This document shows, in pieces, positions 1-64,000 of a stretch of 64,000 bases of DNA. This DNA comes from Chitinophagaceae bacterium (GTDB lineage: Bacteria; Bacteroidota; Bacteroidia; Chitinophagales; Chitinophagaceae). The stretch spans positions 35,491 through 99,490 of the forward strand of contig JAHBTJ010000025.1 in NCBI GenBank assembly GCA_019638595.1, written 5' to 3'. The position numbers and the translations under genes are program-made. Numbering within the stretch: the stretch's first letter is position 1; each line of letters starts with the position of its first letter. The notes beneath the pieces were generated by a model that saw nothing but the letters and a program-made list of their open reading frames with translations, had not been told where the DNA came from and searched no databases.

Positions 1-357
1 GACATGGAAAGCTATGCTACATCTATTACGCAGGAATTGTTGAGCAGGACGATTGCGGGTGAAAAGCATCCCGAACTCACCTGCCCCAAATGCAAAAGCC
101 ATAAACTGCTTATAAGGGATAAGGTTGTTAAATGCCCGGATGAGGCTTGCAACTGGCTATTGTTCCGCAATATCTGCGGGGTGCAGATAAGTGTAACCGA
201 AGTTGAAAACCTTGTCCGCAAAAACAAAACATCCCTAATCAAAGGCATGAAAAGCAAAGCGGGCAAAAAATTCGATGCCTTTATCGTCATGAACGATAAA
301 GGGGAAACCGCTTTTGAATTTGGTAAACCCACACATACAAAAAGAGATGAACGATAA
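1..357 (+). CDS. topB: DNA topoisomerase III, C-terminal fragment (cut by window edge)
   Basis: The reading frame is open from the first base, so the gene begins upstream of the window. The visible 118 residues hold a CPKC...CPDEAC zinc-ribbon-like segment followed by the basic C-terminal domain (LIKGMKSKAGKKFDAF) typical of the topoisomerase III copies carried by Bacteroidota conjugative elements. Type IA topoisomerases relax or decatenate DNA through a single-strand break, and ICE copies are thought to help transfer or replication. Its stop overlaps the start of the downstream ORF6N gene by 11 bp, suggesting translational coupling. The catalytic domain is not visible, so the name rests on the C-terminal pattern and context. 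Confidence 0.75.
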   Translation, partial: DMESYATSITQELLSRTIAGEKHPELTCPKCKSHKLLIRDKVVKCPDEACNWLLFRNICGVQISVTEVENLVRKNKTSLIKGMKSKAGKKFDAFIVMNDKGETAFEFGKPTHTKRDER

Positions 358-1228
358 CACTATTATAATCCGCAAAGAAATAGAAAACTTTATCTATACA
401 GTAAGGGGCAAACAGGTCATGCTCGATAATGACCTGGCTGCATTGTACCAGGTAGAAACAAAAATACTGAACAAAGCCGTAAAGCGGAATATGGAGCGGT
501 TTCCCGATACATTCTGTTTCCAGTTGACCGATGAGGAAAGCGAAACTTTGAGGTTCCAAATTGGAACCTCAAACGCCGGACGGGGTGGACGGCGTTATTT
601 AGCCTACGCATTTACGGAACAAGGCGTGGCTATGCTATCAGCCATATTGCGCAGCGATACAGCCGTAAAAGTGAGCATTGAGATTATGAACGCATTTGTA
701 GAGATGCGCAAGATATTAATGAGTAACGCTGTACTGTTTTCAAGGTTGGATAAAATCGAACTCAAACAGTTAGAAGCGGACGGCAAATTTGAGGAAATAT
801 TTAAGGCACTGGAAAGCGGTAAGCTGCATAGCGAAAAAGGTATTTTTTACGATGGGCAGATATTTGATGCCTATGCCTTTGTTTCCGATATTATGCGAAG
901 CGCCGGGCGGTCAATCATCCTTATTGATAATTACGTGGACGATACGGTACTAACCCTGCTCGGCAAGCGTGGGCAGTCCGTATCTGCCACTATCTACACC
1001 AAAAGCATCAGCAGCCAGCTACAACTGGATGTGCAACGCTACAACAGCCAGTACCCGCCTATTGACGTTCACACATTTGCCTATGCCCATGACCGTTTTC
1101 TCATTATTGACGGCACGGAGCTTTACCACATCGGGGCATCATTGAAAGATTTAGGCAAGAAATGGTTTGCCTTTTCTAAGATAAATTCAGAGGTCGGTAA
1201 AATGCTTAGTTTCCTGAATGGCATTTAG
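347..1228 (+). CDS. ORF6N domain protein with PLD-like C-terminal part
   Basis: The N-terminal 110 residues match the ORF6N DNA-binding domain seen in phage and ICE proteins (GKQVMLDNDLAALYQVETK, NMERFPDTFCFQLT, AFTEQGVAMLSAIL). The C-terminal 120 residues contain HDRFLIIDG...YHIGASLKDLGKKWF, which resembles a phospholipase D-like HxK(x4)D half-site but lacks a clear Lys. I start at the ATG at 347 rather than an in-frame ATG at 314, because 347 gives an 11-bp overlap with topB and begins just before the domain. The likely role is DNA binding or regulation on the element. Whether the C-terminal part is enzymatic cannot be told from sequence alone. Confidence 0.75.
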   Translation: MNDNTIIIRKEIENFIYTVRGKQVMLDNDLAALYQVETKILNKAVKRNMERFPDTFCFQLTDEESETLRFQIGTSNAGRGGRRYLAYAFTEQGVAMLSAILRSDTAVKVSIEIMNAFVEMRKILMSNAVLFSRLDKIELKQLEADGKFEEIFKALESGKLHSEKGIFYDGQIFDAYAFVSDIMRSAGRSIILIDNYVDDTVLTLLGKRGQSVSATIYTKSISSQLQLDVQRYNSQYPPIDVHTFAYAHDRFLIIDGTELYHIGASLKDLGKKWFAFSKINSEVGKMLSFLNGI

Positions 1229-1366
1229 CGTGAGGGATAGAAGCGGCATCCTTTTGTTAGGAACGAACAAAAGATATAGCGGATAGCCCGACAGCGTATG
1301 GATTTTTTCGGTGGTGCTGGTGCATAGGTAAAATGCAGACGGTGGCACGCCCTGATAAAACTGCGT

Positions 1367-2197
1367 TTACCTTTCGTCCTGCTCATCCATTTTCCTAATA
1401 AGTTCGTCCCGCAAAGCATCGAGGAACTTCGTCCGGTTCATTTTCCTGCTCCTAAGTTCCAAATAGGTGTGATAAAAATCGCCCAAATTAATATTGAGCA
1501 TATCTTCAAATGTTTTAACGATGACTTTAATATCGCTGTTCCCGTTATCAAAAACGCCCTGATAGTGCAGTGCATAAATCAGTTCTATTAATCCGGCTTT
1601 GCTGCCCGTCCAGTTCAGCTTTTGCGGTGCTATTGATTTGTCTTCCGGGATTTTATTATAAAGCTGGTCTTCGATATAAACCTGTATCAAATCATTTGCT
1701 ATTATTTTGGCTACCTTGTAATCGTGTGAGGTGGAAAAAGTATGGTCTGACTGAAAATAGTATGTGTCCAGGCATAGCTTAATATCATGCTTTCCCCGCG
1801 CAAAATATTTATCGTCAAGATAGGTGCTATTGGTTCTATAATACCTGTAAAACTCAAAGTTGTTGTCAAAGTATCTCTTGATTTTAGAAAGCTCGTTATA
1901 GAGATACTTTTTTATTATTTTGCCACCGCCATGCGGTCTTTTTGTTTCAATTTTGTATATCGAATTATAATAAATGAGCTTAGCTATAAATAAGGGTTTA
2001 ATCTGTTTAAAAAAGTGTATTTCCTCTTGCTGATTCTTAAACCCTGTTTTCAATACATAATTTTTCAGTTTGGCTGTCTTACTCAGGATAAGTTCAACAG
2101 CTTTTTCATAGGACGCTAAAGAATTACCCTGCTCATAGGTCAGTTCTTTTATTTCTTCTTCTAAGCCATCTATTGCTTTTTTATAATGTCCAGTCAT
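1367..2197 (-). CDS. rteC: RteC-family regulator
   Basis: A 276-residue protein with the conserved C-terminal RteC signature: LNWTGSKAGLIELIYALHYQG, then an FNI/LNI-LGDFYHTYLELRSRK stretch and RTKFLDALRDELIRKMDE. In CTnDOT, RteC is a winged-helix DNA-binding protein that activates the excision operon. Here it is probably the element's excision or transfer regulator. RteA and RteB partners are not in the window, although they may lie to the left. It is transcribed towards the ORF6N gene. The 138 bp between them (1229-1366) shows no gene. Confidence 0.85.
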   Translation of the reverse strand: MTGHYKKAIDGLEEEIKELTYEQGNSLASYEKAVELILSKTAKLKNYVLKTGFKNQQEEIHFFKQIKPLFIAKLIYYNSIYKIETKRPHGGGKIIKKYLYNELSKIKRYFDNNFEFYRYYRTNSTYLDDKYFARGKHDIKLCLDTYYFQSDHTFSTSHDYKVAKIIANDLIQVYIEDQLYNKIPEDKSIAPQKLNWTGSKAGLIELIYALHYQGVFDNGNSDIKVIVKTFEDMLNINLGDFYHTYLELRSRKMNRTKFLDALRDELIRKMDEQDER

Positions 2198-2233
2198 TTA
2201 GCTATAGGCTTTCTTTAATGGAATCTTACTAAA

Positions 2234-2272
2234 AGTATGATAGCAGAAGCACTGCTATCATACTGCTTTTTC
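2234..2272. terminator. Terminator hairpin between rteC and the efflux operon
   Basis: A perfect 13-bp stem (AGTATGATAGCAG / CTGCTATCATACT) with a 5-nt loop lies 20 bp beyond the stop of the DUF2141 gene. It is followed by GCTTTTT on the plus strand and ACTTTT on the minus strand. It most likely ends the leftward efflux operon before rteC. Confidence 0.7.
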
Positions 2273-2285
2273 AATACGTTTCAAA

Positions 2286-2735
2286 TCACATATAAATTAT
2301 CCTTACACTAATCGTTTTGTCTGCATTTAATTTAAAACTTGCTTTGGAAAAATTAGGTCTGTTTCGTAAACCTATTGACTGACAATTAGAAAATCCAATT
2401 CCCTCTTTGGGTAAAAGCAAACCTTTATCAATCTTTCCGTTATTGTTTTCATCGTGTAAAATATTTACGGCATATTTCCCTTGGGGCAGGTTTTTAAAAG
2501 TAATTTCTGCTTTGCCATTTACAATTTTCGCTTTCTCTAATCGGTAATATTTTTTGTAATCTTCATCGGGAATTGAATTGTCTTTGTTGTAAAGGGTGAA
2601 TTGAACAACACCCTTTGAATTTCGTAAATTTTCTACCTTAACGGTCAATGTACAGATTTCTGCCTGATTTCCCGAAAACGAACAGAGAAAAAAACATAAC
2701 CCGACTGACAGTATAATAAAAATTGGCGCTTTCAT
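2286..2735 (-). CDS. DUF2141 secreted protein
   Basis: The 149-residue product starts with a signal peptide (hydrophobic residues 4-22) and continues as a beta-rich DUF2141 domain (VENLRNSKGVVQFTLYN, LPQGKYAVNILHDENNNGKID, KEGIGFSN). The HDENNNGKID stretch looks like a calcium-binding loop. The family is exported and of unknown function. It is the last gene of the cupin-tolC-adaptor-RND operon and starts one base after the RND stop. It probably assists or is co-induced with the pump, but no specific role is shown. Confidence 0.75.
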   Translation of the reverse strand: MKAPIFIILSVGLCFFLCSFSGNQAEICTLTVKVENLRNSKGVVQFTLYNKDNSIPDEDYKKYYRLEKAKIVNGKAEITFKNLPQGKYAVNILHDENNNGKIDKGLLLPKEGIGFSNCQSIGLRNRPNFSKASFKLNADKTISVRIIYM

Positions 2736-5700
2736 TTATTGTTGTTTTTTATTTGAGCCCAATTTTTCTTTCATTCTATCTACTCCGTAATATACCATTG
2801 GCACTAAATAAATCGTCAATGCTAATGAGGAAAGCAAACCACCAATAATTACCCACGCCAAACCGTTTTTCCATTCGGCTGCTGTTCCGCTGGCTAATGC
2901 TATGGGCAACATTCCTATTGCCATTGATAAAGTCGTCATTAAGATTGGTCGCATACGTTCTTTTCCTGCGGTAATCAATGCTTCTTTGTAATGTTTTCCC
3001 TCCGCTTTCAGTTGGTTGGTAAAGTCCACAATCAAGATAGAATTTTTTGTTACCAATCCCATTAGCATAATCAAGCCGAGCAAGGCAAATAAGCTCAAAT
3101 TGCTTAGTGATAAATTCAATGCTAAAAATGCTCCGATTGCTGCAACAGGTATGGCAAACAGGGCAACAAAAGGATAAATGTAACTGTCGTACAAGGCTAC
3201 CATAATCAAATAAATCAATAAGAATGAAATCAGCAATACCGAACCCAAAGCCCCGAAACTGTCGTTTTGCCTTTTAATATCGCTTCCCCAGGTCATTTGT
3301 ATGCCGTTGGGTAAAGGATTGTTTTTGAGATATACCACTACATCGTCTGCTACTGTTCCCGAAGGTCTGCCGAGTGCATCGGAAGTTAATGTAACGGCAG
3401 GTTGTCGGTCTTTTCGTTCCAAAAGCGAAGGCGAATTATCTCTTTCAATAGTTGCAAACTGCGAAACTTCAATCGGAATGCCCATTGGATTTATAATGTT
3501 GAGTTGGTTTACATCATCATAATTTTTACGGCTGAATTTATCCAACCAAATCCGTATAGGATATTCTGTTCCGTTTTCCGTTAAAGTGGCATCGTCATTT
3601 CCTGTAAAAGCGGTACGCAAATTCATTCCCACATAAGCCGTATTCAAACCCAAACGCTGCATTTTGTCTTTGTTGGGAATTACTTTTAATTCAGGGCTTC
3701 CTGCTTCTACCGAAAGCCGTACATTGTCTGCTCCGGGTATTTTTTCAATGACTGATTTCAAATCATTACTTGTTTGCATTACTTGGTTTAGGTCGCTTCC
3801 GCTCAATGTGATTTCTATCGGTGCAGAACGTGGAATTAAGCCCAATGCTATCATAGAAAAGTTAATGCCCGAATGTTCTTTTTGTAAATCAGTTCTCAAC
3901 TTTCGCATAAAGGTTTCGGTAGAAAGATTATTTGTTTCTTTCCTGGATTTTAGCTGAATGGTAAATTCAGTTTTATTGGCAGAACCAACTCCTAAACTTC
4001 CAATGCCTGTACTTGGTCCGCCCACATTACTGAAAACAGTTGAAACTTCGTGTTGCTTCAAAATATAGTTTTCTATTTTTTCGGAAACCAAATTGTTTTG
4101 CTGAATGGAAGTGCTTTTGTCAAATTCTAATGCCAAACGGAATTTTCCCTGGTCGCCTGTTGAGATTAGTTCTTTCCCAATAATTCCCTGCTTCATCATT
4201 ACCGCTGTTCCCACAAAAAGAAGCAAAACAAATCCTGTAAAAATAAGCTTGTGATGTAAAATCCAATTTAGCGTTTTGCCATACCAACTAATAAATTTGT
4301 CTAACTGATGTTCAAACCAAAGTAAAAAACGATTGAAGAAATTAGTCGGTTGCAAATCTTCTTTTTCCCCGATGCGTGAAGCTAACCAAGGTGTTAAAGT
4401 AAAACCTACCAATAAACTTGTAAGCGTAGAAGTAATCACTACTACCGAAAATTGTTTGAGCATATCGGCAACAAAAACCTGTAAGAATAAAATCGGCAGA
4501 AACACAACCACATCAACCAATGTAATAGACAATGCAGAAAAACCGATTTCCATTCTTCCGTCCATTGCTGCTGTTCTTTTTTCTTTGCCCATATCCAAAT
4601 GGCGTTGGATATTTTCTAAAACTACGGTCGCATCGTCCACCAAAATACCGATGATTAAAGACATTGCAAGCAAAGTCATCAGGTTGAGCGTATAACCCAA
4701 AAGCCACATCACGGCAAAAGCGGTAATTAAGGAAGTAGGAATAGCGACCAACACAATCAGTGAGTTTCTGAAACTTCGCAGGAACAGCAACATTACCAAC
4801 GACACTAAAATAACGGCTAAAATCAAGTCAAATACCACCGAATTAACGGCTGCAATGGTGTTATCGGTGCTGTCATCCGTAACTACAAACTTTACATCTG
4901 CATTAGCATTTTGTTTTTCAATGGACTGAAATTTTTCCCTAATCAGTTTTGAAACATCAACGGCATTGGCATCGCCTTGTTTTTTTATCATTAAACCAAT
5001 ACCGTTTTTACCACTGTAACGGCTGTAAGAAGTAATTTCTTTAACACCGTCCGTTACTTCCGCAATATCTTTCACATAAACAGGACTGTTTGGAAAAGGC
5101 ATTGCGACCTGAACATTCTGAATGTCATTGATAGTATTGAATTTGCCAACTAACCTTACCGAATTATTTTCTGTATCGGTCTGTAATTTTCCCGCAGGTA
5201 AATCAATCCCTGAACGATTGACGGCTTCCACTACCTGGTACAAAGAAATTTTATAGAGCTTCAATTTTTCTTTATCGACCTTGATTTGAATTTCCCGTTC
5301 TTCTCCGCCTAAAATGGTAATCTCTGCCACTCCTTTTAGCTGTTGGATTTGTGGCAGGTAATCGTCTTTCATTTTTTGATAAAACACTGTCGGCTCTAAA
5401 TTGCTTGTTGCACTCACCGACATAATCGGCAAATCATTAGGCGACACTTTGCTCATTACAGGACTTAAAATGTCTTTCGGTAAATCTTTTCGGATATTGT
5501 CAATGTAGCGTTGGGCATCCTGCATTGTTTTGTCCAAATCCGTTCCGTATTTCAGGTTGGCTATGATGATTGAAGCATTGGGTAATGATTTGGTAAGCAA
5601 ATAATCTACGCCCTCCAAATTGGAAAGTGCATCTTCAATTTTTCGGGAAACGGAAGTTTCTACCTCGTTGGGTTCTGCTCCGGGATAAACGGTTCTGATA

Positions 5701-5837
5701 ACCACAACAGGCTGATTAAAATCGGGCATCAGTTCATAGCTCAAATTCTTGTAACCGATAATTCCCAACAGGGCAAATACGCTGAAAAGTACGATAATCA
5801 GCGAGGGACGTTTGATTGATATTTCTGTGATGTTCAT
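2736..5837 (-). CDS. RND efflux permease, HAE1/AcrB type
   Basis: At 1033 residues this is the usual length of an AcrB-like inner-membrane proton/drug antiporter. The first transmembrane helix is at about residues 10-30, and two large periplasmic loops lie between TM1-2 and TM7-8. The TM4 signature GILVDDATVVLENIQRH, with the paired proton-relay Asp residues, points to the hydrophobe/amphiphile subfamily rather than the heavy-metal subfamily. The C-terminal GLVTKNSILIVDF motif is intact. The adaptor and TolC genes lie immediately upstream with gaps of about 10-20 bp, so a full tripartite pump is encoded. The substrate is unknown. Neighbouring metal genes do not define it. Confidence 0.92.
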   Translation of the reverse strand: MNITEISIKRPSLIIVLFSVFALLGIIGYKNLSYELMPDFNQPVVVIRTVYPGAEPNEVETSVSRKIEDALSNLEGVDYLLTKSLPNASIIIANLKYGTDLDKTMQDAQRYIDNIRKDLPKDILSPVMSKVSPNDLPIMSVSATSNLEPTVFYQKMKDDYLPQIQQLKGVAEITILGGEEREIQIKVDKEKLKLYKISLYQVVEAVNRSGIDLPAGKLQTDTENNSVRLVGKFNTINDIQNVQVAMPFPNSPVYVKDIAEVTDGVKEITSYSRYSGKNGIGLMIKKQGDANAVDVSKLIREKFQSIEKQNANADVKFVVTDDSTDNTIAAVNSVVFDLILAVILVSLVMLLFLRSFRNSLIVLVAIPTSLITAFAVMWLLGYTLNLMTLLAMSLIIGILVDDATVVLENIQRHLDMGKEKRTAAMDGRMEIGFSALSITLVDVVVFLPILFLQVFVADMLKQFSVVVITSTLTSLLVGFTLTPWLASRIGEKEDLQPTNFFNRFLLWFEHQLDKFISWYGKTLNWILHHKLIFTGFVLLLFVGTAVMMKQGIIGKELISTGDQGKFRLALEFDKSTSIQQNNLVSEKIENYILKQHEVSTVFSNVGGPSTGIGSLGVGSANKTEFTIQLKSRKETNNLSTETFMRKLRTDLQKEHSGINFSMIALGLIPRSAPIEITLSGSDLNQVMQTSNDLKSVIEKIPGADNVRLSVEAGSPELKVIPNKDKMQRLGLNTAYVGMNLRTAFTGNDDATLTENGTEYPIRIWLDKFSRKNYDDVNQLNIINPMGIPIEVSQFATIERDNSPSLLERKDRQPAVTLTSDALGRPSGTVADDVVVYLKNNPLPNGIQMTWGSDIKRQNDSFGALGSVLLISFLLIYLIMVALYDSYIYPFVALFAIPVAAIGAFLALNLSLSNLSLFALLGLIMLMGLVTKNSILIVDFTNQLKAEGKHYKEALITAGKERMRPILMTTLSMAIGMLPIALASGTAAEWKNGLAWVIIGGLLSSLALTIYLVPMVYYGVDRMKEKLGSNKKQQ

Positions 5838-5848
5838 TTTCGCTGATG

Positions 5849-6898
5849 TTATTTTGTATTGATGTTTGCTCCGTCAAAAAGATTGATAAAGCCATTTGTT
5901 ACAACAATATCGCCTGTTGCCAATCCGCTTGACACAACTGTTTTATTGCCGATATTTCCTGATATGGTAATAGATTGCAATACGGCTTTCCCGTTTTTTA
6001 TGAGATATACTTTTGCAATTCCATTTTCTTCAATAATGGCAGACGTGGGAATAAGAATACATTGTTCTTGTTTGGTTTCAGAAAGATTTACTTTGCCGAA
6101 CATTCCCGATTTTATAGTTAGGTTTCTGGTGTTGGCAACCTGAAACTGTACAGGAAAACTATTTCCCATATTGGCTTTACTTCCAATCATTGTTATTTTG
6201 CCCGAAAGAGAAATATCAGGATAAACATCAGCATTGATTTTGTAAGTTTGATTGTTTTGAAATTGTGCCAAATTATTTTCAGGAACATTGACTGTAAAGC
6301 GTAAAGTACTTATATCCGTAATTTGTAGCAACGGAATACCCGGTGCTGCAAAACCGCCCTCCTCATTGAGCTTGGCAGTTACCACACCGTTGAAAGGTGC
6401 TTTTACAGTGGTTTTACTGATTTGCTCCAATAAAGTTGCTTTCTGAATTTTTGCCGATTTCAAGCCTAATTTTGCCTTTTCCAACTGTACTCCTTGAACG
6501 GCATCGGCTTCCGTTAAAATGGTATAGCGTTTTACATCATCTTGCAAGCCCTCAATTTGCACTTCAACCGTTTGTAATTGTAGTTTCAACAATGAATTAT
6601 CCAACTGAATAAGTGTTTGTCCTTTGGAAACATAGCTTCCTACATCTACCAAAACAGCATTGATTTTTCCTTGTATATCCGCACTGATTTTTGTTTCCTT
6701 ATTCGGCTCAAATGTGCCTGTATAAGTATTTGCATCATCAATAATTTGCAAACGAATGGTGTCAGCACTTACAGTAATAGGTTTTTCTTTGTCGTACTGA
6801 TACACCTTGTTTTCAGTAGTTTTTTTATTGCTCGCCAATTTAAAAATCATCAAACCAACAATGGCAATTCCAGCTATTATCCAAATTATCTTTTTCAT
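5849..6898 (-). CDS. RND periplasmic adaptor (membrane fusion protein)
   Basis: A 349-residue HlyD/AcrA-type adaptor. An N-terminal membrane anchor or signal (residues 4-22) is followed by a biotinyl-lipoyl half (KISADIQGKINAVLVDVGSYVSKGQTLIQLD), a coiled-coil hairpin, the second lipoyl half (KTTVKAPFNGVVTAKLNEEGGFAAPG) and beta-barrel/membrane-proximal domains. It would bridge the RND permease at 2736 and the TolC-like channel at 6917. It sits between them in the operon, 11 bp before the permease start. Confidence 0.92.
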   Translation of the reverse strand: MKKIIWIIAGIAIVGLMIFKLASNKKTTENKVYQYDKEKPITVSADTIRLQIIDDANTYTGTFEPNKETKISADIQGKINAVLVDVGSYVSKGQTLIQLDNSLLKLQLQTVEVQIEGLQDDVKRYTILTEADAVQGVQLEKAKLGLKSAKIQKATLLEQISKTTVKAPFNGVVTAKLNEEGGFAAPGIPLLQITDISTLRFTVNVPENNLAQFQNNQTYKINADVYPDISLSGKITMIGSKANMGNSFPVQFQVANTRNLTIKSGMFGKVNLSETKQEQCILIPTSAIIEENGIAKVYLIKNGKAVLQSITISGNIGNKTVVSSGLATGDIVVTNGFINLFDGANINTK

Positions 6899-6916
6899 AT
6901 TCTTAATTTTTAACTC

Positions 6917-8242
6917 TTAATTTTTAATTGACCCAGTCAGCTTTTTTAGCTCCAAATCCGCTTTCAGATAATCTATAACTGCCGACAGGTAATTTTGCTG
7001 TGCTTCACGAAGTGCATTATCAGCCAATAAAACATCAGTAAGTGTTGCCGTACCTTGCTTTTGTTGTAAAATGGTTTGCTCATAAATGGATTGAGCCAAA
7101 GTGATTTGATTTTCGGTATTGATGACTGTTTGCTGTGCAATTGTTCTTTGCCTTAAAGCATCTTCAATTTCCATTTTGTTTTTATCGCCAATCAGTTGAG
7201 CCTGCAATTCGTTATTGCTGATTTCCAGTTTTTTTTGATTGATTTTTCGCTGTGTAACTGTTCCGTTAAAAAGCGGGTAAGTCAGTTGCAAGCCTGCAAA
7301 GCCTATGGGGTAGAATTTCAGAAAATCGTTTGGGGTTTTGTCGTAACCAAAACCTGTTGTTCCATAAGAAGCAATCAAATTCAGCGAGGGTAGAAACCTT
7401 GATTTGTTCAACGCACTCAATTCGCTGTTCAATAGTTTGTTTTGTGTCTGAATAATTTTCAAATCCAATATATTTTCTACATTATTTTCCGTCAAGGCTT
7501 GCTGTTCGATTTCAGAAACAACGGTAATATTTCGCTCCAATGGAATACCGATATTCAGTTTCAGTGCATTCAAAACCGTTGTGTATTTGTTGCTAATGTT
7601 TTCCCTTTGCGTACTCAACTGTTCGGCTTGCAGTTTTACTTTGCTCACATCTGTTCCTTTTGCCAAAAGCTGTTCTTTCAAGAGTTCCATATTTTTTAAT
7701 AGCTTTTGGGTATTTGTCAGATTGCTTTCCAAAAAATCGAGCTGATGTTTCAAGATTTGAGCGTTGTAATACAACGTGGTAATGTCGTATAAAACCTGTT
7801 CCTCCGATTTTTGAAATTGAAGCTGTGTGAGTTCGTTGGCAATTTTTGTGTTCTCAATCGCCCCATAAACCTGCGGATTATACAACGGCATAGCCAACTG
7901 CACATTAGCATTGATGTTGTGCGGAACACCGAATTGCAAATCTCTGAATTGCCCTTCAGGTGCTTGCGGGTTGAGTGCATTCATCGGCATTAGCTGTGTA
8001 GGCAATTCCATAAAATACTTGTAATCGGCATTGGCAGCAACTTTCGGAATAAGATTGGCTTTTGCTTCTTTTTTTTGTTGTTCACTGATGGATATGTTAT
8101 TACGATTTATTTGCAAAGTCTTGTTATGGACTTGTGCCGTATCAATACATTGTTTCATCGTCCAGGTTTCCTGTGCCTGAACAGTATTCCACCCGATAAA
8201 CATCAACGGAATAATAAATAGTTTGTGAGCGTTCACTAACAT
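6917..8242 (-). CDS. TolC-family outer membrane efflux protein
   Basis: A 441-residue protein with a signal peptide ending near AQA/QAQ (residues 20-24). It has two repeats of the long-helix OEP pattern (MKQCIDTAQVHNKTLQINRNNI near the N-terminus; LLADNALREAQQNYLSAVIDYLKADLELKKLTG at the C-terminus). It should form the outer-membrane exit duct for the adjacent RND pump. It lies 18 bp upstream of the adaptor gene and 41 bp downstream of the cupin gene in one leftward operon. Confidence 0.9.
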   Translation of the reverse strand: MLVNAHKLFIIPLMFIGWNTVQAQETWTMKQCIDTAQVHNKTLQINRNNISISEQQKKEAKANLIPKVAANADYKYFMELPTQLMPMNALNPQAPEGQFRDLQFGVPHNINANVQLAMPLYNPQVYGAIENTKIANELTQLQFQKSEEQVLYDITTLYYNAQILKHQLDFLESNLTNTQKLLKNMELLKEQLLAKGTDVSKVKLQAEQLSTQRENISNKYTTVLNALKLNIGIPLERNITVVSEIEQQALTENNVENILDLKIIQTQNKLLNSELSALNKSRFLPSLNLIASYGTTGFGYDKTPNDFLKFYPIGFAGLQLTYPLFNGTVTQRKINQKKLEISNNELQAQLIGDKNKMEIEDALRQRTIAQQTVINTENQITLAQSIYEQTILQQKQGTATLTDVLLADNALREAQQNYLSAVIDYLKADLELKKLTGSIKN

Positions 8243-8283
8243 AATTGAGCAAATTTTTTTGTTTAACCTTTATGGCTATCTGA

Positions 8284-8610
8284 TTATTCTTCCTTTATCA
8301 TTGTCAGCAACATTTTAAAGCGTTCAATGGCTTTCAATGCGTGTGGAATGTTTGCCGGCATAATGATACAATCACCTTTTTTCAGATGATGAAGTTTTCC
8401 GGCAATCGTTATTTCTGCTTCGCCATCCAAAATCTGCACAATGGCATCGTAAGGCGTTTTGTGTTCTGATAGTCCCTGTTCTTTGTCAAACGAGAATAAA
8501 GTCAAATTTCCACCTTTGCTTTTAGTTACCTGTTTGCTGATAACTCCTCCGTTTGTGTATTCAATTGCATTTTCGGGATTGAAAATGCTTTCTTTATCAA
8601 ATGTTGCCAT
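8284..8610 (-). CDS. Small cupin-domain protein, first gene of the RND operon
   Basis: A 108-residue single cupin barrel. Motif 1 is around KTPYDAIVQILDGEAEITIAG and motif 2 around KKGDCIIMPANIPHALKAI. The usual metal-binding His residues of motif 1 are partly replaced (EHKTPYD). Such stand-alone cupins in Bacteroidota may act as sensors, ligand-binding proteins or small enzymes. It is the first gene after the TetR-type promoter at 8634-8682, and the pump genes follow on the same strand. This suggests a role in responding to or modifying the pumped compound, which is inference. Confidence 0.8.
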   Translation of the reverse strand: MATFDKESIFNPENAIEYTNGGVISKQVTKSKGGNLTLFSFDKEQGLSEHKTPYDAIVQILDGEAEITIAGKLHHLKKGDCIIMPANIPHALKAIERFKMLLTMIKEE

Positions 8611-8633
8611 ATTATTTTATCTTTTTAAATCCC

Positions 8634-8682
8634 GTTAGTTAGTATTCGCTAACAAATGTAAAAATAGTTTTTTAAGTGGCAA
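8634..8682 (-). promoter_or_regulatory. Promoter plus TetR-type operator of the cupin-RND operon
   Basis: On the minus strand there is a Bacteroidota sigma promoter: -33 TTG (8680-8682), exactly 19 bp, then -7 TACATTTG (8653-8660). The palindrome GTTAG-N10-CTAAC (8634-8653) overlaps the last base of the -7 box and covers the expected start site, a position suited to repression. The same arrangement, aligned without gaps over about 65 bp, lies upstream of tetR at 22,825-22,873. Confidence 0.8.
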
Positions 8683-8880
8683 TGTTTTCTTGAAAAAAGT
8701 TTTTCATTTCTTTCAAATCGTCAATCAACTCTATTGTGAATTTTGAACTTAAAGGTTAGGTGCAATCCTACAAGAAAACGCCCTAATATTAACAAGACTA
8801 AACTTTCCTCCTTCATTTGTTAAGACATTTTTCTTGAAAAAATTTAGGGAAATTCTTTTACAGTCCAAACAATAATCGTA

Positions 8881-8892
8881 ATATTGCAATAT
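8881..8892. promoter_or_regulatory. Candidate ArsR operator
   Basis: The perfect 12-bp palindrome ATATTGCAATAT lies 16 bp before the arsR ATG, in an AT-rich stretch that continues ATTAATATATCA. Its position between the divergent cupin and arsR genes suits autoregulation by ArsR. No experimental motif is known to me for this protein, so this is inference from symmetry and position. The rest of the 8683-8907 gap shows only a repeated TTTTCTTGAAAAAA element (near 8685 and 8828). Confidence 0.45.
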
Positions 8893-8907
8893 TAATATAT
8901 CAAGATA

Positions 8908-9234
8908 ATGGGTGCAACAAAAACAGACCACTTTACAGACCAGCAAAACCAGATTGCGATTATCGCAAAAGCGTTGGGACATCCGGCAAGAATAGCCATT
9001 ATAGAATATCTTTTAAAAGTAAACGCTTGTATTTGCGGAGACATCGTAAACGAACTGCCATTGGCACAACCAACAGTTTCTCAACATTTGAAGGAACTTA
9101 AAAATGCTGGACTGATTAAAGGCAATATTGAAGGCAATGCTATTTGCTATTGTATTGATGAAAAAACCTTTGATGTACTGAAGGAATATTTTTCAAAAAT
9201 CATTACAACAGTTATTAAACAAAACTGCTGTTAA
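8908..9234 (+). CDS. arsR: ArsR-family metalloregulator
   Basis: The 108-residue protein has a winged helix-turn-helix (residues 12-95) with the recognition stretch LAQPTVSQHLKELKNAGLI. Candidate As(III) ligands are the CIC pair in NACICGDIV just before that helix and the C-terminal QNCC. It is the first gene of arsR-arsM-arsC and would release its operator when arsenite or a similar thiophilic ion binds. It is divergent from the cupin-RND operon, from which it is separated by 297 bp. Confidence 0.9.
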   Translation: MGATKTDHFTDQQNQIAIIAKALGHPARIAIIEYLLKVNACICGDIVNELPLAQPTVSQHLKELKNAGLIKGNIEGNAICYCIDEKTFDVLKEYFSKIITTVIKQNCC

Positions 9235-9272
9235 TCAATTTCTAACTAATAATTCTATTAAACACAAATACA

Positions 9273-10112
9273 ATGAACACAGAACAAGAAATCAAAGAAA
9301 TGGTAAGGCAGAAGTACAGCGAAATAGCCTTGCAAGACAAAGATACAAACGCTTCTTCCTGTTGTGGTGCGGGCGGTTGCAGTACCGAGGTCTATAACAT
9401 AATGAGTGAAGAATACAACGACCTTGAAGGCTACAATCCCGATGCCGATTTAGGTTTGGGTTGCGGACTGCCAACTCAATTTGCCAAAATCAAAAAGGGA
9501 GATACCGTTATTGACTTAGGAAGCGGAGCAGGTAACGATTGTTTTATAGCCAGAGCCGAAACTGGCGAAGCAGGAAAAGTAATAGGTATAGATTTTACCG
9601 AAGCAATGATAAACAAAGCACGAAATAACGCAGAAAAATTAGGTTTCAACAATGTTGAGTTTAGACAAGGCGATATTGAAAAAATGCCTGTAAAAGCTAA
9701 TATCGCTGATGTGATTGTGAGTAACTGTGTTTTAAACCTTGTGCCGAATAAACAAGCGGTTTTTGCGGAGATGTTCCGAGTGTTAAAACCTGGCGGACAT
9801 TTCAGTATTTCGGATATTGTTTTAACAGGCGAATTGCCCGAAAAAATAAAATCTGCGGCAGAAATGTATGCCGGTTGCGTGGCAAGTGCTATTGACAAAG
9901 ACGAATATCTGAGCTATGTAAGCAAAGTGGGTTTTGCCAATATGCAAATTCAGAAAGACAAACCTATCATTGTGCCTGACGATATTCTGAAAAACTATCT
10001 GAATAATGAAGAGATTGCTCAGTACAAGGCGAACGAAACTGTCATTAGAAGTATAACTGTTTATGCAGAAAAACCAGCGGATTGTTGTTCACCAAATTCA
10101 GGCTGTTGCTAA
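9273..10112 (+). CDS. arsM: Arsenite S-adenosylmethionine methyltransferase
   Basis: A 279-residue class I methyltransferase with motif I DLGSGAGND (residues 81-89). It has the family cysteines: a CCGAGGC cluster at 30-36, GLGCG near 64, the Cys of SNCVLNLVP, and YAGCVAS. The C-terminus ends DCCSPNSGCC. ArsM methylates trivalent arsenic using SAM and thiols, giving methylated and finally volatile species. It sits 38 bp after arsR and a few bases before arsC, so the three genes form one operon. Confidence 0.95.
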   Translation: MNTEQEIKEMVRQKYSEIALQDKDTNASSCCGAGGCSTEVYNIMSEEYNDLEGYNPDADLGLGCGLPTQFAKIKKGDTVIDLGSGAGNDCFIARAETGEAGKVIGIDFTEAMINKARNNAEKLGFNNVEFRQGDIEKMPVKANIADVIVSNCVLNLVPNKQAVFAEMFRVLKPGGHFSISDIVLTGELPEKIKSAAEMYAGCVASAIDKDEYLSYVSKVGFANMQIQKDKPIIVPDDILKNYLNNEEIAQYKANETVIRSITVYAEKPADCCSPNSGCC

Positions 10113-10116
10113 AACT

Positions 10117-10533
10117 ATGAAAAAGAAAATTTTGGTGCTTTGCACTGGTAACAGTTGCAGAAGTCAAATAGCCGAAGGCTACTTGCGACATTTCGCAGGC
10201 AACAAAGCGGACGTTTACAGTGCAGGTGTTGAAACACACGGAGTAAACCCGAAAGCCATTACAACAATGCAAGAAGACGGCATTGACATTTCAAATCACA
10301 CTTCAAACAACATTGACGAATATTACGACATTGATTTTGACTTTGTAATTACCGTTTGCGACAACGCAAAAGAGCGTTGCCCATTCTTCCCGACCAAAGC
10401 AAAAAAGTTTCATCAAAATTTTCCTGACCCTGCAAGAGCAACAGGAACTGACGAAGAAATTAAAGAACAGTTTAGACAAGTTAGACAACAAATCAAAAAC
10501 TATTGCAGACAGTTTGTAATGGACAACTTGTAA
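10117..10533 (+). CDS. arsC: Thioredoxin-coupled arsenate reductase (LMW phosphatase type)
   Basis: I start at the ATG at 10,117, four bases after the arsM stop. The 138-residue product has the phosphatase P-loop CTGNSCR (residues 9-15) near its N-terminus. Two further cysteines in TVCDNAKERCPFF are the thiols used in the thioredoxin-linked relay of this ArsC class. A DPA motif supplies the general acid. It reduces arsenate to arsenite, which feeds ArsM. No arsenite permease (ArsB/Acr3) lies next to it. Confidence 0.92.
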   Translation: MKKKILVLCTGNSCRSQIAEGYLRHFAGNKADVYSAGVETHGVNPKAITTMQEDGIDISNHTSNNIDEYYDIDFDFVITVCDNAKERCPFFPTKAKKFHQNFPDPARATGTDEEIKEQFRQVRQQIKNYCRQFVMDNL

Positions 10534-10675
10534 CCCGAAAATAAGGGCAGCCGAACCGTTATCTGCAACTCTACCCAACCACCGTGCTGACATCAACCGA
10601 CAGACAAAATTCAGCAAGTTTCGGATTTTATGACTGCAATATTATTTTGACTTTTGCAGTATAAAATCTGAAAAA

Positions 10676-11522
10676 ATGACAACACAAAATCAAATTCATT
10701 ATAGTCGAATTGCCGAAGCAATCGAGTACATAAAAACCAACTTTAAACAACAACCCAATCTTGACGAAGTTGCGGAGCAAGTACATTTAAGTCCGTTTCA
10801 TTTTCAACGTTTGTTTAGCGATTGGGCAGGAACAACACCCAAAAAATTTTTGCAATACATTAGTATTGAACACGCCAAAAAATTATTGAGCGACAAACAA
10901 GCTACACTTTTTGACACTGCACACGAAACAGGACTTTCAGGAACAAGCCGTTTACACGATTTATTTGTGAATATCGAGGGTATGACACCTGCCGAATATA
11001 AAAACGGTGGTAAAAATCTGCATATTAATTACAGTTTTGCTGAAAGTCCATTTGGAAATTTAATTGTAGCTTCTACATCAAAAGGCGTTTGCTATATGGC
11101 ATTTGAAGGTAACGTGCAAAGCATTGAACGACCTTAAATCAAAATTTCCAAACGCAACTTTTCAACGAAAATTAGACCTGTTACAACAAAATGCTTTATT
11201 CATTTTTCAGAATGATTGGAATAAATTATCCGAAATTAAACTGCATTTAAAAGGAACAGATTTTCAATTGAAAGTTTGGGAAACACTTTTAAAAATTCCA
11301 ATGGGACAACTTTCTACTTACGGCAACATTGCCGAAAAAATTGGTAACGCCAACGCTTCCAGAGCCATTGGCACGGCTATCGGAAGCAATCCTGTTGCGT
11401 TTCTTATTCCTTGTCATCGTGTTATCCAATCATCGGGAAATTTTGGCGGTTATATGTGGGGAAATACACGAAAGACCGCTATCATCGGTTGGGAAGGAGC
11501 AAAAACACATTCAGAAATTTAA
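10676..11522 (+). pseudogene. Ada-like AraC/methylguanine-DNA methyltransferase, frameshifted
   Basis: Two overlapping frames together make the usual bifunctional protein of about 281 residues. 10,676-11,137 encodes an AraC-type HTH (IEYIKTNFKQQPNLDEVAEQVHLS, SPFHFQRLFSDWAGTTP) and the first strands of the alkyltransferase domain. From about 11,118 the next frame continues KALNDLKSKFPNATF and carries the catalytic IPCHRV motif. The span of 847 bp is one base too long, which fits a single-base insertion near GTGCAAAGC at 11,115-11,123. It would repair O6-alkylguanine and activate adaptive-response genes. It may be a real frameshift, so the gene would be broken, or a sequence error. The zinc-binding Ada N-terminal domain is absent here but present two genes downstream. 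Confidence 0.85.
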
Positions 11523-11531
11523 TAGTAGAAA

Positions 11532-12245
11532 ATGAACAATATTATCCATAAAATAGAAAATACAGATTGGCAAAGCGTTACTGAAACAATGCACACAAAC
11601 GGTTATGCGATTATTCCAAACTTGTTATCAGACGAACAATGCGAAAGCCTGAAATCGGAATACAATAATCCAAATGCTTATAGAAAAACCGTTGTAATGG
11701 AACGCTACCGTTTCGGTTTCGGCGAATACAAATATTTTAATTACCCTTTGCCTGAACTCATTCCGCAAATCAGAACAAACATTTATCCGCACCTTGCACC
11801 CATTGCAAATGCGTGGTTTAGGGCGTTGAATATTGATAAGCAATTTCCATTAGAACACGCAGAATTACTACAACAATGCCACCAAAACGGACAGCAAAAA
11901 GCAACTGTTTTGATTTTGAAATACGGCAAAGGCGGTTTCAATACATTGCATCAGGATTTGTATGGCGATGTTTATTTTCCGATACAAATTGTTTTGTTCC
12001 TTAACGAACCCGACAAAGATTTTACAGGTGGCGAATTTGTATTGACACAGCAAATCCCAAGAGCACAATCCAAAGCCATTGTATTAAAACCAAAGAAAGG
12101 CGATGTATTGATTTTTACCACCAACTTCAAACCCGAAAAGGGAACGAAAGGCTATTACAGAGTGAATATGAAACACGGTGTAAGCGAAGTAAAATCGGGC
12201 GAACGTTATACTTTGGGTATTATTTTTCACGATGCTTTAAGTTAA
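11532..12245 (+). CDS. 2OG-Fe(II) oxygenase (DUF2086/oxygenase-NA type)
   Basis: The 237-residue protein has the iron-binding HxD in FNTLHQDLYGDVYFP (His140, Asp142), a distal DFTGGEFVL segment, and a C-terminal MKHGVSEVKSGERYTLGIIFHDA region that supplies the second His and the Arg that grips 2-oxoglutarate. The family is often linked to ada/alkB alkylation-repair genes, as here, where it starts 9 bp after the ada frame and stops 2 bp before the next gene. The substrate is not known. Repair of alkylated nucleic acid is a context-based guess. Confidence 0.85.
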   Translation: MNNIIHKIENTDWQSVTETMHTNGYAIIPNLLSDEQCESLKSEYNNPNAYRKTVVMERYRFGFGEYKYFNYPLPELIPQIRTNIYPHLAPIANAWFRALNIDKQFPLEHAELLQQCHQNGQQKATVLILKYGKGGFNTLHQDLYGDVYFPIQIVLFLNEPDKDFTGGEFVLTQQIPRAQSKAIVLKPKKGDVLIFTTNFKPEKGTKGYYRVNMKHGVSEVKSGERYTLGIIFHDALS

Positions 12246-12247
12246 TA

Positions 12248-12493
12248 ATGATAAGGCACAGCGAAATATCCGACAGCGATTTACGAAGTAAAATCAAAGA
12301 ACAGAAAATCCGTTTAGGTGGCAATAGCAAGCTGAAAATTTACGGTGTATTAGGTTGTGCTTCGGGCAAAAGAATGAAAAGAGAAAACCGAGTTTTCTTT
12401 ACATCAGAGCAGGAAGCACAGCAAAATAATTATCGTCCTTGTGGGCATTGTTTGAAAGTAGAATATAAAAAATGGAAGAATGGATTTATTTAA
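12248..12493 (+). CDS. Stand-alone Ada metal-binding domain protein
   Basis: An 81-residue protein. Its second half matches the Ada zinc-binding domain: CASGKRMKRENRVFFTSEQEA...YRPCGHCL. In full Ada this domain uses four Cys ligands, one of which accepts methyl from phosphotriesters and turns the protein into an activator. Here only three Cys are obvious, since the first of the usual CxxxC pair appears to be Gly. It overlaps alkB by 14 bp. Together with the AraC-MGMT gene upstream it looks like a split Ada, with the domains on separate polypeptides. Confidence 0.75.
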   Translation: MIRHSEISDSDLRSKIKEQKIRLGGNSKLKIYGVLGCASGKRMKRENRVFFTSEQEAQQNNYRPCGHCLKVEYKKWKNGFI

Positions 12494-13088
12494 CCAAACC
12501 ATAGATAAGTATAAAAATTGGTTGCCACAAGACGGAACGGTAAACTATTACGGCAAATTGCTCACTCAAAAAGAAGCTGATTTTTTTCTGAACAGATTAT
12601 TGGAAACAATCGAATGGCGAAATGATGAAGCAATCATTTTCGGAAAGAAAATCATTACCAAACGCAAAGTAGCGTGGTATGGCGAAAAACCGTTTGAATA
12701 CACCTATTCTAACACTACAAAATATGCTTTGGCGTGGACAAAAGAATTATTAGAACTAAAAACTATCATTGAAAAAGAAACAGGCGAAACGTTTAATTCC
12801 TGTTTACTGAATTTGTATCACAACGGAGACGAGGGTATGGCGTGGCACAGTGACGGGGAAACCGATTTGAAAAAAGACGGAGCAATAGGTTCATTAAGTT
12901 TTGGAGCAGAAAGAAAATTTGCTTTTAAACACAAAAAAAGCAACGAAAAAGTAGAATTGATTTTGGAACACGGTAGTTTGTTGGTAATGAAAGATACTAC
13001 ACAAACACATTGGTTGCACAGACTTCCGCCGACTAAAAAAGTAACGACACCGAGAATAAACCTGACATTCAGGACAATTATACACTAA
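12480..13088 (+). CDS. alkB: AlkB-like DNA repair dioxygenase
   Basis: At 202 residues it matches the bacterial AlkB family. It has NLYHNGDEGMAWHSDGE with the iron ligands His123 and Asp125, a GSLSFGAERKFAF substrate-loop region, then THWLHRLP (third ligand) and PRINLTFR with the 2-oxoglutarate-binding Arg. AlkB removes methyl groups from N1-methyladenine and N3-methylcytosine oxidatively. It ends the alkylation-repair cluster that begins with the ada frame. Confidence 0.92.
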   Translation: MDLFNQTIDKYKNWLPQDGTVNYYGKLLTQKEADFFLNRLLETIEWRNDEAIIFGKKIITKRKVAWYGEKPFEYTYSNTTKYALAWTKELLELKTIIEKETGETFNSCLLNLYHNGDEGMAWHSDGETDLKKDGAIGSLSFGAERKFAFKHKKSNEKVELILEHGSLLVMKDTTQTHWLHRLPPTKKVTTPRINLTFRTIIH

Positions 13089-13287
13089 CCCGACCCAACG
13101 GAAAGACAAAGAGCAGCCGCCAACATGAAGCAGTTTGGCAAAAGAGCGGGTTTCGTGCAAGGTTGAACATTTGTACTTTTTAATCCGCAAAAGCTAATAA
13201 AATTAACTTTTACTACATTCCGTCAAAATCAAATCTTGTCGCAAAGCAAACGGGGTTATTTAAGATAAGTTTTTGTTGAAAAAAAAC

Positions 13288-15783
13288 TCATCTTCTCTTT
13301 ATCCATTTATACACTTCAAACCACAAGACAGATACCGCTGCGATTAAAAATGCCGTTCCCAATTCGGGGATGTTCAATCCTGTTACTTGAAAGAAACCGG
13401 CAAACAGGGGTATGTACAAGATGGCGAAAAGCAATAACAAAGTTATTCCCGTAATCATTGGGAACAGTTTATTCCTGTTTTTGAAACTATCAAACAGGCT
13501 GTACGTAAACGAACGGTTGGTGTGGCTTAATAACACATTAGCAACGATTAGCGTAGTAAATACCATTGCTCTTGTAGTTTCTTCATTGCTTCCTTTTTGG
13601 ACGGCAAATTGATAAGCGAACAAGACACCTGTTGTAATTAGCAATCCTTGAATAATACTGATGCTTAATTCTTTCCAGTTCAGAAAGGTTTCGGTCATTT
13701 TACGGGGTTTCCTTTGCATCGCATCTTTCTCTATGGGTTCGTTTTCATAAACAATGGAACAGGTAGGTCCCATAATCAGCTCCAGAAAAATAACGTGTAC
13801 CGGTGTAAAAATGTTCGGATACATCCAACCCAAAAACAAAGGCAGGGAAACGGTCAGAATAATGGGAATATGAATGGAAATAATGTACTGAATGGCTTTT
13901 TTGATATTGGCGTAAATCCTCCGCCCTGCTGCAATTCCTGTAATGAGTTTGTCCAAATCATCGTTGGTAATAACTAATGAAGCTGCTGCTTTGGCTATTT
14001 CCGTACCCTTATTGCCCATAGCTACGCCAATATGAGCGGCTTTCAGGGCAGGTGCATCGTTTACGCCATCACCCAGCATTGCTACGATTTCTCCGGATTG
14101 TTTTAAGGCATTGACAACAGCAAGTTTCGCTTCGGGAAACATGCGGGTAAACAGGGTAGTGTCTTTTGCGAGTGTCCTTAATTCGATTTCGGAATGATGT
14201 GTTATTTCAGAACCATTAACAGCCGGAGTATGATTGACAATACCCGCTTGCCGGGCAATGGCGTTTGTGGTGTCGGCATTGTCGCCTGTAATCACTTTTA
14301 CTTTAATTCCGGCATCGTAAATCTTTTGGAATACCTGCTGAATATCCTTTTTAGGCGGGTCGTAAAAGACGGTAAATCCTAAAAATTCAAAGTCGAAATC
14401 CTGCTGTTTTCCGGGAAAATGGTTTCCTTCAAAATAACATTTGGCAACGCCCAGCACACGATAACCTTGTTGCCCAAAATCCTGAATTTGTTGACGCAAG
14501 TTTTCTTTTTCATTTTCAGAAAGTTGAGAAACCGCAAGAATAGCTTCGGGTGCGCCTTTGGTTGCAACAATGCGTTTTCCTGAACTGTTTTCAAAAAGGT
14601 GTGTCATCATTGGCGGCTTTCCCTCCAGCGGATATTCGTGTATCATTTGAAAATCTTTTCTTAGGTCAGAAGTTTGTGTTTTCTCATATACTTTGTGCAG
14701 TGTTTTTTCCATTGGGTCAAACGGCACGGGTTCGCTGCTCCACATTGCATATTGAATGAGTTCGGAGAGTTCCGGTACATTAAAATGCGTTTCATCAAAC
14801 ACCTGGTTGGTTTTATAATCAAAAAGAGCTTTCAGCCGCATCGAATTTTCGGTAATTGTTCCGGTTTTATCCGTACAGATGACAGTAGTGCTTCCCAGCG
14901 TTTCTACCACGCTGCTTCGCTTGATGATAATGCCTTCACGCATCAGTTTCCACGCTCCCAATGCCATAAACGTAGTAAAAGCGACAGGAATTTCTTCGGG
15001 CAGAATAGACATTGCCAAAGTTAATCCCACCAACAAACTTTGAACAATATCTCTTGATTGCCAAAAGCTGTATGCCCAAACCATCAGAAAAACGACAATT
15101 CCGGCAATTGCCATTCCTTTTACAAATCTGGTAATCTGTATTTGCAGTGGCGAACGCTCTTCTTTGATATGCTGAATGGATGTACCGATTTTGCCCAGTT
15201 TTGTTTCCGCACCGATTTTTTCGACCTTAAAAACCGCCAGTCCCGAAACCGTCAAAGTGCCGCTATATACTTTTTTGTCTTCGGTATCCTGGCTTTTGAA
15301 CACCGAAAAACTTTCTCCGGTAAGCGATGCTTCATTGACTGAGAAATCATTGCTGTGCATTATTTCGCCATCGGCATTAATCATTTTTCCTTCTTCCGTA
15401 ATACACAAATCGCCCACGGCAATTTCCCGGGTAGGAATGTGTATTACTTTTGAATTTCGGATAACGGTGCTGAGTGGCTCATTCAGTTTTTCCAATGCTT
15501 CCAATGCCTTTTTACTGCGGTTGTCCTGGTAGAAAGAGATGCCCGAAACAAGAATAATTGCTCCCAACATAAACAGGGCTTCGGAATAATTGCCCACCAT
15601 AACATAAATCACCGAAACGGCAATGAGCAAAAGCAGCATTGGTTCTTTCAGAATGTCAAATAACAGCGTGTACCAGGCACTTTTTTTGGTGTTTTCTGCC
15701 TGATTGAAACCAAATTTTTCACGGGAGGTTTTTAGTTCCGCTTCCGTAAGACCGGAAAGCTGTTTTGGGATATTGTAAAACAT
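13288..15783 (-). CDS. P-type cation-transporting ATPase (P2/Ca-like)
   Basis: 831 residues with the complete P-ATPase plan: actuator TGES at 155-158, PEEIP in TM4 at 262-266, phosphorylated Asp305 in DKTGTITEN, hinge MLGDGVNDAPALKAA, and ten predicted membrane spans. There is no N-terminal heavy-metal domain and no CPC/CPX motif. PEEIPVAFTTFMALG resembles calcium-type P2 ATPases. The transported ion is probably Ca2+ or another hard divalent cation, and the metal-efflux operon context leaves Mn2+ or others possible. It is the last gene of the tetR-led operon, 22 bp after the adaptor. Confidence 0.88.
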   Translation of the reverse strand: MFYNIPKQLSGLTEAELKTSREKFGFNQAENTKKSAWYTLLFDILKEPMLLLLIAVSVIYVMVGNYSEALFMLGAIILVSGISFYQDNRSKKALEALEKLNEPLSTVIRNSKVIHIPTREIAVGDLCITEEGKMINADGEIMHSNDFSVNEASLTGESFSVFKSQDTEDKKVYSGTLTVSGLAVFKVEKIGAETKLGKIGTSIQHIKEERSPLQIQITRFVKGMAIAGIVVFLMVWAYSFWQSRDIVQSLLVGLTLAMSILPEEIPVAFTTFMALGAWKLMREGIIIKRSSVVETLGSTTVICTDKTGTITENSMRLKALFDYKTNQVFDETHFNVPELSELIQYAMWSSEPVPFDPMEKTLHKVYEKTQTSDLRKDFQMIHEYPLEGKPPMMTHLFENSSGKRIVATKGAPEAILAVSQLSENEKENLRQQIQDFGQQGYRVLGVAKCYFEGNHFPGKQQDFDFEFLGFTVFYDPPKKDIQQVFQKIYDAGIKVKVITGDNADTTNAIARQAGIVNHTPAVNGSEITHHSEIELRTLAKDTTLFTRMFPEAKLAVVNALKQSGEIVAMLGDGVNDAPALKAAHIGVAMGNKGTEIAKAAASLVITNDDLDKLITGIAAGRRIYANIKKAIQYIISIHIPIILTVSLPLFLGWMYPNIFTPVHVIFLELIMGPTCSIVYENEPIEKDAMQRKPRKMTETFLNWKELSISIIQGLLITTGVLFAYQFAVQKGSNEETTRAMVFTTLIVANVLLSHTNRSFTYSLFDSFKNRNKLFPMITGITLLLLFAILYIPLFAGFFQVTGLNIPELGTAFLIAAVSVLWFEVYKWIKRR

Positions 15784-15805
15784 AATATTGTTGATTTTAA
15801 TATTT

Positions 15806-16933
15806 CTACTCTTCGCTTTTATTCTTCATTGCCATCAGCAAAGTATAAGCTCCTTTTTGCACAATTTTGCTGTTCTTCAACACATCGGCATTGAGGATTT
15901 CTGTAAAACCATCTCCGCTGCTTCCGGGTTCTATGGCTATCATTTCAAAACTGCCGGCATCTTTTTGTTTAAATACATAATGTTTCCCTTCAAAAGAAAC
16001 GATACATTCATCGGGTAAAGCAACGTTTTTTGTTTCCGGAATTTCGATTTCGGCATTCATATACATTCCCGGAATTAACGCAGCATTATAGTTGTCAAAA
16101 TGAGCGTGTATCTCAACGGCTCTGTCGTCTGAAATATTTTTTCCGATGAGAATAATTTTCCCTGAATATTTTTTGTCGGGTTTGTTATTGGTATAACTCC
16201 GCACCTGCATTCCCACCTGAATTTTATCCCAGTCTTTTTCAAAAACTTTCAAATTCAAATGAATATTTCTTGGGTCAACTAACTCAAATAACACATCTGA
16301 CGGACTAATATATTTGCCTGTATTGACCAAAACCTGGGTTACATATCCATCAAAAGGAGCGTAAATATTGACGGTTCTCCTAATGTTATTCACAGTTATC
16401 TGATTTGGATTGATATGAATGAGTTGCAGTTTTTGTTCCAAAGCGGCAAGCGTAGCTTCCAAAATCCGGTAATCTGCCTGTGCCTGTTGGAAAACCTTAT
16501 CACTGCTGGCTTTGCTCTGGTTGAGTTCCTTTTGGCGGTTGTATTCTTCCCTTGCATTTTGCAATTGTGCTTTTACGGTAAGATAATCCTGCTGCAATTG
16601 GATATACTGGTTGTCTTCTAATGTTACCAATACTTCACCTTTTTTGAAGTGCATACCGGGCAATAGCTTGGTAGATTGTACTCTTCCACCCAAAGCACTG
16701 CTTACAGAAACCAGATTTTGTGGCGGTACATCTATTGTGCCGTTCAGCCGGAGCGTGTGGTGGATATTTTTTTCCTGCAATTCCGTAGTACTCAATTGAA
16801 AATTTTGGAGTTGTTCGTTGCTTAATGAAATATGATTTTCATTGGCTGAATTGGGCTGTTTTTCTTGTTCTTGTTGGCTGTTTTTACACCCGAAAAAAAA
16901 CAAACTCAATAGAACGATAATTATATTTTTCAT
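15806..16933 (-). CDS. CusB/CzcB-like heavy-metal efflux adaptor, lipoprotein
   Basis: The 375-residue protein opens with a lipobox (LLSLFFFGCKNS, Cys16). It has the split lipoyl domain (GGRVQSTKLLPGMHFKKGEVLVTLED and NIYAPFDGYVTQVLVNTGKYISPSD), a long helical hairpin between them, and a C-terminal membrane-proximal domain. It pairs with the CzcA-TolC fusion encoded 7 bp upstream and would link inner-membrane pump and outer-membrane channel. Confidence 0.9.
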   Translation of the reverse strand: MKNIIIVLLSLFFFGCKNSQQEQEKQPNSANENHISLSNEQLQNFQLSTTELQEKNIHHTLRLNGTIDVPPQNLVSVSSALGGRVQSTKLLPGMHFKKGEVLVTLEDNQYIQLQQDYLTVKAQLQNAREEYNRQKELNQSKASSDKVFQQAQADYRILEATLAALEQKLQLIHINPNQITVNNIRRTVNIYAPFDGYVTQVLVNTGKYISPSDVLFELVDPRNIHLNLKVFEKDWDKIQVGMQVRSYTNNKPDKKYSGKIILIGKNISDDRAVEIHAHFDNYNAALIPGMYMNAEIEIPETKNVALPDECIVSFEGKHYVFKQKDAGSFEMIAIEPGSSGDGFTEILNADVLKNSKIVQKGAYTLLMAMKNKSEE

Positions 16934-16940
16934 TGTTTTT

Positions 16941-19900
16941 TTATTTTGAAATGAGATAAAGAATAGTGATGGCTGTTTGATTTAATTGTGCCACAGCCTG
17001 ATAATAGTTGGTTTGAATTTGTGTTGCCTGATTGTTCAAAAGCACCCAATCCAAATAATTGATTTCTCCATTGGCAAATTGTTCTTTTGCCGTTTTAAAA
17101 ATCTGTTCTGCCTGCGGAAGTTGCTTGTTTTGGAAATTCTCAACAATCGCTTTTTGCATTTGATAAGAACCCAAAGCCGACCGGTATTCCGTTTCTAATT
17201 GAGCTTTTTTGACCAATTGCTCGTTTTCGTAAAAAGCAATTTTTTGCTCCTCTGCTTTTATATTCGCTTTTTGTCCGCTTGCAAAAATGGGAACGCCAAT
17301 GCCAATGGCAACAACATTATAACGGTGCCGGTCAATTTCTCTAAAACTTTGGTTGTAATAAGAAAGCGATAAATCGGGCAGAAGTTTTGATTTTTCCAAT
17401 CGTACCTGCAATTTGGATTGCTCAATTTCCTGTTGGGATAGCTCAATCAAAGGATGATTTTCTATTGAAGTATCATTAGATAGCAATCCTATATCAATGA
17501 TAAAATTATCGGCTGTCGGTTCATATCTTATATCTGAATTGAGTAACCATTGCAATTGAATTTTTGCTAAGTCAATTTCATTTTCCAACCATTTTAATTG
17601 ATTGGAAATATTCTCGTACTGTACTTCTGCGGTTGTTTTTTCCAAAATATTTCCTGCACCTTTTTCAAAACGCAATTTGTTTTTTTCTAAAAACTCTGCA
17701 TAGAGTGTATTCGTTTTACTAAGGATTTTTTTCTGCTCATTCAGCAATAAAATCTGATAGAAAATTTGAGTAACTAACTTTCCTGTTTCTATTTTGGACA
17801 GCTTGGTTTGGGTTATTGCCTTTTGCCATTCCTGTTCCAATACTTTTTTTTGATTACTGTAAACCGCAGGAAAATTGATACTTTGCGTTATTCCAAATTT
17901 GTTATCAAAAGCAGCTGTGTTTATTTGTCCCAATTCTGTTGTCAGGTTAGCTTGCGGAATGTTGAGATAAGACGCTTTCTTCTTTGCCTGATAGCTTTCC
18001 AACAGTTCATTGCTTTTGATGGAAAGACTATTTTTATCCGCCATTTCCAAAGCTTGTTCCAAAGTGATGTTTTGGGCAAAAAGCGGTATCTGGATTAAAA
18101 GAACGATGATGCTTATCACTGATTTTTTGGATAATTTCATCTTTTTTAAATTTATTTTTTCAAACTGAATAAATAAAGCAGGCAAAACAAACAGCGTTAA
18201 AAAAGTAGCAATCAATAAACCGCCAATCACCACCGTTGCCAAAGGTTTTTGCACTTCTGCACCTGCACCGTTGCTCAAAGCCATTGGCAAGAAACCTAAT
18301 GAAGCCACAAAAGCCGTCATCAATACCGGTCGCAGTCTGGTTTTTGTTCCGTTTAGAACCACTTTTTCTAAATCTTGTTCTCCGGCTTTTTTCAATCGGT
18401 TAAATTCGGCTATCAATACAATACCGTTTAGCACCGCTACGCCAAACAAGGCAATAAAACCAATACCGGCACTGATGCTGAAAGGCATTCCCCGCAATGC
18501 CAACAGGAAAATACCGCCAATGGCAGAAAGCGGAATGGCAGTGTAAATCAATAAACTTTCTTTTACTGATTTGAAAGCAAAAAATAATAACAGAAAAATC
18601 AAAGCCAGGGATACCGGTACGGCAATCATTAAACGGTCTTTTGCCTGGTTGAGGTTTTCAAAAGCTCCGCCATAAGTGATATAATATCCCGGTGAAAAGT
18701 GCAGTTGTTGTTCTGTTTTTTTACTCAGTTCGTTTACGATGCTCTGCACATCTCTGCCTCGCACATTAAAGCCGATGACAATCCTCCGTTTAGCATCTTC
18801 TCTTTGTATCTGAGCCGGTCCGGTGATGATGTCCACATTTGCTACCTGGTACAAAGGTATCTGAGTGCCTTTGGGCGTTGGGATGAGCAGGTTGCGAATA
18901 TCGTTCAGGTTTTCTCTTTGTTTTTCGTCTAATCGAACGACCAAATCAAAACACTTTTCTCCTTCGTACACTTTGCCGGCACTTTGCCCTGCAAAAGCAG
19001 TATTCACCACTTTATTGACCTCTTTAATATTCAGTCCGAATTGCGCCATACCGGCTCGGTTGAATTGAACCACTACTTGCGACATTCCCGTTACGGGTTC
19101 GATATACAAATCCTCTGCACCCTTTACCGTTTTAATGATAGTGCCTAACTGAGTCGCATAATGAGCCAGACTATCTAAATTTTCTCCAAAAATCTTGCAC
19201 ACCACATCTTGTCTTGCACCTGTCATCAATTCATTAAAACGCATTTGCACCGGATATTGAAACCCTGTACTGATACCGGGTACAGCTTCCAATGATTTTG
19301 TCATTTTCTCTGCCAATTCAGGGAAAGTTTTAGCCGAAGTCCATTCTTTTTTGTTTTTTAAAATCACCATCATATCGCTGGCTTCCATCGGCATAGGGTC
19401 GGTAGGCACTTCGCCACTTCCGATTTTTGTAACCACTTTTTCCACTTCGGGATATTGTGATTTCAAAATATGAGCAGCTTTTTGGGTGTATTCGATGGTG
19501 GTGCTCAGGTTGCTGCCGGTTAAAACACGTGTGTCCACTGCAAAATCGCCTTCTTCCAAGGAGGGAATAAACTCACCGCCTAATCTTGATAAAATAAAAA
19601 TGGCTATCACAAAAAGTACAGCTACCGATGCGATGATTGCTTTTGGAAAATACAGCACCTTTTTCAATATGTTTTGATGAGCATTTTCCAACTTTGCCAT
19701 TGCTCTGTCCGACAGGTTGGGCTTGTGTTTCAGCTTCCTGCTCAATACCAATGAACTCATCATCGGGATATAAGTAAGCGAAAGAATAAATGCACCAATC
19801 AAAGCAAAAGAAACGGTTTGTGCCATCGGTTTGAACATCTTGCCTTCTATACCTTGTAAGCTAAAAATCGGCAAGTAAACAATCAGGATAATAATCTGAC

Positions 19901-21263
19901 CAAATACAGCACTGTTCACCATTTTGGAAGCTGAGCTTTTGACCTGTTTATTCATTTCCGATTGGCTGATTTTAGGCAGAATTTCATATTTTTTACCGTG
20001 ATGCAGCTGATGCAGCACCGCTTCGACAATAATAACAGCACCATCTACAATTAAACCGAAATCCAAAGCTCCCAAGCTCATCAGGTTGCCGCTCACTCCA
20101 AAAACATTCATCATAATAATGGCAAACAACATCGCCAAAGGAATGACGGATGCCACCAGTAAGCCCGCCCGTAAATTGCCAAGGAACAACACCAACACAA
20201 AAATCACAATCAATGCACCTTCTGCCAAATTGGTTTCAATCGTATGAATGGCATTGTTTACCATTTTGGTACGGTCTAAAAAAGGTTCGATGACCACACC
20301 TTCGGGCAATGTTTTTTCGATGAGTGCAATTCTTTCTTTTACATTTTTGATGACATCATTACTGTTAGCACCTTTCAGCATCATCACCACCGCACCGGCT
20401 ACTTCGCCTTCATCGTTATAGGTCATAGCTCCGTAGCGTGTGGCATAGCCGATATTCAATGTAGCCACGTCTTTCAGCAAAACAGGAATACCGTCTGAGG
20501 TGGATTTTACGGCAATGTTTTCAATGTCCTCTTTATTTCCAATCAAACCTTCACTCCGGATAAATAAAACAGTCGGACCTTTTTCAATGTATGCGCCACC
20601 GGTATTTTGGTTGTTGTTTTCTAATGCCTGAAAAATATCATTGATAGTCAGGTTGAAGGATTGCAGTTTTTGGCTATTAACCGCTATTGTGTATTGTTTT
20701 AGTTTGCCGCCAAAACTGCTGACCTCTGCCACGCCTTTCACACCCAGCAACTGTCTTCTGACAATCCAATCCTGAATGGTACGTAACTCGGTAACATCGT
20801 ATTTGTTTTCGTAGCCGGTTTTTGCCCGAACTACATACTGGTAGATTTCGCCCAATCCGGTGGAAATAGGTCCTAATTCAGGACTGCCAACACCTTCCGG
20901 AATTTCGTCTTTTACGGATTGTAATCTTTCGGCAACCTGTTGTCTTGCCCAATACACATCAATATCGTCATCAAAAACAAGGGTTACTAATGACAAGCCG
21001 AAGCGTGAAAAACTCCTGATTTCGTGAATACCGGCAATATTACTGCTTGCTTGTTCTATCGGGAAAGTAACCAATCGCTCAATATCGGTCGCTCCCAAAG
21101 CCGGAGCTACGGTGATGACCTGCACTTGGTTATTGGTAATATCGGGAACGGCATCAATCGGCAGTTTGGTAGTTTCATACACACCAAAGATGACAAGGGC
21201 AGCCGTAAACAGCCCTATGATGAGTTTATTCCTTACGGAAAACCCGATGATTTTATTCAGCAT
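16941..21263 (-). CDS. CzcA/CusA heavy-metal RND pump fused to a TolC-like domain
   Basis: 1440 residues. About 1-1035 is a full HME-type RND pump, with the TM4 signature DFGLIVDGAVIIVEAV (one Asp, as in CzcA/CusA) and the late GVAVLNGIVLIAEFN motif. From about residue 1040 a second signal-like hydrophobic stretch (SVISIIVLLIQIPLFAQ) leads into a roughly 400-residue TolC-type coiled-coil domain ending DWVLLNNQATQIQTNYYQAVAQLNQTA. Such fusions are known in Bacteroidota. The pump exports a transition metal such as Cu, Zn, Co or Cd. The exact metal cannot be read from the sequence. Confidence 0.92.
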   Translation of the reverse strand: MLNKIIGFSVRNKLIIGLFTAALVIFGVYETTKLPIDAVPDITNNQVQVITVAPALGATDIERLVTFPIEQASSNIAGIHEIRSFSRFGLSLVTLVFDDDIDVYWARQQVAERLQSVKDEIPEGVGSPELGPISTGLGEIYQYVVRAKTGYENKYDVTELRTIQDWIVRRQLLGVKGVAEVSSFGGKLKQYTIAVNSQKLQSFNLTINDIFQALENNNQNTGGAYIEKGPTVLFIRSEGLIGNKEDIENIAVKSTSDGIPVLLKDVATLNIGYATRYGAMTYNDEGEVAGAVVMMLKGANSNDVIKNVKERIALIEKTLPEGVVIEPFLDRTKMVNNAIHTIETNLAEGALIVIFVLVLFLGNLRAGLLVASVIPLAMLFAIIMMNVFGVSGNLMSLGALDFGLIVDGAVIIVEAVLHQLHHGKKYEILPKISQSEMNKQVKSSASKMVNSAVFGQIIILIVYLPIFSLQGIEGKMFKPMAQTVSFALIGAFILSLTYIPMMSSLVLSRKLKHKPNLSDRAMAKLENAHQNILKKVLYFPKAIIASVAVLFVIAIFILSRLGGEFIPSLEEGDFAVDTRVLTGSNLSTTIEYTQKAAHILKSQYPEVEKVVTKIGSGEVPTDPMPMEASDMMVILKNKKEWTSAKTFPELAEKMTKSLEAVPGISTGFQYPVQMRFNELMTGARQDVVCKIFGENLDSLAHYATQLGTIIKTVKGAEDLYIEPVTGMSQVVVQFNRAGMAQFGLNIKEVNKVVNTAFAGQSAGKVYEGEKCFDLVVRLDEKQRENLNDIRNLLIPTPKGTQIPLYQVANVDIITGPAQIQREDAKRRIVIGFNVRGRDVQSIVNELSKKTEQQLHFSPGYYITYGGAFENLNQAKDRLMIAVPVSLALIFLLLFFAFKSVKESLLIYTAIPLSAIGGIFLLALRGMPFSISAGIGFIALFGVAVLNGIVLIAEFNRLKKAGEQDLEKVVLNGTKTRLRPVLMTAFVASLGFLPMALSNGAGAEVQKPLATVVIGGLLIATFLTLFVLPALFIQFEKINLKKMKLSKKSVISIIVLLIQIPLFAQNITLEQALEMADKNSLSIKSNELLESYQAKKKASYLNIPQANLTTELGQINTAAFDNKFGITQSINFPAVYSNQKKVLEQEWQKAITQTKLSKIETGKLVTQIFYQILLLNEQKKILSKTNTLYAEFLEKNKLRFEKGAGNILEKTTAEVQYENISNQLKWLENEIDLAKIQLQWLLNSDIRYEPTADNFIIDIGLLSNDTSIENHPLIELSQQEIEQSKLQVRLEKSKLLPDLSLSYYNQSFREIDRHRYNVVAIGIGVPIFASGQKANIKAEEQKIAFYENEQLVKKAQLETEYRSALGSYQMQKAIVENFQNKQLPQAEQIFKTAKEQFANGEINYLDWVLLNNQATQIQTNYYQAVAQLNQTAITILYLISK

Positions 21264-21343
21264 AATTCATTTAATTAATCGTTTTGAAAAATGTACGATA
21301 GCGATATGCACATCAAAATGCTTATCGCTCTTTCAAAAAAAGA

Positions 21344-21727
21344 TTAACTAAAACGAGGCGGTTGCCAGATACCATTCAGATAAGCATTGGCATAATTAGA
21401 TTGAAGATAAGCGGGAATGATTGTATTATCTTCGGGGAAGAATTGTTTGTGTAACGAAAATATCGGATTGGGAATAAGTGAAATTACAGACCCAGAGTGT
21501 GTATTTAATGTTTTAAAAGGCAGATTATCGTGATGGTGATTATTGTGCTGATGATTGACGGTTCCCTTATAATGTTCTGCTAAAAAATGAATAAATGAAA
21601 TAGCAGTTTCTTCTTGTTTATGTTCAGTATAATGCTGAATTAACAATGGCAATTTCAATAACTCTCCAAATGCTGTATTAGCACTTAAAAAGATAAAAAG
21701 AAATGATATTACCAAAAGCCGTTTCAT
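21344..21727 (-). CDS. Small exported His-rich protein
   Basis: 127 residues with an N-terminal signal peptide (residues 3-20) and a His-rich stretch HQHNNHHHD in the middle, which would bind transition metals. The C-terminus ends in NGIWQPPRFS, a tail often seen in small Bacteroidota proteins coded just before CzcA pumps. It lies in the tetR operon 80 bp upstream of the CzcA-TolC start. I recognise no characterised family. A periplasmic metal-binding role is inferred from the His cluster and neighbours. Confidence 0.7.
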   Translation of the reverse strand: MKRLLVISFLFIFLSANTAFGELLKLPLLIQHYTEHKQEETAISFIHFLAEHYKGTVNHQHNNHHHDNLPFKTLNTHSGSVISLIPNPIFSLHKQFFPEDNTIIPAYLQSNYANAYLNGIWQPPRFS

Positions 21728-21745
21728 AATGCAAAATTATACTTT

Positions 21746-22201
21746 TTAATTAAAATACTTATGATATTCCTGATACGAATGTTGCAGGTGCAAAACGGTT
21801 TCATTTGCTTTTGCTGCATCTGTTTCTTCTTCTAAGGCCTTCACTATTTCAAGGTGCGGATGCAGCCATTTGTGCAGTTCATCGTGGCTTTTTCCACCCA
21901 TTGTACAGCTTTTTATGAGCTGGTTGTTTTGCTCTTTTACCTGTTGAGCTAATGCTTTATAATCTGTCTGATTATTCTGGATATAAGAATTTACCAATTC
22001 TTCGCCTTTCAATACAAAGGGTTTCATTTCTTCGTTCACCAACCATTTTTCACCATTGTTGAGTTCAATAGCTTCGGAACTTTCATCGTGTTGATGTTCT
22101 GTGTGATTTTCTGTTTCCTGATGTGTAGTTGATTTTTCAGTGGAATTATTACAGCTCCACAAAAGCATAAGGCTCATTCCAAATACAATTACTTTTTTCA
22201 T
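21746..22201 (-). CDS. His-rich lipoprotein of the metal-efflux operon
   Basis: The 151-residue product has a lipobox (LLWSC, Cys17) followed by a His/Glu-rich linker (HQETENHTEHQHDESSE) and a helical domain containing CTMGGKSHDELHKWLHPHLE. The lone Cys-Met and several His could hold Cu or Zn. It is 7 bp downstream of tetR and 18 bp before the next gene. The likely role is periplasmic metal capture for the pump. The family is not one I can name. Confidence 0.75.
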   Translation of the reverse strand: MKKVIVFGMSLMLLWSCNNSTEKSTTHQETENHTEHQHDESSEAIELNNGEKWLVNEEMKPFVLKGEELVNSYIQNNQTDYKALAQQVKEQNNQLIKSCTMGGKSHDELHKWLHPHLEIVKALEEETDAAKANETVLHLQHSYQEYHKYFN

Positions 22202-22208
22202 ATCTCAA

Positions 22209-22799
22209 TTATTTTTTTTCAATCATTTTTAAAATTCCCTCCAAAACTGCTTTCCCGTCTTTCATCAGGTTGGATTTATGCCCTGACAATTTCCATTTCA
22301 ATACGGTCATTCTCATTCCTCCAAGTATAATAGTGGTAAGCGTGGAAGCATTGATTAGCTTGCCGTATTGCTCTGCTTTTTGTCCTTTTTCAATGTTTGC
22401 ATTGACATATTGGTGCATTAATTCCATTATTTCGGAAACTTTATAACTCAATCCCTCATCATAATGAAAAATACTTTCCGCAAAAATGACACTAACAATC
22501 GCAGGCTTATCTGTAAAGGTTTGCAGTTGCGATTTAAAAATATCCCTCAATTCATCTCCTGCCGTTGCGTTAGGATTTACAGGAATGTTACTTATGCGGT
22601 TTTTCATTCCTGTTATGAAATAGTTGAGCAAACCAAGTAAAATATCATTCTTGCTTTTAAAATGACGGTATAAAGCCGGTTCGGATAAACCAATATCGGC
22701 AGCCAGCGTTTTGATAGTCAGGTTTTGAATACCGTAAGCATCAATCCGAGCCGTTGCGGCTTCCATTATTTCTATTTGCCTGTCTGTGAACTTTTCCAT
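22209..22799 (-). CDS. TetR-family repressor of the metal-efflux operon
   Basis: 196 residues. The N-terminal HTH is clear (RQIEIMEAATARIDAYGIQNLTIKTLAADIGLSEPALYRHFKSKNDIL, residues 7-54) and a C-terminal ligand domain follows. It is the first gene of the leftward six-gene operon. A GTTAG-N10-CTAAC palindrome sits at its own start site, so autorepression is likely. The same site upstream of the cupin-RND operon 14 kb away suggests it controls both pumps. That link is inference from the matching sequence. Confidence 0.9.
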   Translation of the reverse strand: MEKFTDRQIEIMEAATARIDAYGIQNLTIKTLAADIGLSEPALYRHFKSKNDILLGLLNYFITGMKNRISNIPVNPNATAGDELRDIFKSQLQTFTDKPAIVSVIFAESIFHYDEGLSYKVSEIMELMHQYVNANIEKGQKAEQYGKLINASTLTTIILGGMRMTVLKWKLSGHKSNLMKDGKAVLEGILKMIEKK

Positions 22800-22824
22800 A
22801 TTACCCGTTCGCTAACAAAATTGT

Positions 22825-22873
22825 GTTAGTTAGCGTTTACTAACAAAGGTAGTGATACTTTTTTATTTAGCAA
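22825..22873 (-). promoter_or_regulatory. Promoter plus TetR-type operator of the tetR-czcA operon
   Basis: Minus-strand promoter: -33 TTG (22,871-22,873), 19 bp, -7 TACCTTTG (22,844-22,851). The palindrome GTTAG-N10-CTAAC (22,825-22,844) overlaps the start site, and a further half site CGCTAAC lies at 22,810-22,816. It matches the promoter at 8634-8682 at 16 of 20 operator positions, with identical spacing. Confidence 0.8.
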
Positions 22874-22917
22874 TATTTCTTCAAGAAAAGGATATTGTCA
22901 TCCAATACTATCATTCT

Positions 22918-24918
22918 TTATCCCTTTTGTACCAAATGCTGTAAATCCGGGTCGTTCTTAATCCGCTCCAATTCATTTTCTATAATCCCTGTACTATCCA
23001 GCTTTACCCGCTTGTAATTGTCGTCAATTTCCTGCTTCATGTTATCCTCCCCGTTTTCATTGGTAAAGGATAATATCTGCGGTATCTTTTGATAGGCTTT
23101 GGTTTCGGCGGCAACCTTATCATTGTCCACCACAATTTCAGCGTGGAAAATCTTTTGCTCGATACGCTCATCAAAGTTGTCCGATACCGCACCCACGAAC
23201 ATGCCTTGTGTCAAAGTGGATATTTTGGATGCTGGTATCAGGCTATCCATTTGGGTAGAAATGGAAGTGGATTTATCATTACGGTTAATAGTTAGGCTCT
23301 GCCGTTTCTGCAATACCTTACCGAAACGTTCGCTTAGGCTCTTGGCGGTTTCGCCTACTACCTGACCGGAAAATATATTGCCAACGGTATTCTGTATAAC
23401 CTTGCTTTCCTTATCGCCGTAATCCCTTGTTAATTGCGAAAAGTCCTGAAAGCCCAAACAAACTGCAACTTTGTTGCTTCTGGCAGTTGCGATAAGATTG
23501 TCCAGCCCCCTGAAATAAATCGTGGGCAGCTCATCTATTATAACGGAACTCTTTAATTTTCCTTTCTTGTTGATGAGTTTTACAATGCGGGAATTGTACA
23601 AGCCCAACGCTGCGGAATAAATATTTTGTCGGTCGGGGTTGTTGCCTACACAAAGTATTTTCGGCTCTTTAGGATTGTTGATGTCTAATGAAAAATCATC
23701 GCCCGTCATTACCCAATACAACTGTGGGCTAATCATGCGGGACAAAGGAATTTTTGCAGATGCAATCTGCCCCTGTAACTGGTCTTGTGCGCCTCCCTGC
23801 CACGCATCCATAAAGGGCGACAAATAATTTTCCAGTTCAGGGTATGAAGTGAGTATAGTGAATACGTCTGCGTATTTTTTATTCAGCAATTCAATAGCAT
23901 GAGGAAACGTACAGAACTTACCGTTATCATAGATTTTCAGAAACCATATTATTGCTGCAAGCAAGATAATTGGGCTTTCCACGAAAAAATCCCCTTGTTT
24001 CAAAATCCACGACTTGTTAAGATTAAGCATAATGGTATAGGCTGCTTCATAGGCATCCGATATATCCGTCATAAAATCAGGATTGAGTGGATTGCAGCGG
24101 TGGCTCCGGCGTGGGTCGTCAAAGTTGATAACATAAAACTTCGGCTTTACCTTATACTTGTCGGTATGCTTCAGTAAATGATTGTAGGCAATGGTGGAAA
24201 GGTCATCGAACTTGAAATCGTATATGTACATCGAAAAACCTTTTTCGATGTGTTGCCGGATATAGTTGTTTACGATAGCGTAGGATTTTCCCGACCCCGG
24301 AGTTCCCAACACGATTGAGGCACGAAAAGGATTGACGACATTCACCCAACCGTTGTTCCATTTGCCTTTGTAATAAAACTTCGTGGGCAGGTTAACGGAA
24401 TATTCATTTTGCATCAGTTGGGTTTCCTGCTGGAAACTTTCGTTTTCATTATTGAAAACATCGTCCATCAGGTTGCTGCGGAGCAGCCTGCTCATCCATA
24501 CGCCTGCTACCATTAGAGCGATATATCCCAACGAAGTAGTGAGGATGTAAAGCAGGGTGGCAAAGCCTGCCGGTAGTTTCAGTAAGGGTGCATTCAGAAA
24601 AAACAGGATAAAGCCAATGACCAGTGCGGTATTGATTTTTGTCCATGTTATCTTTTCATTCTTTACGCCCTTTGTACCCAAACAGCTTAATGCCAGTAAT
24701 ACCAGCGCAAAAATTTTGGTGTAAATGGTATTGGAAAAAAGTCGTGCGGTGCGGTTAAAATTGGTCAGTATCTTTCCGATAACTTCCAGTGTCCAGCCAC
24801 GCTCTGCAAAAAAGCCATAACAGAACCAATAAAAGTGCATCAATACCATGATGATGCTTACCGCTCTCATAAAAGCCATGATTTTGGCTAATCCTCTCAA
24901 ATCGTCTTCTCCCTGCAT
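22918..24918 (-). CDS. mobC: Type IV coupling protein MobC (TraG/VirD4-like)
   Basis: The 666-residue protein has membrane helices in its first 140 residues and a cytoplasmic ATPase. Walker A is GTPGSGKS (205-212) and the Walker B-like segment is SSVIIDELPTIYF, followed by ATARSNKVAVCLGFQD. This is the VirD4/TraG pattern of Bacteroidota conjugative elements, usually called MobC. It should hand the relaxase-DNA complex to the Tra channel. MobB and MobA lie about 0.9 kb upstream, and a CPBP gene on the other strand separates them. Confidence 0.9.
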   Translation of the reverse strand: MQGEDDLRGLAKIMAFMRAVSIIMVLMHFYWFCYGFFAERGWTLEVIGKILTNFNRTARLFSNTIYTKIFALVLLALSCLGTKGVKNEKITWTKINTALVIGFILFFLNAPLLKLPAGFATLLYILTTSLGYIALMVAGVWMSRLLRSNLMDDVFNNENESFQQETQLMQNEYSVNLPTKFYYKGKWNNGWVNVVNPFRASIVLGTPGSGKSYAIVNNYIRQHIEKGFSMYIYDFKFDDLSTIAYNHLLKHTDKYKVKPKFYVINFDDPRRSHRCNPLNPDFMTDISDAYEAAYTIMLNLNKSWILKQGDFFVESPIILLAAIIWFLKIYDNGKFCTFPHAIELLNKKYADVFTILTSYPELENYLSPFMDAWQGGAQDQLQGQIASAKIPLSRMISPQLYWVMTGDDFSLDINNPKEPKILCVGNNPDRQNIYSAALGLYNSRIVKLINKKGKLKSSVIIDELPTIYFRGLDNLIATARSNKVAVCLGFQDFSQLTRDYGDKESKVIQNTVGNIFSGQVVGETAKSLSERFGKVLQKRQSLTINRNDKSTSISTQMDSLIPASKISTLTQGMFVGAVSDNFDERIEQKIFHAEIVVDNDKVAAETKAYQKIPQILSFTNENGEDNMKQEIDDNYKRVKLDSTGIIENELERIKNDPDLQHLVQKG

Positions 24919-25135
24919 AATTCTATAATTGAAGTGATGCAGGTGAATTTAAAGGCTATGAATACAGGCTTACGGCAAGCGGAAGTAGATGTCTTTTAGT
25001 GGCATTGTTTGGCAGTACATCGGAATGCCAGTAAACATTCTAAAATTGAAAATAAACACCTATTGATTCGGGAAAAATTATTTCGCTATCTTTTGCATTC
25101 AAATTGGAAATGAAAGTGTAGATAAAACTATATAA

Positions 25136-25792
25136 ATGAAAATTAAAGTAGCACCAATATTAAAAGACGTGGGCATTATAGCTTTTCTCATACTATTCCC
25201 GCACTTTGTTCCATTGCCTTTTTATTCGTATGCTGTTGTGTGCCTTGCGCTAATTTGGGTGCTTCTGTGCAAGGAAGGCAAGACATTTTATAACATCGGT
25301 CTTGCTAAAAATGGCATAACACCGAAAGCTGTCTTGATAGCAATTATTTCAGCCTTAACTTGGGCAGTATTTATGCAGTTTATATATATTCCTGTAATAA
25401 AACATCTATTCATTGTTCCTGATTATACAGAATATAATTTTGTTAGAAAGAGTATTGCAACGCTTCTAATGACCGGTGCTGCTGCATGGCTGATAGGTGG
25501 GTTTTATGAAGAAATCGTTTTTAGGGGCTATATCCAATTCGTCTTAGAAAAAAAAGTTTTCAAGAGTTGGGGTATATTTTTGAGTATAACTGTTACAAGC
25601 ATATTATTTGGTCTTTACCATTGGCAGCAAGATATTTTTGGAGTAATAGCGGCAGTTTTAGGAGGGTTATTTTGGGGTATTCTTTATAAGAAATCTGATA
25701 ATAACCTTTGGATACCTATTCTATCACACGCAATTTTTGATACCATTACTTTAGTTCTTATTTATATGGATAAGTTTGGAAGATTGTATTAA
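25136..25792 (+). CDS. CPBP-family intramembrane metalloprotease
   Basis: 218 residues with about six hydrophobic helices. The CPBP (Rce1/Abi) motifs are intact: EEIVFRGYIQ (GFYEEIVFRG near residues 122-131), FGLYHW, and HAIFDT near the C-terminus. The family are membrane proteases or bacteriocin self-immunity proteins. It is oriented against the mob genes and is more AT-rich, suggesting a separate insertion. A defence, immunity or maturation role is possible but not shown. The flanking 24,919-25,135 holds only its presumed promoter. Confidence 0.88.
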   Translation: MKIKVAPILKDVGIIAFLILFPHFVPLPFYSYAVVCLALIWVLLCKEGKTFYNIGLAKNGITPKAVLIAIISALTWAVFMQFIYIPVIKHLFIVPDYTEYNFVRKSIATLLMTGAAAWLIGGFYEEIVFRGYIQFVLEKKVFKSWGIFLSITVTSILFGLYHWQQDIFGVIAAVLGGLFWGILYKKSDNNLWIPILSHAIFDTITLVLIYMDKFGRLY

Positions 25793-25813
25793 AACGTGAA
25801 AAGATGTATCACA

Positions 25814-27130
25814 CTAAAACCTGCTTCTGTTATCAGGTCTACGTTTTCTTTTCTTCTTCATCTTATTGGCAAAAGCCTGTTCCTCGTAATCTTCGCCCTG
25901 TGCTTCCGGCAATAATCCTCCTAATCCGTCTATTAATCCCAAATCATCAGTAGCATAGCCGGGTTGCGCCGCTTTCAGAAAATCGAACAGCTCGTGGGTT
26001 TCTTCTTTTTCATCCGCAACGTTCTTACTTGTGGCTGGTATATATGTGTTGCTTGTCTGTTCTGCATTTTGGCGTTGCCCGGCTGCCTGCTCTTTCCACC
26101 AGTCGTTAAATACATTGGCAGAAAGATTTTTATCCAACTGTGAACCGTTCCAGACGGTACGGCTTTCATGGTCTATAAACGTCATGCCGTAAATACGCCC
26201 CTCATCGGTACGGCGTATAACGGTATTGATACCCTGCTCCAATAATTGCTTCTTAAAATCGGTTTCATTATTAGCAGTGTGCATCGCTGCTTCAATGGTA
26301 TTTTTTAAAACGGCTCTTGCGGGGTCTGTCTTCATTTTTTCCTTAGCCTCTGCAAAGTGGTTTTGCAATTCCTCCAATCCCGCATGTTTGCCAAAGCGGG
26401 AAGCCTTAAACGGATTGCTGGCTTTTTCGCCCTGTTCGTTCAGCGCAAAATATACCATGCCCTGTTTGGGCTTCCCGTGTAGCTCCCCTTTCACTTCTTC
26501 TGCTGTGATATTAAAAAGCGAAAGCAGGGCATTGTACGCACCAAAACTTTGATACTGGTAATACTTAGGCAGGTGTCGCACCACCGATGCAACCTGGCTC
26601 TTAATATCCCCGGCTCTGTAATCCACCGGACGGAATATTTGCTCATTCCCGGTGCGCTGCTTTTCGGTGGCGGGTATCAGGTTATACTTTTGCTCCAATG
26701 CCCTGCAAGCATCCATTGAGCGCAGCTTCTCGAACGCATCAGGTATTTTTACGCCGTAGCGGTCAACGTTGGTAGATACAATATGTATATGGGTGCGCTC
26801 AATATCGGTGTGCTTAAAAACGACATACGGCTGCTCGCCGTAGCCCATCCGCTCCATATAGTCTTTGGCTATCTGCCTAAAGTTTTCATCCGTTACCTTA
26901 TCGCCGGGGTCGGGATTGAGCGATATATGCAGTACAGGCTTTTCCGTTCTTTTATTTGCGATGAGGTAAGGCTCAAAAGAGCGGTATAACTGTGCCACCG
27001 AATAGCTGCCGTCCGGTGTTTCCATTATTCTTTGCGTGGCTAAAACCTGCCCGTTTTCCTTATCTACTTTAAGCTGGTTGTAAGAAAGTGCGCCCACCAT
27101 ATTTGCACCATGACCAATTTTTGCTATCAT
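25814..27130 (-). CDS. mobB: MobB relaxase
   Basis: 438 residues with a relaxase/mobilisation nuclease domain in the first 200. The metal-binding three-His motif is KHTDIERTHIHIVS (His107, His114, His116), and the candidate nicking Tyr lies in the N-terminal region (SYNQ, Tyr17). The C-terminal part is acidic and then basic (KKKRKRRPDN). It would nick oriT and lead the strand into the recipient. It overlaps mobA by 4 bp, so the two are coupled. Confidence 0.9.
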   Translation of the reverse strand: MIAKIGHGANMVGALSYNQLKVDKENGQVLATQRIMETPDGSYSVAQLYRSFEPYLIANKRTEKPVLHISLNPDPGDKVTDENFRQIAKDYMERMGYGEQPYVVFKHTDIERTHIHIVSTNVDRYGVKIPDAFEKLRSMDACRALEQKYNLIPATEKQRTGNEQIFRPVDYRAGDIKSQVASVVRHLPKYYQYQSFGAYNALLSLFNITAEEVKGELHGKPKQGMVYFALNEQGEKASNPFKASRFGKHAGLEELQNHFAEAKEKMKTDPARAVLKNTIEAAMHTANNETDFKKQLLEQGINTVIRRTDEGRIYGMTFIDHESRTVWNGSQLDKNLSANVFNDWWKEQAAGQRQNAEQTSNTYIPATSKNVADEKEETHELFDFLKAAQPGYATDDLGLIDGLGGLLPEAQGEDYEEQAFANKMKKKRKRRPDNRSRF

Positions 27131-27576
27131 TCCTCACCGCTTTTGTTCAGGTGCTTGGCTTCAAACTCCTTTGTCAATTCCATAATATCCCGGCATAATT
27201 TCGCCAGTGCTGCCGTTTGTTTTTCCAGCTTAAAGAGATAGGCGGCGGCTTTCTTCTCCGAAAAATTGCGGTATAATATCTTCACCACCTGGTTATAATT
27301 AACGCCTACTGCCCTGAACTGACCAAATAAAGTAGTTAACCGGGTATAATAATCCATTGCAGCCATATCCACTTTTACGCTTTTAACCGGCTTACTGAAT
27401 AGTAAGGAGGTAACAAACTGTGCTTTGTTACCTGCGCCCGATGCTTCAAAAAGCGAAAGAAATTTGGCGTTTTCCTCGTCCGTAAGACGAAAAACATAAC
27501 GGTGGATGCTTGGGTTTGCTTTAGGGTTGCGCCCACCTTTGTTATGTTTCTTTTGCTGCTGTTCACTCATCACCAA
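27127..27576 (-). CDS. mobA: MobA relaxosome accessory protein
   Basis: 149 residues. It begins with a basic region and a ribbon-helix-helix-like segment (NPSIHRYVFRLTDEENAKFLSLFEASGAGNKAQFV). A C-terminal helical part follows (VGVNYNQVVKILYRNF) matching the MobC/MobA-type mobilisation proteins that bind oriT and help the relaxase. It lies next to the palindrome-rich region that is the likely oriT. Translation is coupled to mobB. Confidence 0.88.
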   Translation of the reverse strand: MVMSEQQQKKHNKGGRNPKANPSIHRYVFRLTDEENAKFLSLFEASGAGNKAQFVTSLLFSKPVKSVKVDMAAMDYYTRLTTLFGQFRAVGVNYNQVVKILYRNFSEKKAAAYLFKLEKQTAALAKLCRDIMELTKEFEAKHLNKSGEE

Positions 27577-28276
27577 TCCATTTTAAAATTCAACAAAACC
27601 CCGACTTCGGAGGGTGTTTTTAAAGCCCCCTGCAAGGGCAAGTTGTTTTGAGGCACGGAATGCGTTCCGAGTGCCTCAAAACACAACTTGCTCTGTTCGG
27701 GTGAACAGAAAATCCTCCCTGCGGGACGGATTGGATAAAGCAGAAAAAAACGGCTTATCGCCGTTCCACTTATTGCCTCTTATCTCCAATGATTTTTCCA
27801 TTCTCCTGTTGCATTGATGCAACTACAAAATAAGCGCAGCTTTCCCGGAGCATTGCAATGTGTAACACTGCCAAACACTGCCACAGAACGCCAAAACAGG
27901 ACAACATTATTAAAGCGGGTATTTACCTGCATTCCTTTGTACAGGCATCCGCTATTAACTGAATAGGTATGTATTTCCGTAGCTGCATAGCTACGGAAAT
28001 ACACAGGTAGTTGAGCAGGTAAATAATTATGTATGCAATCAGGTAAGAGGGTATAAAATGAAGCAAGCAAGTATGTAAACAGGTAGATAAAAATGCACAG
28101 TTACATATTCCTGCATACAGACAGGATTACAGCCATGAAACAGCACGTATGCTTTTACCGGAATACCTGCATACAAAAGCCTGCAAATAAAAATATACAG
28201 ATGTGCCATTGTACTTACTTGGGTAATCAGCTATAAGCGTATAGCGATACATAAACAGATGAATAATTAAAACGTT
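27577..28276. promoter_or_regulatory. Candidate oriT / mob-tra control region
   Basis: A 700-bp gene-free interval between the divergent mobA and traA genes. It holds a 54-nt near-perfect hairpin (27,638-27,691; arms beginning GCAAGTTG and ending CAACTTGC, loop TGCG) and a perfect 15-bp-arm palindrome (27,970-28,003). It also has four CAGGTA(A/G) repeats with a related TAGGTA at 27,964-28,086, and two CCTGCATACA repeats. Bacteroidota oriT sites lie next to mobA, so this is where nicking should occur. The divergent mob and tra promoters must also lie here. The nic site itself is not identified. Confidence 0.65.
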
Positions 28277-29050
28277 ATGCACATGGACACAAAAAAACAA
28301 CCGTTGTTTATCGCCTTTTCCTCCCAAAAGGGAGGCGTGGGCAAAAGTACTTTTACCACACTTGTTGCCAGCCAGCTTCATTATCGGCTGGGCTATCATG
28401 TTGCCGTCTTTGACTGCGATTTTCCACAGCACAGCCTTATGCAGATGCGGGCAAGGGATATGAGCAGTATTATGAGCAATGAGGTGTACAAAAAACTGGC
28501 TCATAAACAGTTTACAAGCATCAACAAAAAAGCCTATCCGGTTGTGCAGCACCGGGCAGATGGCGTACTGGATGCCGTAGCGCAATACCTGCAATCTTCT
28601 CCCGTTCCCGTGGAAGTTGTTTTCTTCGACCTGCCGGGTACGGTCAATTCCGCAGGAATATTGAAAACGCTGGCGGGGATGCACCATATTTTTACACCCA
28701 TCATCGCAGACCGTGTAGTAATGGAAAGCACATTAATCTTTACGCAGGTACTAAACGATGTTGTTCGTAAGCAAGGTACAACAGCTATACAAAGCATCAA
28801 CCTGTTTTGGAACCAGGTGGACGGCAGGGAGAAATCAGCTTTGTACAGCATCTATGAAGATTTAATCAGCAGCCTGGGCATACACCTGATGTGCACCAGC
28901 ATTACGGATAGCAAGCGTTTCCGCAAAGAGGGCGAAGCCGATGCAAAAACGGTATTCCGTTCCACCTTGCTACCTGCCGATGAACGGTTAATGAAAGCCT
29001 GCCGGCTGGATTTGTTTATGGAAGAATTTTTAAGTACTGTGAAATTGTAA
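28277..29050 (+). CDS. traA: TraA, ParA-family ATPase
   Basis: 257 residues with the deviant Walker A motif KGGVGKST (18-25), a Walker A-prime-like VAVFDCDFPQHS, and EVVFFDLPG as the B motif. In CTnDOT-type elements this ParA/Soj-like protein is TraA, the first gene of the tra set. It starts at ATG 28,277, or at ATG 28,283 six bases later, with no effect on the domain. It is followed within 5 bp by traB. Confidence 0.85.
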   Translation: MHMDTKKQPLFIAFSSQKGGVGKSTFTTLVASQLHYRLGYHVAVFDCDFPQHSLMQMRARDMSSIMSNEVYKKLAHKQFTSINKKAYPVVQHRADGVLDAVAQYLQSSPVPVEVVFFDLPGTVNSAGILKTLAGMHHIFTPIIADRVVMESTLIFTQVLNDVVRKQGTTAIQSINLFWNQVDGREKSALYSIYEDLISSLGIHLMCTSITDSKRFRKEGEADAKTVFRSTLLPADERLMKACRLDLFMEEFLSTVKL

Positions 29051-29055
29051 GCCGT

Positions 29056-29472
29056 ATGGAAAAAGAAAATAAAAAGAAAAGCACACCGGAGATAGATGAA
29101 GAATTTTTGATGAACATTATTGCCGATGGTGTAAAAAAAGACGGCTTAAACATACCGCCCGAAGCACCCCAAAAGCAGGAAGAAAAAGAACCGGAAAAGC
29201 CTGTAAGCAGGGAACGAAGCCGTTCCAGAAAAACCAGCGAAGCGGATTATGAAAAGACATTTTTCAAAAGAGCGGAAACCAATGCCCGTAATGGGAAGTC
29301 CGTGTACATACGCCCTGATTTTCACGAACGGCTGTCCCGCATTGTACAGGTCATCGGCGAAGACAAGATAACGATATACGCTTATCTCGATAACGTGCTG
29401 GAACACCACTTTCAGGAGTTTGGCGATGACATCACCAAAAGTTTCAATGATAAGTATAAACCTATTTTATAA
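29056..29472 (+). CDS. traB: TraB-like DUF3408 protein
   Basis: A 138-residue protein. A charged, disordered first half (KQEEKEPEKPVSRERSRSRK) is followed by a DUF3408 domain: KSVYIRPDFHERLSRIVQVIGEDKITIYAYLDNVLEHHF. That domain resembles a ribbon-helix-helix DNA binder. It is conserved directly after traA in Bacteroidota conjugative elements. Its function is not defined, and a partition or relaxosome partner of TraA is plausible. Confidence 0.8.
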   Translation: MEKENKKKSTPEIDEEFLMNIIADGVKKDGLNIPPEAPQKQEEKEPEKPVSRERSRSRKTSEADYEKTFFKRAETNARNGKSVYIRPDFHERLSRIVQVIGEDKITIYAYLDNVLEHHFQEFGDDITKSFNDKYKPIL

Positions 29473-29480
29473 GTGCAGCT

Positions 29481-30110
29481 ATGGAAATAATAATTGTTAT
29501 CTGTTTGCTCATTGTCATTGTTCTTTTACTGAAAGACAAGGTAGTTATTCATAAGCCGGTGCATAGGCAGGAAAAGCAGGAAAGTAAAACGCCTGAACTG
29601 CCGGATATTATAGGGCTGCCTAAGTCTGTGGAACGCCACGCAATGCCAATGAATGCCAGCAAAAGACAAACAGATAAAAGCAAAAGTATACCGGATAATT
29701 TTGAAACAGAAACCGAAGAAAAGGCTTTGGGGTTAGTAATTCCGCAGGAAGAACTGGATGAAGTTTTCGGGAGTATGCCCGATTTGGAAGACGAAGAAGA
29801 ATGGAGCGAATACGGGGATGCGGACAGCGACAATGGGTTTGCTACGGGGGTTACCTTTGATGAACTAAGCACCGTGGGGGCATTGTTACAGCAGGATGTG
29901 CTGGAGCCTGCCTTGCAGCAAAAAGCGGTCAATATAGTTCAGCGCATACAAGGAACCGAATTGTTCAGTCTGCTCGAAAACTCAATGGAGGGGGCTTCAC
30001 GAAAGATTGCAGCGTTGTTGGATAAGAGCCTCCCCGCCGGAACTGATTTCAGTTCTTCCAATTTGCGGAATAAGGATTTGGAGGGTTTCGACATTGGGGA
30101 GTTTGTCTGA
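29481..30110 (+). CDS. traD: TraD-like conjugal transfer protein
   Basis: 209 residues with an N-terminal membrane anchor (IIIVICLLIVIVLLL, residues 3-17) and an acidic centre (MPDLEDEEEWSEYGDADSD). The conserved C-terminal helical segment runs from QDVLEPALQQKAVNIVQRIQG to GFDIGEFV. The position after traA-traB is that of TraD. Its last 138 bp (29,973-30,110) are repeated at 34,221-34,358, on the far side of the ABC-3C operon. In a simple element traE would follow; here 7.7 kb of antisense defence genes intervene. Confidence 0.8.
   Translation: MEIIIVICLLIVIVLLLKDKVVIHKPVHRQEKQESKTPELPDIIGLPKSVERHAMPMNASKRQTDKSKSIPDNFETETEEKALGLVIPQEELDEVFGSMPDLEDEEEWSEYGDADSDNGFATGVTFDELSTVGALLQQDVLEPALQQKAVNIVQRIQGTELFSLLENSMEGASRKIAALLDKSLPAGTDFSSSNLRNKDLEGFDIGEFV
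29973..30110 (+). repeat. Direct repeat copy 1: intact traD 3' end
   Basis: The 138 bp from CTCGAAAACTC to the traD stop are aligned without gaps to 34,221-34,358, with 9 mismatches counted by hand (about 93% identity). The two copies are in the same orientation and bracket the ABC-3C operon. Confidence 0.95.
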
Positions 30111-30129
30111 TAAGACAGCTTCCCTTTGT

Positions 30130-30942
30130 TTATATCGGATTTTCTAAAAACTCTTCAAACGATGAGTAGTTTTTTATTCCTTTAGATTTATTTACTTTCC
30201 CCATTATTGTTCCGTCAATGCGACTTTTCAGATACGCTACAAAATCATCAAAATATCGGACATCAATATAATTAATCCCGGAAGCCTTATATCTTTTGGA
30301 TAACGAAATAGTAAATGCTGCCCAATTAAATTTTTCTCCTTTCTTATTTAATTCAATTTGCTTCCAATCTCCATATCTCTTTTTAAGATAATCAATGTAG
30401 TTTTTCTTGGAAAGCTCTTTGCCTAAAGCGCCTTCTGGCAATTCAAGTTTTGGCTTTACTGGTTTAGTCTTCTTTATAAACTTAGGGAAGTACTTCTGCA
30501 ATAGACCTTCTGACTGCTCAATATGTTTTGTTATAGTGTCCCATCCCCAATAATATAAATGAAATGACAATTGTTGTTCATTTTTAAGCTGACTTAAATA
30601 TTCCTGTATTTGGGTATCATCGCGGAATGTCGAAACAAAAACAAACTTATCAAAATCAATTCTTAAATCCTTTACTTTCTCTAAGTCGGCATTTATATCC
30701 TGAATTAGATTTTTCCTGATAATCTCATCTTTTTTTCCAATGCTTTTCAACTTACATTGCACCACTGTTTTCGTTTTACTGGAAAAGACATCAATCCCTT
30801 TTTGGTTTTGACCTTTGACACCAAATGTCTGAAAGTCTATATTCTCGTATGACGATGTATTTTCTACAAAATTGAACAGGTCGCAGGTAAGCTCCTCAAA
30901 TAATCTTTCGTCCTTTAAAGGAGGTAATTGGTAATTCGCCAT
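30130..30942 (-). CDS. Mrr-like restriction endonuclease of the ABC-3C operon
   Basis: 270 residues. The N-terminal half carries a PD-(D/E)XK nuclease core of Mrr type: FEELTCDLFN helix, GVKGQNQKGIDVFSS with Asp51, then VVQCKLK with Gln62 and Lys64. The C-terminal 100 residues (YLKKRYGDWKQIELN..., LSKRYKASGINYIDVRYFDDFVAYL) are not a domain I recognise. The start codon directly follows the stop of the ATPase gene, so it is the fifth and last gene of the operon. It may be the DNA-cutting effector or an accessory nuclease. It ends 20 bp from the traD stop, tail to tail. Confidence 0.75.
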   Translation of the reverse strand: MANYQLPPLKDERLFEELTCDLFNFVENTSSYENIDFQTFGVKGQNQKGIDVFSSKTKTVVQCKLKSIGKKDEIIRKNLIQDINADLEKVKDLRIDFDKFVFVSTFRDDTQIQEYLSQLKNEQQLSFHLYYWGWDTITKHIEQSEGLLQKYFPKFIKKTKPVKPKLELPEGALGKELSKKNYIDYLKKRYGDWKQIELNKKGEKFNWAAFTISLSKRYKASGINYIDVRYFDDFVAYLKSRIDGTIMGKVNKSKGIKNYSSFEEFLENPI

Positions 30943-32718
30943 TTAAAAAAATCGTTTAAAAATTGTTTCCTGTTCGGTATCTGAATATTCGGCAATTACC
31001 TGTTTCGACCAGTCAAAATCAAACTTACCAAACTTGCTCTCATCCCTGCTTAAATCAATTTCATCTTCATTAAATGTAAGAATATATTGGAAATTATGCA
31101 GTTCGTTCGATTTGTGATACATATAGTTCAGAACATTAGATATTGTTTTGTATGATATGGCGTGAAATACACCATCATGGATTAAAAAATCCGGAATGTT
31201 CCGTTTATCAACCCTACTTTTTAAGAACACCATTAAATCATAAGCTACAATTTTTAAACGTTCTTGCCCTAAAGCATCCGCTTTTGGAATTTCCACACTT
31301 ATTTTAAATGGCAACTGATTTCTTGGTGAAGTAGAGTTCAATGTAATATTGAAATAAGAATTATCAAATTCTTCATCGAGATAGATAGCATTTTCAAGAA
31401 TTTGCTGAAATAACAATCTCAACTCATCAAGATATGATTGTTGCTTATTTAGCTCGCTAACAATATCCCTTTTTAATTCAGCGATAACAATATTAGAGTT
31501 TCCTAATATTTCCTCTATTTCGTCAATTTCCCTCACAATGGAGGTGTTCCGTTCTAAAAGTGTTTTTTTATTCACTAATCTTTCATAAGTGCTTTCAATC
31601 CTATCCAATGCTCCTCTTTCTTTTAACAAGGAAAATAATTGGCTCCTGTTCTTTTCTAATTTTTCAAGCTGTTTTAAACTTTGGTCTATTGATGATTGTA
31701 GTTTCTTTTCTTCCTCCAACAGATATTTATTCCTATTAGCCAGAAGCTGCTTTTTGAAGTCTATAACTTCATCCAAACTTCTTTTTACAAAGTTCCCAAA
31801 AGTCGCTACGGTTTCATTATAGAGCTTGCGAATTTTGTCCAGGTCAATGGATGAAACATCACTATAAGAAGATTTCAGCTTTTCTAATTTCCGGTTTGTG
31901 TTATGATAGATTACAGATTGTTCGTTTATTTCGGAAATAACCTGATTTAATTTTTGCTCTATCTCTTTGTGATTAGCAAGGAAATTATACTCCTTCAAAC
32001 TATCTTCGAGCGCTGAAATATCTTTTTCAATTTTTAACCGCTCCGTTCTAAATTCCTGAATGTCTTTACCGGTGTCTGCTTTGATTTTTTCAGACAAAGA
32101 CTTTACCGTATTATTATACCTTTCGTATTCAGAAGAAACTTCATTGTATTTTAAAAGCGTTTTAGTCGGAAGGTTAAGCAAATAAAAATTGTATAATGCC
32201 TTTTCTCTTGCATTGGCATTGTATGAAACAAAGTTTAATGGGTCAGCTCTTTGCTGACTTTGCAAATCATCTTTAACAAAAAATTCCATTAATGTTCCAT
32301 ATCTCTTTCCTTCAAAGAACACTTCATTATTCTCCGTTGGAAAAAATATTCCTTCCAGAACTTTGGGCATTTCCGGTTTTTCGTACTCATCAAGTGCATT
32401 AGGTCGTTTTCCAAAAAAGATTTTTTTTGTATCAGCAAAACTTCTTTTAATAAAATACTTTTGCCCCTGTACTTCAAATTCCAAAGTAATTGTATGTTCG
32501 TCATCTCTCAAAAAGTCATACTTCTTTTGACTAAATCTTTTTTCAGCTTTGCCACTTAATAAGACAAAATCAACAAGCCTGACTAAAGTGGACTTACCAA
32601 TACCATTAATTCCTCTGGCTTCTTTATCCCCTGAATATTTGCCCAATATAATGTTTATTCCATTGTGGAATGGAACTGCATCTATTAAGTTGGTATCTGA
32701 ATATATCCTAATTAACAT
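30943..32718 (-). CDS. ABC-3C system SMC-like ATPase (DUF2326)
   Basis: About 591 residues from ATG 32,718; an in-frame ATG at 32,727 is also possible. The Walker A GINGIGKST lies near residues 36-44, in the insert-rich style of DUF2326/RecN-like ATPases. A long coiled-coil region (about 180-430, with many Leu/Glu/Lys heptads) follows. The C-terminal DFLIHDGVFHAISY is the Walker B/D-loop-like part. In ABC-three-component systems this ATPase is the DNA-loading sensor that works with a middle component and a CTD effector. Both lie directly upstream and overlap or abut it. Confidence 0.85.
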   Translation of the reverse strand: MLIRIYSDTNLIDAVPFHNGINIILGKYSGDKEARGINGIGKSTLVRLVDFVLLSGKAEKRFSQKKYDFLRDDEHTITLEFEVQGQKYFIKRSFADTKKIFFGKRPNALDEYEKPEMPKVLEGIFFPTENNEVFFEGKRYGTLMEFFVKDDLQSQQRADPLNFVSYNANAREKALYNFYLLNLPTKTLLKYNEVSSEYERYNNTVKSLSEKIKADTGKDIQEFRTERLKIEKDISALEDSLKEYNFLANHKEIEQKLNQVISEINEQSVIYHNTNRKLEKLKSSYSDVSSIDLDKIRKLYNETVATFGNFVKRSLDEVIDFKKQLLANRNKYLLEEEKKLQSSIDQSLKQLEKLEKNRSQLFSLLKERGALDRIESTYERLVNKKTLLERNTSIVREIDEIEEILGNSNIVIAELKRDIVSELNKQQSYLDELRLLFQQILENAIYLDEEFDNSYFNITLNSTSPRNQLPFKISVEIPKADALGQERLKIVAYDLMVFLKSRVDKRNIPDFLIHDGVFHAISYKTISNVLNYMYHKSNELHNFQYILTFNEDEIDLSRDESKFGKFDFDWSKQVIAEYSDTEQETIFKRFF

Positions 32719-33001
32719 CGCTATCAAATAAACTTATTTGGTTTTCGTCTTCATTTACTTGCTTCACCAATCTTATTTTATATCCTTTCTTTTCAATGCT
32801 ACCAAGTGTATGCAAAAAAGTTAAAGCGTACAGAAAAAGATCAGGAGTTCTTTCTTTTTCTTTGTTCAGAAACTTATTCATTACATCATCCACAATAACA
32901 TACTTGTTTTTGAACGGAGAATTGCCCATGATACTGATAATATCCGCACCCAAGACCATTAGGTTGGTTTTTAGATTACTTTCTGGTTGAGGTAATATCA
33001 T
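32708..33001 (-). CDS. ABC-3C middle component (MC6-like)
   Basis: 97 residues, beginning MILPQPESNLKTNLMVLGADII and containing a winged-helix-like centre (VDDVMNKFLNKEKERTPDLFLYALTFLHTLG). This matches the small middle components of ABC-3C systems, best the MC6 group. The ATG overlaps the stop of the CTD gene in an ATGA, and its own end overlaps the ATPase start by 11 bp. The three genes are therefore translationally coupled, supporting a fixed-ratio complex. Confidence 0.75.
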   Translation of the reverse strand: MILPQPESNLKTNLMVLGADIISIMGNSPFKNKYVIVDDVMNKFLNKEKERTPDLFLYALTFLHTLGSIEKKGYKIRLVKQVNEDENQISLFDSDVN

Positions 33002-33894
33002 AGTTCACTATCTGTTTTTTTGCCTATCAGACATTGTTCAAACATATAAAGCAATACGGATTTTACACACTTTACATATTCATCATCTTTGCTATTGCCG
33101 TATGCTTGTATGTATTGGTCTGTTAGATTATATAACCTTTCCTTAAAACTGCCTGAAAGTTTATTATAATCATTTATAACCCTCCTTTTTAGTGTATTAA
33201 TTTCATCATCGGTATAACCCGAAAGAATATTATTAATCGTATTAAATTCCTCCATTACCAACATCATTTCCGAGTTCATTCCATCCCAATCTTCCTGCTC
33301 AAAGTTCAGCTCGATTTTCTTTTGAGGGGGAACTAATGTCCTTTTGTCAAAATGTATAGCTTTATCTTCTTCAGCCGAAGCATTCAGCAAATCATTGATA
33401 ATGTCTTGTATATAGTCTTGAATAAAGAAACTCTCAATTCCCAAATAGGCAGCAAGTTTTCGCTTTTTACTTGATACCAATTCGTCTATAATGGAGAGAA
33501 GCTGGTCTATTCCTTTAATCGAAGTATTACCATCCAACGCTTGAATTATAGTAAGCTGCTCCGGCGATACTTCGTGATTTACATACATTTCCCAATTCGG
33601 AAATTTCTCTTTCCAGTTTTTTTGATATTTTTCAAAATCTCCTTCCTTATTTGTGGCTCCCAAAACTTTTGTTTCAAAATCCGTTTTGCTGTACTTTCTT
33701 GGAGCGTAACATGCCAATATCTTTTGTTCAGGTAAGACAGTTCCGTCATTACCTTTGTCTTTATTTCTCCTGATAGGAATGTAGTCATCAACACCATATT
33801 TCAGAAGAAACAGTTCATCAATAAACTCCTCGAACCCAAATCCCTCTTTGGATTGAATTTGCATTTTAAAAGCATTTTTTAATAATATATCCAT
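32998..33894 (-). CDS. ABC-3C CTD protein with nuclease-like N-terminus
   Basis: 298 residues from ATG 33,894, 7 bp after the regulator gene; an earlier in-frame ATG at 33,918 would overlap that gene. The N-terminal 80 residues resemble a PD-(D/E)XK core (FGFEEFIDELF, KGNDGT with Asp50, CYAPRK with Lys67). The C-terminal 140 residues are helical, matching the ABC-3C C-terminal domain that contacts the ATPase and middle component. It would be the main effector of the system, probably attacking invader nucleic acid. The catalytic acid set is not fully clear. Confidence 0.75.
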   Translation of the reverse strand: MDILLKNAFKMQIQSKEGFGFEEFIDELFLLKYGVDDYIPIRRNKDKGNDGTVLPEQKILACYAPRKYSKTDFETKVLGATNKEGDFEKYQKNWKEKFPNWEMYVNHEVSPEQLTIIQALDGNTSIKGIDQLLSIIDELVSSKKRKLAAYLGIESFFIQDYIQDIINDLLNASAEEDKAIHFDKRTLVPPQKKIELNFEQEDWDGMNSEMMLVMEEFNTINNILSGYTDDEINTLKRRVINDYNKLSGSFKERLYNLTDQYIQAYGNSKDDEYVKCVKSVLLYMFEQCLIGKKTDSEL

Positions 33895-33901
33895 AAACAA
33901 A

Positions 33902-34117
33902 TCAGAGTTCCAAATCAATTTTCACCCTACCGTCAAATCCTTTTTCTACTATTTCTTTAAGGGTCTGGAGTTTAATATTATTACCATAATCAGTTTCTAC
34001 CTTAGAGATATAACTCCTTTTCTTACCCACTTTTTGAGCTAACTGTTCTTGAGTTAAATGCCTTTGCTCTCTTGCTTCTTTTAGCATCTCTCCAATATGT
34101 CTGCCCGATATTTTCAT
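33902..34117 (-). CDS. XRE-family regulator of the ABC-3C operon
   Basis: I start at ATG 34,117 (71 residues) because upstream in-frame residues show no domain and run into the traD remnant. The protein is almost wholly a Cro/CI-type helix-turn-helix: LKEAREQRHLTQEQLAQKVGKKRSYISKVETDYGNNIKLQTLKEIVE. It is the first gene of the leftward operon and probably represses it until infection or entry into a new host. Its promoter must lie in 34,118-34,220, where I see no clear consensus. Confidence 0.85.
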   Translation of the reverse strand: MKISGRHIGEMLKEAREQRHLTQEQLAQKVGKKRSYISKVETDYGNNIKLQTLKEIVEKGFDGRVKIDLEL

Positions 34118-34187
34118 CTTAAATTGATTAAAAATAGACTTTACTATGAATGTACAAATGTAATTTAAAAGTTGCATTGAACAATAG

Positions 34188-34358
34188 CTAATTGTAGAAA
34201 AAGGAACTGGCTTCCGTCCACTCGAAAACTCAATGGAGGGAGCTTCAAGAAAGATTGCAGCGTTGTTGGATAAGAGCCTCCCCACCGGAACGGATTTCAG
34301 TTCTTCCGATTTGCGGAATAGTGATTTGGCGGGTTTCGACATTGGGGAGTTTGTGTGA
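34188..34358 (+). pseudogene. Truncated traD 3' remnant (direct repeat copy 2)
   Basis: The frame encodes the last 45 residues of TraD (LENSMEGASRKIAALLDKS...GFDIGEFV) with four substitutions. A shorter, diverged GTGFRP takes the place of GTELFSL just upstream. An in-frame stop at 34,185 cuts it off. The nine mismatches over 138 bp are mostly conservative, so it looks imported from a related element rather than decaying in place. It separates the ABC-3C operon from the SIR2-PIWI gene. Confidence 0.9.
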
Positions 34359-34400
34359 GCAAACTTTCTTTTTATTTTTTGTTAAAGGGAGTGCAAACCC

Positions 34401-37400
34401 TTATATGAAAAGCCTGTAATCATAAGTTTTTCCCTCAAAACGTGAAAGCAATTTTCCTATCCGGGCAATCTGATTTGAAGAATCAATTGTGGATGGTAAT
34501 TTGGAATACAAATCAAGTGAGTTCCAATTCATCTTCGTTAAGCCTAATATTTCTGTCGCAATAGTATTGATGTTTGATTCTCCATAATGCTTTGTTATCT
34601 TGATTGGAGCAGGAATACTTCTGCCACCCAAATAAAACTTGTAGTTAGGTTGCCTGACAGAAGGAACTATACCATGTGTCCATAGAAGTGCCGTATCTTT
34701 ATTCGTCACTATGCAAGTACCTCTCGAAATAGGAAACTTGTCAACTTGCAAATTGTTTTGATAGACATTCATTGCCACAAAACGGGCATCAACTTCGTAA
34801 TTAATTTCGATTAAATCAATTTTCTTTATTCCGGCTTTATTGAGGCTGGCTTTTATACCATTTACTTCATCCTCTGTGAAGCGTGTCCTTTTATGAATTA
34901 CAACCCTTTCCGGTAATTTATCAAGCGATTGATAAAATAGTTCACGAATTGACACTCCGAATTGAAAAGCATCTTTAAAAGAGAGATACGGGTTATTCTG
35001 CTTATCTAAAAAATAATTATCAATTTTTGATAGTCTATATTTTAACCCCTGGCCATTGGAATCATAAATGTGACTGCACCCGATGACTATTTCTGATTTA
35101 TTTTGAATTTTAGAAACACTATAACCAATACCTGCATACGCTGTATTCTTTTCCTGACTATTTAAAATCCACGGCGTTCTCAATGACTTAACATAGAATG
35201 ATAATGATAACCACCAATAAATTTGACATTTTAATTTGTCGTTCAATGTATCCTCTCTAATAAGTTGTGTTGAAATACCTCTTGAAGCAGAGAATGCTTT
35301 AATATAATCATGCAAATCAAAACTTTCACCTTCATAAATATAGTTCTCGAAAGGCTGCCATTCAGTAGGGATAAAAACAACTACCGTAGTTTGATTCTGC
35401 GTATTTGCTATCTGGTCAATTTTGGAAGTAATATGCCTTGCTAACCTTAGTGCATTTTCATGGTTGTTAGCCTCATTATTGGCTTTAAAATCAATATCAA
35501 TCCATTTGTCGTTATTGTCAAAATTGGGTATATTGATTGGTAAATTGAAAACAGAAGAAAATCCTGGATAATCAATAAGGTAATCTGGATTGATATTTTC
35601 TGTAGAATGTTTGGTTTGAAGTTTTGAAAGGAAGTCATAGAATTTCGCGGAATAATTCTTACCGCAAATTATTGAGAGGCTAATCTCGTTAGAATAAATA
35701 ACTCCGTTGAGATTAACATCAAAAGGTCTGTTGTTGACAAGACCTCTCATCGGATGATAGTCCTTAAACTCAATATCTGTCGCTACATTTCTGAAAATTA
35801 ATTGAGGCTCTAAGAATTGAACACCCTTAAACTGGGTTTGCTTTTTATTATAGTTATTGGGGACAAAAGTTCTAAAATTAGGGTCTAAGACATTTATCTC
35901 ACCAAATGCTGTATTTGATGAAATTTGAAACTCAAATCCTGTTCCTGAATTTTCAGGATATTCAAACTTCAATCTGTTATTTTGGAATAAAACCCCGTTC
36001 CAAAAATTTAGCAACTCGTCATATTTATTGTTGTATAGCTTTTCTAAAACTCCTTTGCTTAGTAATAATTTCTGTTGTTTTGAAATTTCTTCAGTAGAAG
36101 TAAGATGTATTGTTGGTGTAAAGGTCAGGTAGGCAAAACTTCTATTATCATCGAAGTAAAGCGACACATATATAGCCTTATGTATATCAATGTTGCCATA
36201 CTTGCTGTCGATAGCTTTAAGCCATATCTTGTCTTTTAGATTTGATTCAACGTTGCCTTTAGTTGAAAAATATTTTAGAATAGCTTGAAGCATTAAAGAT
36301 TTGAACGCAGAAACTTTTTCTATATCATGTTTTGATATTGGTTCTCTCTTTATTTCTGATTTTAAACATCCTTTGAATGTTCTGTCAATATCGGTTAATG
36401 TTCCAATGGCATAAACCTTTCTTTTAAAAGGTACAGCGCATATATTCGTGTCTTTGGTTGTTTCTTTCAGAAAGCTCCAAGGTTTTGCATCTTTATAATC
36501 TATTTCGAATTGAAAAACTTCTTTGGGGAATGTAATTGGATGCAGATTACTTTTTATATACTTGTCAGTCTTTGAAAAATTCAAACTAAACTCTGTCTTA
36601 AAATATTCTTCATCTTTTGATGTTTCTAATGCTTCTTGGATTTGTTTTTCAACGGCTATATTTCCTTCAAATGCTGATTTTGACAAATGAATTAGAGTTT
36701 TATCAAATCCGTCAGTAGCTATGTAATATGCTTCTCTCCCTGATTGCCTTATTTTTAAAATCAAATCCGAAACTCCTTCATTAATTTTATCTCCGAAACC
36801 GCACCAATACAAGCGACCAGAGCCTTTTTTCAAAAAAGCAGCCATAATTGCATCCATCAATGATTTGTCCCTACCGCTATATCCAATTACGATGAGATTT
36901 TTATCAGCATGATAATTTGAAAGTTGGTCTTTAAATGTATTATTCTGATTGTCTAATTCTTTTTCTGTATTCTTTAAGGTTGTGAACTTATAATCCCCGT
37001 GTAACGCAATCGTCAATAGCTCTTTGCTGCTTTGATTTCTGAAAATCCTATCAGAATTATCTAATGTAATTTCAATGGGAGTTAATTTATTCTGATGTGC
37101 AGAACGAACAATCAACCCATCGAAATTTGTCGTCCATACGGATTTCACAATATTGTGTTCCGCTAAGAGGCAAAGCAATTCATATCCAATATAAGGTTCC
37201 TTATTTTCAATCAAGCTAAAGAAATACTTACGCCTATCGTCTGGTATTGGATAAGCCTTTTCAGCATAAAAGGAATATTCTTCTGCGGCATCAAGGGCTG
37301 GGTATTCCCCCTGATTGTCTAACCAGTTTTGAATACTTTTCCGAACGGATTCATTTTTATAATTTTTATAAAATTCCGCAGAATTGATGTTTTTAGATAA

Positions 37401-37559
37401 GTAAATGTCTTTTTTCCATTCCCAAATACAATCATAAGCAGTTTGTATTCCCGAACTAATGGATGCGCCAGCACCTAACAAAAATGAATGAGGAACATCT
37501 ATATTTCTTTTAAAAGACCGTAAAAATGCGTCATATTCAAGTTGTAAATTTTCTGCCAT
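34401..37559 (-). CDS. SIR2-APAZ-PIWI fusion (short prokaryotic Argonaute NADase, SPARSA-like)
   Basis: 1052 residues from ATG 37,559; the ATG 36 bp upstream adds no domain. A SIR2 domain fills about 20-270: GAGAS at 29-33, TTNFD with the catalytic-type Asn (143-147), LHGD with His188, and GYSGRD at 226-231. The middle (about 300-650) is poorly conserved and fits an APAZ region. The last 400 residues have MID-like DLHDYIKAFSASRGISTQLIRED and YVKSLRTPW, then PIWI-like AYAGIGYSVSK, where the catalytic Asp is Gly, and a long helix-sheet tail. Such short Argonautes use a guide to sense invader nucleic acid and trigger NAD+ depletion. Here all parts are in one chain, as in the clade S1B fusions. 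Confidence 0.85.
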   Translation of the reverse strand: MAENLQLEYDAFLRSFKRNIDVPHSFLLGAGASISSGIQTAYDCIWEWKKDIYLSKNINSAEFYKNYKNESVRKSIQNWLDNQGEYPALDAAEEYSFYAEKAYPIPDDRRKYFFSLIENKEPYIGYELLCLLAEHNIVKSVWTTNFDGLIVRSAHQNKLTPIEITLDNSDRIFRNQSSKELLTIALHGDYKFTTLKNTEKELDNQNNTFKDQLSNYHADKNLIVIGYSGRDKSLMDAIMAAFLKKGSGRLYWCGFGDKINEGVSDLILKIRQSGREAYYIATDGFDKTLIHLSKSAFEGNIAVEKQIQEALETSKDEEYFKTEFSLNFSKTDKYIKSNLHPITFPKEVFQFEIDYKDAKPWSFLKETTKDTNICAVPFKRKVYAIGTLTDIDRTFKGCLKSEIKREPISKHDIEKVSAFKSLMLQAILKYFSTKGNVESNLKDKIWLKAIDSKYGNIDIHKAIYVSLYFDDNRSFAYLTFTPTIHLTSTEEISKQQKLLLSKGVLEKLYNNKYDELLNFWNGVLFQNNRLKFEYPENSGTGFEFQISSNTAFGEINVLDPNFRTFVPNNYNKKQTQFKGVQFLEPQLIFRNVATDIEFKDYHPMRGLVNNRPFDVNLNGVIYSNEISLSIICGKNYSAKFYDFLSKLQTKHSTENINPDYLIDYPGFSSVFNLPINIPNFDNNDKWIDIDFKANNEANNHENALRLARHITSKIDQIANTQNQTTVVVFIPTEWQPFENYIYEGESFDLHDYIKAFSASRGISTQLIREDTLNDKLKCQIYWWLSLSFYVKSLRTPWILNSQEKNTAYAGIGYSVSKIQNKSEIVIGCSHIYDSNGQGLKYRLSKIDNYFLDKQNNPYLSFKDAFQFGVSIRELFYQSLDKLPERVVIHKRTRFTEDEVNGIKASLNKAGIKKIDLIEINYEVDARFVAMNVYQNNLQVDKFPISRGTCIVTNKDTALLWTHGIVPSVRQPNYKFYLGGRSIPAPIKITKHYGESNINTIATEILGLTKMNWNSLDLYSKLPSTIDSSNQIARIGKLLSRFEGKTYDYRLFI

Positions 37560-37595
37560 ATTTAATTTGGTCGCGACTCTTTTCGTAGTCAGCAA

Positions 37596-37846
37596 AACGA
37601 TTTATCTAATATTTTAATAACTCCTTCTTTTTCATCAAATACCATTGCTCTCAACTATTAGAAAATCTAAAGAAAAGGCTTATGGTTATAACTCGCTAAT
37701 ATACCATTTTTGAGCGTATAACTGCCACCAACTGCCAAGTAATTCCACCGAAAGACACATCACTATCACGCCTTGTTTTCCATGACACTTTTGTTGCCAA
37801 GCTCGCAGGAAGCGGGAAATCAGTAACAAAATAATTCAGATTAATT
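37596..37846. other. Gap between the SIR2-PIWI gene and traE
   Basis: 251 bp upstream of both divergent genes. It must hold the promoter of the leftward SIR2-PIWI gene and probably one for traE onwards, since the tra operon is broken by antisense genes. No clear TAnnTTTG box was found by eye and no ORF is supported. Confidence 0.4.
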
Positions 37847-38152
37847 ATGGAAAGACAAAGCAAAAAAGTGTTGCTGACAGGCATTGCATTACTGTCGGCA
37901 TTTGGTGTGTTCGCCCAGGGGAATGGCAATGCTGGCATTCAGGAAGCAACACAAATGGTAACGGGATATTTCGACCCGGCTACCAAATTGATTTATGCCA
38001 TTGGTGCGGTGGTTGGGCTTATCGGAGGCGTAAAGGTGTACAACAAATTCAGCAGCGGCGACCCCGACACATCGAAAACGGCGGCAAGCTGGTTTGGTGC
38101 GTGTATCTTCTTAATCGTTGCGGCAACCATCCTGCGTTCATTCTTCCTTTAA
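37847..38152 (+). CDS. traE: TraE (DUF4134), small membrane protein of the mating channel
   Basis: 101 residues with a signal-like N-terminus ending VFAQG and two further membrane helices (LIYAIGAVVGLIGGVKVYNKFSSGD; WFGACIFLIVAATIL). This is the VirB2/TraE-like layout of Bacteroidota conjugative elements. It begins the continuous traE-traQ operon and is followed 11 bp later by traF. Confidence 0.9.
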   Translation: MERQSKKVLLTGIALLSAFGVFAQGNGNAGIQEATQMVTGYFDPATKLIYAIGAVVGLIGGVKVYNKFSSGDPDTSKTAASWFGACIFLIVAATILRSFFL

Positions 38153-38163
38153 TCCGATGCCCT

Positions 38164-38496
38164 ATGAGTAATTACAACATCAATAAAGGCATTGGAAGAA
38201 CGGTTGAGTTCAAAGGGCTGAAAGCCCAATACCTGTTCATCTTCGCAGGCAGCTTGCTCGGCGTGCTTATCCTCGTAATGGTACTGTACATGGCAGGTGC
38301 AAACTCCTACATCTGCCTGTTCATCGGGGCTGGCGGTGCATCGCTCATCGTCTGGAAAACATTCGCATTGAATGGTAAGTATGGCGAACACGGGTTGATG
38401 AAAATCGGGGCAAAGAAAAGGCATCCGAAGTACATCATCTGCCGCAAGGCTGTACATCGCTATCTGAAGTTCACCTCTAAACCCGATGCCCTATGA
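38164..38496 (+). CDS. traF: TraF (DUF4133), VirB3-like membrane protein
   Basis: 110 residues from ATG 38,164. It begins MSNYNINKGIGRTVEFKGLKAQY and has two membrane spans (YLFIFAGSLLGVLILVMVLYM; SYICLFIGAGGASLIVW), as in TraF/DUF4133. It overlaps traG in an ATGA, so the two are translationally coupled. Confidence 0.9.
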   Translation: MSNYNINKGIGRTVEFKGLKAQYLFIFAGSLLGVLILVMVLYMAGANSYICLFIGAGGASLIVWKTFALNGKYGEHGLMKIGAKKRHPKYIICRKAVHRYLKFTSKPDAL

Positions 38497-41000
38497 GAAA
38501 CACGGGAAAAGCCACAACGCTGGAAAGCAGGTTTCCATTACTGGCGGTGGAACACAACTGCATCATTTCAAAAGATGCGGACATTACCGCCTGCTTTCGG
38601 GTACACTTGCCGGAACTGTTTACCGTAGCATCACCGGAGTATGATGCCATACATTCCGCATGGCATAAAGCGATTAAAACCCTGCCGGATTATTCCATCA
38701 TCCACAAACAGGATTGGTACATTAAGGAAAGCTATGCGCCCGATATTGCGCAGGACGGATTAAGTTTTTTGGCGAAGTCCTACCAGCAGCATTTTAACGA
38801 ACGTCCTTTTTTAAACCACTACTGTTACCTGTTCCTTACCAAAACCACAAAGGAACGGATGCGGATGCAAAGCAACTTTAGTTCGCTCTGCAAAGGCGTT
38901 CTTATCCCGAAAGAAATAAGGGATAAAGAAGCCGTTCGCCGCTTCATGGAAGCGGTAGCGCAGTTTGAGCGCATCATCAATGATAGCGGCTTCATCAAAC
39001 TGGAACGGCTGACCGAAGATGACATTATCGGTGCAGGCGATAAACAGGGATTGCTGGAACAATACCTAACGCTATCACGGGAGCCGGGAACCGCTATGCA
39101 GGACATCGCTTTAGGAAGCGAAGATGTGCGTATCGGCAACAAAAGGTTGTGCCTGCACACTTTGTCCGATACGGACGATTTGCCCGGAACGGTATCGGCT
39201 AATACCCGTTACGAAAAGTTATCCACTGATAGAAGCGATTGCCTTTTGTCTTTTGCTGCCCCGGTAGGTTTGCTGCTAAGCTGCAACCACATTTACAACC
39301 AGTATTTGTTTTTGGATAACAGTGATGAGAACCTGCGCAAGTTTGAAAAGTCCGCAAGGAATATGCACTCGCTGGCAAGGTACAGCCGGGCAAATCAAAT
39401 CAATAAAGAGTGGATAGAAAAGTACCTGAATGAAGCGCATAGCTTCGGGCTTTCTTCTATTCGTGCGCACTTCAACGTAATGGCGTGGTCGGATGAGCCG
39501 AACGAGCTAAAGCTGCTAAAGAACGATACGGGCAGTGCATTGGCTTTAATGGAATGTAAGCCACGCCACAATACTATTGACGTTGCTACGCTGTATTGGG
39601 CGGCGATGCCCGGCAATGCTGGTGACTTTCCGAGTGAGGAAAGTTTTTACACGTTCATTGAGCCTGCGTTGTGTTTCTTCACCGAAGAAACCAACTACCA
39701 GAGTTCGCCCTCACCGTTCGGCATCAAGATGGCAGACCGATTGACCGGGAAACCTATCCACCTGGATATATCGGATTTGCCGATGAAGCGGGGCATCATC
39801 ACGAACCGGAACAAGTTCATACTTGGTCCGTCAGGTTCGGGAAAATCTTTTTTCACAAACCACATGGTGCGGCAATACTACGAACAGGGCGCACACGTCC
39901 TGCTTGTGGACACGGGTAATTCTTATCAGGGTTTATGCGAACTGATTAAAGGAAAGACCAAAGGCGAAGACGGTGTTTACTTTACTTACACCGAAGACAA
40001 CCCGATTGCGTTCAATCCCTTTTATACCGATGACGGCGTGTTTGATATTGAAAAAAGGGAAAGCATTAAAACGCTCATCCTTACGCTGTGGAAACGGGAT
40101 AATGAACCGCCGACCCGGTCGGAAGAAGTGGCATTGTCCAATGCTGTAAGCGGATATGTGGAACGCATCAAACAGGGTGATAAATACCCATCTTTTAACG
40201 GCTTCTACAATTATGTAAAAGGCGACTACAAAAAGGTATTGGAAGAAAAGCAGGTGCGTGAGAAAGACTTTGACCTCGCCAATTTTCTGAATGTGCTGGA
40301 ACCCTATTACAAAGGCGGGGAGTATGATTACTTGCTGAACTCCGATAAGCAACTCGACCTGCTTTCCAAACGCTTCATAGTCTTTGAAATTGATGCGATA
40401 AAAGACCACAAAATTTTGTTTGGAATTGTAACGATTATTCTAAGCGAGATTTTCATCAACAAGATGCGCAGGCTGAAAGGTGTGCGTAAGCTGATATTGA
40501 TTGAAGAAGCGTGGAAAGCGATAGCGAAAGAGGGCATGGCAGAATACATCAAGTATTTGTTTAAAACTGTCCGCAAATTTTTTGGTGAGGCAATAGTCGT
40601 AACGCAAGAGGTGGACGACATCATTCAATCCCCGATTGTCAAGGAAAGTATCATCAATAACTCCGACTGTAAGATACTGCTCGACCAGCGCAAGTACATG
40701 AATAAGTTCGATGACATTCAGGCAATGCTCGGACTGACGGACAAGGAAAAGGCGCAGGTACTTTCTATCAACATGAACAATGACCCGTCAAGACTTTACA
40801 AAGAAGTATGGATAGGCTTGGGTGGTACGCACTCTGCCGTATATGCCACGGAGGTATCGCTCGAAGAATACTTAGCCTACACTACCGAAGAAACCGAAAA
40901 GCTGGAAGTAATGCAACTGGCATCCGAACTGGACGGCAATGTAGAACAGGCTATCAAACGCATCGCCCTCCAAAGGCGTGAAAAGGCAAGCAATTACTAA
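38493..41000 (+). CDS. traG: TraG, VirB4-like conjugation ATPase
   Basis: 835 residues. The N-terminal half resembles the VirB4 domain. Walker A GPSGSGKS is near residues 445-452, with Walker B-like KLILIEEAWKAIAKEG and a VVTQEVDDII motif further on. It should power assembly of the channel and substrate movement at the inner membrane. It is the largest gene of the operon and lies in the standard traF-traG order. Confidence 0.93.
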   Translation: MRNTGKATTLESRFPLLAVEHNCIISKDADITACFRVHLPELFTVASPEYDAIHSAWHKAIKTLPDYSIIHKQDWYIKESYAPDIAQDGLSFLAKSYQQHFNERPFLNHYCYLFLTKTTKERMRMQSNFSSLCKGVLIPKEIRDKEAVRRFMEAVAQFERIINDSGFIKLERLTEDDIIGAGDKQGLLEQYLTLSREPGTAMQDIALGSEDVRIGNKRLCLHTLSDTDDLPGTVSANTRYEKLSTDRSDCLLSFAAPVGLLLSCNHIYNQYLFLDNSDENLRKFEKSARNMHSLARYSRANQINKEWIEKYLNEAHSFGLSSIRAHFNVMAWSDEPNELKLLKNDTGSALALMECKPRHNTIDVATLYWAAMPGNAGDFPSEESFYTFIEPALCFFTEETNYQSSPSPFGIKMADRLTGKPIHLDISDLPMKRGIITNRNKFILGPSGSGKSFFTNHMVRQYYEQGAHVLLVDTGNSYQGLCELIKGKTKGEDGVYFTYTEDNPIAFNPFYTDDGVFDIEKRESIKTLILTLWKRDNEPPTRSEEVALSNAVSGYVERIKQGDKYPSFNGFYNYVKGDYKKVLEEKQVREKDFDLANFLNVLEPYYKGGEYDYLLNSDKQLDLLSKRFIVFEIDAIKDHKILFGIVTIILSEIFINKMRRLKGVRKLILIEEAWKAIAKEGMAEYIKYLFKTVRKFFGEAIVVTQEVDDIIQSPIVKESIINNSDCKILLDQRKYMNKFDDIQAMLGLTDKEKAQVLSINMNNDPSRLYKEVWIGLGGTHSAVYATEVSLEEYLAYTTEETEKLEVMQLASELDGNVEQAIKRIALQRREKASNY

Positions 41001-41021
41001 TCATTTTAAAAATCAAAGCAG

Positions 41022-41237
41022 TTGGAAAAGGAAAAGATAACCCTGCCTATTGGCAACAACAAGGCTTTAATATTTGAAGCCGAACCCGGTAACAAAGCCG
41101 ACCAGGATTTTGCAAAGCTGTGTAAGGAAGTTGCAGCGACCCAACCCCAAAGCATACAGGATTTTTTTACCCGGCTTAGCAACCTGCAACAGCAACAATC
41201 TCCTGCAACCGGCAGAAAGACGGGCAGGAAAATGTAA
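41022..41237 (+). CDS. Small tra-operon protein in the traH position
   Basis: 71 residues starting at TTG 41,022, with a basic, Gln-rich C-terminus (SNLQQQQSPATGRKTGRKM). No domain is recognised. It lies between traG and traI, in the operon order of TraH, but similarity to TraH cannot be judged by eye. The start is uncertain because no ATG is present at the right spacing. Confidence 0.5.
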   Translation: MEKEKITLPIGNNKALIFEAEPGNKADQDFAKLCKEVAATQPQSIQDFFTRLSNLQQQQSPATGRKTGRKM

Positions 41238-41297
41238 AGCATCGCTTTCAACATTTCAAAGACAAACAATTATTAATCATTTAAAAATTTCAGAACA

Positions 41298-41930
41298 ATG
41301 AAAAAAACAATGTTACTGGTGTGTACGGCAATCATGCTTGCCGTTGCACCGTCCGCTAAGGCGCAATTTGTGGTAACTGACCCCGGCAACCTCATCTCCG
41401 GTATTCTTAACTCCGCAAATGAAATTGTGCAGACCTCATCCACCGTATCGAACGTGATAAAAAACTTCGAGCAGGTGAAGAAAGTGTATGACCAGGGCAA
41501 AGAGTATTACGACAAGCTGAAAGCCGTAAACAATTTGGTGAAAGATGCTCGCAAAGTACAGCAGACCGTTTTGCTGGTGGGCGATGTGTCCGAAATGTAC
41601 GTGAAGAATTTCGGCAAGATGATGAACGACCCCAATTTCACCCCGCAGGAATTATCGGCAATAGCCAACGGTTATTCCGTGCTTCTGAATGAAAGTACGG
41701 AACTGCTGAAAGAATTAAAACAGATTATTACCTCATCCTCTCTTTCACTGAATGATAAAGAGCGCATGGATGTCATTGACAAAGTTTATAACGAGGTTAA
41801 GGACTACCACAACCTTGTGCGCTACTACACCAACAAAAATATCTCCGTGAGCATTTTGAGGGCTAAAAAACAGAACAGCACCAAAAGGGTGCTGGAACTG
41901 TACGGTACTGCTGAACAAAAATACTGGTAA
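41298..41930 (+). CDS. traI: TraI (DUF4141), secreted conjugation protein
   Basis: 210 residues with a cleavable signal (MLLVCTAIMLAVAPSAKAQ) and a helical coiled-coil-like body (VSNVIKNFEQVKKVYDQGKEYYDKLK), as in DUF4141/TraI, a VirB5-like component. It is separated from traJ by 3 bp. Confidence 0.88.
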   Translation: MKKTMLLVCTAIMLAVAPSAKAQFVVTDPGNLISGILNSANEIVQTSSTVSNVIKNFEQVKKVYDQGKEYYDKLKAVNNLVKDARKVQQTVLLVGDVSEMYVKNFGKMMNDPNFTPQELSAIANGYSVLLNESTELLKELKQIITSSSLSLNDKERMDVIDKVYNEVKDYHNLVRYYTNKNISVSILRAKKQNSTKRVLELYGTAEQKYW

Positions 41931-41933
41931 GCT

Positions 41934-42929
41934 ATGGAATGGGATAATCTTCATGAACTCCTGCGTTCGCTGTACGATGAAATGATACTGTTATCGGCAG
42001 ACATGGCAGCAGTGGCAAAAGGTATCGCCGGATTAGGCGCACTGTTTTATGTAGCGTTGAGGGTATGGCAGGCGTTGAGCCGGGCAGAGCCGATAGACGT
42101 GTTTCCTTTGCTCCGTCCTTTCGCCATCGGGCTTTGCATTATGTTTTTCCCGACAATGGTATTAGGGACGGTAAACGCCGTATTAAGCCCAGTGGTGAAA
42201 GGTACACACGCCATGCTCGATAATCAGGTGCTTGACCTGAACAAGCTGCAACAGCAAAAAGACCAGTTGGAAAAGGAGGCAATGCTCCGCAATCCTGAAA
42301 CCGCTTACCTCGTAAGCGATGAGGAATTTGATAAAAAGCTGGATGAATTGGGCTGGTCGCCATCAGACCTGGTTACGATGACGGGAATGTACATGGAGCG
42401 GGGAATGTACGATTTAAAGAAAAGCATCCGTGATTGGTTCCGTGAATTGCTGGAGGTTCTCTTTCAGGCGGCGGCACTTGTCATAGATACGATACGAACG
42501 TTCTTCCTCATTGTGCTGTCCATACTCGGCCCGATAGCCTTTGCGATAAGCGTATGGGACGGGTTTCAGTCCACGCTTACGCAATGGCTCACCAGGTATA
42601 TCAGTGTGTACCTGTGGCTGCCTATATCCGATATGTTCAGCTCTATGCTGGCAAAAATACAATCGCTCATACTGGAACGGGATATATCCATGCTGGCAGA
42701 CCCCAATTATATCCCCGATACTTCCAATACCGTGTATATCATTTTCATGCTGATTGGAATTGTGGGCTACTTCACCATTCCAACGGTGGCGGGTTGGGTT
42801 ATCCAAGCCGGAGGCGCAGGAAACTTTATGCGCAATGTGAACCAGACAGCATCGAAAACAGGAAACGTCGCAGGAGCCGGAACCGGAGCCGTTGCGGGTA
42901 ACATCGGCGGCAGACTATTGAACAAATAA
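41934..42929 (+). CDS. traJ: TraJ, polytopic membrane protein of the mating channel
   Basis: 331 residues with about six or seven hydrophobic spans (for example GIAGLGALFYVALRVW, FFLIVLSILGPIAFAISVW, YIIFMLIGIVGYFTIPTVAGWVI). The Gly/Asn-rich C-terminus (AGAGTGAVAGNIGGRLL) is typical of TraJ/VirB6-like proteins. Operon order between traI and traK supports the name. Confidence 0.9.
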   Translation: MEWDNLHELLRSLYDEMILLSADMAAVAKGIAGLGALFYVALRVWQALSRAEPIDVFPLLRPFAIGLCIMFFPTMVLGTVNAVLSPVVKGTHAMLDNQVLDLNKLQQQKDQLEKEAMLRNPETAYLVSDEEFDKKLDELGWSPSDLVTMTGMYMERGMYDLKKSIRDWFRELLEVLFQAAALVIDTIRTFFLIVLSILGPIAFAISVWDGFQSTLTQWLTRYISVYLWLPISDMFSSMLAKIQSLILERDISMLADPNYIPDTSNTVYIIFMLIGIVGYFTIPTVAGWVIQAGGAGNFMRNVNQTASKTGNVAGAGTGAVAGNIGGRLLNK

Positions 42930-42944
42930 TAATCATCAGTAAAA

Positions 42945-43568
42945 ATGGAATTTAAAACACTAAGAAATATAGAGAACAGCTTTAAGCAAATACGGCTATA
43001 TGCCATTGTATTTGCGGTACTCTGCATCAGCGTGGTAGGATATGCCGTATGGCAATCCTACCGCTTTGCGGAGTTGCAACGGCAAAAGATTTACGTGCTG
43101 GACAACGGCAAATCTTTGATGCTGGCATTGTCGCAGGATGCAAGTATCAACCGACCTGTTGAAGCAAGGGAGCATGTACGGCGCTTTCATGAATTGTTCT
43201 TTACGCTGGCGCCGGATAAGAACGCCATAGAAAGCAACATGAAGCGTGCGTTTGACCTTGCCGACAAAAGTGCCTTTGACTATTACAAAGACTTGTCGGA
43301 GAAAGGATATTACAACCGTATCATTTCAGGCAATGTGCAGCAACGCATCGAAGTGGACAGCGTGGTTTGCGATTTCGACACCTATCCCTATGCTGTAAGA
43401 ACTTATGCCAAACAATTTATCATTCGTTCCAGCAACGTTACAAGGCGCAGCCTTGTAACCTCCTGCTATCTCGTGAACTCCGTCCGCTCGGACAACAACC
43501 CGCAGGGTTTCAATATCGAAAAATTCAGCGTGCTGGAAAATAAAGATGTGGAAGTCATAGAACGCTAA
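42945..43568 (+). CDS. traK: TraK, VirB8-like assembly protein
   Basis: 207 residues with one N-terminal membrane anchor (IRLYAIVFAVLCISVVGYAVW) and a periplasmic domain of NTF2-like VirB8 type (RRFHELFFTLAPDKNAIESNMKRAFDL; YNRIISGNVQQRIEVDSV). TraK is the usual name in Bacteroidota elements. It starts 15 bp after traJ. Confidence 0.9.
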   Translation: MEFKTLRNIENSFKQIRLYAIVFAVLCISVVGYAVWQSYRFAELQRQKIYVLDNGKSLMLALSQDASINRPVEAREHVRRFHELFFTLAPDKNAIESNMKRAFDLADKSAFDYYKDLSEKGYYNRIISGNVQQRIEVDSVVCDFDTYPYAVRTYAKQFIIRSSNVTRRSLVTSCYLVNSVRSDNNPQGFNIEKFSVLENKDVEVIER

Positions 43569-43578
43569 AATCAATTTT

Positions 43579-44007
43579 ATGGAAGCATTATCAGATTTAA
43601 ACACGTTTGCGAAAATCCTTACCGATAAAGGATATAACGGCTATTTCCATACGCAAGGCGCATATCCCGGAAAGCTGAAAGAAAGCATCGGCGAATATTT
43701 GGAAAACTGCCGCAAAGGGACAGAGGGCATACCTAAGCCGGAGTTGCTGCTGACCGGCTACCTGCAATGGGCGGGTGAAGATAAACCGAGGGTGGAATGC
43801 AGCATGTGGGTAAAATACCTGAACGGAAAATTTGACCTCAAAAAAATAGCGGTTACAAAAAAAGACCGCTTCGGGAAATTACTGAAACAATCGGAGTTCA
43901 CTAATCTATCCACGATTGCCGCACCTAAAGTAACGGAGGCTATTGCCCTGGTTAGCGATGCACCGAAGCAACAGGCTGTTCCCAAATGCAGGCGTTTCAG
44001 GTTTTAA
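43579..44007 (+). CDS. Unnamed tra-operon protein between traK and traL
   Basis: 142 residues with no signal peptide or membrane span. The C-terminus is basic (VPKCRRFRF). It contains TGYLQWAGEDKPRVECSMWVKYLNGKFDLKKI, a pattern I cannot assign. CTnDOT has no named gene at this point. A cytoplasmic role linked to transfer or replication is only suggested by location. Spacing to traK (10 bp) shows it is in the operon. Confidence 0.7.
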   Translation: MEALSDLNTFAKILTDKGYNGYFHTQGAYPGKLKESIGEYLENCRKGTEGIPKPELLLTGYLQWAGEDKPRVECSMWVKYLNGKFDLKKIAVTKKDRFGKLLKQSEFTNLSTIAAPKVTEAIALVSDAPKQQAVPKCRRFRF

Positions 44008-44027
44008 TAACGAATAATGTACAGGGC

Positions 44028-44312
44028 ATGAAAAATCTAAGAACAAAATTAAATAACTGGTTCGATAAGCTCAATGAGCAGTGGCGGGCGTTGCCGCTTA
44101 AAAAACAGCAACGTTATACGCTGCTGCTCTTTGCAGGCTATGCGCTATTGTCCGTTGCAATCATAGGGAAAGTATGCTATGACGTTGGCAAGTCCAATAA
44201 TCGAATGACAATAGAGCATATCGAAAACCCGGTTATACAGCAAAAAAAGTCCCCGGTATCACCGCAGGACAGTATTTCAAAAATCATAAAAAATAAAATG
44301 TATGAAAGATAG
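44028..44312 (+). CDS. traL: TraL, short membrane-anchored conjugation protein
   Basis: 94 residues from ATG 44,028. It has one membrane span (YTLLLFAGYALLSVAIIGKVCYDVG) preceded by a Trp/Lys-rich cytoplasmic end (NWFDKLNEQWRALPLKKQQ) and followed by a short charged periplasmic tail. Position and length match TraL. It overlaps traM by 11 bp. Confidence 0.82.
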   Translation: MKNLRTKLNNWFDKLNEQWRALPLKKQQRYTLLLFAGYALLSVAIIGKVCYDVGKSNNRMTIEHIENPVIQQKKSPVSPQDSISKIIKNKMYER

Positions 44313-45624
44313 CGAAAACAAAAGAGTGAGTTTTCTGGTCGAAGATGACGACCAAAAAAACGGGACAGATGCACCGAAAGACGGTGCGCAGAGCAAAGCC
44401 GAAAAGCTGAAAAAGCCCATCATCTTTATTTTAATGGGGGTGGTATTTATAGGCTGTATGTTCCTCATTTTTAAACCATCGTCCGATAAGAAAAAAACAG
44501 GAAATATTGGTTTGAATGAAGCCGTACCGCAGGCTACCGATGCCGGGCTTCAGCCCGATAAACAAAAAGCGTATGAGCAGGAAATGCTCGAAAAGAAAAT
44601 GCAGGAAAAGCGGGATGCGCTTACGTCCCTTTCCGATTACTGGAATGCGGATAGCGCAGACGATAAGAAAGCAGTAAAGCCGGATGAGGGCAACGAAGAT
44701 GGCTATCCCGGAGGTGGTAAGCCAGGGAACAGCAATCCCGCTTTGACCAGCTACCGCAATGCGCAAAGTACGTTAAGCTCGTTCTACGATAACAACGATA
44801 ACGAAACGCAGGAACTTAGAAAGCAGGTGGAGGAACTAAAAGACCAGTTGGCAGAAAAAAAAGTACCACCGCCCACTACCGTACAAGACCAGTTGGCGTT
44901 AATGGAGAAGTCTTACGAAATGGCGGCTAAATATCTTCCGTCCAATACAGCGCAGCCCGGTAAAACCGATACAGCCGTTGCTGCAAAAGCTGCTACGCAA
45001 AAAGAACACTTCGAGGCATTTACGCCCGCAAGGAAAAATGCTGTATCTGCCCTGTACCGTGAGCCGACCGACAGCGCATTTTTGGCAAGCTGGAACGAAA
45101 GCCGGAACAGGGGTTTTTATACGGCAGGTGTTCGCGAGCAAGTGGTACAGCCTAAAAACAGCATCCGGGCAGTGGTACAGGAAACGCAGACCGTAACCGA
45201 TGAAAGCGGTGTGCGGTTGCGTTTATTGGAAACCGCACAAACGCCTAACCTTACTATCCCAGTCGGTACAGTGCTTACGGCAAATGCAAAATTCAATAAT
45301 GGTCGTTTGCAGCTAAAGGTAACATCCATCGAACTGGCAGGTAATATCGTTCCCGTTGATATTACTGTTTATGACTTGGACGGTCAGCAGGGCTTGTATG
45401 TTCCGTATTCTCCTGAAATGAATGCGCTCACGGAGATTGCCTCCAACATGAGCCAGACCTCCGGCACTTCTATTATGATGACCCGCTCCGCAGGACAGCA
45501 AATAGCGGGCGACCTTTCCCGTGGCGTGGTACAGGGTATATCGGGCTATTTCTCCAAGAAAATAAAAACGCCGAAAGTAACCATCAAAGCCGGTCATCAA
45601 TTATTCCTTGTGTCAAAAAAATAA
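44302..45624 (+). CDS. traM: TraM, VirB10-like channel protein
   Basis: 440 residues: a cytoplasmic N-terminus, one membrane span (PIIFILMGVVFIGCMFLIF, about 36-54), a long charged linker with coiled-coil potential (ETQELRKQVEELKDQLAEKK), and a C-terminal VirB10-like beta domain (PVGTVLTANAKFNNGRLQLKVTSIEL, then TIKAGHQLFLV). It links the inner- and outer-membrane parts of the channel. Confidence 0.9.
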   Translation: MKDSENKRVSFLVEDDDQKNGTDAPKDGAQSKAEKLKKPIIFILMGVVFIGCMFLIFKPSSDKKKTGNIGLNEAVPQATDAGLQPDKQKAYEQEMLEKKMQEKRDALTSLSDYWNADSADDKKAVKPDEGNEDGYPGGGKPGNSNPALTSYRNAQSTLSSFYDNNDNETQELRKQVEELKDQLAEKKVPPPTTVQDQLALMEKSYEMAAKYLPSNTAQPGKTDTAVAAKAATQKEHFEAFTPARKNAVSALYREPTDSAFLASWNESRNRGFYTAGVREQVVQPKNSIRAVVQETQTVTDESGVRLRLLETAQTPNLTIPVGTVLTANAKFNNGRLQLKVTSIELAGNIVPVDITVYDLDGQQGLYVPYSPEMNALTEIASNMSQTSGTSIMMTRSAGQQIAGDLSRGVVQGISGYFSKKIKTPKVTIKAGHQLFLVSKK

Positions 45625-45654
45625 ATGTTCAACGCTAAAAAAACAGAAAGAAAG

Positions 45655-46554
45655 ATGAAAGCGATATTTGAAAGCATACTGGTACTAACCCTTATCATGG
45701 GTTATCATAGCCATTCCTTTGCGCAACAGGCAACTAATACAGGCAAGTTAAGCCTGCGCAAAGTAGAGCCTTACGAAATGCAGGTAACGTATAACAAGAC
45801 TTCGCACCTGATATTCCCGTCCGCAATCCGTTATGTGGATTTGGGCAGTGAATACCTGATAGCAGGCAAGGCAGAAGATGCGGAAAACGTACTACGCATA
45901 AAAGCTGCCGTTAAGGATTTCCCGGACGAAACCAATTTTTCAGTCATTACCAATGACGGCAGGTTTTACAACTTCAACGTGTATTACAGTGCCAATCCTG
46001 CCACCATGAATTACGACCTGCTGACCATGCAAAAGGCTACGGACAGGGAGAACGGCAACGATGTATTGTTTGAAGAATTAGGCAACAATTCGCCATCACT
46101 GGCGGGGCTGTTACTGGAAACCATTTACAAAAAGAACAAAAGGATTGTAAAGCATATCGGTTCCAAAAGCTACGGCATACAGTTTTTGCTAAAGGGTATC
46201 TACGTTCACAACGGTAAATTTTATTTCCATACGGAGTTGCGCAATAAAAGCAATGTGCCTTTCCAGGTTGATTTTGTGAATTTCAAAATAGTGGATAAGA
46301 AAGTTGCCAAACGTACCGTAGTGCAGGAAAAGCCTTTAACCCCGTTGCGCATGTACAAACCACTGGATGAAATTGCTGGTAACAGCGTGGAGCAAAACGT
46401 GTTCCTGCTCGACCAGTTTACCATTGCCGATGATAAGGTGCTGGTGATTGAAATTTTTGAAAAGAACGGCGGCAGACAGCAAACCTTACAGGTGGAAAAC
46501 TCCGACCTGGTACACGCAAGGCAAATAAACGATATGCACCTAAAGATTAATTAA
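45655..46554 (+). CDS. traN: TraN, VirB9-like periplasmic channel protein
   Basis: 299 residues from ATG 45,655, preceded by an A/G-rich AGAAAGAAAG. The upstream ATG 45,625 would put ten charged residues before the signal peptide (SILVLTLIMGYHSHSFAQQ). The C-terminal part contains RTVVQEKPLTPLRMYKP and a beta-rich fold, as in DUF4138/TraN. It abuts traM and precedes traO in the normal order. Confidence 0.9.
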   Translation: MKAIFESILVLTLIMGYHSHSFAQQATNTGKLSLRKVEPYEMQVTYNKTSHLIFPSAIRYVDLGSEYLIAGKAEDAENVLRIKAAVKDFPDETNFSVITNDGRFYNFNVYYSANPATMNYDLLTMQKATDRENGNDVLFEELGNNSPSLAGLLLETIYKKNKRIVKHIGSKSYGIQFLLKGIYVHNGKFYFHTELRNKSNVPFQVDFVNFKIVDKKVAKRTVVQEKPLTPLRMYKPLDEIAGNSVEQNVFLLDQFTIADDKVLVIEIFEKNGGRQQTLQVENSDLVHARQINDMHLKIN

Positions 46555-46570
46555 CCAAACAGAAAGAACA

Positions 46571-47128
46571 ATGATAAAATACATTTTTGCTGTGATGCTT
46601 GCCATGCTAAGCATTACGGCAGTACAGGCACAGCGGATGATGCCCAAACAAAAAGGGCTGGAAGTAAATGCAGGTTTATTGTCCAAAGAAGCAGATAAAA
46701 ATTACTACCTGAACATTATGCTTACCGTAAACGGGAAAAACGGCAATTACTGGTTGTGGGGTGCGGAGTACACCCACCAGCTTGCCGGGTACAGGGATTT
46801 GCAAATACCGCTTGAAGCCTATACCGGCGAAGTGGGTTACAGTCTTCAGTTGTTGGGCAATGCAAGAAAGAGCATCACCCTGAACGCAGGCATAACCGCC
46901 GTTGCTGGTTACGAAACCATTAACCGGGGCAAGGCAACGCTGTATGACGGGGCAACCATCCTTGATAAAGACAATTTCATTTACGGAGCCGGTGGGCGTT
47001 TGTCTTTTGAAACGTATTTGTCCGACCGTTTTGTATTGCTCCTGCAAGGGCGTACCAAAGTGGTATGGGGTACGGATTTAAAACAGTTCCGTCCATCGGC
47101 AGGCGTGGGACTAAGGTTTAACTTTTAA
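46571..47128 (+). CDS. traO: TraO, outer-membrane-associated conjugation protein
   Basis: 185 residues with a signal peptide (FAVMLAMLSITAVQAQ) and a beta-barrel-like body of alternating strands (NYWLWGAEYTHQLAGY; GYSLQLLGNARKSITLNAGI) ending GVGLRFNF, a terminal Phe typical of outer-membrane proteins. It matches TraO by family pattern and position. Confidence 0.88.
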   Translation: MIKYIFAVMLAMLSITAVQAQRMMPKQKGLEVNAGLLSKEADKNYYLNIMLTVNGKNGNYWLWGAEYTHQLAGYRDLQIPLEAYTGEVGYSLQLLGNARKSITLNAGITAVAGYETINRGKATLYDGATILDKDNFIYGAGGRLSFETYLSDRFVLLLQGRTKVVWGTDLKQFRPSAGVGLRFNF

Positions 47129-47141
47129 AAGAGCATAAATA

Positions 47142-47576
47142 ATGAAACGATTATTGAATAAAAGCAGATTTATAGGGGTGCTTGCGTTGGTCATTGTAAG
47201 TGCCCTAACGTTATCGTCCTGCAATAAGGACGAACTGGACGTACAACAGGATTACCCGTTTGAGGTAAATGTGATGCCTGTTCCCGGAGATATAGCAAAC
47301 GGGCAGACCGTTGAAATAAGGATTACGGTACAGCGAAGCGGCAACTTCAACGATGCAAAATATTTTATCCGTTATTTCCAATATGACGGGCAAGGTACTT
47401 TGCAGTATTACAATGATGCACCGTATATGCCTAACGACCTGTACCCGTTGCCTCAAACCCAATTCAGGTTATACTATACCTCGCAGTCCACCGTATCGCA
47501 GTCGTTCGATATATGGGTGTCGGACAACTTCGGGAATGAAAAGCAGGTGAGCTTTGAGTTTAACAGTAGCGATTAG
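47142..47576 (+). CDS. traQ: TraQ-like DUF3872 lipoprotein, last gene of the tra operon
   Basis: 144 residues with a lipobox (LTLSSCNKDE, Cys27) and a beta-sandwich-like domain (DYPFEVNVMPVPGDIANGQTVEIRITVQRSGNF...; FDIWVSDNFGNEKQVSFEF) characteristic of DUF3872/TraQ. The TraP primase normally between TraO and TraQ is missing. A strong terminator follows. Confidence 0.88.
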   Translation: MKRLLNKSRFIGVLALVIVSALTLSSCNKDELDVQQDYPFEVNVMPVPGDIANGQTVEIRITVQRSGNFNDAKYFIRYFQYDGQGTLQYYNDAPYMPNDLYPLPQTQFRLYYTSQSTVSQSFDIWVSDNFGNEKQVSFEFNSSD

Positions 47577-47580
47577 AAAC

Positions 47581-47612
47581 AAAAAATCCTGCCCGGTGTG
47601 GCGGGATTTTTT
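47581..47612 (+). terminator. Intrinsic terminator of the tra operon
   Basis: Stem AATCCTGCC / GGCGGGATT with a 6-nt loop and a run of six T on the plus strand, beginning a few bases after the traQ stop. Confidence 0.88.
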
Positions 47613-47687
47613 CATTTAACCCCGGTCGTATTTTGCATTTTTACCGAATACAAAACCCACAATAAGCGGCGATACCAATAAAGTGAG

Positions 47688-47724
47688 CGGTACAGGTCTT
47701 TACGGTCTGTACCGTTTTTCTTTT
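47688..47724 (+). terminator. Second terminator hairpin
   Basis: Stem CGGTACAG / CTGTACCG, 11-nt loop, then TTTTTCTTTT. It lies 75 bp past the first terminator and may insulate the next promoter from tra read-through. The sequence between (47,613-47,687) shows no gene. Confidence 0.8.
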
Positions 47725-47820
47725 ATATCAAATATACGAGCAAGCAAACCTTGCGACTATACTGCATGTGCCGGAATTGAATTAGGCAGGTAAATCCTAA
47801 TCAGAAAGAGGGACTTAGGA

Positions 47821-47851
47821 TTGTATAAGACAATCAACATTGCTATCTTTG
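47821..47851 (+). promoter_or_regulatory. Promoter of the lone receiver gene
   Basis: TTG (47,821-47,823), 20 bp, then TATCTTTG (47,844-47,851), an exact fit to the Bacteroidota -33/-7 consensus. It implies a leader of about 210 nt before the ATG at 48,068. Confidence 0.75.
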
Positions 47852-47897
47852 CACCTGAAAATACTAGAAAAATTTAAAGTGTTTTTGCTTTAAATCT

Positions 47898-48053
47898 CGA
47901 TACTAAAAACTGGTAATTTTTAAATCCCGAGATATAAGTAAGAACGCTCATGCTATGGCGTGGGCGCTCGCTTATTCGGGATTAGGCTACCAGTGCCTTA
48001 GTATCGGTAAGTGTAGTTGCCTGCGCTTTTTTCATTTGCAGGCTCCGCAACTT
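47898..48053 (+). ncRNA. Long structured 5' leader (two hairpins) before the receiver gene
   Basis: The first hairpin (47,898-48,006) pairs CGATACTA with TAGTATCG, ACTGGTA with TACCAGT, AATCCCGA with TCGGGATT, and TAAG with CTTA, through small internal loops to a GC-rich apical region. A second (about 48,010-48,053) pairs AAGT..GTTGC..CTGC with GCAG..GCAAC.TT. No ORF is present. A riboswitch-like, attenuator or stability element is possible. It matches no class I can name. Confidence 0.6.
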
Positions 48054-48067
48054 AAAAAACAGATATT

Positions 48068-48499
48068 ATGGACACTGCAAATAATAATTCCATTCAAGTA
48101 GCTATTGTGGATAACAATGTACAGCTTCGGGATAATTCTGTAAAGCAACTTGAAAACTCTGGCTTTACCGTATTTTTTCAAGCTGGAAGCGGACAAGATG
48201 CGCTTCAAAAATTAAAGGGAAATAACAATTTGCCCGATGTTTGCATCATTGAAGAAAATTTGGAAGCCGCTAAAGTTTTATTGGAAATATATCCCGATTT
48301 GAAAGTCCTGATTTCAAGCATGAATGACAATGAGGAAAATGTTACGGATATGCTGAAAACAGGCGTGTCAGGCTATATACTGAAATTCGCCGACCCGGAC
48401 GAAATGATAACTGCCGTTAAAGCATTGAGCGAAAATAGAAAATATTTCAGTGTCGGGATTAGTGGGATAGCAATGGAATATTTTGTACAGCAATCATAA
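48068..48499 (+). CDS. Stand-alone response-regulator receiver with Glu at the phosphoacceptor
   Basis: 143 residues, a single REC domain without an output domain. The first acidic site is VAIVDNN (Asp15, normally DD). The phosphoacceptor position in PDVCIIEENL is Glu62 instead of Asp. The Ser (SS at 83-84) and Lys106 (YILK) positions are kept. Glu there can mimic phosphorylation, so the domain may be permanently in the active form or respond to a different input. It sits behind a long structured leader, tail to tail with the Abi gene. Confidence 0.8.
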   Translation: MDTANNNSIQVAIVDNNVQLRDNSVKQLENSGFTVFFQAGSGQDALQKLKGNNNLPDVCIIEENLEAAKVLLEIYPDLKVLISSMNDNEENVTDMLKTGVSGYILKFADPDEMITAVKALSENRKYFSVGISGIAMEYFVQQS

Positions 48500-48525
48500 T
48501 CTATTAGTGATTTGGGATTTGTGTG

Positions 48526-49458
48526 TCATATATGCACTGTTTCAATTAATTCAGCCGTTTCTCCATTTGTGGCTAAATATAAAATTGCAATTTCAGAAAC
48601 TACTCCAACTAATAGCTTGGCATACTTGATTTCAAGTCCTTTGAAATTTGCATCTTTTCCGTGTCCTGTTCCATAGCCATTGCGTAATTCACCTACACCT
48701 TGAACAATGGTTCCAATTCCACTTAATATTTGCTTGATTGCCTTTTCCGCTTTGTCAGGGTCATCCGCTTCTTTGGGTTTAAAGTCTAAGGCATTTGTTG
48801 TTGCTTTGAGCAATTGAGGCAATGTCCAATCTGAATTTATAGCTTCACCTTTTTGTCGAAGTATAGATTTACAGGTTGTTTCAAGAAGTTCTTTTGCTGT
48901 ACCAATCGCCAAGTCTGTGTCTTTGTGGATGGCGTCAGTCATCGTATTAATTTTGCCATTCACATAAGCAGTATTCAAGTACCGTTTTATTTCTACTTTT
49001 TTAGCGACTAATTGAGCTTGTCCAATTGCTTTCTGCCGTCCAGAGAATATTGGCTTACCCGAAATTTCGTCCGTTTGGGCAATCTCAAATCCGTCAGCAG
49101 CTAAGTGTTTATTATAAATTTCAACCAACTTTGAAACGTCCTCCGAATTTGTCCTTACTCTTGGATGAACGGTTGCAGAAAGAAACCTTAGATAAATTTC
49201 ATCATCAGAATGTAAAAGATTTATTCTTGGGTCACCATAAATCCAGTCCTCATCCCAATCGTTATTATTCACCATGTGCTGATAGATGTCGTCATAGGCA
49301 TTTGTGTACCGGTAATCTCTTGATGGCAAACTTTTCAAATCATAAAGTCTGGCTAAAAAGTCTGGCTCTGTTTGATTGCCGTGATACCAAAGTTTTCCGA
49401 TGGTCATCTCATCGGCTATATGTCGTCCTGTTACGTCTGATATTTTGTTATTTGCCAT
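48526..49458 (-). CDS. AbiJ-like abortive infection protein
   Basis: 310 residues. The N-terminal 130 match the AbiJ N-terminal domain 3 pattern (RLYDLKSLPSRDYRYTNAYDDIYQH; DEDWIYGDPRINLL; LSATVHPRVR). The C-terminal 130 match the Abi_C domain (LAIGTAKELLETTCKSIL...; GELRNGYGTGHGK). Abi proteins stop phage growth by killing or arresting the host. RxxxGTGHG-like C-terminal residues resemble HEPN RNase families, but activity is not proven. It is the third likely defence gene of the element, away from the traD-traE block. Confidence 0.82.
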   Translation of the reverse strand: MANNKISDVTGRHIADEMTIGKLWYHGNQTEPDFLARLYDLKSLPSRDYRYTNAYDDIYQHMVNNNDWDEDWIYGDPRINLLHSDDEIYLRFLSATVHPRVRTNSEDVSKLVEIYNKHLAADGFEIAQTDEISGKPIFSGRQKAIGQAQLVAKKVEIKRYLNTAYVNGKINTMTDAIHKDTDLAIGTAKELLETTCKSILRQKGEAINSDWTLPQLLKATTNALDFKPKEADDPDKAEKAIKQILSGIGTIVQGVGELRNGYGTGHGKDANFKGLEIKYAKLLVGVVSEIAILYLATNGETAELIETVHI

Positions 49459-49573
49459 TTATTCTAAATCGAAATACTGTCTAAAATAACAAATTTAACA
49501 AAACAAATTTTTCTTAAACAGAAGATAAAATGAACGCTATCACAAACCACGATACATTCTTTTGCTTCTTTTC

Positions 49574-51515
49574 GTGTGTCCTGAATGAGCGTATGCTAAG
49601 ATATAAAGCTCAGTGTTGAATAAGAGATGGCAGTCGGCCTGCCGCACACATTATGCAGATAAGGTGTGCAAACCACCCAAAGGTGCTGTATTCAAAAGAT
49701 ATGGTGCTGAACGTTTGGGTTAAAAGGTTACGCTTCAGCGTAATCAGGTAAGTGTAATGAAGCTGAATGTGAATGAACCGTTTACTTAATGTGTCGAAAG
49801 CAATCAAATGTTGGCAAAACTGCTGGTAAGAAAAGTCTGGCAGGACAGACTGTGACGGATAGCTGCTTACTGGTCACAGGCCAACCGGCATAAAGACGGC
49901 AGGAGCATTACACAGGCTCTTATTCGGAACAGGAGAGGCTTCGCTGGTGGTGTGCCAAAAGGCTTTGCAGGATGTCATACATGGCAGGCGATATAATGAT
50001 AGATTATAGAGCTTATTACTGCAACTCAATTTCACCAAAGGTGGGAGATACACTGGCAAGCGTCGGACGAAGCCATAGTAGTGATGATATCCGCCGAAAG
50101 GCGGATGTAGCGAAGGGCTTCGGTTATCTGGTCAAAAGTATTTAATCACAACTTATGGTTGTGCAAACAACCGTTAAGGAAGAAGAGTAAAGAAAATGAC
50201 AAAATCATTACCTATCACCAAGAGAATGGTGTATGATAGCTACCTTAAAGTGCTGTCCAAAGCAGGAGGAGCTGGCATTGACGGACAGAGCATAAAGATG
50301 TTCAATAAAGATATGTCAGCCAACCTGTACAAACTATGGAACCGCATGACATCGGGCAGCTATTTTCCACCTCCGGTGAAAACAGTATTTATTCCCAAGA
50401 AACAGGGTGGGTTAAGACCATTGGGTATCCCCACCGTAAGTGACCGTATTGCACAGGGAGTAGTAAAAGATTATCTTGAACCAGTAATGGAAACTCTATT
50501 TCACAATTACTCATACGGTTACAGGCCCGGCAAAAGTGCACATGATGCATTAAGCCGGTGCCAGGATAACTGTGTGAAATATGCATGGGTGATAGACGTT
50601 GATATTAAAGGGTATTTCGACAACATCAGCCATTCCATACTACTGCAATTGCTACAAAGGCATACGCAGGAAAAGTGGGTGCTGATGTATGTGGAAAGAT
50701 GGCTCAAAGCTTCAGCAGAAAAAGAGGACGGCAGCATTGCGGTAAGAACACAAGGTACACCGCAGGGAGGTGTAATAAGCCCGTTGTTGGCTAATCTGTA
50801 CCTGCATCACGCCTTTGACAAATGGATGGATGAAACCAATCCGAGATGCCCCTTCGAGCGGTATGCGGATGATATAGTTATCCATTGCGGCACGAAAGAA
50901 GAAGCTGAAAGGTTGTTGTTACTGTTGGTAAGTAGGATGCAGGAGTATAATCTTACACTTCATCCTGAAAAGACAAAGATTGTGTATTGTAAAAACTATC
51001 ACCGTACCGAACATCATACTAATGAAAGCTTCACATTCCTTAGTTATAGTTATCAGCCAAGGATGAAGAAAGATAAGTTTGGACGTGGTAAACGTACATA
51101 CATGATTTTTGCTCCGGCTATATGTAACAAGGCTAAAACGAGTATCCGAGAAGTAATAAAAGCTGTACTGATACCGAGAAATATAGGTCAGTCGCTGGAA
51201 GGCTTTGCTAAGATACTTAACCCCAAAATCAGAGGGTGGGTAAACTACTACACTCGGTTTTACAGAGACAATATGCTGAAAATATTCTTTTATTTAAATG
51301 TGAAAATCAGAAAGTGGATAAGAAATAAATACAGAATAAAAAGAAAGCATGCTGTGCTAATAAAATACCATGCAATACAAAAGGAATATCCTGACTTGTT
51401 TTATCATTGGAAACTTGGAATAAAAGAATGATTGGATAACAAGAGCCGTGTGAGGTGAGAGTCTCAAGCACGGTTCTGTGAGCGGCTTGGGCTGAAATGC
51501 CCAGGCCTACTCGAC
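49574..51515 (+). mobile_element. Group II intron
   Basis: The 5' end begins GTGTG (49,574), close to the GUGYG consensus. The 3' part has a typical bacterial domain V (51,443-51,477; GAGCCGTG...CACGGTTC) and a domain VI-like stem ending at CTCGAC (51,515). A reverse transcriptase ORF lies in domain IV. The intron is about 1.94 kb. Exact ends are uncertain by a few bases. Joining the exons gives only a 30-codon ORF starting at 49,530, so it may have inserted in a non-coding or very small gene. Confidence 0.85.
50196..51431 (+). CDS. ltrA: Group II intron reverse transcriptase/maturase
   Basis: 411 residues with RT motifs in order: LRPLGIPTVSDRIAQ, SYGYRPGKSAHDAL, VIDVDIKGYFDNI, GTPQGGVISPLLANLYLH, and the catalytic YADD at 223-226. 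A GIIM maturase domain follows (AKILNPKIRGWVNYYTRFYR). There is no HNH endonuclease domain, so mobility would use existing nicks or replication forks. It should splice and mobilise its own intron. Confidence 0.95.
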   Translation: MTKSLPITKRMVYDSYLKVLSKAGGAGIDGQSIKMFNKDMSANLYKLWNRMTSGSYFPPPVKTVFIPKKQGGLRPLGIPTVSDRIAQGVVKDYLEPVMETLFHNYSYGYRPGKSAHDALSRCQDNCVKYAWVIDVDIKGYFDNISHSILLQLLQRHTQEKWVLMYVERWLKASAEKEDGSIAVRTQGTPQGGVISPLLANLYLHHAFDKWMDETNPRCPFERYADDIVIHCGTKEEAERLLLLLVSRMQEYNLTLHPEKTKIVYCKNYHRTEHHTNESFTFLSYSYQPRMKKDKFGRGKRTYMIFAPAICNKAKTSIREVIKAVLIPRNIGQSLEGFAKILNPKIRGWVNYYTRFYRDNMLKIFFYLNVKIRKWIRNKYRIKRKHAVLIKYHAIQKEYPDLFYHWKLGIKE

Positions 51516-51760
51516 TTTACCCGCATATATGAAAAGAAGTCCTCTGAAACAACAAATGGGATAATGAATATCCCAATAACAAACCCGCAACCTGTTTGGC
51601 AAAATGCGGAAAGCCTGGATTTGTAGCGGGGCATTTTGCAAAGGGGTTGCACCGCTTTAAAGCAAAAAGACTGCCTCGACCATCGGGAGGGGGTGTCTTT
51701 TTGCCGCCCGGTTTTCCGGGCTAAGATACAGGAGCGGTAAAGCGCTCCCGTAAATGTTAT
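51516..51760. other. Hairpin-rich gap between intron and ardA
   Basis: 245 bp with no supported gene. Three hairpins stand together: AAAAAGAC...GTCTTTTT (51,664-51,702), GCCCGG/CCGGGC (51,706-51,721) and GGAGCG/CGCTCC (51,731-51,748). The first, read on the minus strand, ends in TTTTTGC and probably terminates ardA. Confidence 0.6.
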
Positions 51761-52297
51761 TTATGAATTGTAGAATACATAACCGTCCTCGCTCCAATAG
51801 TCGCCTAAAAACAAGTCCCTTGCGTAAGCCTCGTAATCGAAATACTGCTTTGCGAAGTCTGACAGGTCGTGCCGTTCCTCTACAAGCTCACTTGCAAAAT
51901 CTTCTTCGCTGTCATACTTGCCGATGTAGTCGCTTTCAAAGGCACTGATTAGGTCGTCTATATCTTCCTCCGATAAACTGCGATGCCCGTTATTGCACCA
52001 TATCAGGAAAGGCTCTTTTTGGGTTTCTTCCATATTCTCGAAAGCCTCGATAACTTCAAATATGTTATCGCTTATCGAACATTCGCTAATTAAACCCTCC
52101 GGGATATTTTCGTAATCCTGAAACATAAATTCGGGGTCTTCTTCGTCATTGTGGAGTTCATGACAGGCTTCGTAAAATTCCTCCTTGTCTGCATAGTCCG
52201 ACAGGTTTAACCATTTCCCGAATATTGAACCGTCATTGTATTTTGCGTATGTTCCGACATATACGGCAGCTTCTGATATATTGATTTGATGTGTCAT
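51761..52297 (-). CDS. ardA: ArdA-family antirestriction protein
   Basis: I start at ATG 52,297 (178 residues), because the 38 residues before it in the same frame show no domain. The protein begins AAVYVGTYAKYNDGSIFGKWLNLSDYADKEEF. It is strongly acidic, with the ArdA pattern ESDYIGKYDSEEDFASELVEE and ...FDYEAYARDLFLGDYW at the end. ArdA is a DNA mimic that blocks type I restriction enzymes in a new recipient, protecting incoming ICE DNA. Confidence 0.92.
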   Translation of the reverse strand: MTHQINISEAAVYVGTYAKYNDGSIFGKWLNLSDYADKEEFYEACHELHNDEEDPEFMFQDYENIPEGLISECSISDNIFEVIEAFENMEETQKEPFLIWCNNGHRSLSEEDIDDLISAFESDYIGKYDSEEDFASELVEERHDLSDFAKQYFDYEAYARDLFLGDYWSEDGYVFYNS

Positions 52298-52831
52298 TTC
52301 TTTAGTGTTTGATAGTGATTGAATTGATTTTTTTGATTTATTCGGTATGGTGGGGAGGTGCTGTTTCGTTTCAATACCATTTCCACTGCTGTTAATCTTC
52401 ATACCTGACATTTTTTTTATTCGTCTAAGGAGCCGGAGTATGCTATGTTTCGTTTCACGAGCATAAAAGGTTAGTGTTTAGGAGGCACAAGGTTTTGGGA
52501 AAAAATACTACCCAACGGGTGGAGATTTTTTTCCAAACTTGCATGACCTTTTGCCTCCGTTAAGAACACGGTCATACCTTTGCTCTTGAAACGGAACAAT
52601 AAAAGCATACTCGCTTCTTCAATAAAAAAAATCGTGGAAGTAATGAAGATTGCAGTGGGAATGGTATAAAGCGGATAGTAACCATTCATCCGGCTAACCG
52701 GATTTTTTGGCAAAGACAATTACAGCCAAATCATACTGCTGAAAGACAATAGCAAAGCCTCTTTCCATCAACTATTTAAGTTTACCAATACGGAATAATC
52801 CGACACGGGAACAACTAAAATAGCGTTGAAG
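52298..52831. other. Gene-free region upstream of ardA
   Basis: 534 bp. It holds the 78-nt hairpin at 52,481-52,558, two GTTTCGTTTCA repeats (52,363 and 52,447), and presumably the ardA promoter. A minus-strand ORF at 52,471-52,719 is not convincing. No other gene is seen. Confidence 0.5.
52481..52558. repeat. 78-nt near-perfect inverted repeat
   Basis: GGAGGCACAAGGT pairs with ACCTTTTGCCTCC (12 of 13), and TTTGGGAAAAAAT with ATTTTTTTCCAAA (12 of 13). An inner ACCC/GGGT closes an AAC loop. An 8-nt bulge (CTTGCATG) lies on one side. No target duplication is seen at its ends. Confidence 0.8.
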
Positions 52832-52993
52832 ATGGAACGAGAAGAAGAAAAAGGTTTAACTCCCGAAAGAGTTATGCAAATCCTGGAGAAGAAAGGAACG
52901 CATATAGATATAGAGGAAGCAAAAATCATTTTAGAATTTGTTAAGAAGATTGCTCATATAGCAGTCAACCAGTATCTAAGGGGATGCCTTTAA
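52832..52993 (+). CDS. 53-residue helical protein overlapping the recombinase start
   Basis: The ORF begins MEREEEKGLTPERVMQILEK and ends AVNQYLRGCL. It is charged, largely helical, with no signal or span. Its stop overlaps a possible recombinase ATG at 52,984 and lies 11 bp before the likelier ATG at 53,005, so the two genes are probably one transcript. A recombination-directionality or regulatory partner is plausible from position only. Confidence 0.6.
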   Translation: MEREEEKGLTPERVMQILEKKGTHIDIEEAKIILEFVKKIAHIAVNQYLRGCL

Positions 52994-53004
52994 AAGCGGT
53001 TGTA

Positions 53005-54608
<1,604 letters not shown>

Positions 54609-54742
54609 GGGGGTGCAAAAGTAAGGCTTTTGTTTGAATCGGCATATCCATTTCATGCAAAAAACCTGTAATGCCACTGTGTGAAACTGGTGTATTTAAA
54701 CACCTGCCGCTTACCGTGCTTTCCTTATTTTTGCGCTCCTGT

Positions 54743-57346
54743 ATGGCTAAAGCAAGTTCAGATACACCCTTAATGCAGCAACACCGGGCTATCAAACAAA
54801 AATACCCCGATGCGATCCTGCTTTTCAGGGTGGGGGATTTTTATGAAACGTTTGGAGAAGATGCCATTATTGCATCGCAGGTACTGGGCATTACGCTCAC
54901 CAAACGTAATAATGGAGCAGCATCGTCGTCGGAGCTGGCAGGCTTTCCCCATCACGCACTGGATACTTATCTGCATAAATTAGTGAAAGCCGGCTACAGG
55001 GTTGCCATCTGTGATCAGTTGGAAGATCCCAAACAGGCGAAAGGTATTGTAAAAAGGGGGGTAACGGAAATGGTTACCCCGGGTGTTGCCACCAATGATA
55101 AGCTGCTTGAGCATAACAGCAATAATTTTTTAGCGGGCGTGTATTTCGGGGAAAATATTGTCGGCACCGCCTTTCTTGATATCTCTACCGGTGAATTTTT
55201 TGCGGCGGAAGGCAGCATGGAATACGCCGATAAATTACTGCAGGGGCTAAAGCCGGCGGAAGTGGTTTTTCAACGCAGCTTTCAGAAGTTGTTCAAAGAA
55301 ACATTCGGGGCTAAATTTTATACTTATACACTGGAAAGCTGGCTGTTTGAGGAAGCTTATGCTACCGAAAGCCTGCTGAAGCATTTTGGAACGCATTCGC
55401 TCAAAGGATTCGGTATTGAAAACATGCCAGCCGGTATTATTGCAGCGGGGGCAGTGCTACATTACCTGAAAGATACTGAGCATCCCAACCTGCAGCACAT
55501 TACTTCCATTCAGCGTATTGATAAGGACGACCACCTGTGGATGGATCGTTTTACCATCCGTAACCTGGAGCTGCTGGGCATGGGAGCCGATGCAGGCAAT
55601 ACGCTGCAAAAAGTAATGGATAATACGGTTTCGCCTATGGGCGCCCGTTTGCTGAAGAGGTGGATCGTGCTGCCGTTAAAAGACATAGGCAGGATCAATG
55701 AACGGTTGAACCTGGTGGAGTTTTTTATAAAAGAGGTAGATGACCGGAATAAAATAACACATCACATTAAACAGTGTGGCGATGTGGAAAGGCTTGTGAG
55801 CAAGGTTCCGCTGAAAAAGATCAACCCGAGGGAAATTAAGCAGTTGGCGAAAGGGCTGCAACATATAGAAGAGATCAGGAAGTTGTGCATTAACAGCAGC
55901 AATGATTATTTGAAAAGATTGGCCGACTCGTTGAATCCCTGCCACTATATTGCTGAAAAGATCAATAAAGAAATTGTTGACAACCCTCCCGCTATGGCTA
56001 ATAAAGGGGGAATGATATGTAAAGGAGTGCATACGGAACTGGACGATCTGAGAAGCATTGCTACGGGAGGAAAGGAATACCTGCTGGAGCTGCAGCAAAA
56101 GGAAATGCAGGCAACCGGTATTTCCACGCTTAAGGTAGCGTTCAACAATGTGTTCGGCTATTATCTTGAAGTAACCAATTCGCAGAAAAGCAAAGTGCCG
56201 GAGTCGTGGATCAGGAAACAAACGCTGGCGAACGCGGAACGGTACATTACTCCTGAGCTCAAGCATTACGAGGAAAAAATTACCGGCGCTGAAGATAAAA
56301 TTTTCCAGATAGAGTTGGAACTGTACGATAAGCTGTTGCTGGAGCTGCAGGATTATATCGCGCCGATGCAGGTAAACGGCAATGTGCTTGCCATACTGGA
56401 CTGTTTGATTTGCTTTGCGAACAACGCCCTGCAGTTCAATTATAAAAAACCTCAACTGCACCAGGGGCAGGCGCTTGAATTGAAAGACAGCCGGCACCCG
56501 GTGATTGAACGGTATTTACCTGCGGGAGAGCAGTATGTTACCAATGACATAACGCTCGATCCTTCCGGTCAGCAGATCATAATACTTACCGGCCCCAATA
56601 TGAGTGGTAAAAGCGCTTTGCTGCGGCAAACCGCGCTGATCACCCTGATGGCGCATACAGGCAGTTTTGTTCCCGCCGCATCGGCATCTGTTCCGGTAAC
56701 TGATAAAATATTTACACGGGTGGGTGCGTCGGATAACCTGAGTGGGGGAGAGTCTACATTTATGGTGGAAATGAACGAAACCGCCAGCATTATCAATAAT
56801 ATATCCGCGGGCAGTCTTATCCTGCTGGATGAGATCGGGCGGGGTACTTCTACTTACGATGGTATTTCCATTGCCTGGAGCATAGCGGAATTTTTACACG
56901 ATTCCCCCCATCGCCCCAAAACTTTGTTTGCCACGCATTACCATGAGCTGAACGAGCTGGAAAACAAGCTGCCGCGTATTAAAAACTATCATGTTACCAA
57001 TAAAGAAGCCGGCAACAAAATTATTTTCCTGCGCAAGCTGGCGCCGGGTGGCAGCACGCACAGCTTTGGTATACATGTTGCCAAAATGGCCGGTATGCCT
57101 CCTGCGCTGATCAACCGGGCGAACGCGGTTTTGAAGCAACTGGAAGAAAAAAATGCCGGGGGAAACAGCAATATCAGCAACGCGGTTAAACAACTGGTAA
57201 TACCGCAAATGCAGCTTTCCATTTTCGACGCGCACAGCGAAACTTTTGATGAAATAAGGAAACTGCTGGAAAATACAGACATCAATCGCCTTACTCCCGT
57301 AGAGGCTTTGCTGAAGCTGAATGAAGTAAAGAGCTTGCTGAAATAA
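54743..57346 (+). CDS. mutS: DNA mismatch repair protein MutS
   Basis: 867 residues from ATG 54,743; an earlier ATG (54,671) adds 24 residues unlike MutS. It shows the mismatch-binding motif FRVGDFYETFGEDA (Phe-x-Glu), the long clamp and lever regions, and the ATPase with TGPNMSGKSALLRQ (about 616-629), LLDEIGRGTSTYDG and ATHYHEL. Ordinary chromosomal gene. It starts 135 bp beyond the tRNA. Confidence 0.97.
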   Translation: MAKASSDTPLMQQHRAIKQKYPDAILLFRVGDFYETFGEDAIIASQVLGITLTKRNNGAASSSELAGFPHHALDTYLHKLVKAGYRVAICDQLEDPKQAKGIVKRGVTEMVTPGVATNDKLLEHNSNNFLAGVYFGENIVGTAFLDISTGEFFAAEGSMEYADKLLQGLKPAEVVFQRSFQKLFKETFGAKFYTYTLESWLFEEAYATESLLKHFGTHSLKGFGIENMPAGIIAAGAVLHYLKDTEHPNLQHITSIQRIDKDDHLWMDRFTIRNLELLGMGADAGNTLQKVMDNTVSPMGARLLKRWIVLPLKDIGRINERLNLVEFFIKEVDDRNKITHHIKQCGDVERLVSKVPLKKINPREIKQLAKGLQHIEEIRKLCINSSNDYLKRLADSLNPCHYIAEKINKEIVDNPPAMANKGGMICKGVHTELDDLRSIATGGKEYLLELQQKEMQATGISTLKVAFNNVFGYYLEVTNSQKSKVPESWIRKQTLANAERYITPELKHYEEKITGAEDKIFQIELELYDKLLLELQDYIAPMQVNGNVLAILDCLICFANNALQFNYKKPQLHQGQALELKDSRHPVIERYLPAGEQYVTNDITLDPSGQQIIILTGPNMSGKSALLRQTALITLMAHTGSFVPAASASVPVTDKIFTRVGASDNLSGGESTFMVEMNETASIINNISAGSLILLDEIGRGTSTYDGISIAWSIAEFLHDSPHRPKTLFATHYHELNELENKLPRIKNYHVTNKEAGNKIIFLRKLAPGGSTHSFGIHVAKMAGMPPALINRANAVLKQLEEKNAGGNSNISNAVKQLVIPQMQLSIFDAHSETFDEIRKLLENTDINRLTPVEALLKLNEVKSLLK

Positions 57347-57399
57347 GCAAATGAAAATTGTTCATTTGTTGGTCTCATGCGCATTGCAGGGGCCGGGTA

Positions 57400-59004
57400 T
57401 TACTGTTTTAACCGCAATTCATCCCAATCCAGCTGATATTCCTGTTTCCGGATCTCTTCGTCGCTGTAAGCGTTATGCCTTCTTAGCTGAAACAAAGCCT
57501 CGCGTTGTACCCAAAAAATATCGGTAAGTATTTCGTTATATCGTTTAATTTCCGTTTCCTCCCGTTCGCCGTTTTGCAAAGCTTCCAGGCGTTCTTTTGA
57601 AACGCTGATATTATTTTCCAGGTCCTTTTTTAAACAGGCTATCCATTCGTTTTCACTTATATCCTGTGCATACTTTTCTTCTATCCTGTCAAGCGCCGCT
57701 TTTTTTAATGTCCACTGAATGTGTGCTTCCTGTTCCTGCTCGGGCAGGGTTTCTTCCATGTCTTTAATTTTTACCCATTTTATCAGCCACGGAAGTGTAA
57801 GTCCCTGGAAAACCAGTGTAACCAGTATTACGATGAATGTGATGAATATAATAAGATTGCGGTGTGGGAAAGGCGTTACATTGTCTTTCAGTAAAACGGG
57901 TATTGACAATGCGGAAGCCAGCGACACAACGCCCCGCATGCCTGCCCATCCTACGATCAAAGGGCCTTTCCAGGTAGGATTTACATGATCCATCCTTACG
58001 GTCTGTCCCAGCCATTTGGGAACATACGCAATGGGCAATACCCAAAGCATGCGTATGATAATAGCCACCAGACTGATGATCAGTCCATATTGGATGGATT
58101 GCGCAACAGAGTAATCTCCCAGCCCCTTTATTACCTCGGGCAGTTCAAGACCGATCAGTATAAATACCAACCCGTTCAAAACAAAAATAAGTGTTGTCCA
58201 AACGCCCAGCATATTCATACGGGTAGCGCCTGTACGAAAAATTTTATGTGAACGGTAAGAAATGAATAACCCGCCGCTCACTACCGCCATTACGCCGGAA
58301 AAATGGAACTGTTCCGCTGCCAGGTACATAAAGTACGGCGTCATAACGGTAAGGGCTGCATCTATTACCGGCGTAGTGGGCAAAAAACGGTGAATAAGAA
58401 AAATGATTTGTGCTACTACCAATCCCGTAACAACGCCCATGCCGGCAGCCAGGAAAAAACTTCCAACGGCTTCCTGTAAGGAAAAAGTGCCGGTGAGTAT
58501 GGCGGCCAGGGCAAACCGAAATACAATAAGGCTCGACGCGTCGTTTATAAGGCTTTCGCCTTCAAGTATCGTACTGAGCTGTTTGGGAACTTTAATGTTT
58601 TTCAGGACAGAGGTGGCGGCTACCGCGTCGGGCGGTGAAATAATTCCTCCCAGTAAAAAGCCCATTGCCAGGGTAAAGCCGGGTATCATGCTGTTGGAAA
58701 GATAACCGATGATGAAAGATGTGCAGAATACCAGGCCGAAAGCCAGCATGCCTATTGGGCGTCGCCATTTCCAGAAATCGTGCCACGAAGTATACCAGGC
58801 AGCTTCGTAGAGGAGAGGAGGCAGGAAGATCAAAAAGATCAGCTCAGGGTCAATAGTAATATAACGAATGCCCGGAATAAGGCTGATACCTAAACCGGCC
58901 AGTACTAAAAAAATCGGATAAGAAACCCTGAGCTTTTGCGCGAGCATTACAAGAAAAAAAACCAGCAGTAAAAGCGATAAAACCAGCAGCAGGTCGTGGT
59001 GCAT
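57400..59004 (-). CDS. CPA1-type Na+/H+ antiporter
   Basis: 534 residues with about 12 hydrophobic helices and a charged cytoplasmic tail from about residue 405. CPA1 motifs: GGIISPPDAVAATSVL, EGESLINDASSLIVFR and GWAGMRGVVSLASAL. It exchanges Na+ for H+ for pH and salt homeostasis. Its stop faces the mutS stop. Confidence 0.92.
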   Translation of the reverse strand: MHHDLLLVLSLLLLVFFLVMLAQKLRVSYPIFLVLAGLGISLIPGIRYITIDPELIFLIFLPPLLYEAAWYTSWHDFWKWRRPIGMLAFGLVFCTSFIIGYLSNSMIPGFTLAMGFLLGGIISPPDAVAATSVLKNIKVPKQLSTILEGESLINDASSLIVFRFALAAILTGTFSLQEAVGSFFLAAGMGVVTGLVVAQIIFLIHRFLPTTPVIDAALTVMTPYFMYLAAEQFHFSGVMAVVSGGLFISYRSHKIFRTGATRMNMLGVWTTLIFVLNGLVFILIGLELPEVIKGLGDYSVAQSIQYGLIISLVAIIIRMLWVLPIAYVPKWLGQTVRMDHVNPTWKGPLIVGWAGMRGVVSLASALSIPVLLKDNVTPFPHRNLIIFITFIVILVTLVFQGLTLPWLIKWVKIKDMEETLPEQEQEAHIQWTLKKAALDRIEEKYAQDISENEWIACLKKDLENNISVSKERLEALQNGEREETEIKRYNEILTDIFWVQREALFQLRRHNAYSDEEIRKQEYQLDWDELRLKQ

Positions 59005-59037
59005 AATTTGTTTTGAAGTAAAATATAATTTTTAAAA

Positions 59038-59562
59038 TTAGGGTAAAATCAACGATGAATAAAGATTTCCGTTGCCGTATACCGATGGATGCTCGTGTAA
59101 CTTTTGTATATCGGAGTAACCTTCCCCATGGAAAAGTTGCTGCAGGCTTTCGTAGCTCAGGGGATAGGGCACCCATTTTTCAACTGCTTTGTCGCTGTCG
59201 TATTCAACCACCAGTAATAAGCCATTCTTTTTCAGCAGGTTTTTCAGCCTTCCTATAAAAGGGCGTTTATCTTTTACATAATGAAGGGCATTGGCCATCA
59301 GTATGCCATCCAGGTTGTTAAAGGGCAGATCCTCTTTTTCAAAGTCGGCTTTGAGCACGGTGATATGAACAGTATCGTGCGTAACATCGCTTGCTAATGA
59401 TGGGTTTTGGTCGACGGCATAGATTGTACTGCTTTTGTGCAGCATGGTAGCCAGCGCATGTGTGAACAATCCGCTGCCGCATCCCAGATCTGCCCAAACC
59501 GAAGGTCTGTCTGCGATCATTTTTGTAGGACGGATGAGTGCAATAGCGTCGCGGAGTTTCAT
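59038..59562 (-). CDS. Class I SAM-dependent methyltransferase
   Basis: 174 residues with motif I ADLGCGSGLFT (near residues 24-34), acidic VDQNPS, and a DGILMANALHYVKDK post-motif. Substrate unknown. It lies 34 bp upstream of the antiporter on the same strand, so they may be co-transcribed. Confidence 0.85.
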   Translation of the reverse strand: MKLRDAIALIRPTKMIADRPSVWADLGCGSGLFTHALATMLHKSSTIYAVDQNPSLASDVTHDTVHITVLKADFEKEDLPFNNLDGILMANALHYVKDKRPFIGRLKNLLKKNGLLLVVEYDSDKAVEKWVPYPLSYESLQQLFHGEGYSDIQKLHEHPSVYGNGNLYSSLILP

Positions 59563-59820
59563 TTGCTGTTACTGGTTTAATTGAATATAAAAAGATTTGC
59601 TGATAAATGTATCAGCGGCTAAGAGTATCCTGCAAATGTCTCCGGGCGTATTCCAAATTAACAAGCCAGGCGGGCCTGCAAAACATAGGGATATATACCG
59701 TTTTTAGCCGCAGATGCGCAAATTGGAATTTGGCATGCACCCCATGTCTGAAAGTTGCTGCTGATGCTAATTAAAGTTATCTTAGTAAGCTATCGCTTGT
59801 TTTACAGCATACTGTTGTTT

Positions 59821-61401
59821 ATGAACCGGAAAGATTTTGTAAAAGCTATTGTTGCTTTCGGTTGCCTGAAACCACTGGATGGTTTTTCGCTCGAAAACAA
59901 ACAGTTCCGAACCAGGAGTTACCATGTTTGTATGGCGCCGGATATCCTGTTGGCTAACCCTGCCTATATAAGAGCCTTTAAGGATGTTGGTATTGATAAA
60001 GTTTGGCTAACCGGTTTTATGTATGGTTACTGGTATAGTAAAACGCCTGTTTTGCGTAAGGCAAGGCGTTTGTTGAACGAGGCGGGGATAGCGGCAGGAA
60101 TTATTAATGTTCCGTTGGGGCATCCCGGTGATTCTTTAGGCAGCCGTTCGGGCGATGTACCTTTAACGCCTCCTCCTCATTGGGAAATGAAAATCGATAT
60201 CAATGGAAAAAGGATCAGCGGAACACATATTTTTCCGGGCGCGGTAAAAGAGAACCTGGAGGCTTTGAGAATATTACGTGATGATGATTTTAAGGATTTT
60301 TTCCTGGATGATGATTTCAGGCTGGCTGTAAGTCCCGGGCAGATCGGAGGTAATTTCGACGATAGTGCCAGGAGGGTTTTCCTGGATATACATAACTACA
60401 ACGAACGCGACTGGCAGATGATCCTTTCTAACATCAGGCAAAGAAAGCTTGATCATAAGCTAAAGTCCTTTATTGATTACCAGTGCGATTTATTGTCCGG
60501 TGCATTCAAAAGTATCAGCAGGGTATCGCGTAATCGTACAGGTAATATGATCATGTACCTGGGCTCAGAAAAAGCGGGTATCCGGCTGAAGGATTATTCC
60601 GGCTTTCCCTTCAGGGTGGGGGAGAGTGCTTTTAATGATGAAAGTTTCCGTTCCGTAAAATCAAAAACGAATGAACTGTTCAGTGTGTTGTTTCACCGGC
60701 AGTTTACAACCCCCGAATTGGCTTACAGTGAGACTACTGCGTTTCCGCACGACAAGCTGAGCGCTGAAAATCTTTGCGCGAAGCTCTGTATCTCCACATT
60801 AGCCGATGTAAGGAACACCATGTTCATGAGCGGACTTACGCCTTTTCCGCTGTCGTATTGGCAAACGCTTAAACCTGCCATGCAGGAGCACAGCCGGATC
60901 CATACAAAGGTGGCAGGCGCAAAGGCGAAAGGCATATTGAAGGGTTTCTTCGGGGAATATGCCAGGTATGTTGGCAAAGATGATCCGTACAGCTTGTTTT
61001 TTGCGATAGGCATTCCGTTCGAAATAAGCGTTACTACCTCTATAGAAGAAGACATAGTATTTATGGGGGATGAAGACGCGCAGGCGTTTACAGAAGGGTT
61101 AGTGCCGGGTTTGCGGTCGGGGCAGGTAATACATCGCTTAAAGGGTACAGGCGTTAAAGGAATGCATGTAGAGGAAAAGCTGGAAGCCTTGTTCCGTTGG
61201 AAGAACGAGCGGCTTCATTTATGGAAAGATGTTCCTTATGTACAAGAGGATGAGCCGGTAGTATGCCGGTGGTATCCCGCTGTTAACCTCGTATTGTTAT
61301 GGAACCTGGCAGCAGTCAAAAGGACGGTTACGCTAAAATGGAAAGAAAAAAAATATACCGTTACCATTGAAAAGCTGAAGCTGGCGGAGGTTAGTTTATG
61401 A
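59821..61401 (+). CDS. Uncharacterised protein, possibly glycosidase-like TIM barrel
   Basis: 526 residues from ATG 59,821; the 22 residues of the longer frame lack support. Segments such as NPAYIRAFKDVGIDKVWLTGFMYGYWYS, DFFLDDDFRL and RDWQMILSNIRQRKLD suggest an alpha/beta barrel, and the last 60 residues a beta domain, as in GH42/GH-like proteins. No catalytic pair can be named with confidence. There is no clear signal peptide. The name is tentative. Confidence 0.5.
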   Translation: MNRKDFVKAIVAFGCLKPLDGFSLENKQFRTRSYHVCMAPDILLANPAYIRAFKDVGIDKVWLTGFMYGYWYSKTPVLRKARRLLNEAGIAAGIINVPLGHPGDSLGSRSGDVPLTPPPHWEMKIDINGKRISGTHIFPGAVKENLEALRILRDDDFKDFFLDDDFRLAVSPGQIGGNFDDSARRVFLDIHNYNERDWQMILSNIRQRKLDHKLKSFIDYQCDLLSGAFKSISRVSRNRTGNMIMYLGSEKAGIRLKDYSGFPFRVGESAFNDESFRSVKSKTNELFSVLFHRQFTTPELAYSETTAFPHDKLSAENLCAKLCISTLADVRNTMFMSGLTPFPLSYWQTLKPAMQEHSRIHTKVAGAKAKGILKGFFGEYARYVGKDDPYSLFFAIGIPFEISVTTSIEEDIVFMGDEDAQAFTEGLVPGLRSGQVIHRLKGTGVKGMHVEEKLEALFRWKNERLHLWKDVPYVQEDEPVVCRWYPAVNLVLLWNLAAVKRTVTLKWKEKKYTVTIEKLKLAEVSL

Positions 61402-61590
61402 GCTGTCAGCAATGGGCGGTGAGCTATCAGCCTTTAGCGAGCGGCTATCAATTTATGGTTTATGGTTTTTTGTTTATAGTTGAACACAAACCCTAAACCC
61501 TAAACCACAAACCCTAAACCACAAACCCTAAATCTGCAACTATCTCCCAACCTGGCATTATTTTTTATTTCTTTACTCAAAATTACATAT
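61402..61590. repeat. Intergenic low-complexity repeats
   Basis: AGCTATCAGC-type motifs follow directly on the stop codon. TTTATGGTT units come next, then three CCACAAACCCTAAA-like units (61,485-61,532). Related sequence recurs at 63,132-63,542. No gene. Confidence 0.75.
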
Positions 61591-61707
61591 ATGCAAAACT
61601 GGTTAAGAACCCTGCTTGCCGGCTACGGCGCTTATAAATGGGGAGGAGGATGCCTCGGCTCCATTCTTGTATTTGTTATTATTTACTGGTTGCTGGGCCA
61701 TTGTTGA
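61591..61707 (+). CDS. 38-residue single-span membrane protein
   Basis: Begins MQNWLRTLLAGYGAYKWGGGC and ends IYWLLGHC. It has one hydrophobic span (GSILVFVIIYWLLG) and a Gly/Cys-rich turn. I recall similar short ORFs from related genomes. It is 51 bp before the serine hydrolase start and probably expressed with it. Function unknown. Confidence 0.65.
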   Translation: MQNWLRTLLAGYGAYKWGGGCLGSILVFVIIYWLLGHC

Positions 61708-61757
61708 TTTTATTCCACAATATTCAAATGTTTTATTCAGTTACTTTGCCGGTTTAC

Positions 61758-63131
61758 ATGAAGCTTAAAAAAATTGCAGGCATACTGCTGTTGTTATTAT
61801 GCACCGGCGTTGTTATCTATATCGGTTGGCTGGTTTATATGTCGGCTCCTGTTATCAGCGCGTATGGAGCTAAAACACTTGCTTCCGGTATTTACCTTCA
61901 GCAACGAACGGCGGTGGAGTTTGAGCAGCACGACCTGGCAGATTTTCCATTTAACCTGGGTAGCTATACCGTTAACGAAAAGGATTCTTCGGTAACAGGT
62001 TCGGTATGGGGGCTGGCTAAACGAAAAGCCATCTACAGGAAGAACGCGGGAGTAACAGTTATTAACGACTACACGGAAAATGAAGTAAGACAACAATCAT
62101 TTCATAAGCCCCTGCCTCCGGCTGTTAATACAGATTCTATTGAATGGCCCGTTGGTAATAAGCTGGTTGATACCACTATTGCAGGCGTTGATAAAAATGC
62201 CCTGCTTACAACCATGCAACGGGCAATGCAGGAAAAGTTCAACGGGCAACCATCGGAAACAAGAGCCATTGTTATTGTGCATAACGGGCAGCTAATAGCG
62301 GAACAGTATGCCAAAGGCTATGACCGGAACAGCAGGATGCCTGCCTGGTCGATGACGAAAAGTATTACTGCATCCCTGATAGGTATTCTGGTAAAACAAA
62401 ATAAGCTGGATATCAATAGTCCCGCACCGGTTGCCGGATGGCAGAGCAACAATAAAAAAGCAATTACTATCCGGCAGTTACTGCAACAATGTTCGGGACT
62501 GGATTACGAGGAAAACTACAAGGGGCCCGGCGAAGCGGTGAATATGCTTTTTAAAAAAGGTGATATGGCATCGTATATAGCAGGACTGCCGCTGCTGCAC
62601 CCACCCGGAACAGTATTTAATTATTCAAGCGGGAACTCCAATATATTAAGCCGTATCATACGAAATACCGTAGGCGAGGAGGGCTACCAGGCATTCCCTT
62701 ACGAGGAATTGCTGTATAAAATAAACATGTACTCTGCCCAACTGGAGCCGGATGCTTCGGGTACCTATGTGGGCTCTTCCTATTGTTATGCTACCGCCCG
62801 CGATTTCGCACGCTTTGGACTGTTTTGCTGCAATAACGGAAAATGGAACGGCGAACAGGTATTACCGGAAACCTGGATGAAAGAATCAACGCAGCCTTAT
62901 GACGCTGACCCGCAGCAACAGTATGGGTATCATTTCTGGCTGAATGGATTTGCCGATGCTACTAAAACCACCCGTATTTTTCCTTCGGCGCCGGCAGATA
63001 TGTATTATGCATCGGGCTATGGTGGTCAATACATTTATATCATTCCTTCCAAGAAACTTGTTATTGTGCGCCTGGGGTTGAGAAAGATGGATGATGACAG
63101 GTTCCTGAAAGAAGTAACGGATGCATTTTGA
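61758..63131 (+). CDS. Serine hydrolase, beta-lactamase class C / NylB type
   Basis: 457 residues from ATG 61,758, giving a clean N-terminal signal anchor (IAGILLLLLCTGVVIYIGWLVYM). The catalytic SxxK is SMTK at 198-201. YSSGN plays the second Tyr/Ser role and GYGGQY the HTG-like strand. The enzymes hydrolyse amides, esters or peptides in the envelope. The natural substrate is not known. Confidence 0.88.
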   Translation: MKLKKIAGILLLLLCTGVVIYIGWLVYMSAPVISAYGAKTLASGIYLQQRTAVEFEQHDLADFPFNLGSYTVNEKDSSVTGSVWGLAKRKAIYRKNAGVTVINDYTENEVRQQSFHKPLPPAVNTDSIEWPVGNKLVDTTIAGVDKNALLTTMQRAMQEKFNGQPSETRAIVIVHNGQLIAEQYAKGYDRNSRMPAWSMTKSITASLIGILVKQNKLDINSPAPVAGWQSNNKKAITIRQLLQQCSGLDYEENYKGPGEAVNMLFKKGDMASYIAGLPLLHPPGTVFNYSSGNSNILSRIIRNTVGEEGYQAFPYEELLYKINMYSAQLEPDASGTYVGSSYCYATARDFARFGLFCCNNGKWNGEQVLPETWMKESTQPYDADPQQQYGYHFWLNGFADATKTTRIFPSAPADMYYASGYGGQYIYIIPSKKLVIVRLGLRKMDDDRFLKEVTDAF

Positions 63132-63542
63132 GCTGTTAGCAGTCAGCCATCAGCTATCAGCCGTGATCAGCTGTAAGTAATTTATAGTTTATAGTTTTTT
63201 GTTTATGGTTTAGGTATGTATATCCTGGAGCTTGCAATCAGATATCAGTCATTTTTGAACCACAAAGCCACCGAGACGCAAAGGTACACAGAGAATATTC
63301 CGGCTGTCAGGTATCAGACATGAACAATGGATGGAATGTTTATCGTTTGTGGTTTATAGTCATCTCAAATCAGAAATCAACAAATCAGGAATCTCCCAAT
63401 CAGCAATCAGTTTATGGTTGAAGCCCACAACCTCAAACCCGAAACGACAAACTATAAACCCTGCAACCTGAAACTTGTAACAGCCATTAAATCTCAAATT
63501 TCAAATCCATCCCCCCTTTTTTATTATTTTTAAAGAAAAAAC
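63132..63542. repeat. Intergenic repeat-rich region
   Basis: 411 bp with no gene. It contains AGCTATCAGCC and CAGCCATCAGC units, ATAGTTTATAGTTTTTTG, CCACAAAGCCACCGAGACGCAAAGG, and several AATCAG / AAACCCTAA-like repeats. The same units appear at 61,402-61,590. Confidence 0.75.
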
Positions 63543-63998
63543 ATGTCCTCCAAAGCTGCCACCCCCGAAGAGTACCTCAATGTATTACCTGCCGACAGGA
63601 AAGAAGCTGTAAGCAGGCTCCGGAAAGCGGTGCTGGAAAACCTTCCCAAAGGCTTTAAAGAAGAGATGTCGTACGGTATGATTGGGTATGTAGTGCCGCA
63701 TGACATTTACCCGGATGGATATCATTGCGATCCCAGGTTGCCCTTGCCCTTTGCGAATATCGCTTCACAAAAGAATTTTATCGCTTTATATCACATGGGC
63801 TTGTATGCTAAACCCGACCTGATGAAGTGGTTTACCGATGCATATCCGAAGCATAGTACCGGTAAGCTTGATATGGGCAAAAGCTGCATCCGGTTCAAAA
63901 AGCCGGAGCACATACCCTATGAGCTTATAGGAGCGCTCATGAAAAAAATGACGGTAAAGGAATGGATCAGGGTATATGAAGAAAATGTGAAACGGTAG
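63543..63998 (+). CDS. DUF1801 domain protein
   Basis: 151 residues of the YdhG/DUF1801 fold: LRKAVLENLPKGFKEEMSYGMIGYVV, FIALYHMGLYA, and the C-terminal LDMGKSCIRFKKPEHIPYELIGALMKKMTV. Function unknown. The stop is 2 bases before the window end. Confidence 0.88.
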   Translation: MSSKAATPEEYLNVLPADRKEAVSRLRKAVLENLPKGFKEEMSYGMIGYVVPHDIYPDGYHCDPRLPLPFANIASQKNFIALYHMGLYAKPDLMKWFTDAYPKHSTGKLDMGKSCIRFKKPEHIPYELIGALMKKMTVKEWIRVYEENVKR

Positions 63999-64000
63999 GG

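Follow-up and report, generated by a model that had tools for sequence, protein, structure and literature searches.

The duplicated 3' end of traD

Why does the 3' end of traD stand on both sides of an ABC-3C-like operon in the ICE carried by the 64,000-nucleotide stretch of Chitinophagaceae DNA analysed here (the window)? On realignment, 29973–30110 and 34221–34358 matched without gaps over 138 bp with nine mismatches, a shared frame and a TGA stop in both, exactly as described in the original prediction, and the distinction that it drew between an intact traD on the left and a truncated copy on the right was borne out by the ORFs (table 1). A repeat search stretched the pair to 147 nt (92%), likeness dropping at both ends, and the longest exact run common to both copies is 35 bp. 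On the 5' side of the right copy, the sequence diverges from traD and the frame runs into a stop. In a search of its own genome, the right copy gave an E-value of 1.2e-54 and the next-best place one of 1.58, a gap that excludes a chance origin. The possibility that 34221–34358 is a separate conserved gene, which would have spoken against a traD fragment, was rejected: in the surveyed pockets between traD and traE, it recurs only as traD-tail pieces of differing length.

Table 1. Features of the traD–traE region in the window
Feature	Position	Strand	Remarks
Tract similar to locus L007	28790..30981		92–100% identical per 50 bp
Intact traD, 209 codons	29481..30110	+	Left side, lineage of cassette A; TraD in L007 96% identical
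Left repeat copy, traD codons 165–209 and stop	29973..30110	+	
270-aa protein	30130..30942	-	Conserved next to the ABC gene in 10 further complete-cassette loci
ABC-type ATPase, DUF2326	30943..32727	-	PF10088, E 4.1e-28; PADLOC PDC-M68B, E 1.4e-63
MC8-like (ABC-3C middle component), weak match	32708..33001	-	PF20295, 18.8 bits (cut-off 25)
306-aa protein	32998..33918	-	88–91% identical in 10 other loci
HTH regulator	33902..34117	-	HTH_3 at residues 87–133
Putative join, outer flank of cassette A to traD piece	34198..34224		Located to this range, not to the exact base
Right repeat copy, traD codons 165–209 and stop	34221..34358	+	Putative scar between the cassettes
Cassette B, SIR2-PNTD-PIWI Argonaute, 1064 aa	34401..37595	-	PADLOC pAgo at residues 16–1064; SIR2_2 (PF13289) at 152–265
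Conserved traE leader	37724..37846	+	Right pocket edge
traE (DUF4134)	37847..38152	+	PF13572, E 1.4e-39

Two cassettes in a cargo pocket

The sequence bracketed by the repeats (30111–34220, cassette A) resembles ABC-3C systems in a DUF2326 match well over the cut-off and an MC8 match that falls below it, and it is likely an anti-phage system. We recognized no recombinase or transposase among its five proteins, two of which match nothing: the 306-aa protein had no significant family match, and the 270-aa protein had no family or structure match (a single chain at E 0.034). A nuclease role for the latter, suggested by a motif seen by eye only and unsupported by family and structure searches, was set aside as a guess. 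The HTH regulator likely starts at 34117; a longer ORF, extending to 34342, overlaps the traD piece on the opposite strand.

On the other side of the right copy, SIR2 and PIWI-type regions stand in one protein, as in SIR2-fused prokaryotic Argonautes, and this is likely a second defence gene (cassette B). The repeats surround the ABC-3C-like half only, and the Argonaute lies outside. The original proposal that recombination could cleanly remove all of the defence block is therefore only half right: the repeats bracket 4,248 bp, whose loss by recombination between them would leave the Argonaute in place. This deletion stays a prediction, because no surveyed locus combines the deletion product with the traD lineage of the window.

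Comparison of traD–traE junctions across related ICEs, as the original prediction had proposed, identified this interval as a cargo pocket, with 138 distinct intervals of 209–12,821 bp containing 467 ORFs in 145 clusters. Its left edge is the traD stop, spanned by a terminator-like hairpin, and its right edge is a leader of about 124 bp before traE, where conservation rises from 0.55 to 0.99 at one column (137 loci). Varied DNA at one intergenic site between core genes, with precise edges, is what characterizes an ICE cargo hotspot. Both halves of the cargo found in the window occur alone in this pocket, which identifies the window as cassette A plus cassette B; among the 138 pockets, the two stand together in the window only. 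Cassette A is the sole cargo of six loci (two near-identity clusters), none of which has a second traD end. The Argonaute is the sole cargo of L024 and L091, and a more distant one (51% identity, opposite strand) that of L171. L024 is colinear with the window in one piece over 34300–40984 (75%), from inside the right copy through the Argonaute, the leader and traE to traG, and its traD end directly adjoins the same Argonaute.

A literature search, most subscription papers being beyond its reach, found no published account of a traD–traE hotspot in Bacteroidota ICEs. A paper on Riemerella ICEs (PMC6491836) treats traABD and traEFG... as two clusters, with no discussion of a hotspot in the passages concerned. 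Both the Bacteroidota site and its scars appear to be new.

Origin of the right copy

The original prediction took the right copy to be imported, and an import from another ICE lineage is the most likely origin, because each of its nine differing bases is also present among 118 distinct intact traD tails from elsewhere. At 30044 and 30074, it is the left copy that carries the rare base (3 and 5 of the 118 tails, respectively), and at 30082 the right copy (3 of 118). Among the intact tails of other loci, the nearest to the right copy is that of L007 (nine mismatches), followed by L012 (12) and L082 and L091 (13 each), and no exact parent was found among the surveyed intact tails.

We regard it as quite probable that the ICE in the window is a hybrid, in which a non-allelic join of two related ICEs stacked two cassettes and left a traD scar. 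One parent (A) would have carried traD, the ABC-3C-like cassette, the leader and traE, and the other (B) traD, the SIR2-Argonaute, the leader and traE. A single non-allelic join would have connected the outer flank of cassette A (at about 34.2 kb, short of the traE leader of A) to codon 165 of the traD of B, so that the left side kept the intact traD of A, while the terminal 138 bp of the traD of B became the scar between the cassettes. This could have happened by deletion between tandem ICEs, or incoming DNA could have been joined by homologous recombination on one side and illegitimate recombination on the other. Single-cassette arrangements exist, the halves are colinear with them, the bases of the right copy occur in intact traDs and scars recur in other pockets; how the two parts were joined, in what order this happened, and that selection favoured the possession of both systems are inferred. 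The proposal of recombination with a related ICE already carrying cargo after traD is supported by the ABC-3C-only and Argonaute-only pockets and by the right-copy bases shared with intact traDs. The parents themselves were not found among the surveyed loci, the tails nearest to the right copy differing at 9–13 positions.

At the putative join, the alignment with single-cassette loci fades near 34198. All share the motif GCATTG, which is followed by the leader after 76–77 bp in the single-cassette loci and by the traD piece after 48 bp in the window. The sequence CCACTC, in which the join matches the first bases of the traE leader, was dropped as a clue, the join lying about 28 bp short of the leader start expected from the single-cassette loci. 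On the left side, the edge of the tract similar to L007 may be a homologous crossover; since identity with L007 is patchy along the entire left side (77–95.6% per 250 bp before 28,840), the change in identity at 28.79 kb is no more than suggestive. Homology-facilitated illegitimate recombination is known from transformation with linear DNA. The window may resemble it in a possible homologous arm (28.79 kb) combined with an end joined without evident homology (about 34.2 kb).

Scars in other pockets

Internal flank pieces, from the traD or the leader side, were detected in 14 of 137 searched pockets (one pocket below 300 bp was left out) and represent 10–11 events. All 15 scar matches at E<1e-4 are in direct orientation, and none of this type appeared in 760 kb of control sequence or in five shuffles. 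Three weak leader matches on the + strand (E 0.006–0.008) were excluded from these counts, those in L073 and the second one in L023 because they lie at the edge of the locus's own leader, and that in L128 because it is weak. Pieces of the traD tail occur in 7 of the 137 pockets with differing start points, the traceable break points falling at profile positions 4, 52, 76, 81, 95 and 117, and a duplicated gene end with one fixed attachment point per insertion was not seen. Both halves also occur alone in the case of two further stacks (L012 and the L102 group), but eight scar loci (L059, L023, L097, L178, L164, L191 and others) have at least one half that was not found by itself among the pockets. 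In L012 and L059, a piece of the leader continues directly into a traD tail; no leader piece immediately precedes the tail piece of the window, L129, L097, L178 or L164.

Alternative explanations

The cassettes might instead travel with their own flanks (a traD tail and a traE leader) and be stacked, perhaps via circles, by dedicated machinery that acts on the leader and on the terminator hairpin of traD. We consider this unlikely; if it were true, the leader-to-traD-tail junctions of L012 and L059 would be circle junctions. The same junctions would suit a cassette A that moves by site-specific recombination, attaches within the 3' end of traD, and on insertion rebuilt traD and displaced the old end rightward. 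So would the order of intact end, cargo and displaced end with direct repeats, which is the geometry of insertion into a gene 3' end. Yet six single-cassette loci lack a second traD end, the traD break points are scattered, and no recombinase was recognized in cassette A, although two of its proteins are unmatched; we thus think it quite improbable that an insertion rebuilt the gene end, as the original prediction had also envisaged.

A tandem duplication in which the element copied its own traD end locally and the copy then decayed would explain that the two copies are nearer to each other (nine mismatches) than to most other traD tails, but it is at odds with the occurrence of the right-copy bases in intact traDs at all nine sites, with a sequence after the right stop that is like its counterpart in other elements but unlike the one following the left copy, and with the traD end directly beside the same Argonaute in L024, which together make it very improbable. 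Least credible of all is a misassembly that merged two ICEs, whether from a single genome or through contamination. The genome is indeed a draft of 52 contigs with three further traE-like places; however, it holds only a single full traD, a single right copy and a single close traE, and scars of the same kind occur in genomes listed with one contig (e.g., L147 in G836).

Comparison with known systems

Both the pocket and the hybrid origin that we favour have parallels in the SXT/R391 family. According to Wozniak et al. 2009 (PMC2791158), hotspots HS1–HS5 of these ICEs carry varied intergenic cargo between conserved transfer genes with base-precise edges; in HS2, it begins directly after the traA stop, and 79 bp separate its end from the following gene. 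The traD–traE pocket is similarly intergenic, varied and precisely edged, but it concerns another ICE family and gene pair, and its cargo includes core-flank pieces, which the hotspot section of that paper does not describe, beyond noting that certain hotspot edges may bear traces of earlier insertions. Element-encoded bet/exo-type recombination genes are the proposed cause there. In SXT–R391 tandem arrays, related ICEs that share a cell form hybrids by recombination (Garriss et al. 2009, PMC2786100), and the ICE in the window would likewise be one element with genes of two related ICEs; hybrids in those arrays mostly depend on recA and on the recombination genes s065/s066 of the element, whereas the join in the window would be non-allelic.

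The scars would also show at which points distinct cargo units, of which many are likely defence systems, were stacked in one mobile element. The hotspot section of the 2009 SXT/R391 study left open whether precise edges arise from special recombination or from selection on sites that tolerate cargo (PMC2791158). For this ICE family, we favour irregular joins filtered by selection, because the core-side break points of the scars vary while the cargo-side edge is intact.

A traD Fragment between Two Cargo Cassettes

The duplicated traD 3' end is exactly as the original prediction had it: the two copies align over 138 bp with nine mismatches, a common frame and a stop in both, and no third copy was found in the 7.06-Mb genome (next match at E = 1.58). 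The left copy forms the 3' end of an intact 209-codon ORF, and the right copy comprises codons 165–209 only. The repeats had been read as flanking an ABC-3C operon; they do bracket cassette A, the ABC-3C-like genes, but cassette B, an Argonaute, lies outside them, the order being traD, cassette A, right traD piece, cassette B, traE, with every cargo gene on the minus strand. The ABC-3C label is that of the original prediction; the match to the middle component MC8 falls below its cut-off.

Features of the window and of related loci (L numbers, surveyed loci from other genomes)
Feature	Position	Strand	Remarks
Second variable spot	25018-25843		between coupling-protein and relaxase genes
Left traD copy	29973-30110
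Terminator-like hairpin across traD stop	30091-30125		equivalent place in other loci
Cassette A	30111-34220	minus
270-aa protein (A)		minus	without family match
ABC ATPase (A)		minus	DUF2326; PADLOC PDC-M68B
Middle component MC8 (A)		minus	weak match, below cut-off
306-aa protein (A)		minus
HTH gene (A)		minus
270-aa gene beside last ABC-gene codons	window 30943-30981; L007 11466-11504; L061 857-1711; L025
Right traD copy	34221-34358
Cassette B, one long SIR2-PIWI Argonaute	34401-37595	minus	right of right traD piece
traE leader	37724-37846
traE			right of pocket; DUF4134
Remnant, L025	10001-16810		also L076
Remnant, L078	8252-11616

The 270-aa gene is also kept beside other systems; the final ~13 codons of the ABC gene stay with it, as though cassette A had been severed within the ABC gene.

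The traD–traE Pocket

We counted genomes with TraD matches (E up to 0.001, weak and partial matches included, a few genomes recurring between searches) family by family: the bacterium's own yielded 26 of 394, two others 134 of 320 and 62 of 399, and a fourth 2 of 397. A draw from the class yielded 10 of 395. We took 140 regions, of which 136 surround traD and were picked from three families for their high scores, and 4 cover fragments; adding 19 earlier-found loci and the window makes 160 sequences. A full traD is present in 155 of them, and in 146 of these a traE follows downstream. They yielded 138 distinct intervals, or pockets, of 209–12,821 bp (median 3.84 kb), this non-random sample forming 92 clusters at 90% identity over 80% of length.

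The right edge of the pocket is sharp, conservation rising within a single column from 0.55 to 0.99 and staying high through the ~124-bp leader to traE (137 loci). The left edge is the traD stop with a hairpin spanning it (113 distinct sequences: mean energy -13.3 kcal/mol; mean z -4.3 relative to mononucleotide shuffles, with 85% of sequences below -1.5), and two interchangeable stem versions, differing in sequence, alternate between elements. Because the hairpin spans the stop codon, its stem constrains the last traD codons. We infer that the pocket lies between terminator and leader, where cargo disturbs little. The leader carries a small conserved hairpin of GCCCGC...GCGGG type, with little covariation.

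Pocket cargo comprises 467 ORFs of at least 100 aa in 145 clusters, 107 with a representative of at least 200 aa, 98 of which were covered by PADLOC and Pfam scans. The first 25 of 810 matched PADLOC models include GajA, LmuB, PtuA and Old, between which related ATPases cross-match; 25 of 104 Pfam domains include HamA, SMODS, type I and III restriction and heavy-metal domains. GajA and GajB occur in L102 and L012, HamB in L023 (one protein of which had no match in the scan), LmuB in L097 and a TIR-like ThsB region in L178.

Origin of the Two Halves

Counting ORFs of at least 140 aa, cassette A is the sole cargo in L088, L099, L158, L161, L188 and L190 (two near-identity clusters), and the Argonaute in L024, L091 and L171 (in L171 at 51% identity and on the opposite strand); in L093 a PIWI-like match is far weaker (22%). 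Of the 138 pockets, that of the window alone holds both. A single alignment at 75% identity links the window to L024; it starts within the right traD copy, spans Argonaute, leader and traE and runs on into traG. The alignment of cassette A with its single-cassette relatives extends to ~34198. In these relatives the leader begins 76–77 bp past a common GCATTG, whereas in the window traD codon 165 is reached 48 bp past it; the window is thus A's left part and B's right part, joined ~28 bp short of A's leader.

At all nine differing positions the right-copy base is present in intact traD tails (3 to 106 of 118 distinct tails); the left base is the rare one at 30044 and 30074 (3/118 and 5/118) and the right base at 30082 (3/118). 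Past its stop, the right copy is followed by sequence that resembles other elements and is unlike what follows the left copy. Judging from these sequences, the right copy most likely has its origin in a functional traD end of another element; its parent was not found among the surveyed intact tails.

Recurrent Scars in Other Pockets

When the interiors of 137 pockets (614 kb) were scanned with profiles of the traD tail and the traE leader, seven tail matches (window, L129, L167, L097, L178, L012, L164) and eight leader matches (L012, L059, L191, L023, L176, L022, L103, L147) came out at E<1e-4. These scars occur in 14 of 137 pockets, or 11 of 92 clusters, and represent ~10 events if L176 and L191, which have a common cargo order, are merged. 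All 15 are oriented as traD, and neither 760 kb of sequence downstream of traE nor five dinucleotide shuffles contained a match (E up to 0.01). Tail pieces start at varying points and reach the stop in six of seven cases; leader pieces share the fixed cargo edge (profile position 3 or 4) as their start, their ends varying from 54 to 128. Those of L012, L059 and L023 end near the small leader hairpin.

In L012 the leader piece continues into the tail piece, and in L059 a weak tail match lies directly behind that locus's leader piece (9.7 bits and E 3.1e-5 when 200 bp were searched; among 62 random segments there, 6 gave some match at E up to 1); no tail was found behind the remaining leader scars tested. 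The first cargo of L012 occurs alone in L060, L082, L084 and L092 and the second in L136 and L179; most other scars have at least one half that was not found by itself among the surveyed loci. In L098, L102, L151 and L157, a Gabija cassette precedes cassette A, each being sole cargo elsewhere; no scar separates them, and the join falls just past the expected traD stop position.

A Proposed Joining Rule and Its Possible Routes

One joining rule covers the window and the other stacks and scars. In one ICE the break would lie past cargo 1 but short of traE, in another it would fall somewhere from the last part of traD up to cargo 2, and a non-allelic join would connect the two. Whether a traD tail, a leader piece, both or no scar at all is left behind would depend on the break positions. 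Long duplications are perhaps missing because recombination removes them. Between the window and L007, identity steps at 28.79 kb from 82–90% to 92–100% per 50 bp, up to 30981; further left it is patchy (77–95.6% per 250 bp), so that a homologous crossover at 28.79 kb is only suggested. Deletion between tandem ICEs is an equally possible route.

Hotspots of SXT/R391 ICEs are bounded to the exact base, one beginning directly past the traA stop, and the authors left undecided whether a recombination process or selection causes this (PMC2791158). SXT-R391 tandem arrays yield hybrids via recA and element genes (PMC2786100). The traD–traE site is a new hotspot of this kind, belonging to a different ICE family and bearing readable scars.

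Remnants and Other Variable Places

Two chromosomes (L025, also L076; L078) keep only traD tail, cargo and traE start, L078 additionally keeping part of traG and a relative of the window's 528-aa serine recombinase (PF00239); no other transfer-region gene matched among 58 window ORFs compared. Cargo seems to outlive the ICE. In the bacterium's own genome, contigs C5 and C23 hold three more places resembling traE, two of them broken by internal stops, meaning that the genome contains other ICEs or remnants. The second variable spot of the window holds an Rce1-like protease gene; the same spot measures ~55–80 bp in L008 and L013.
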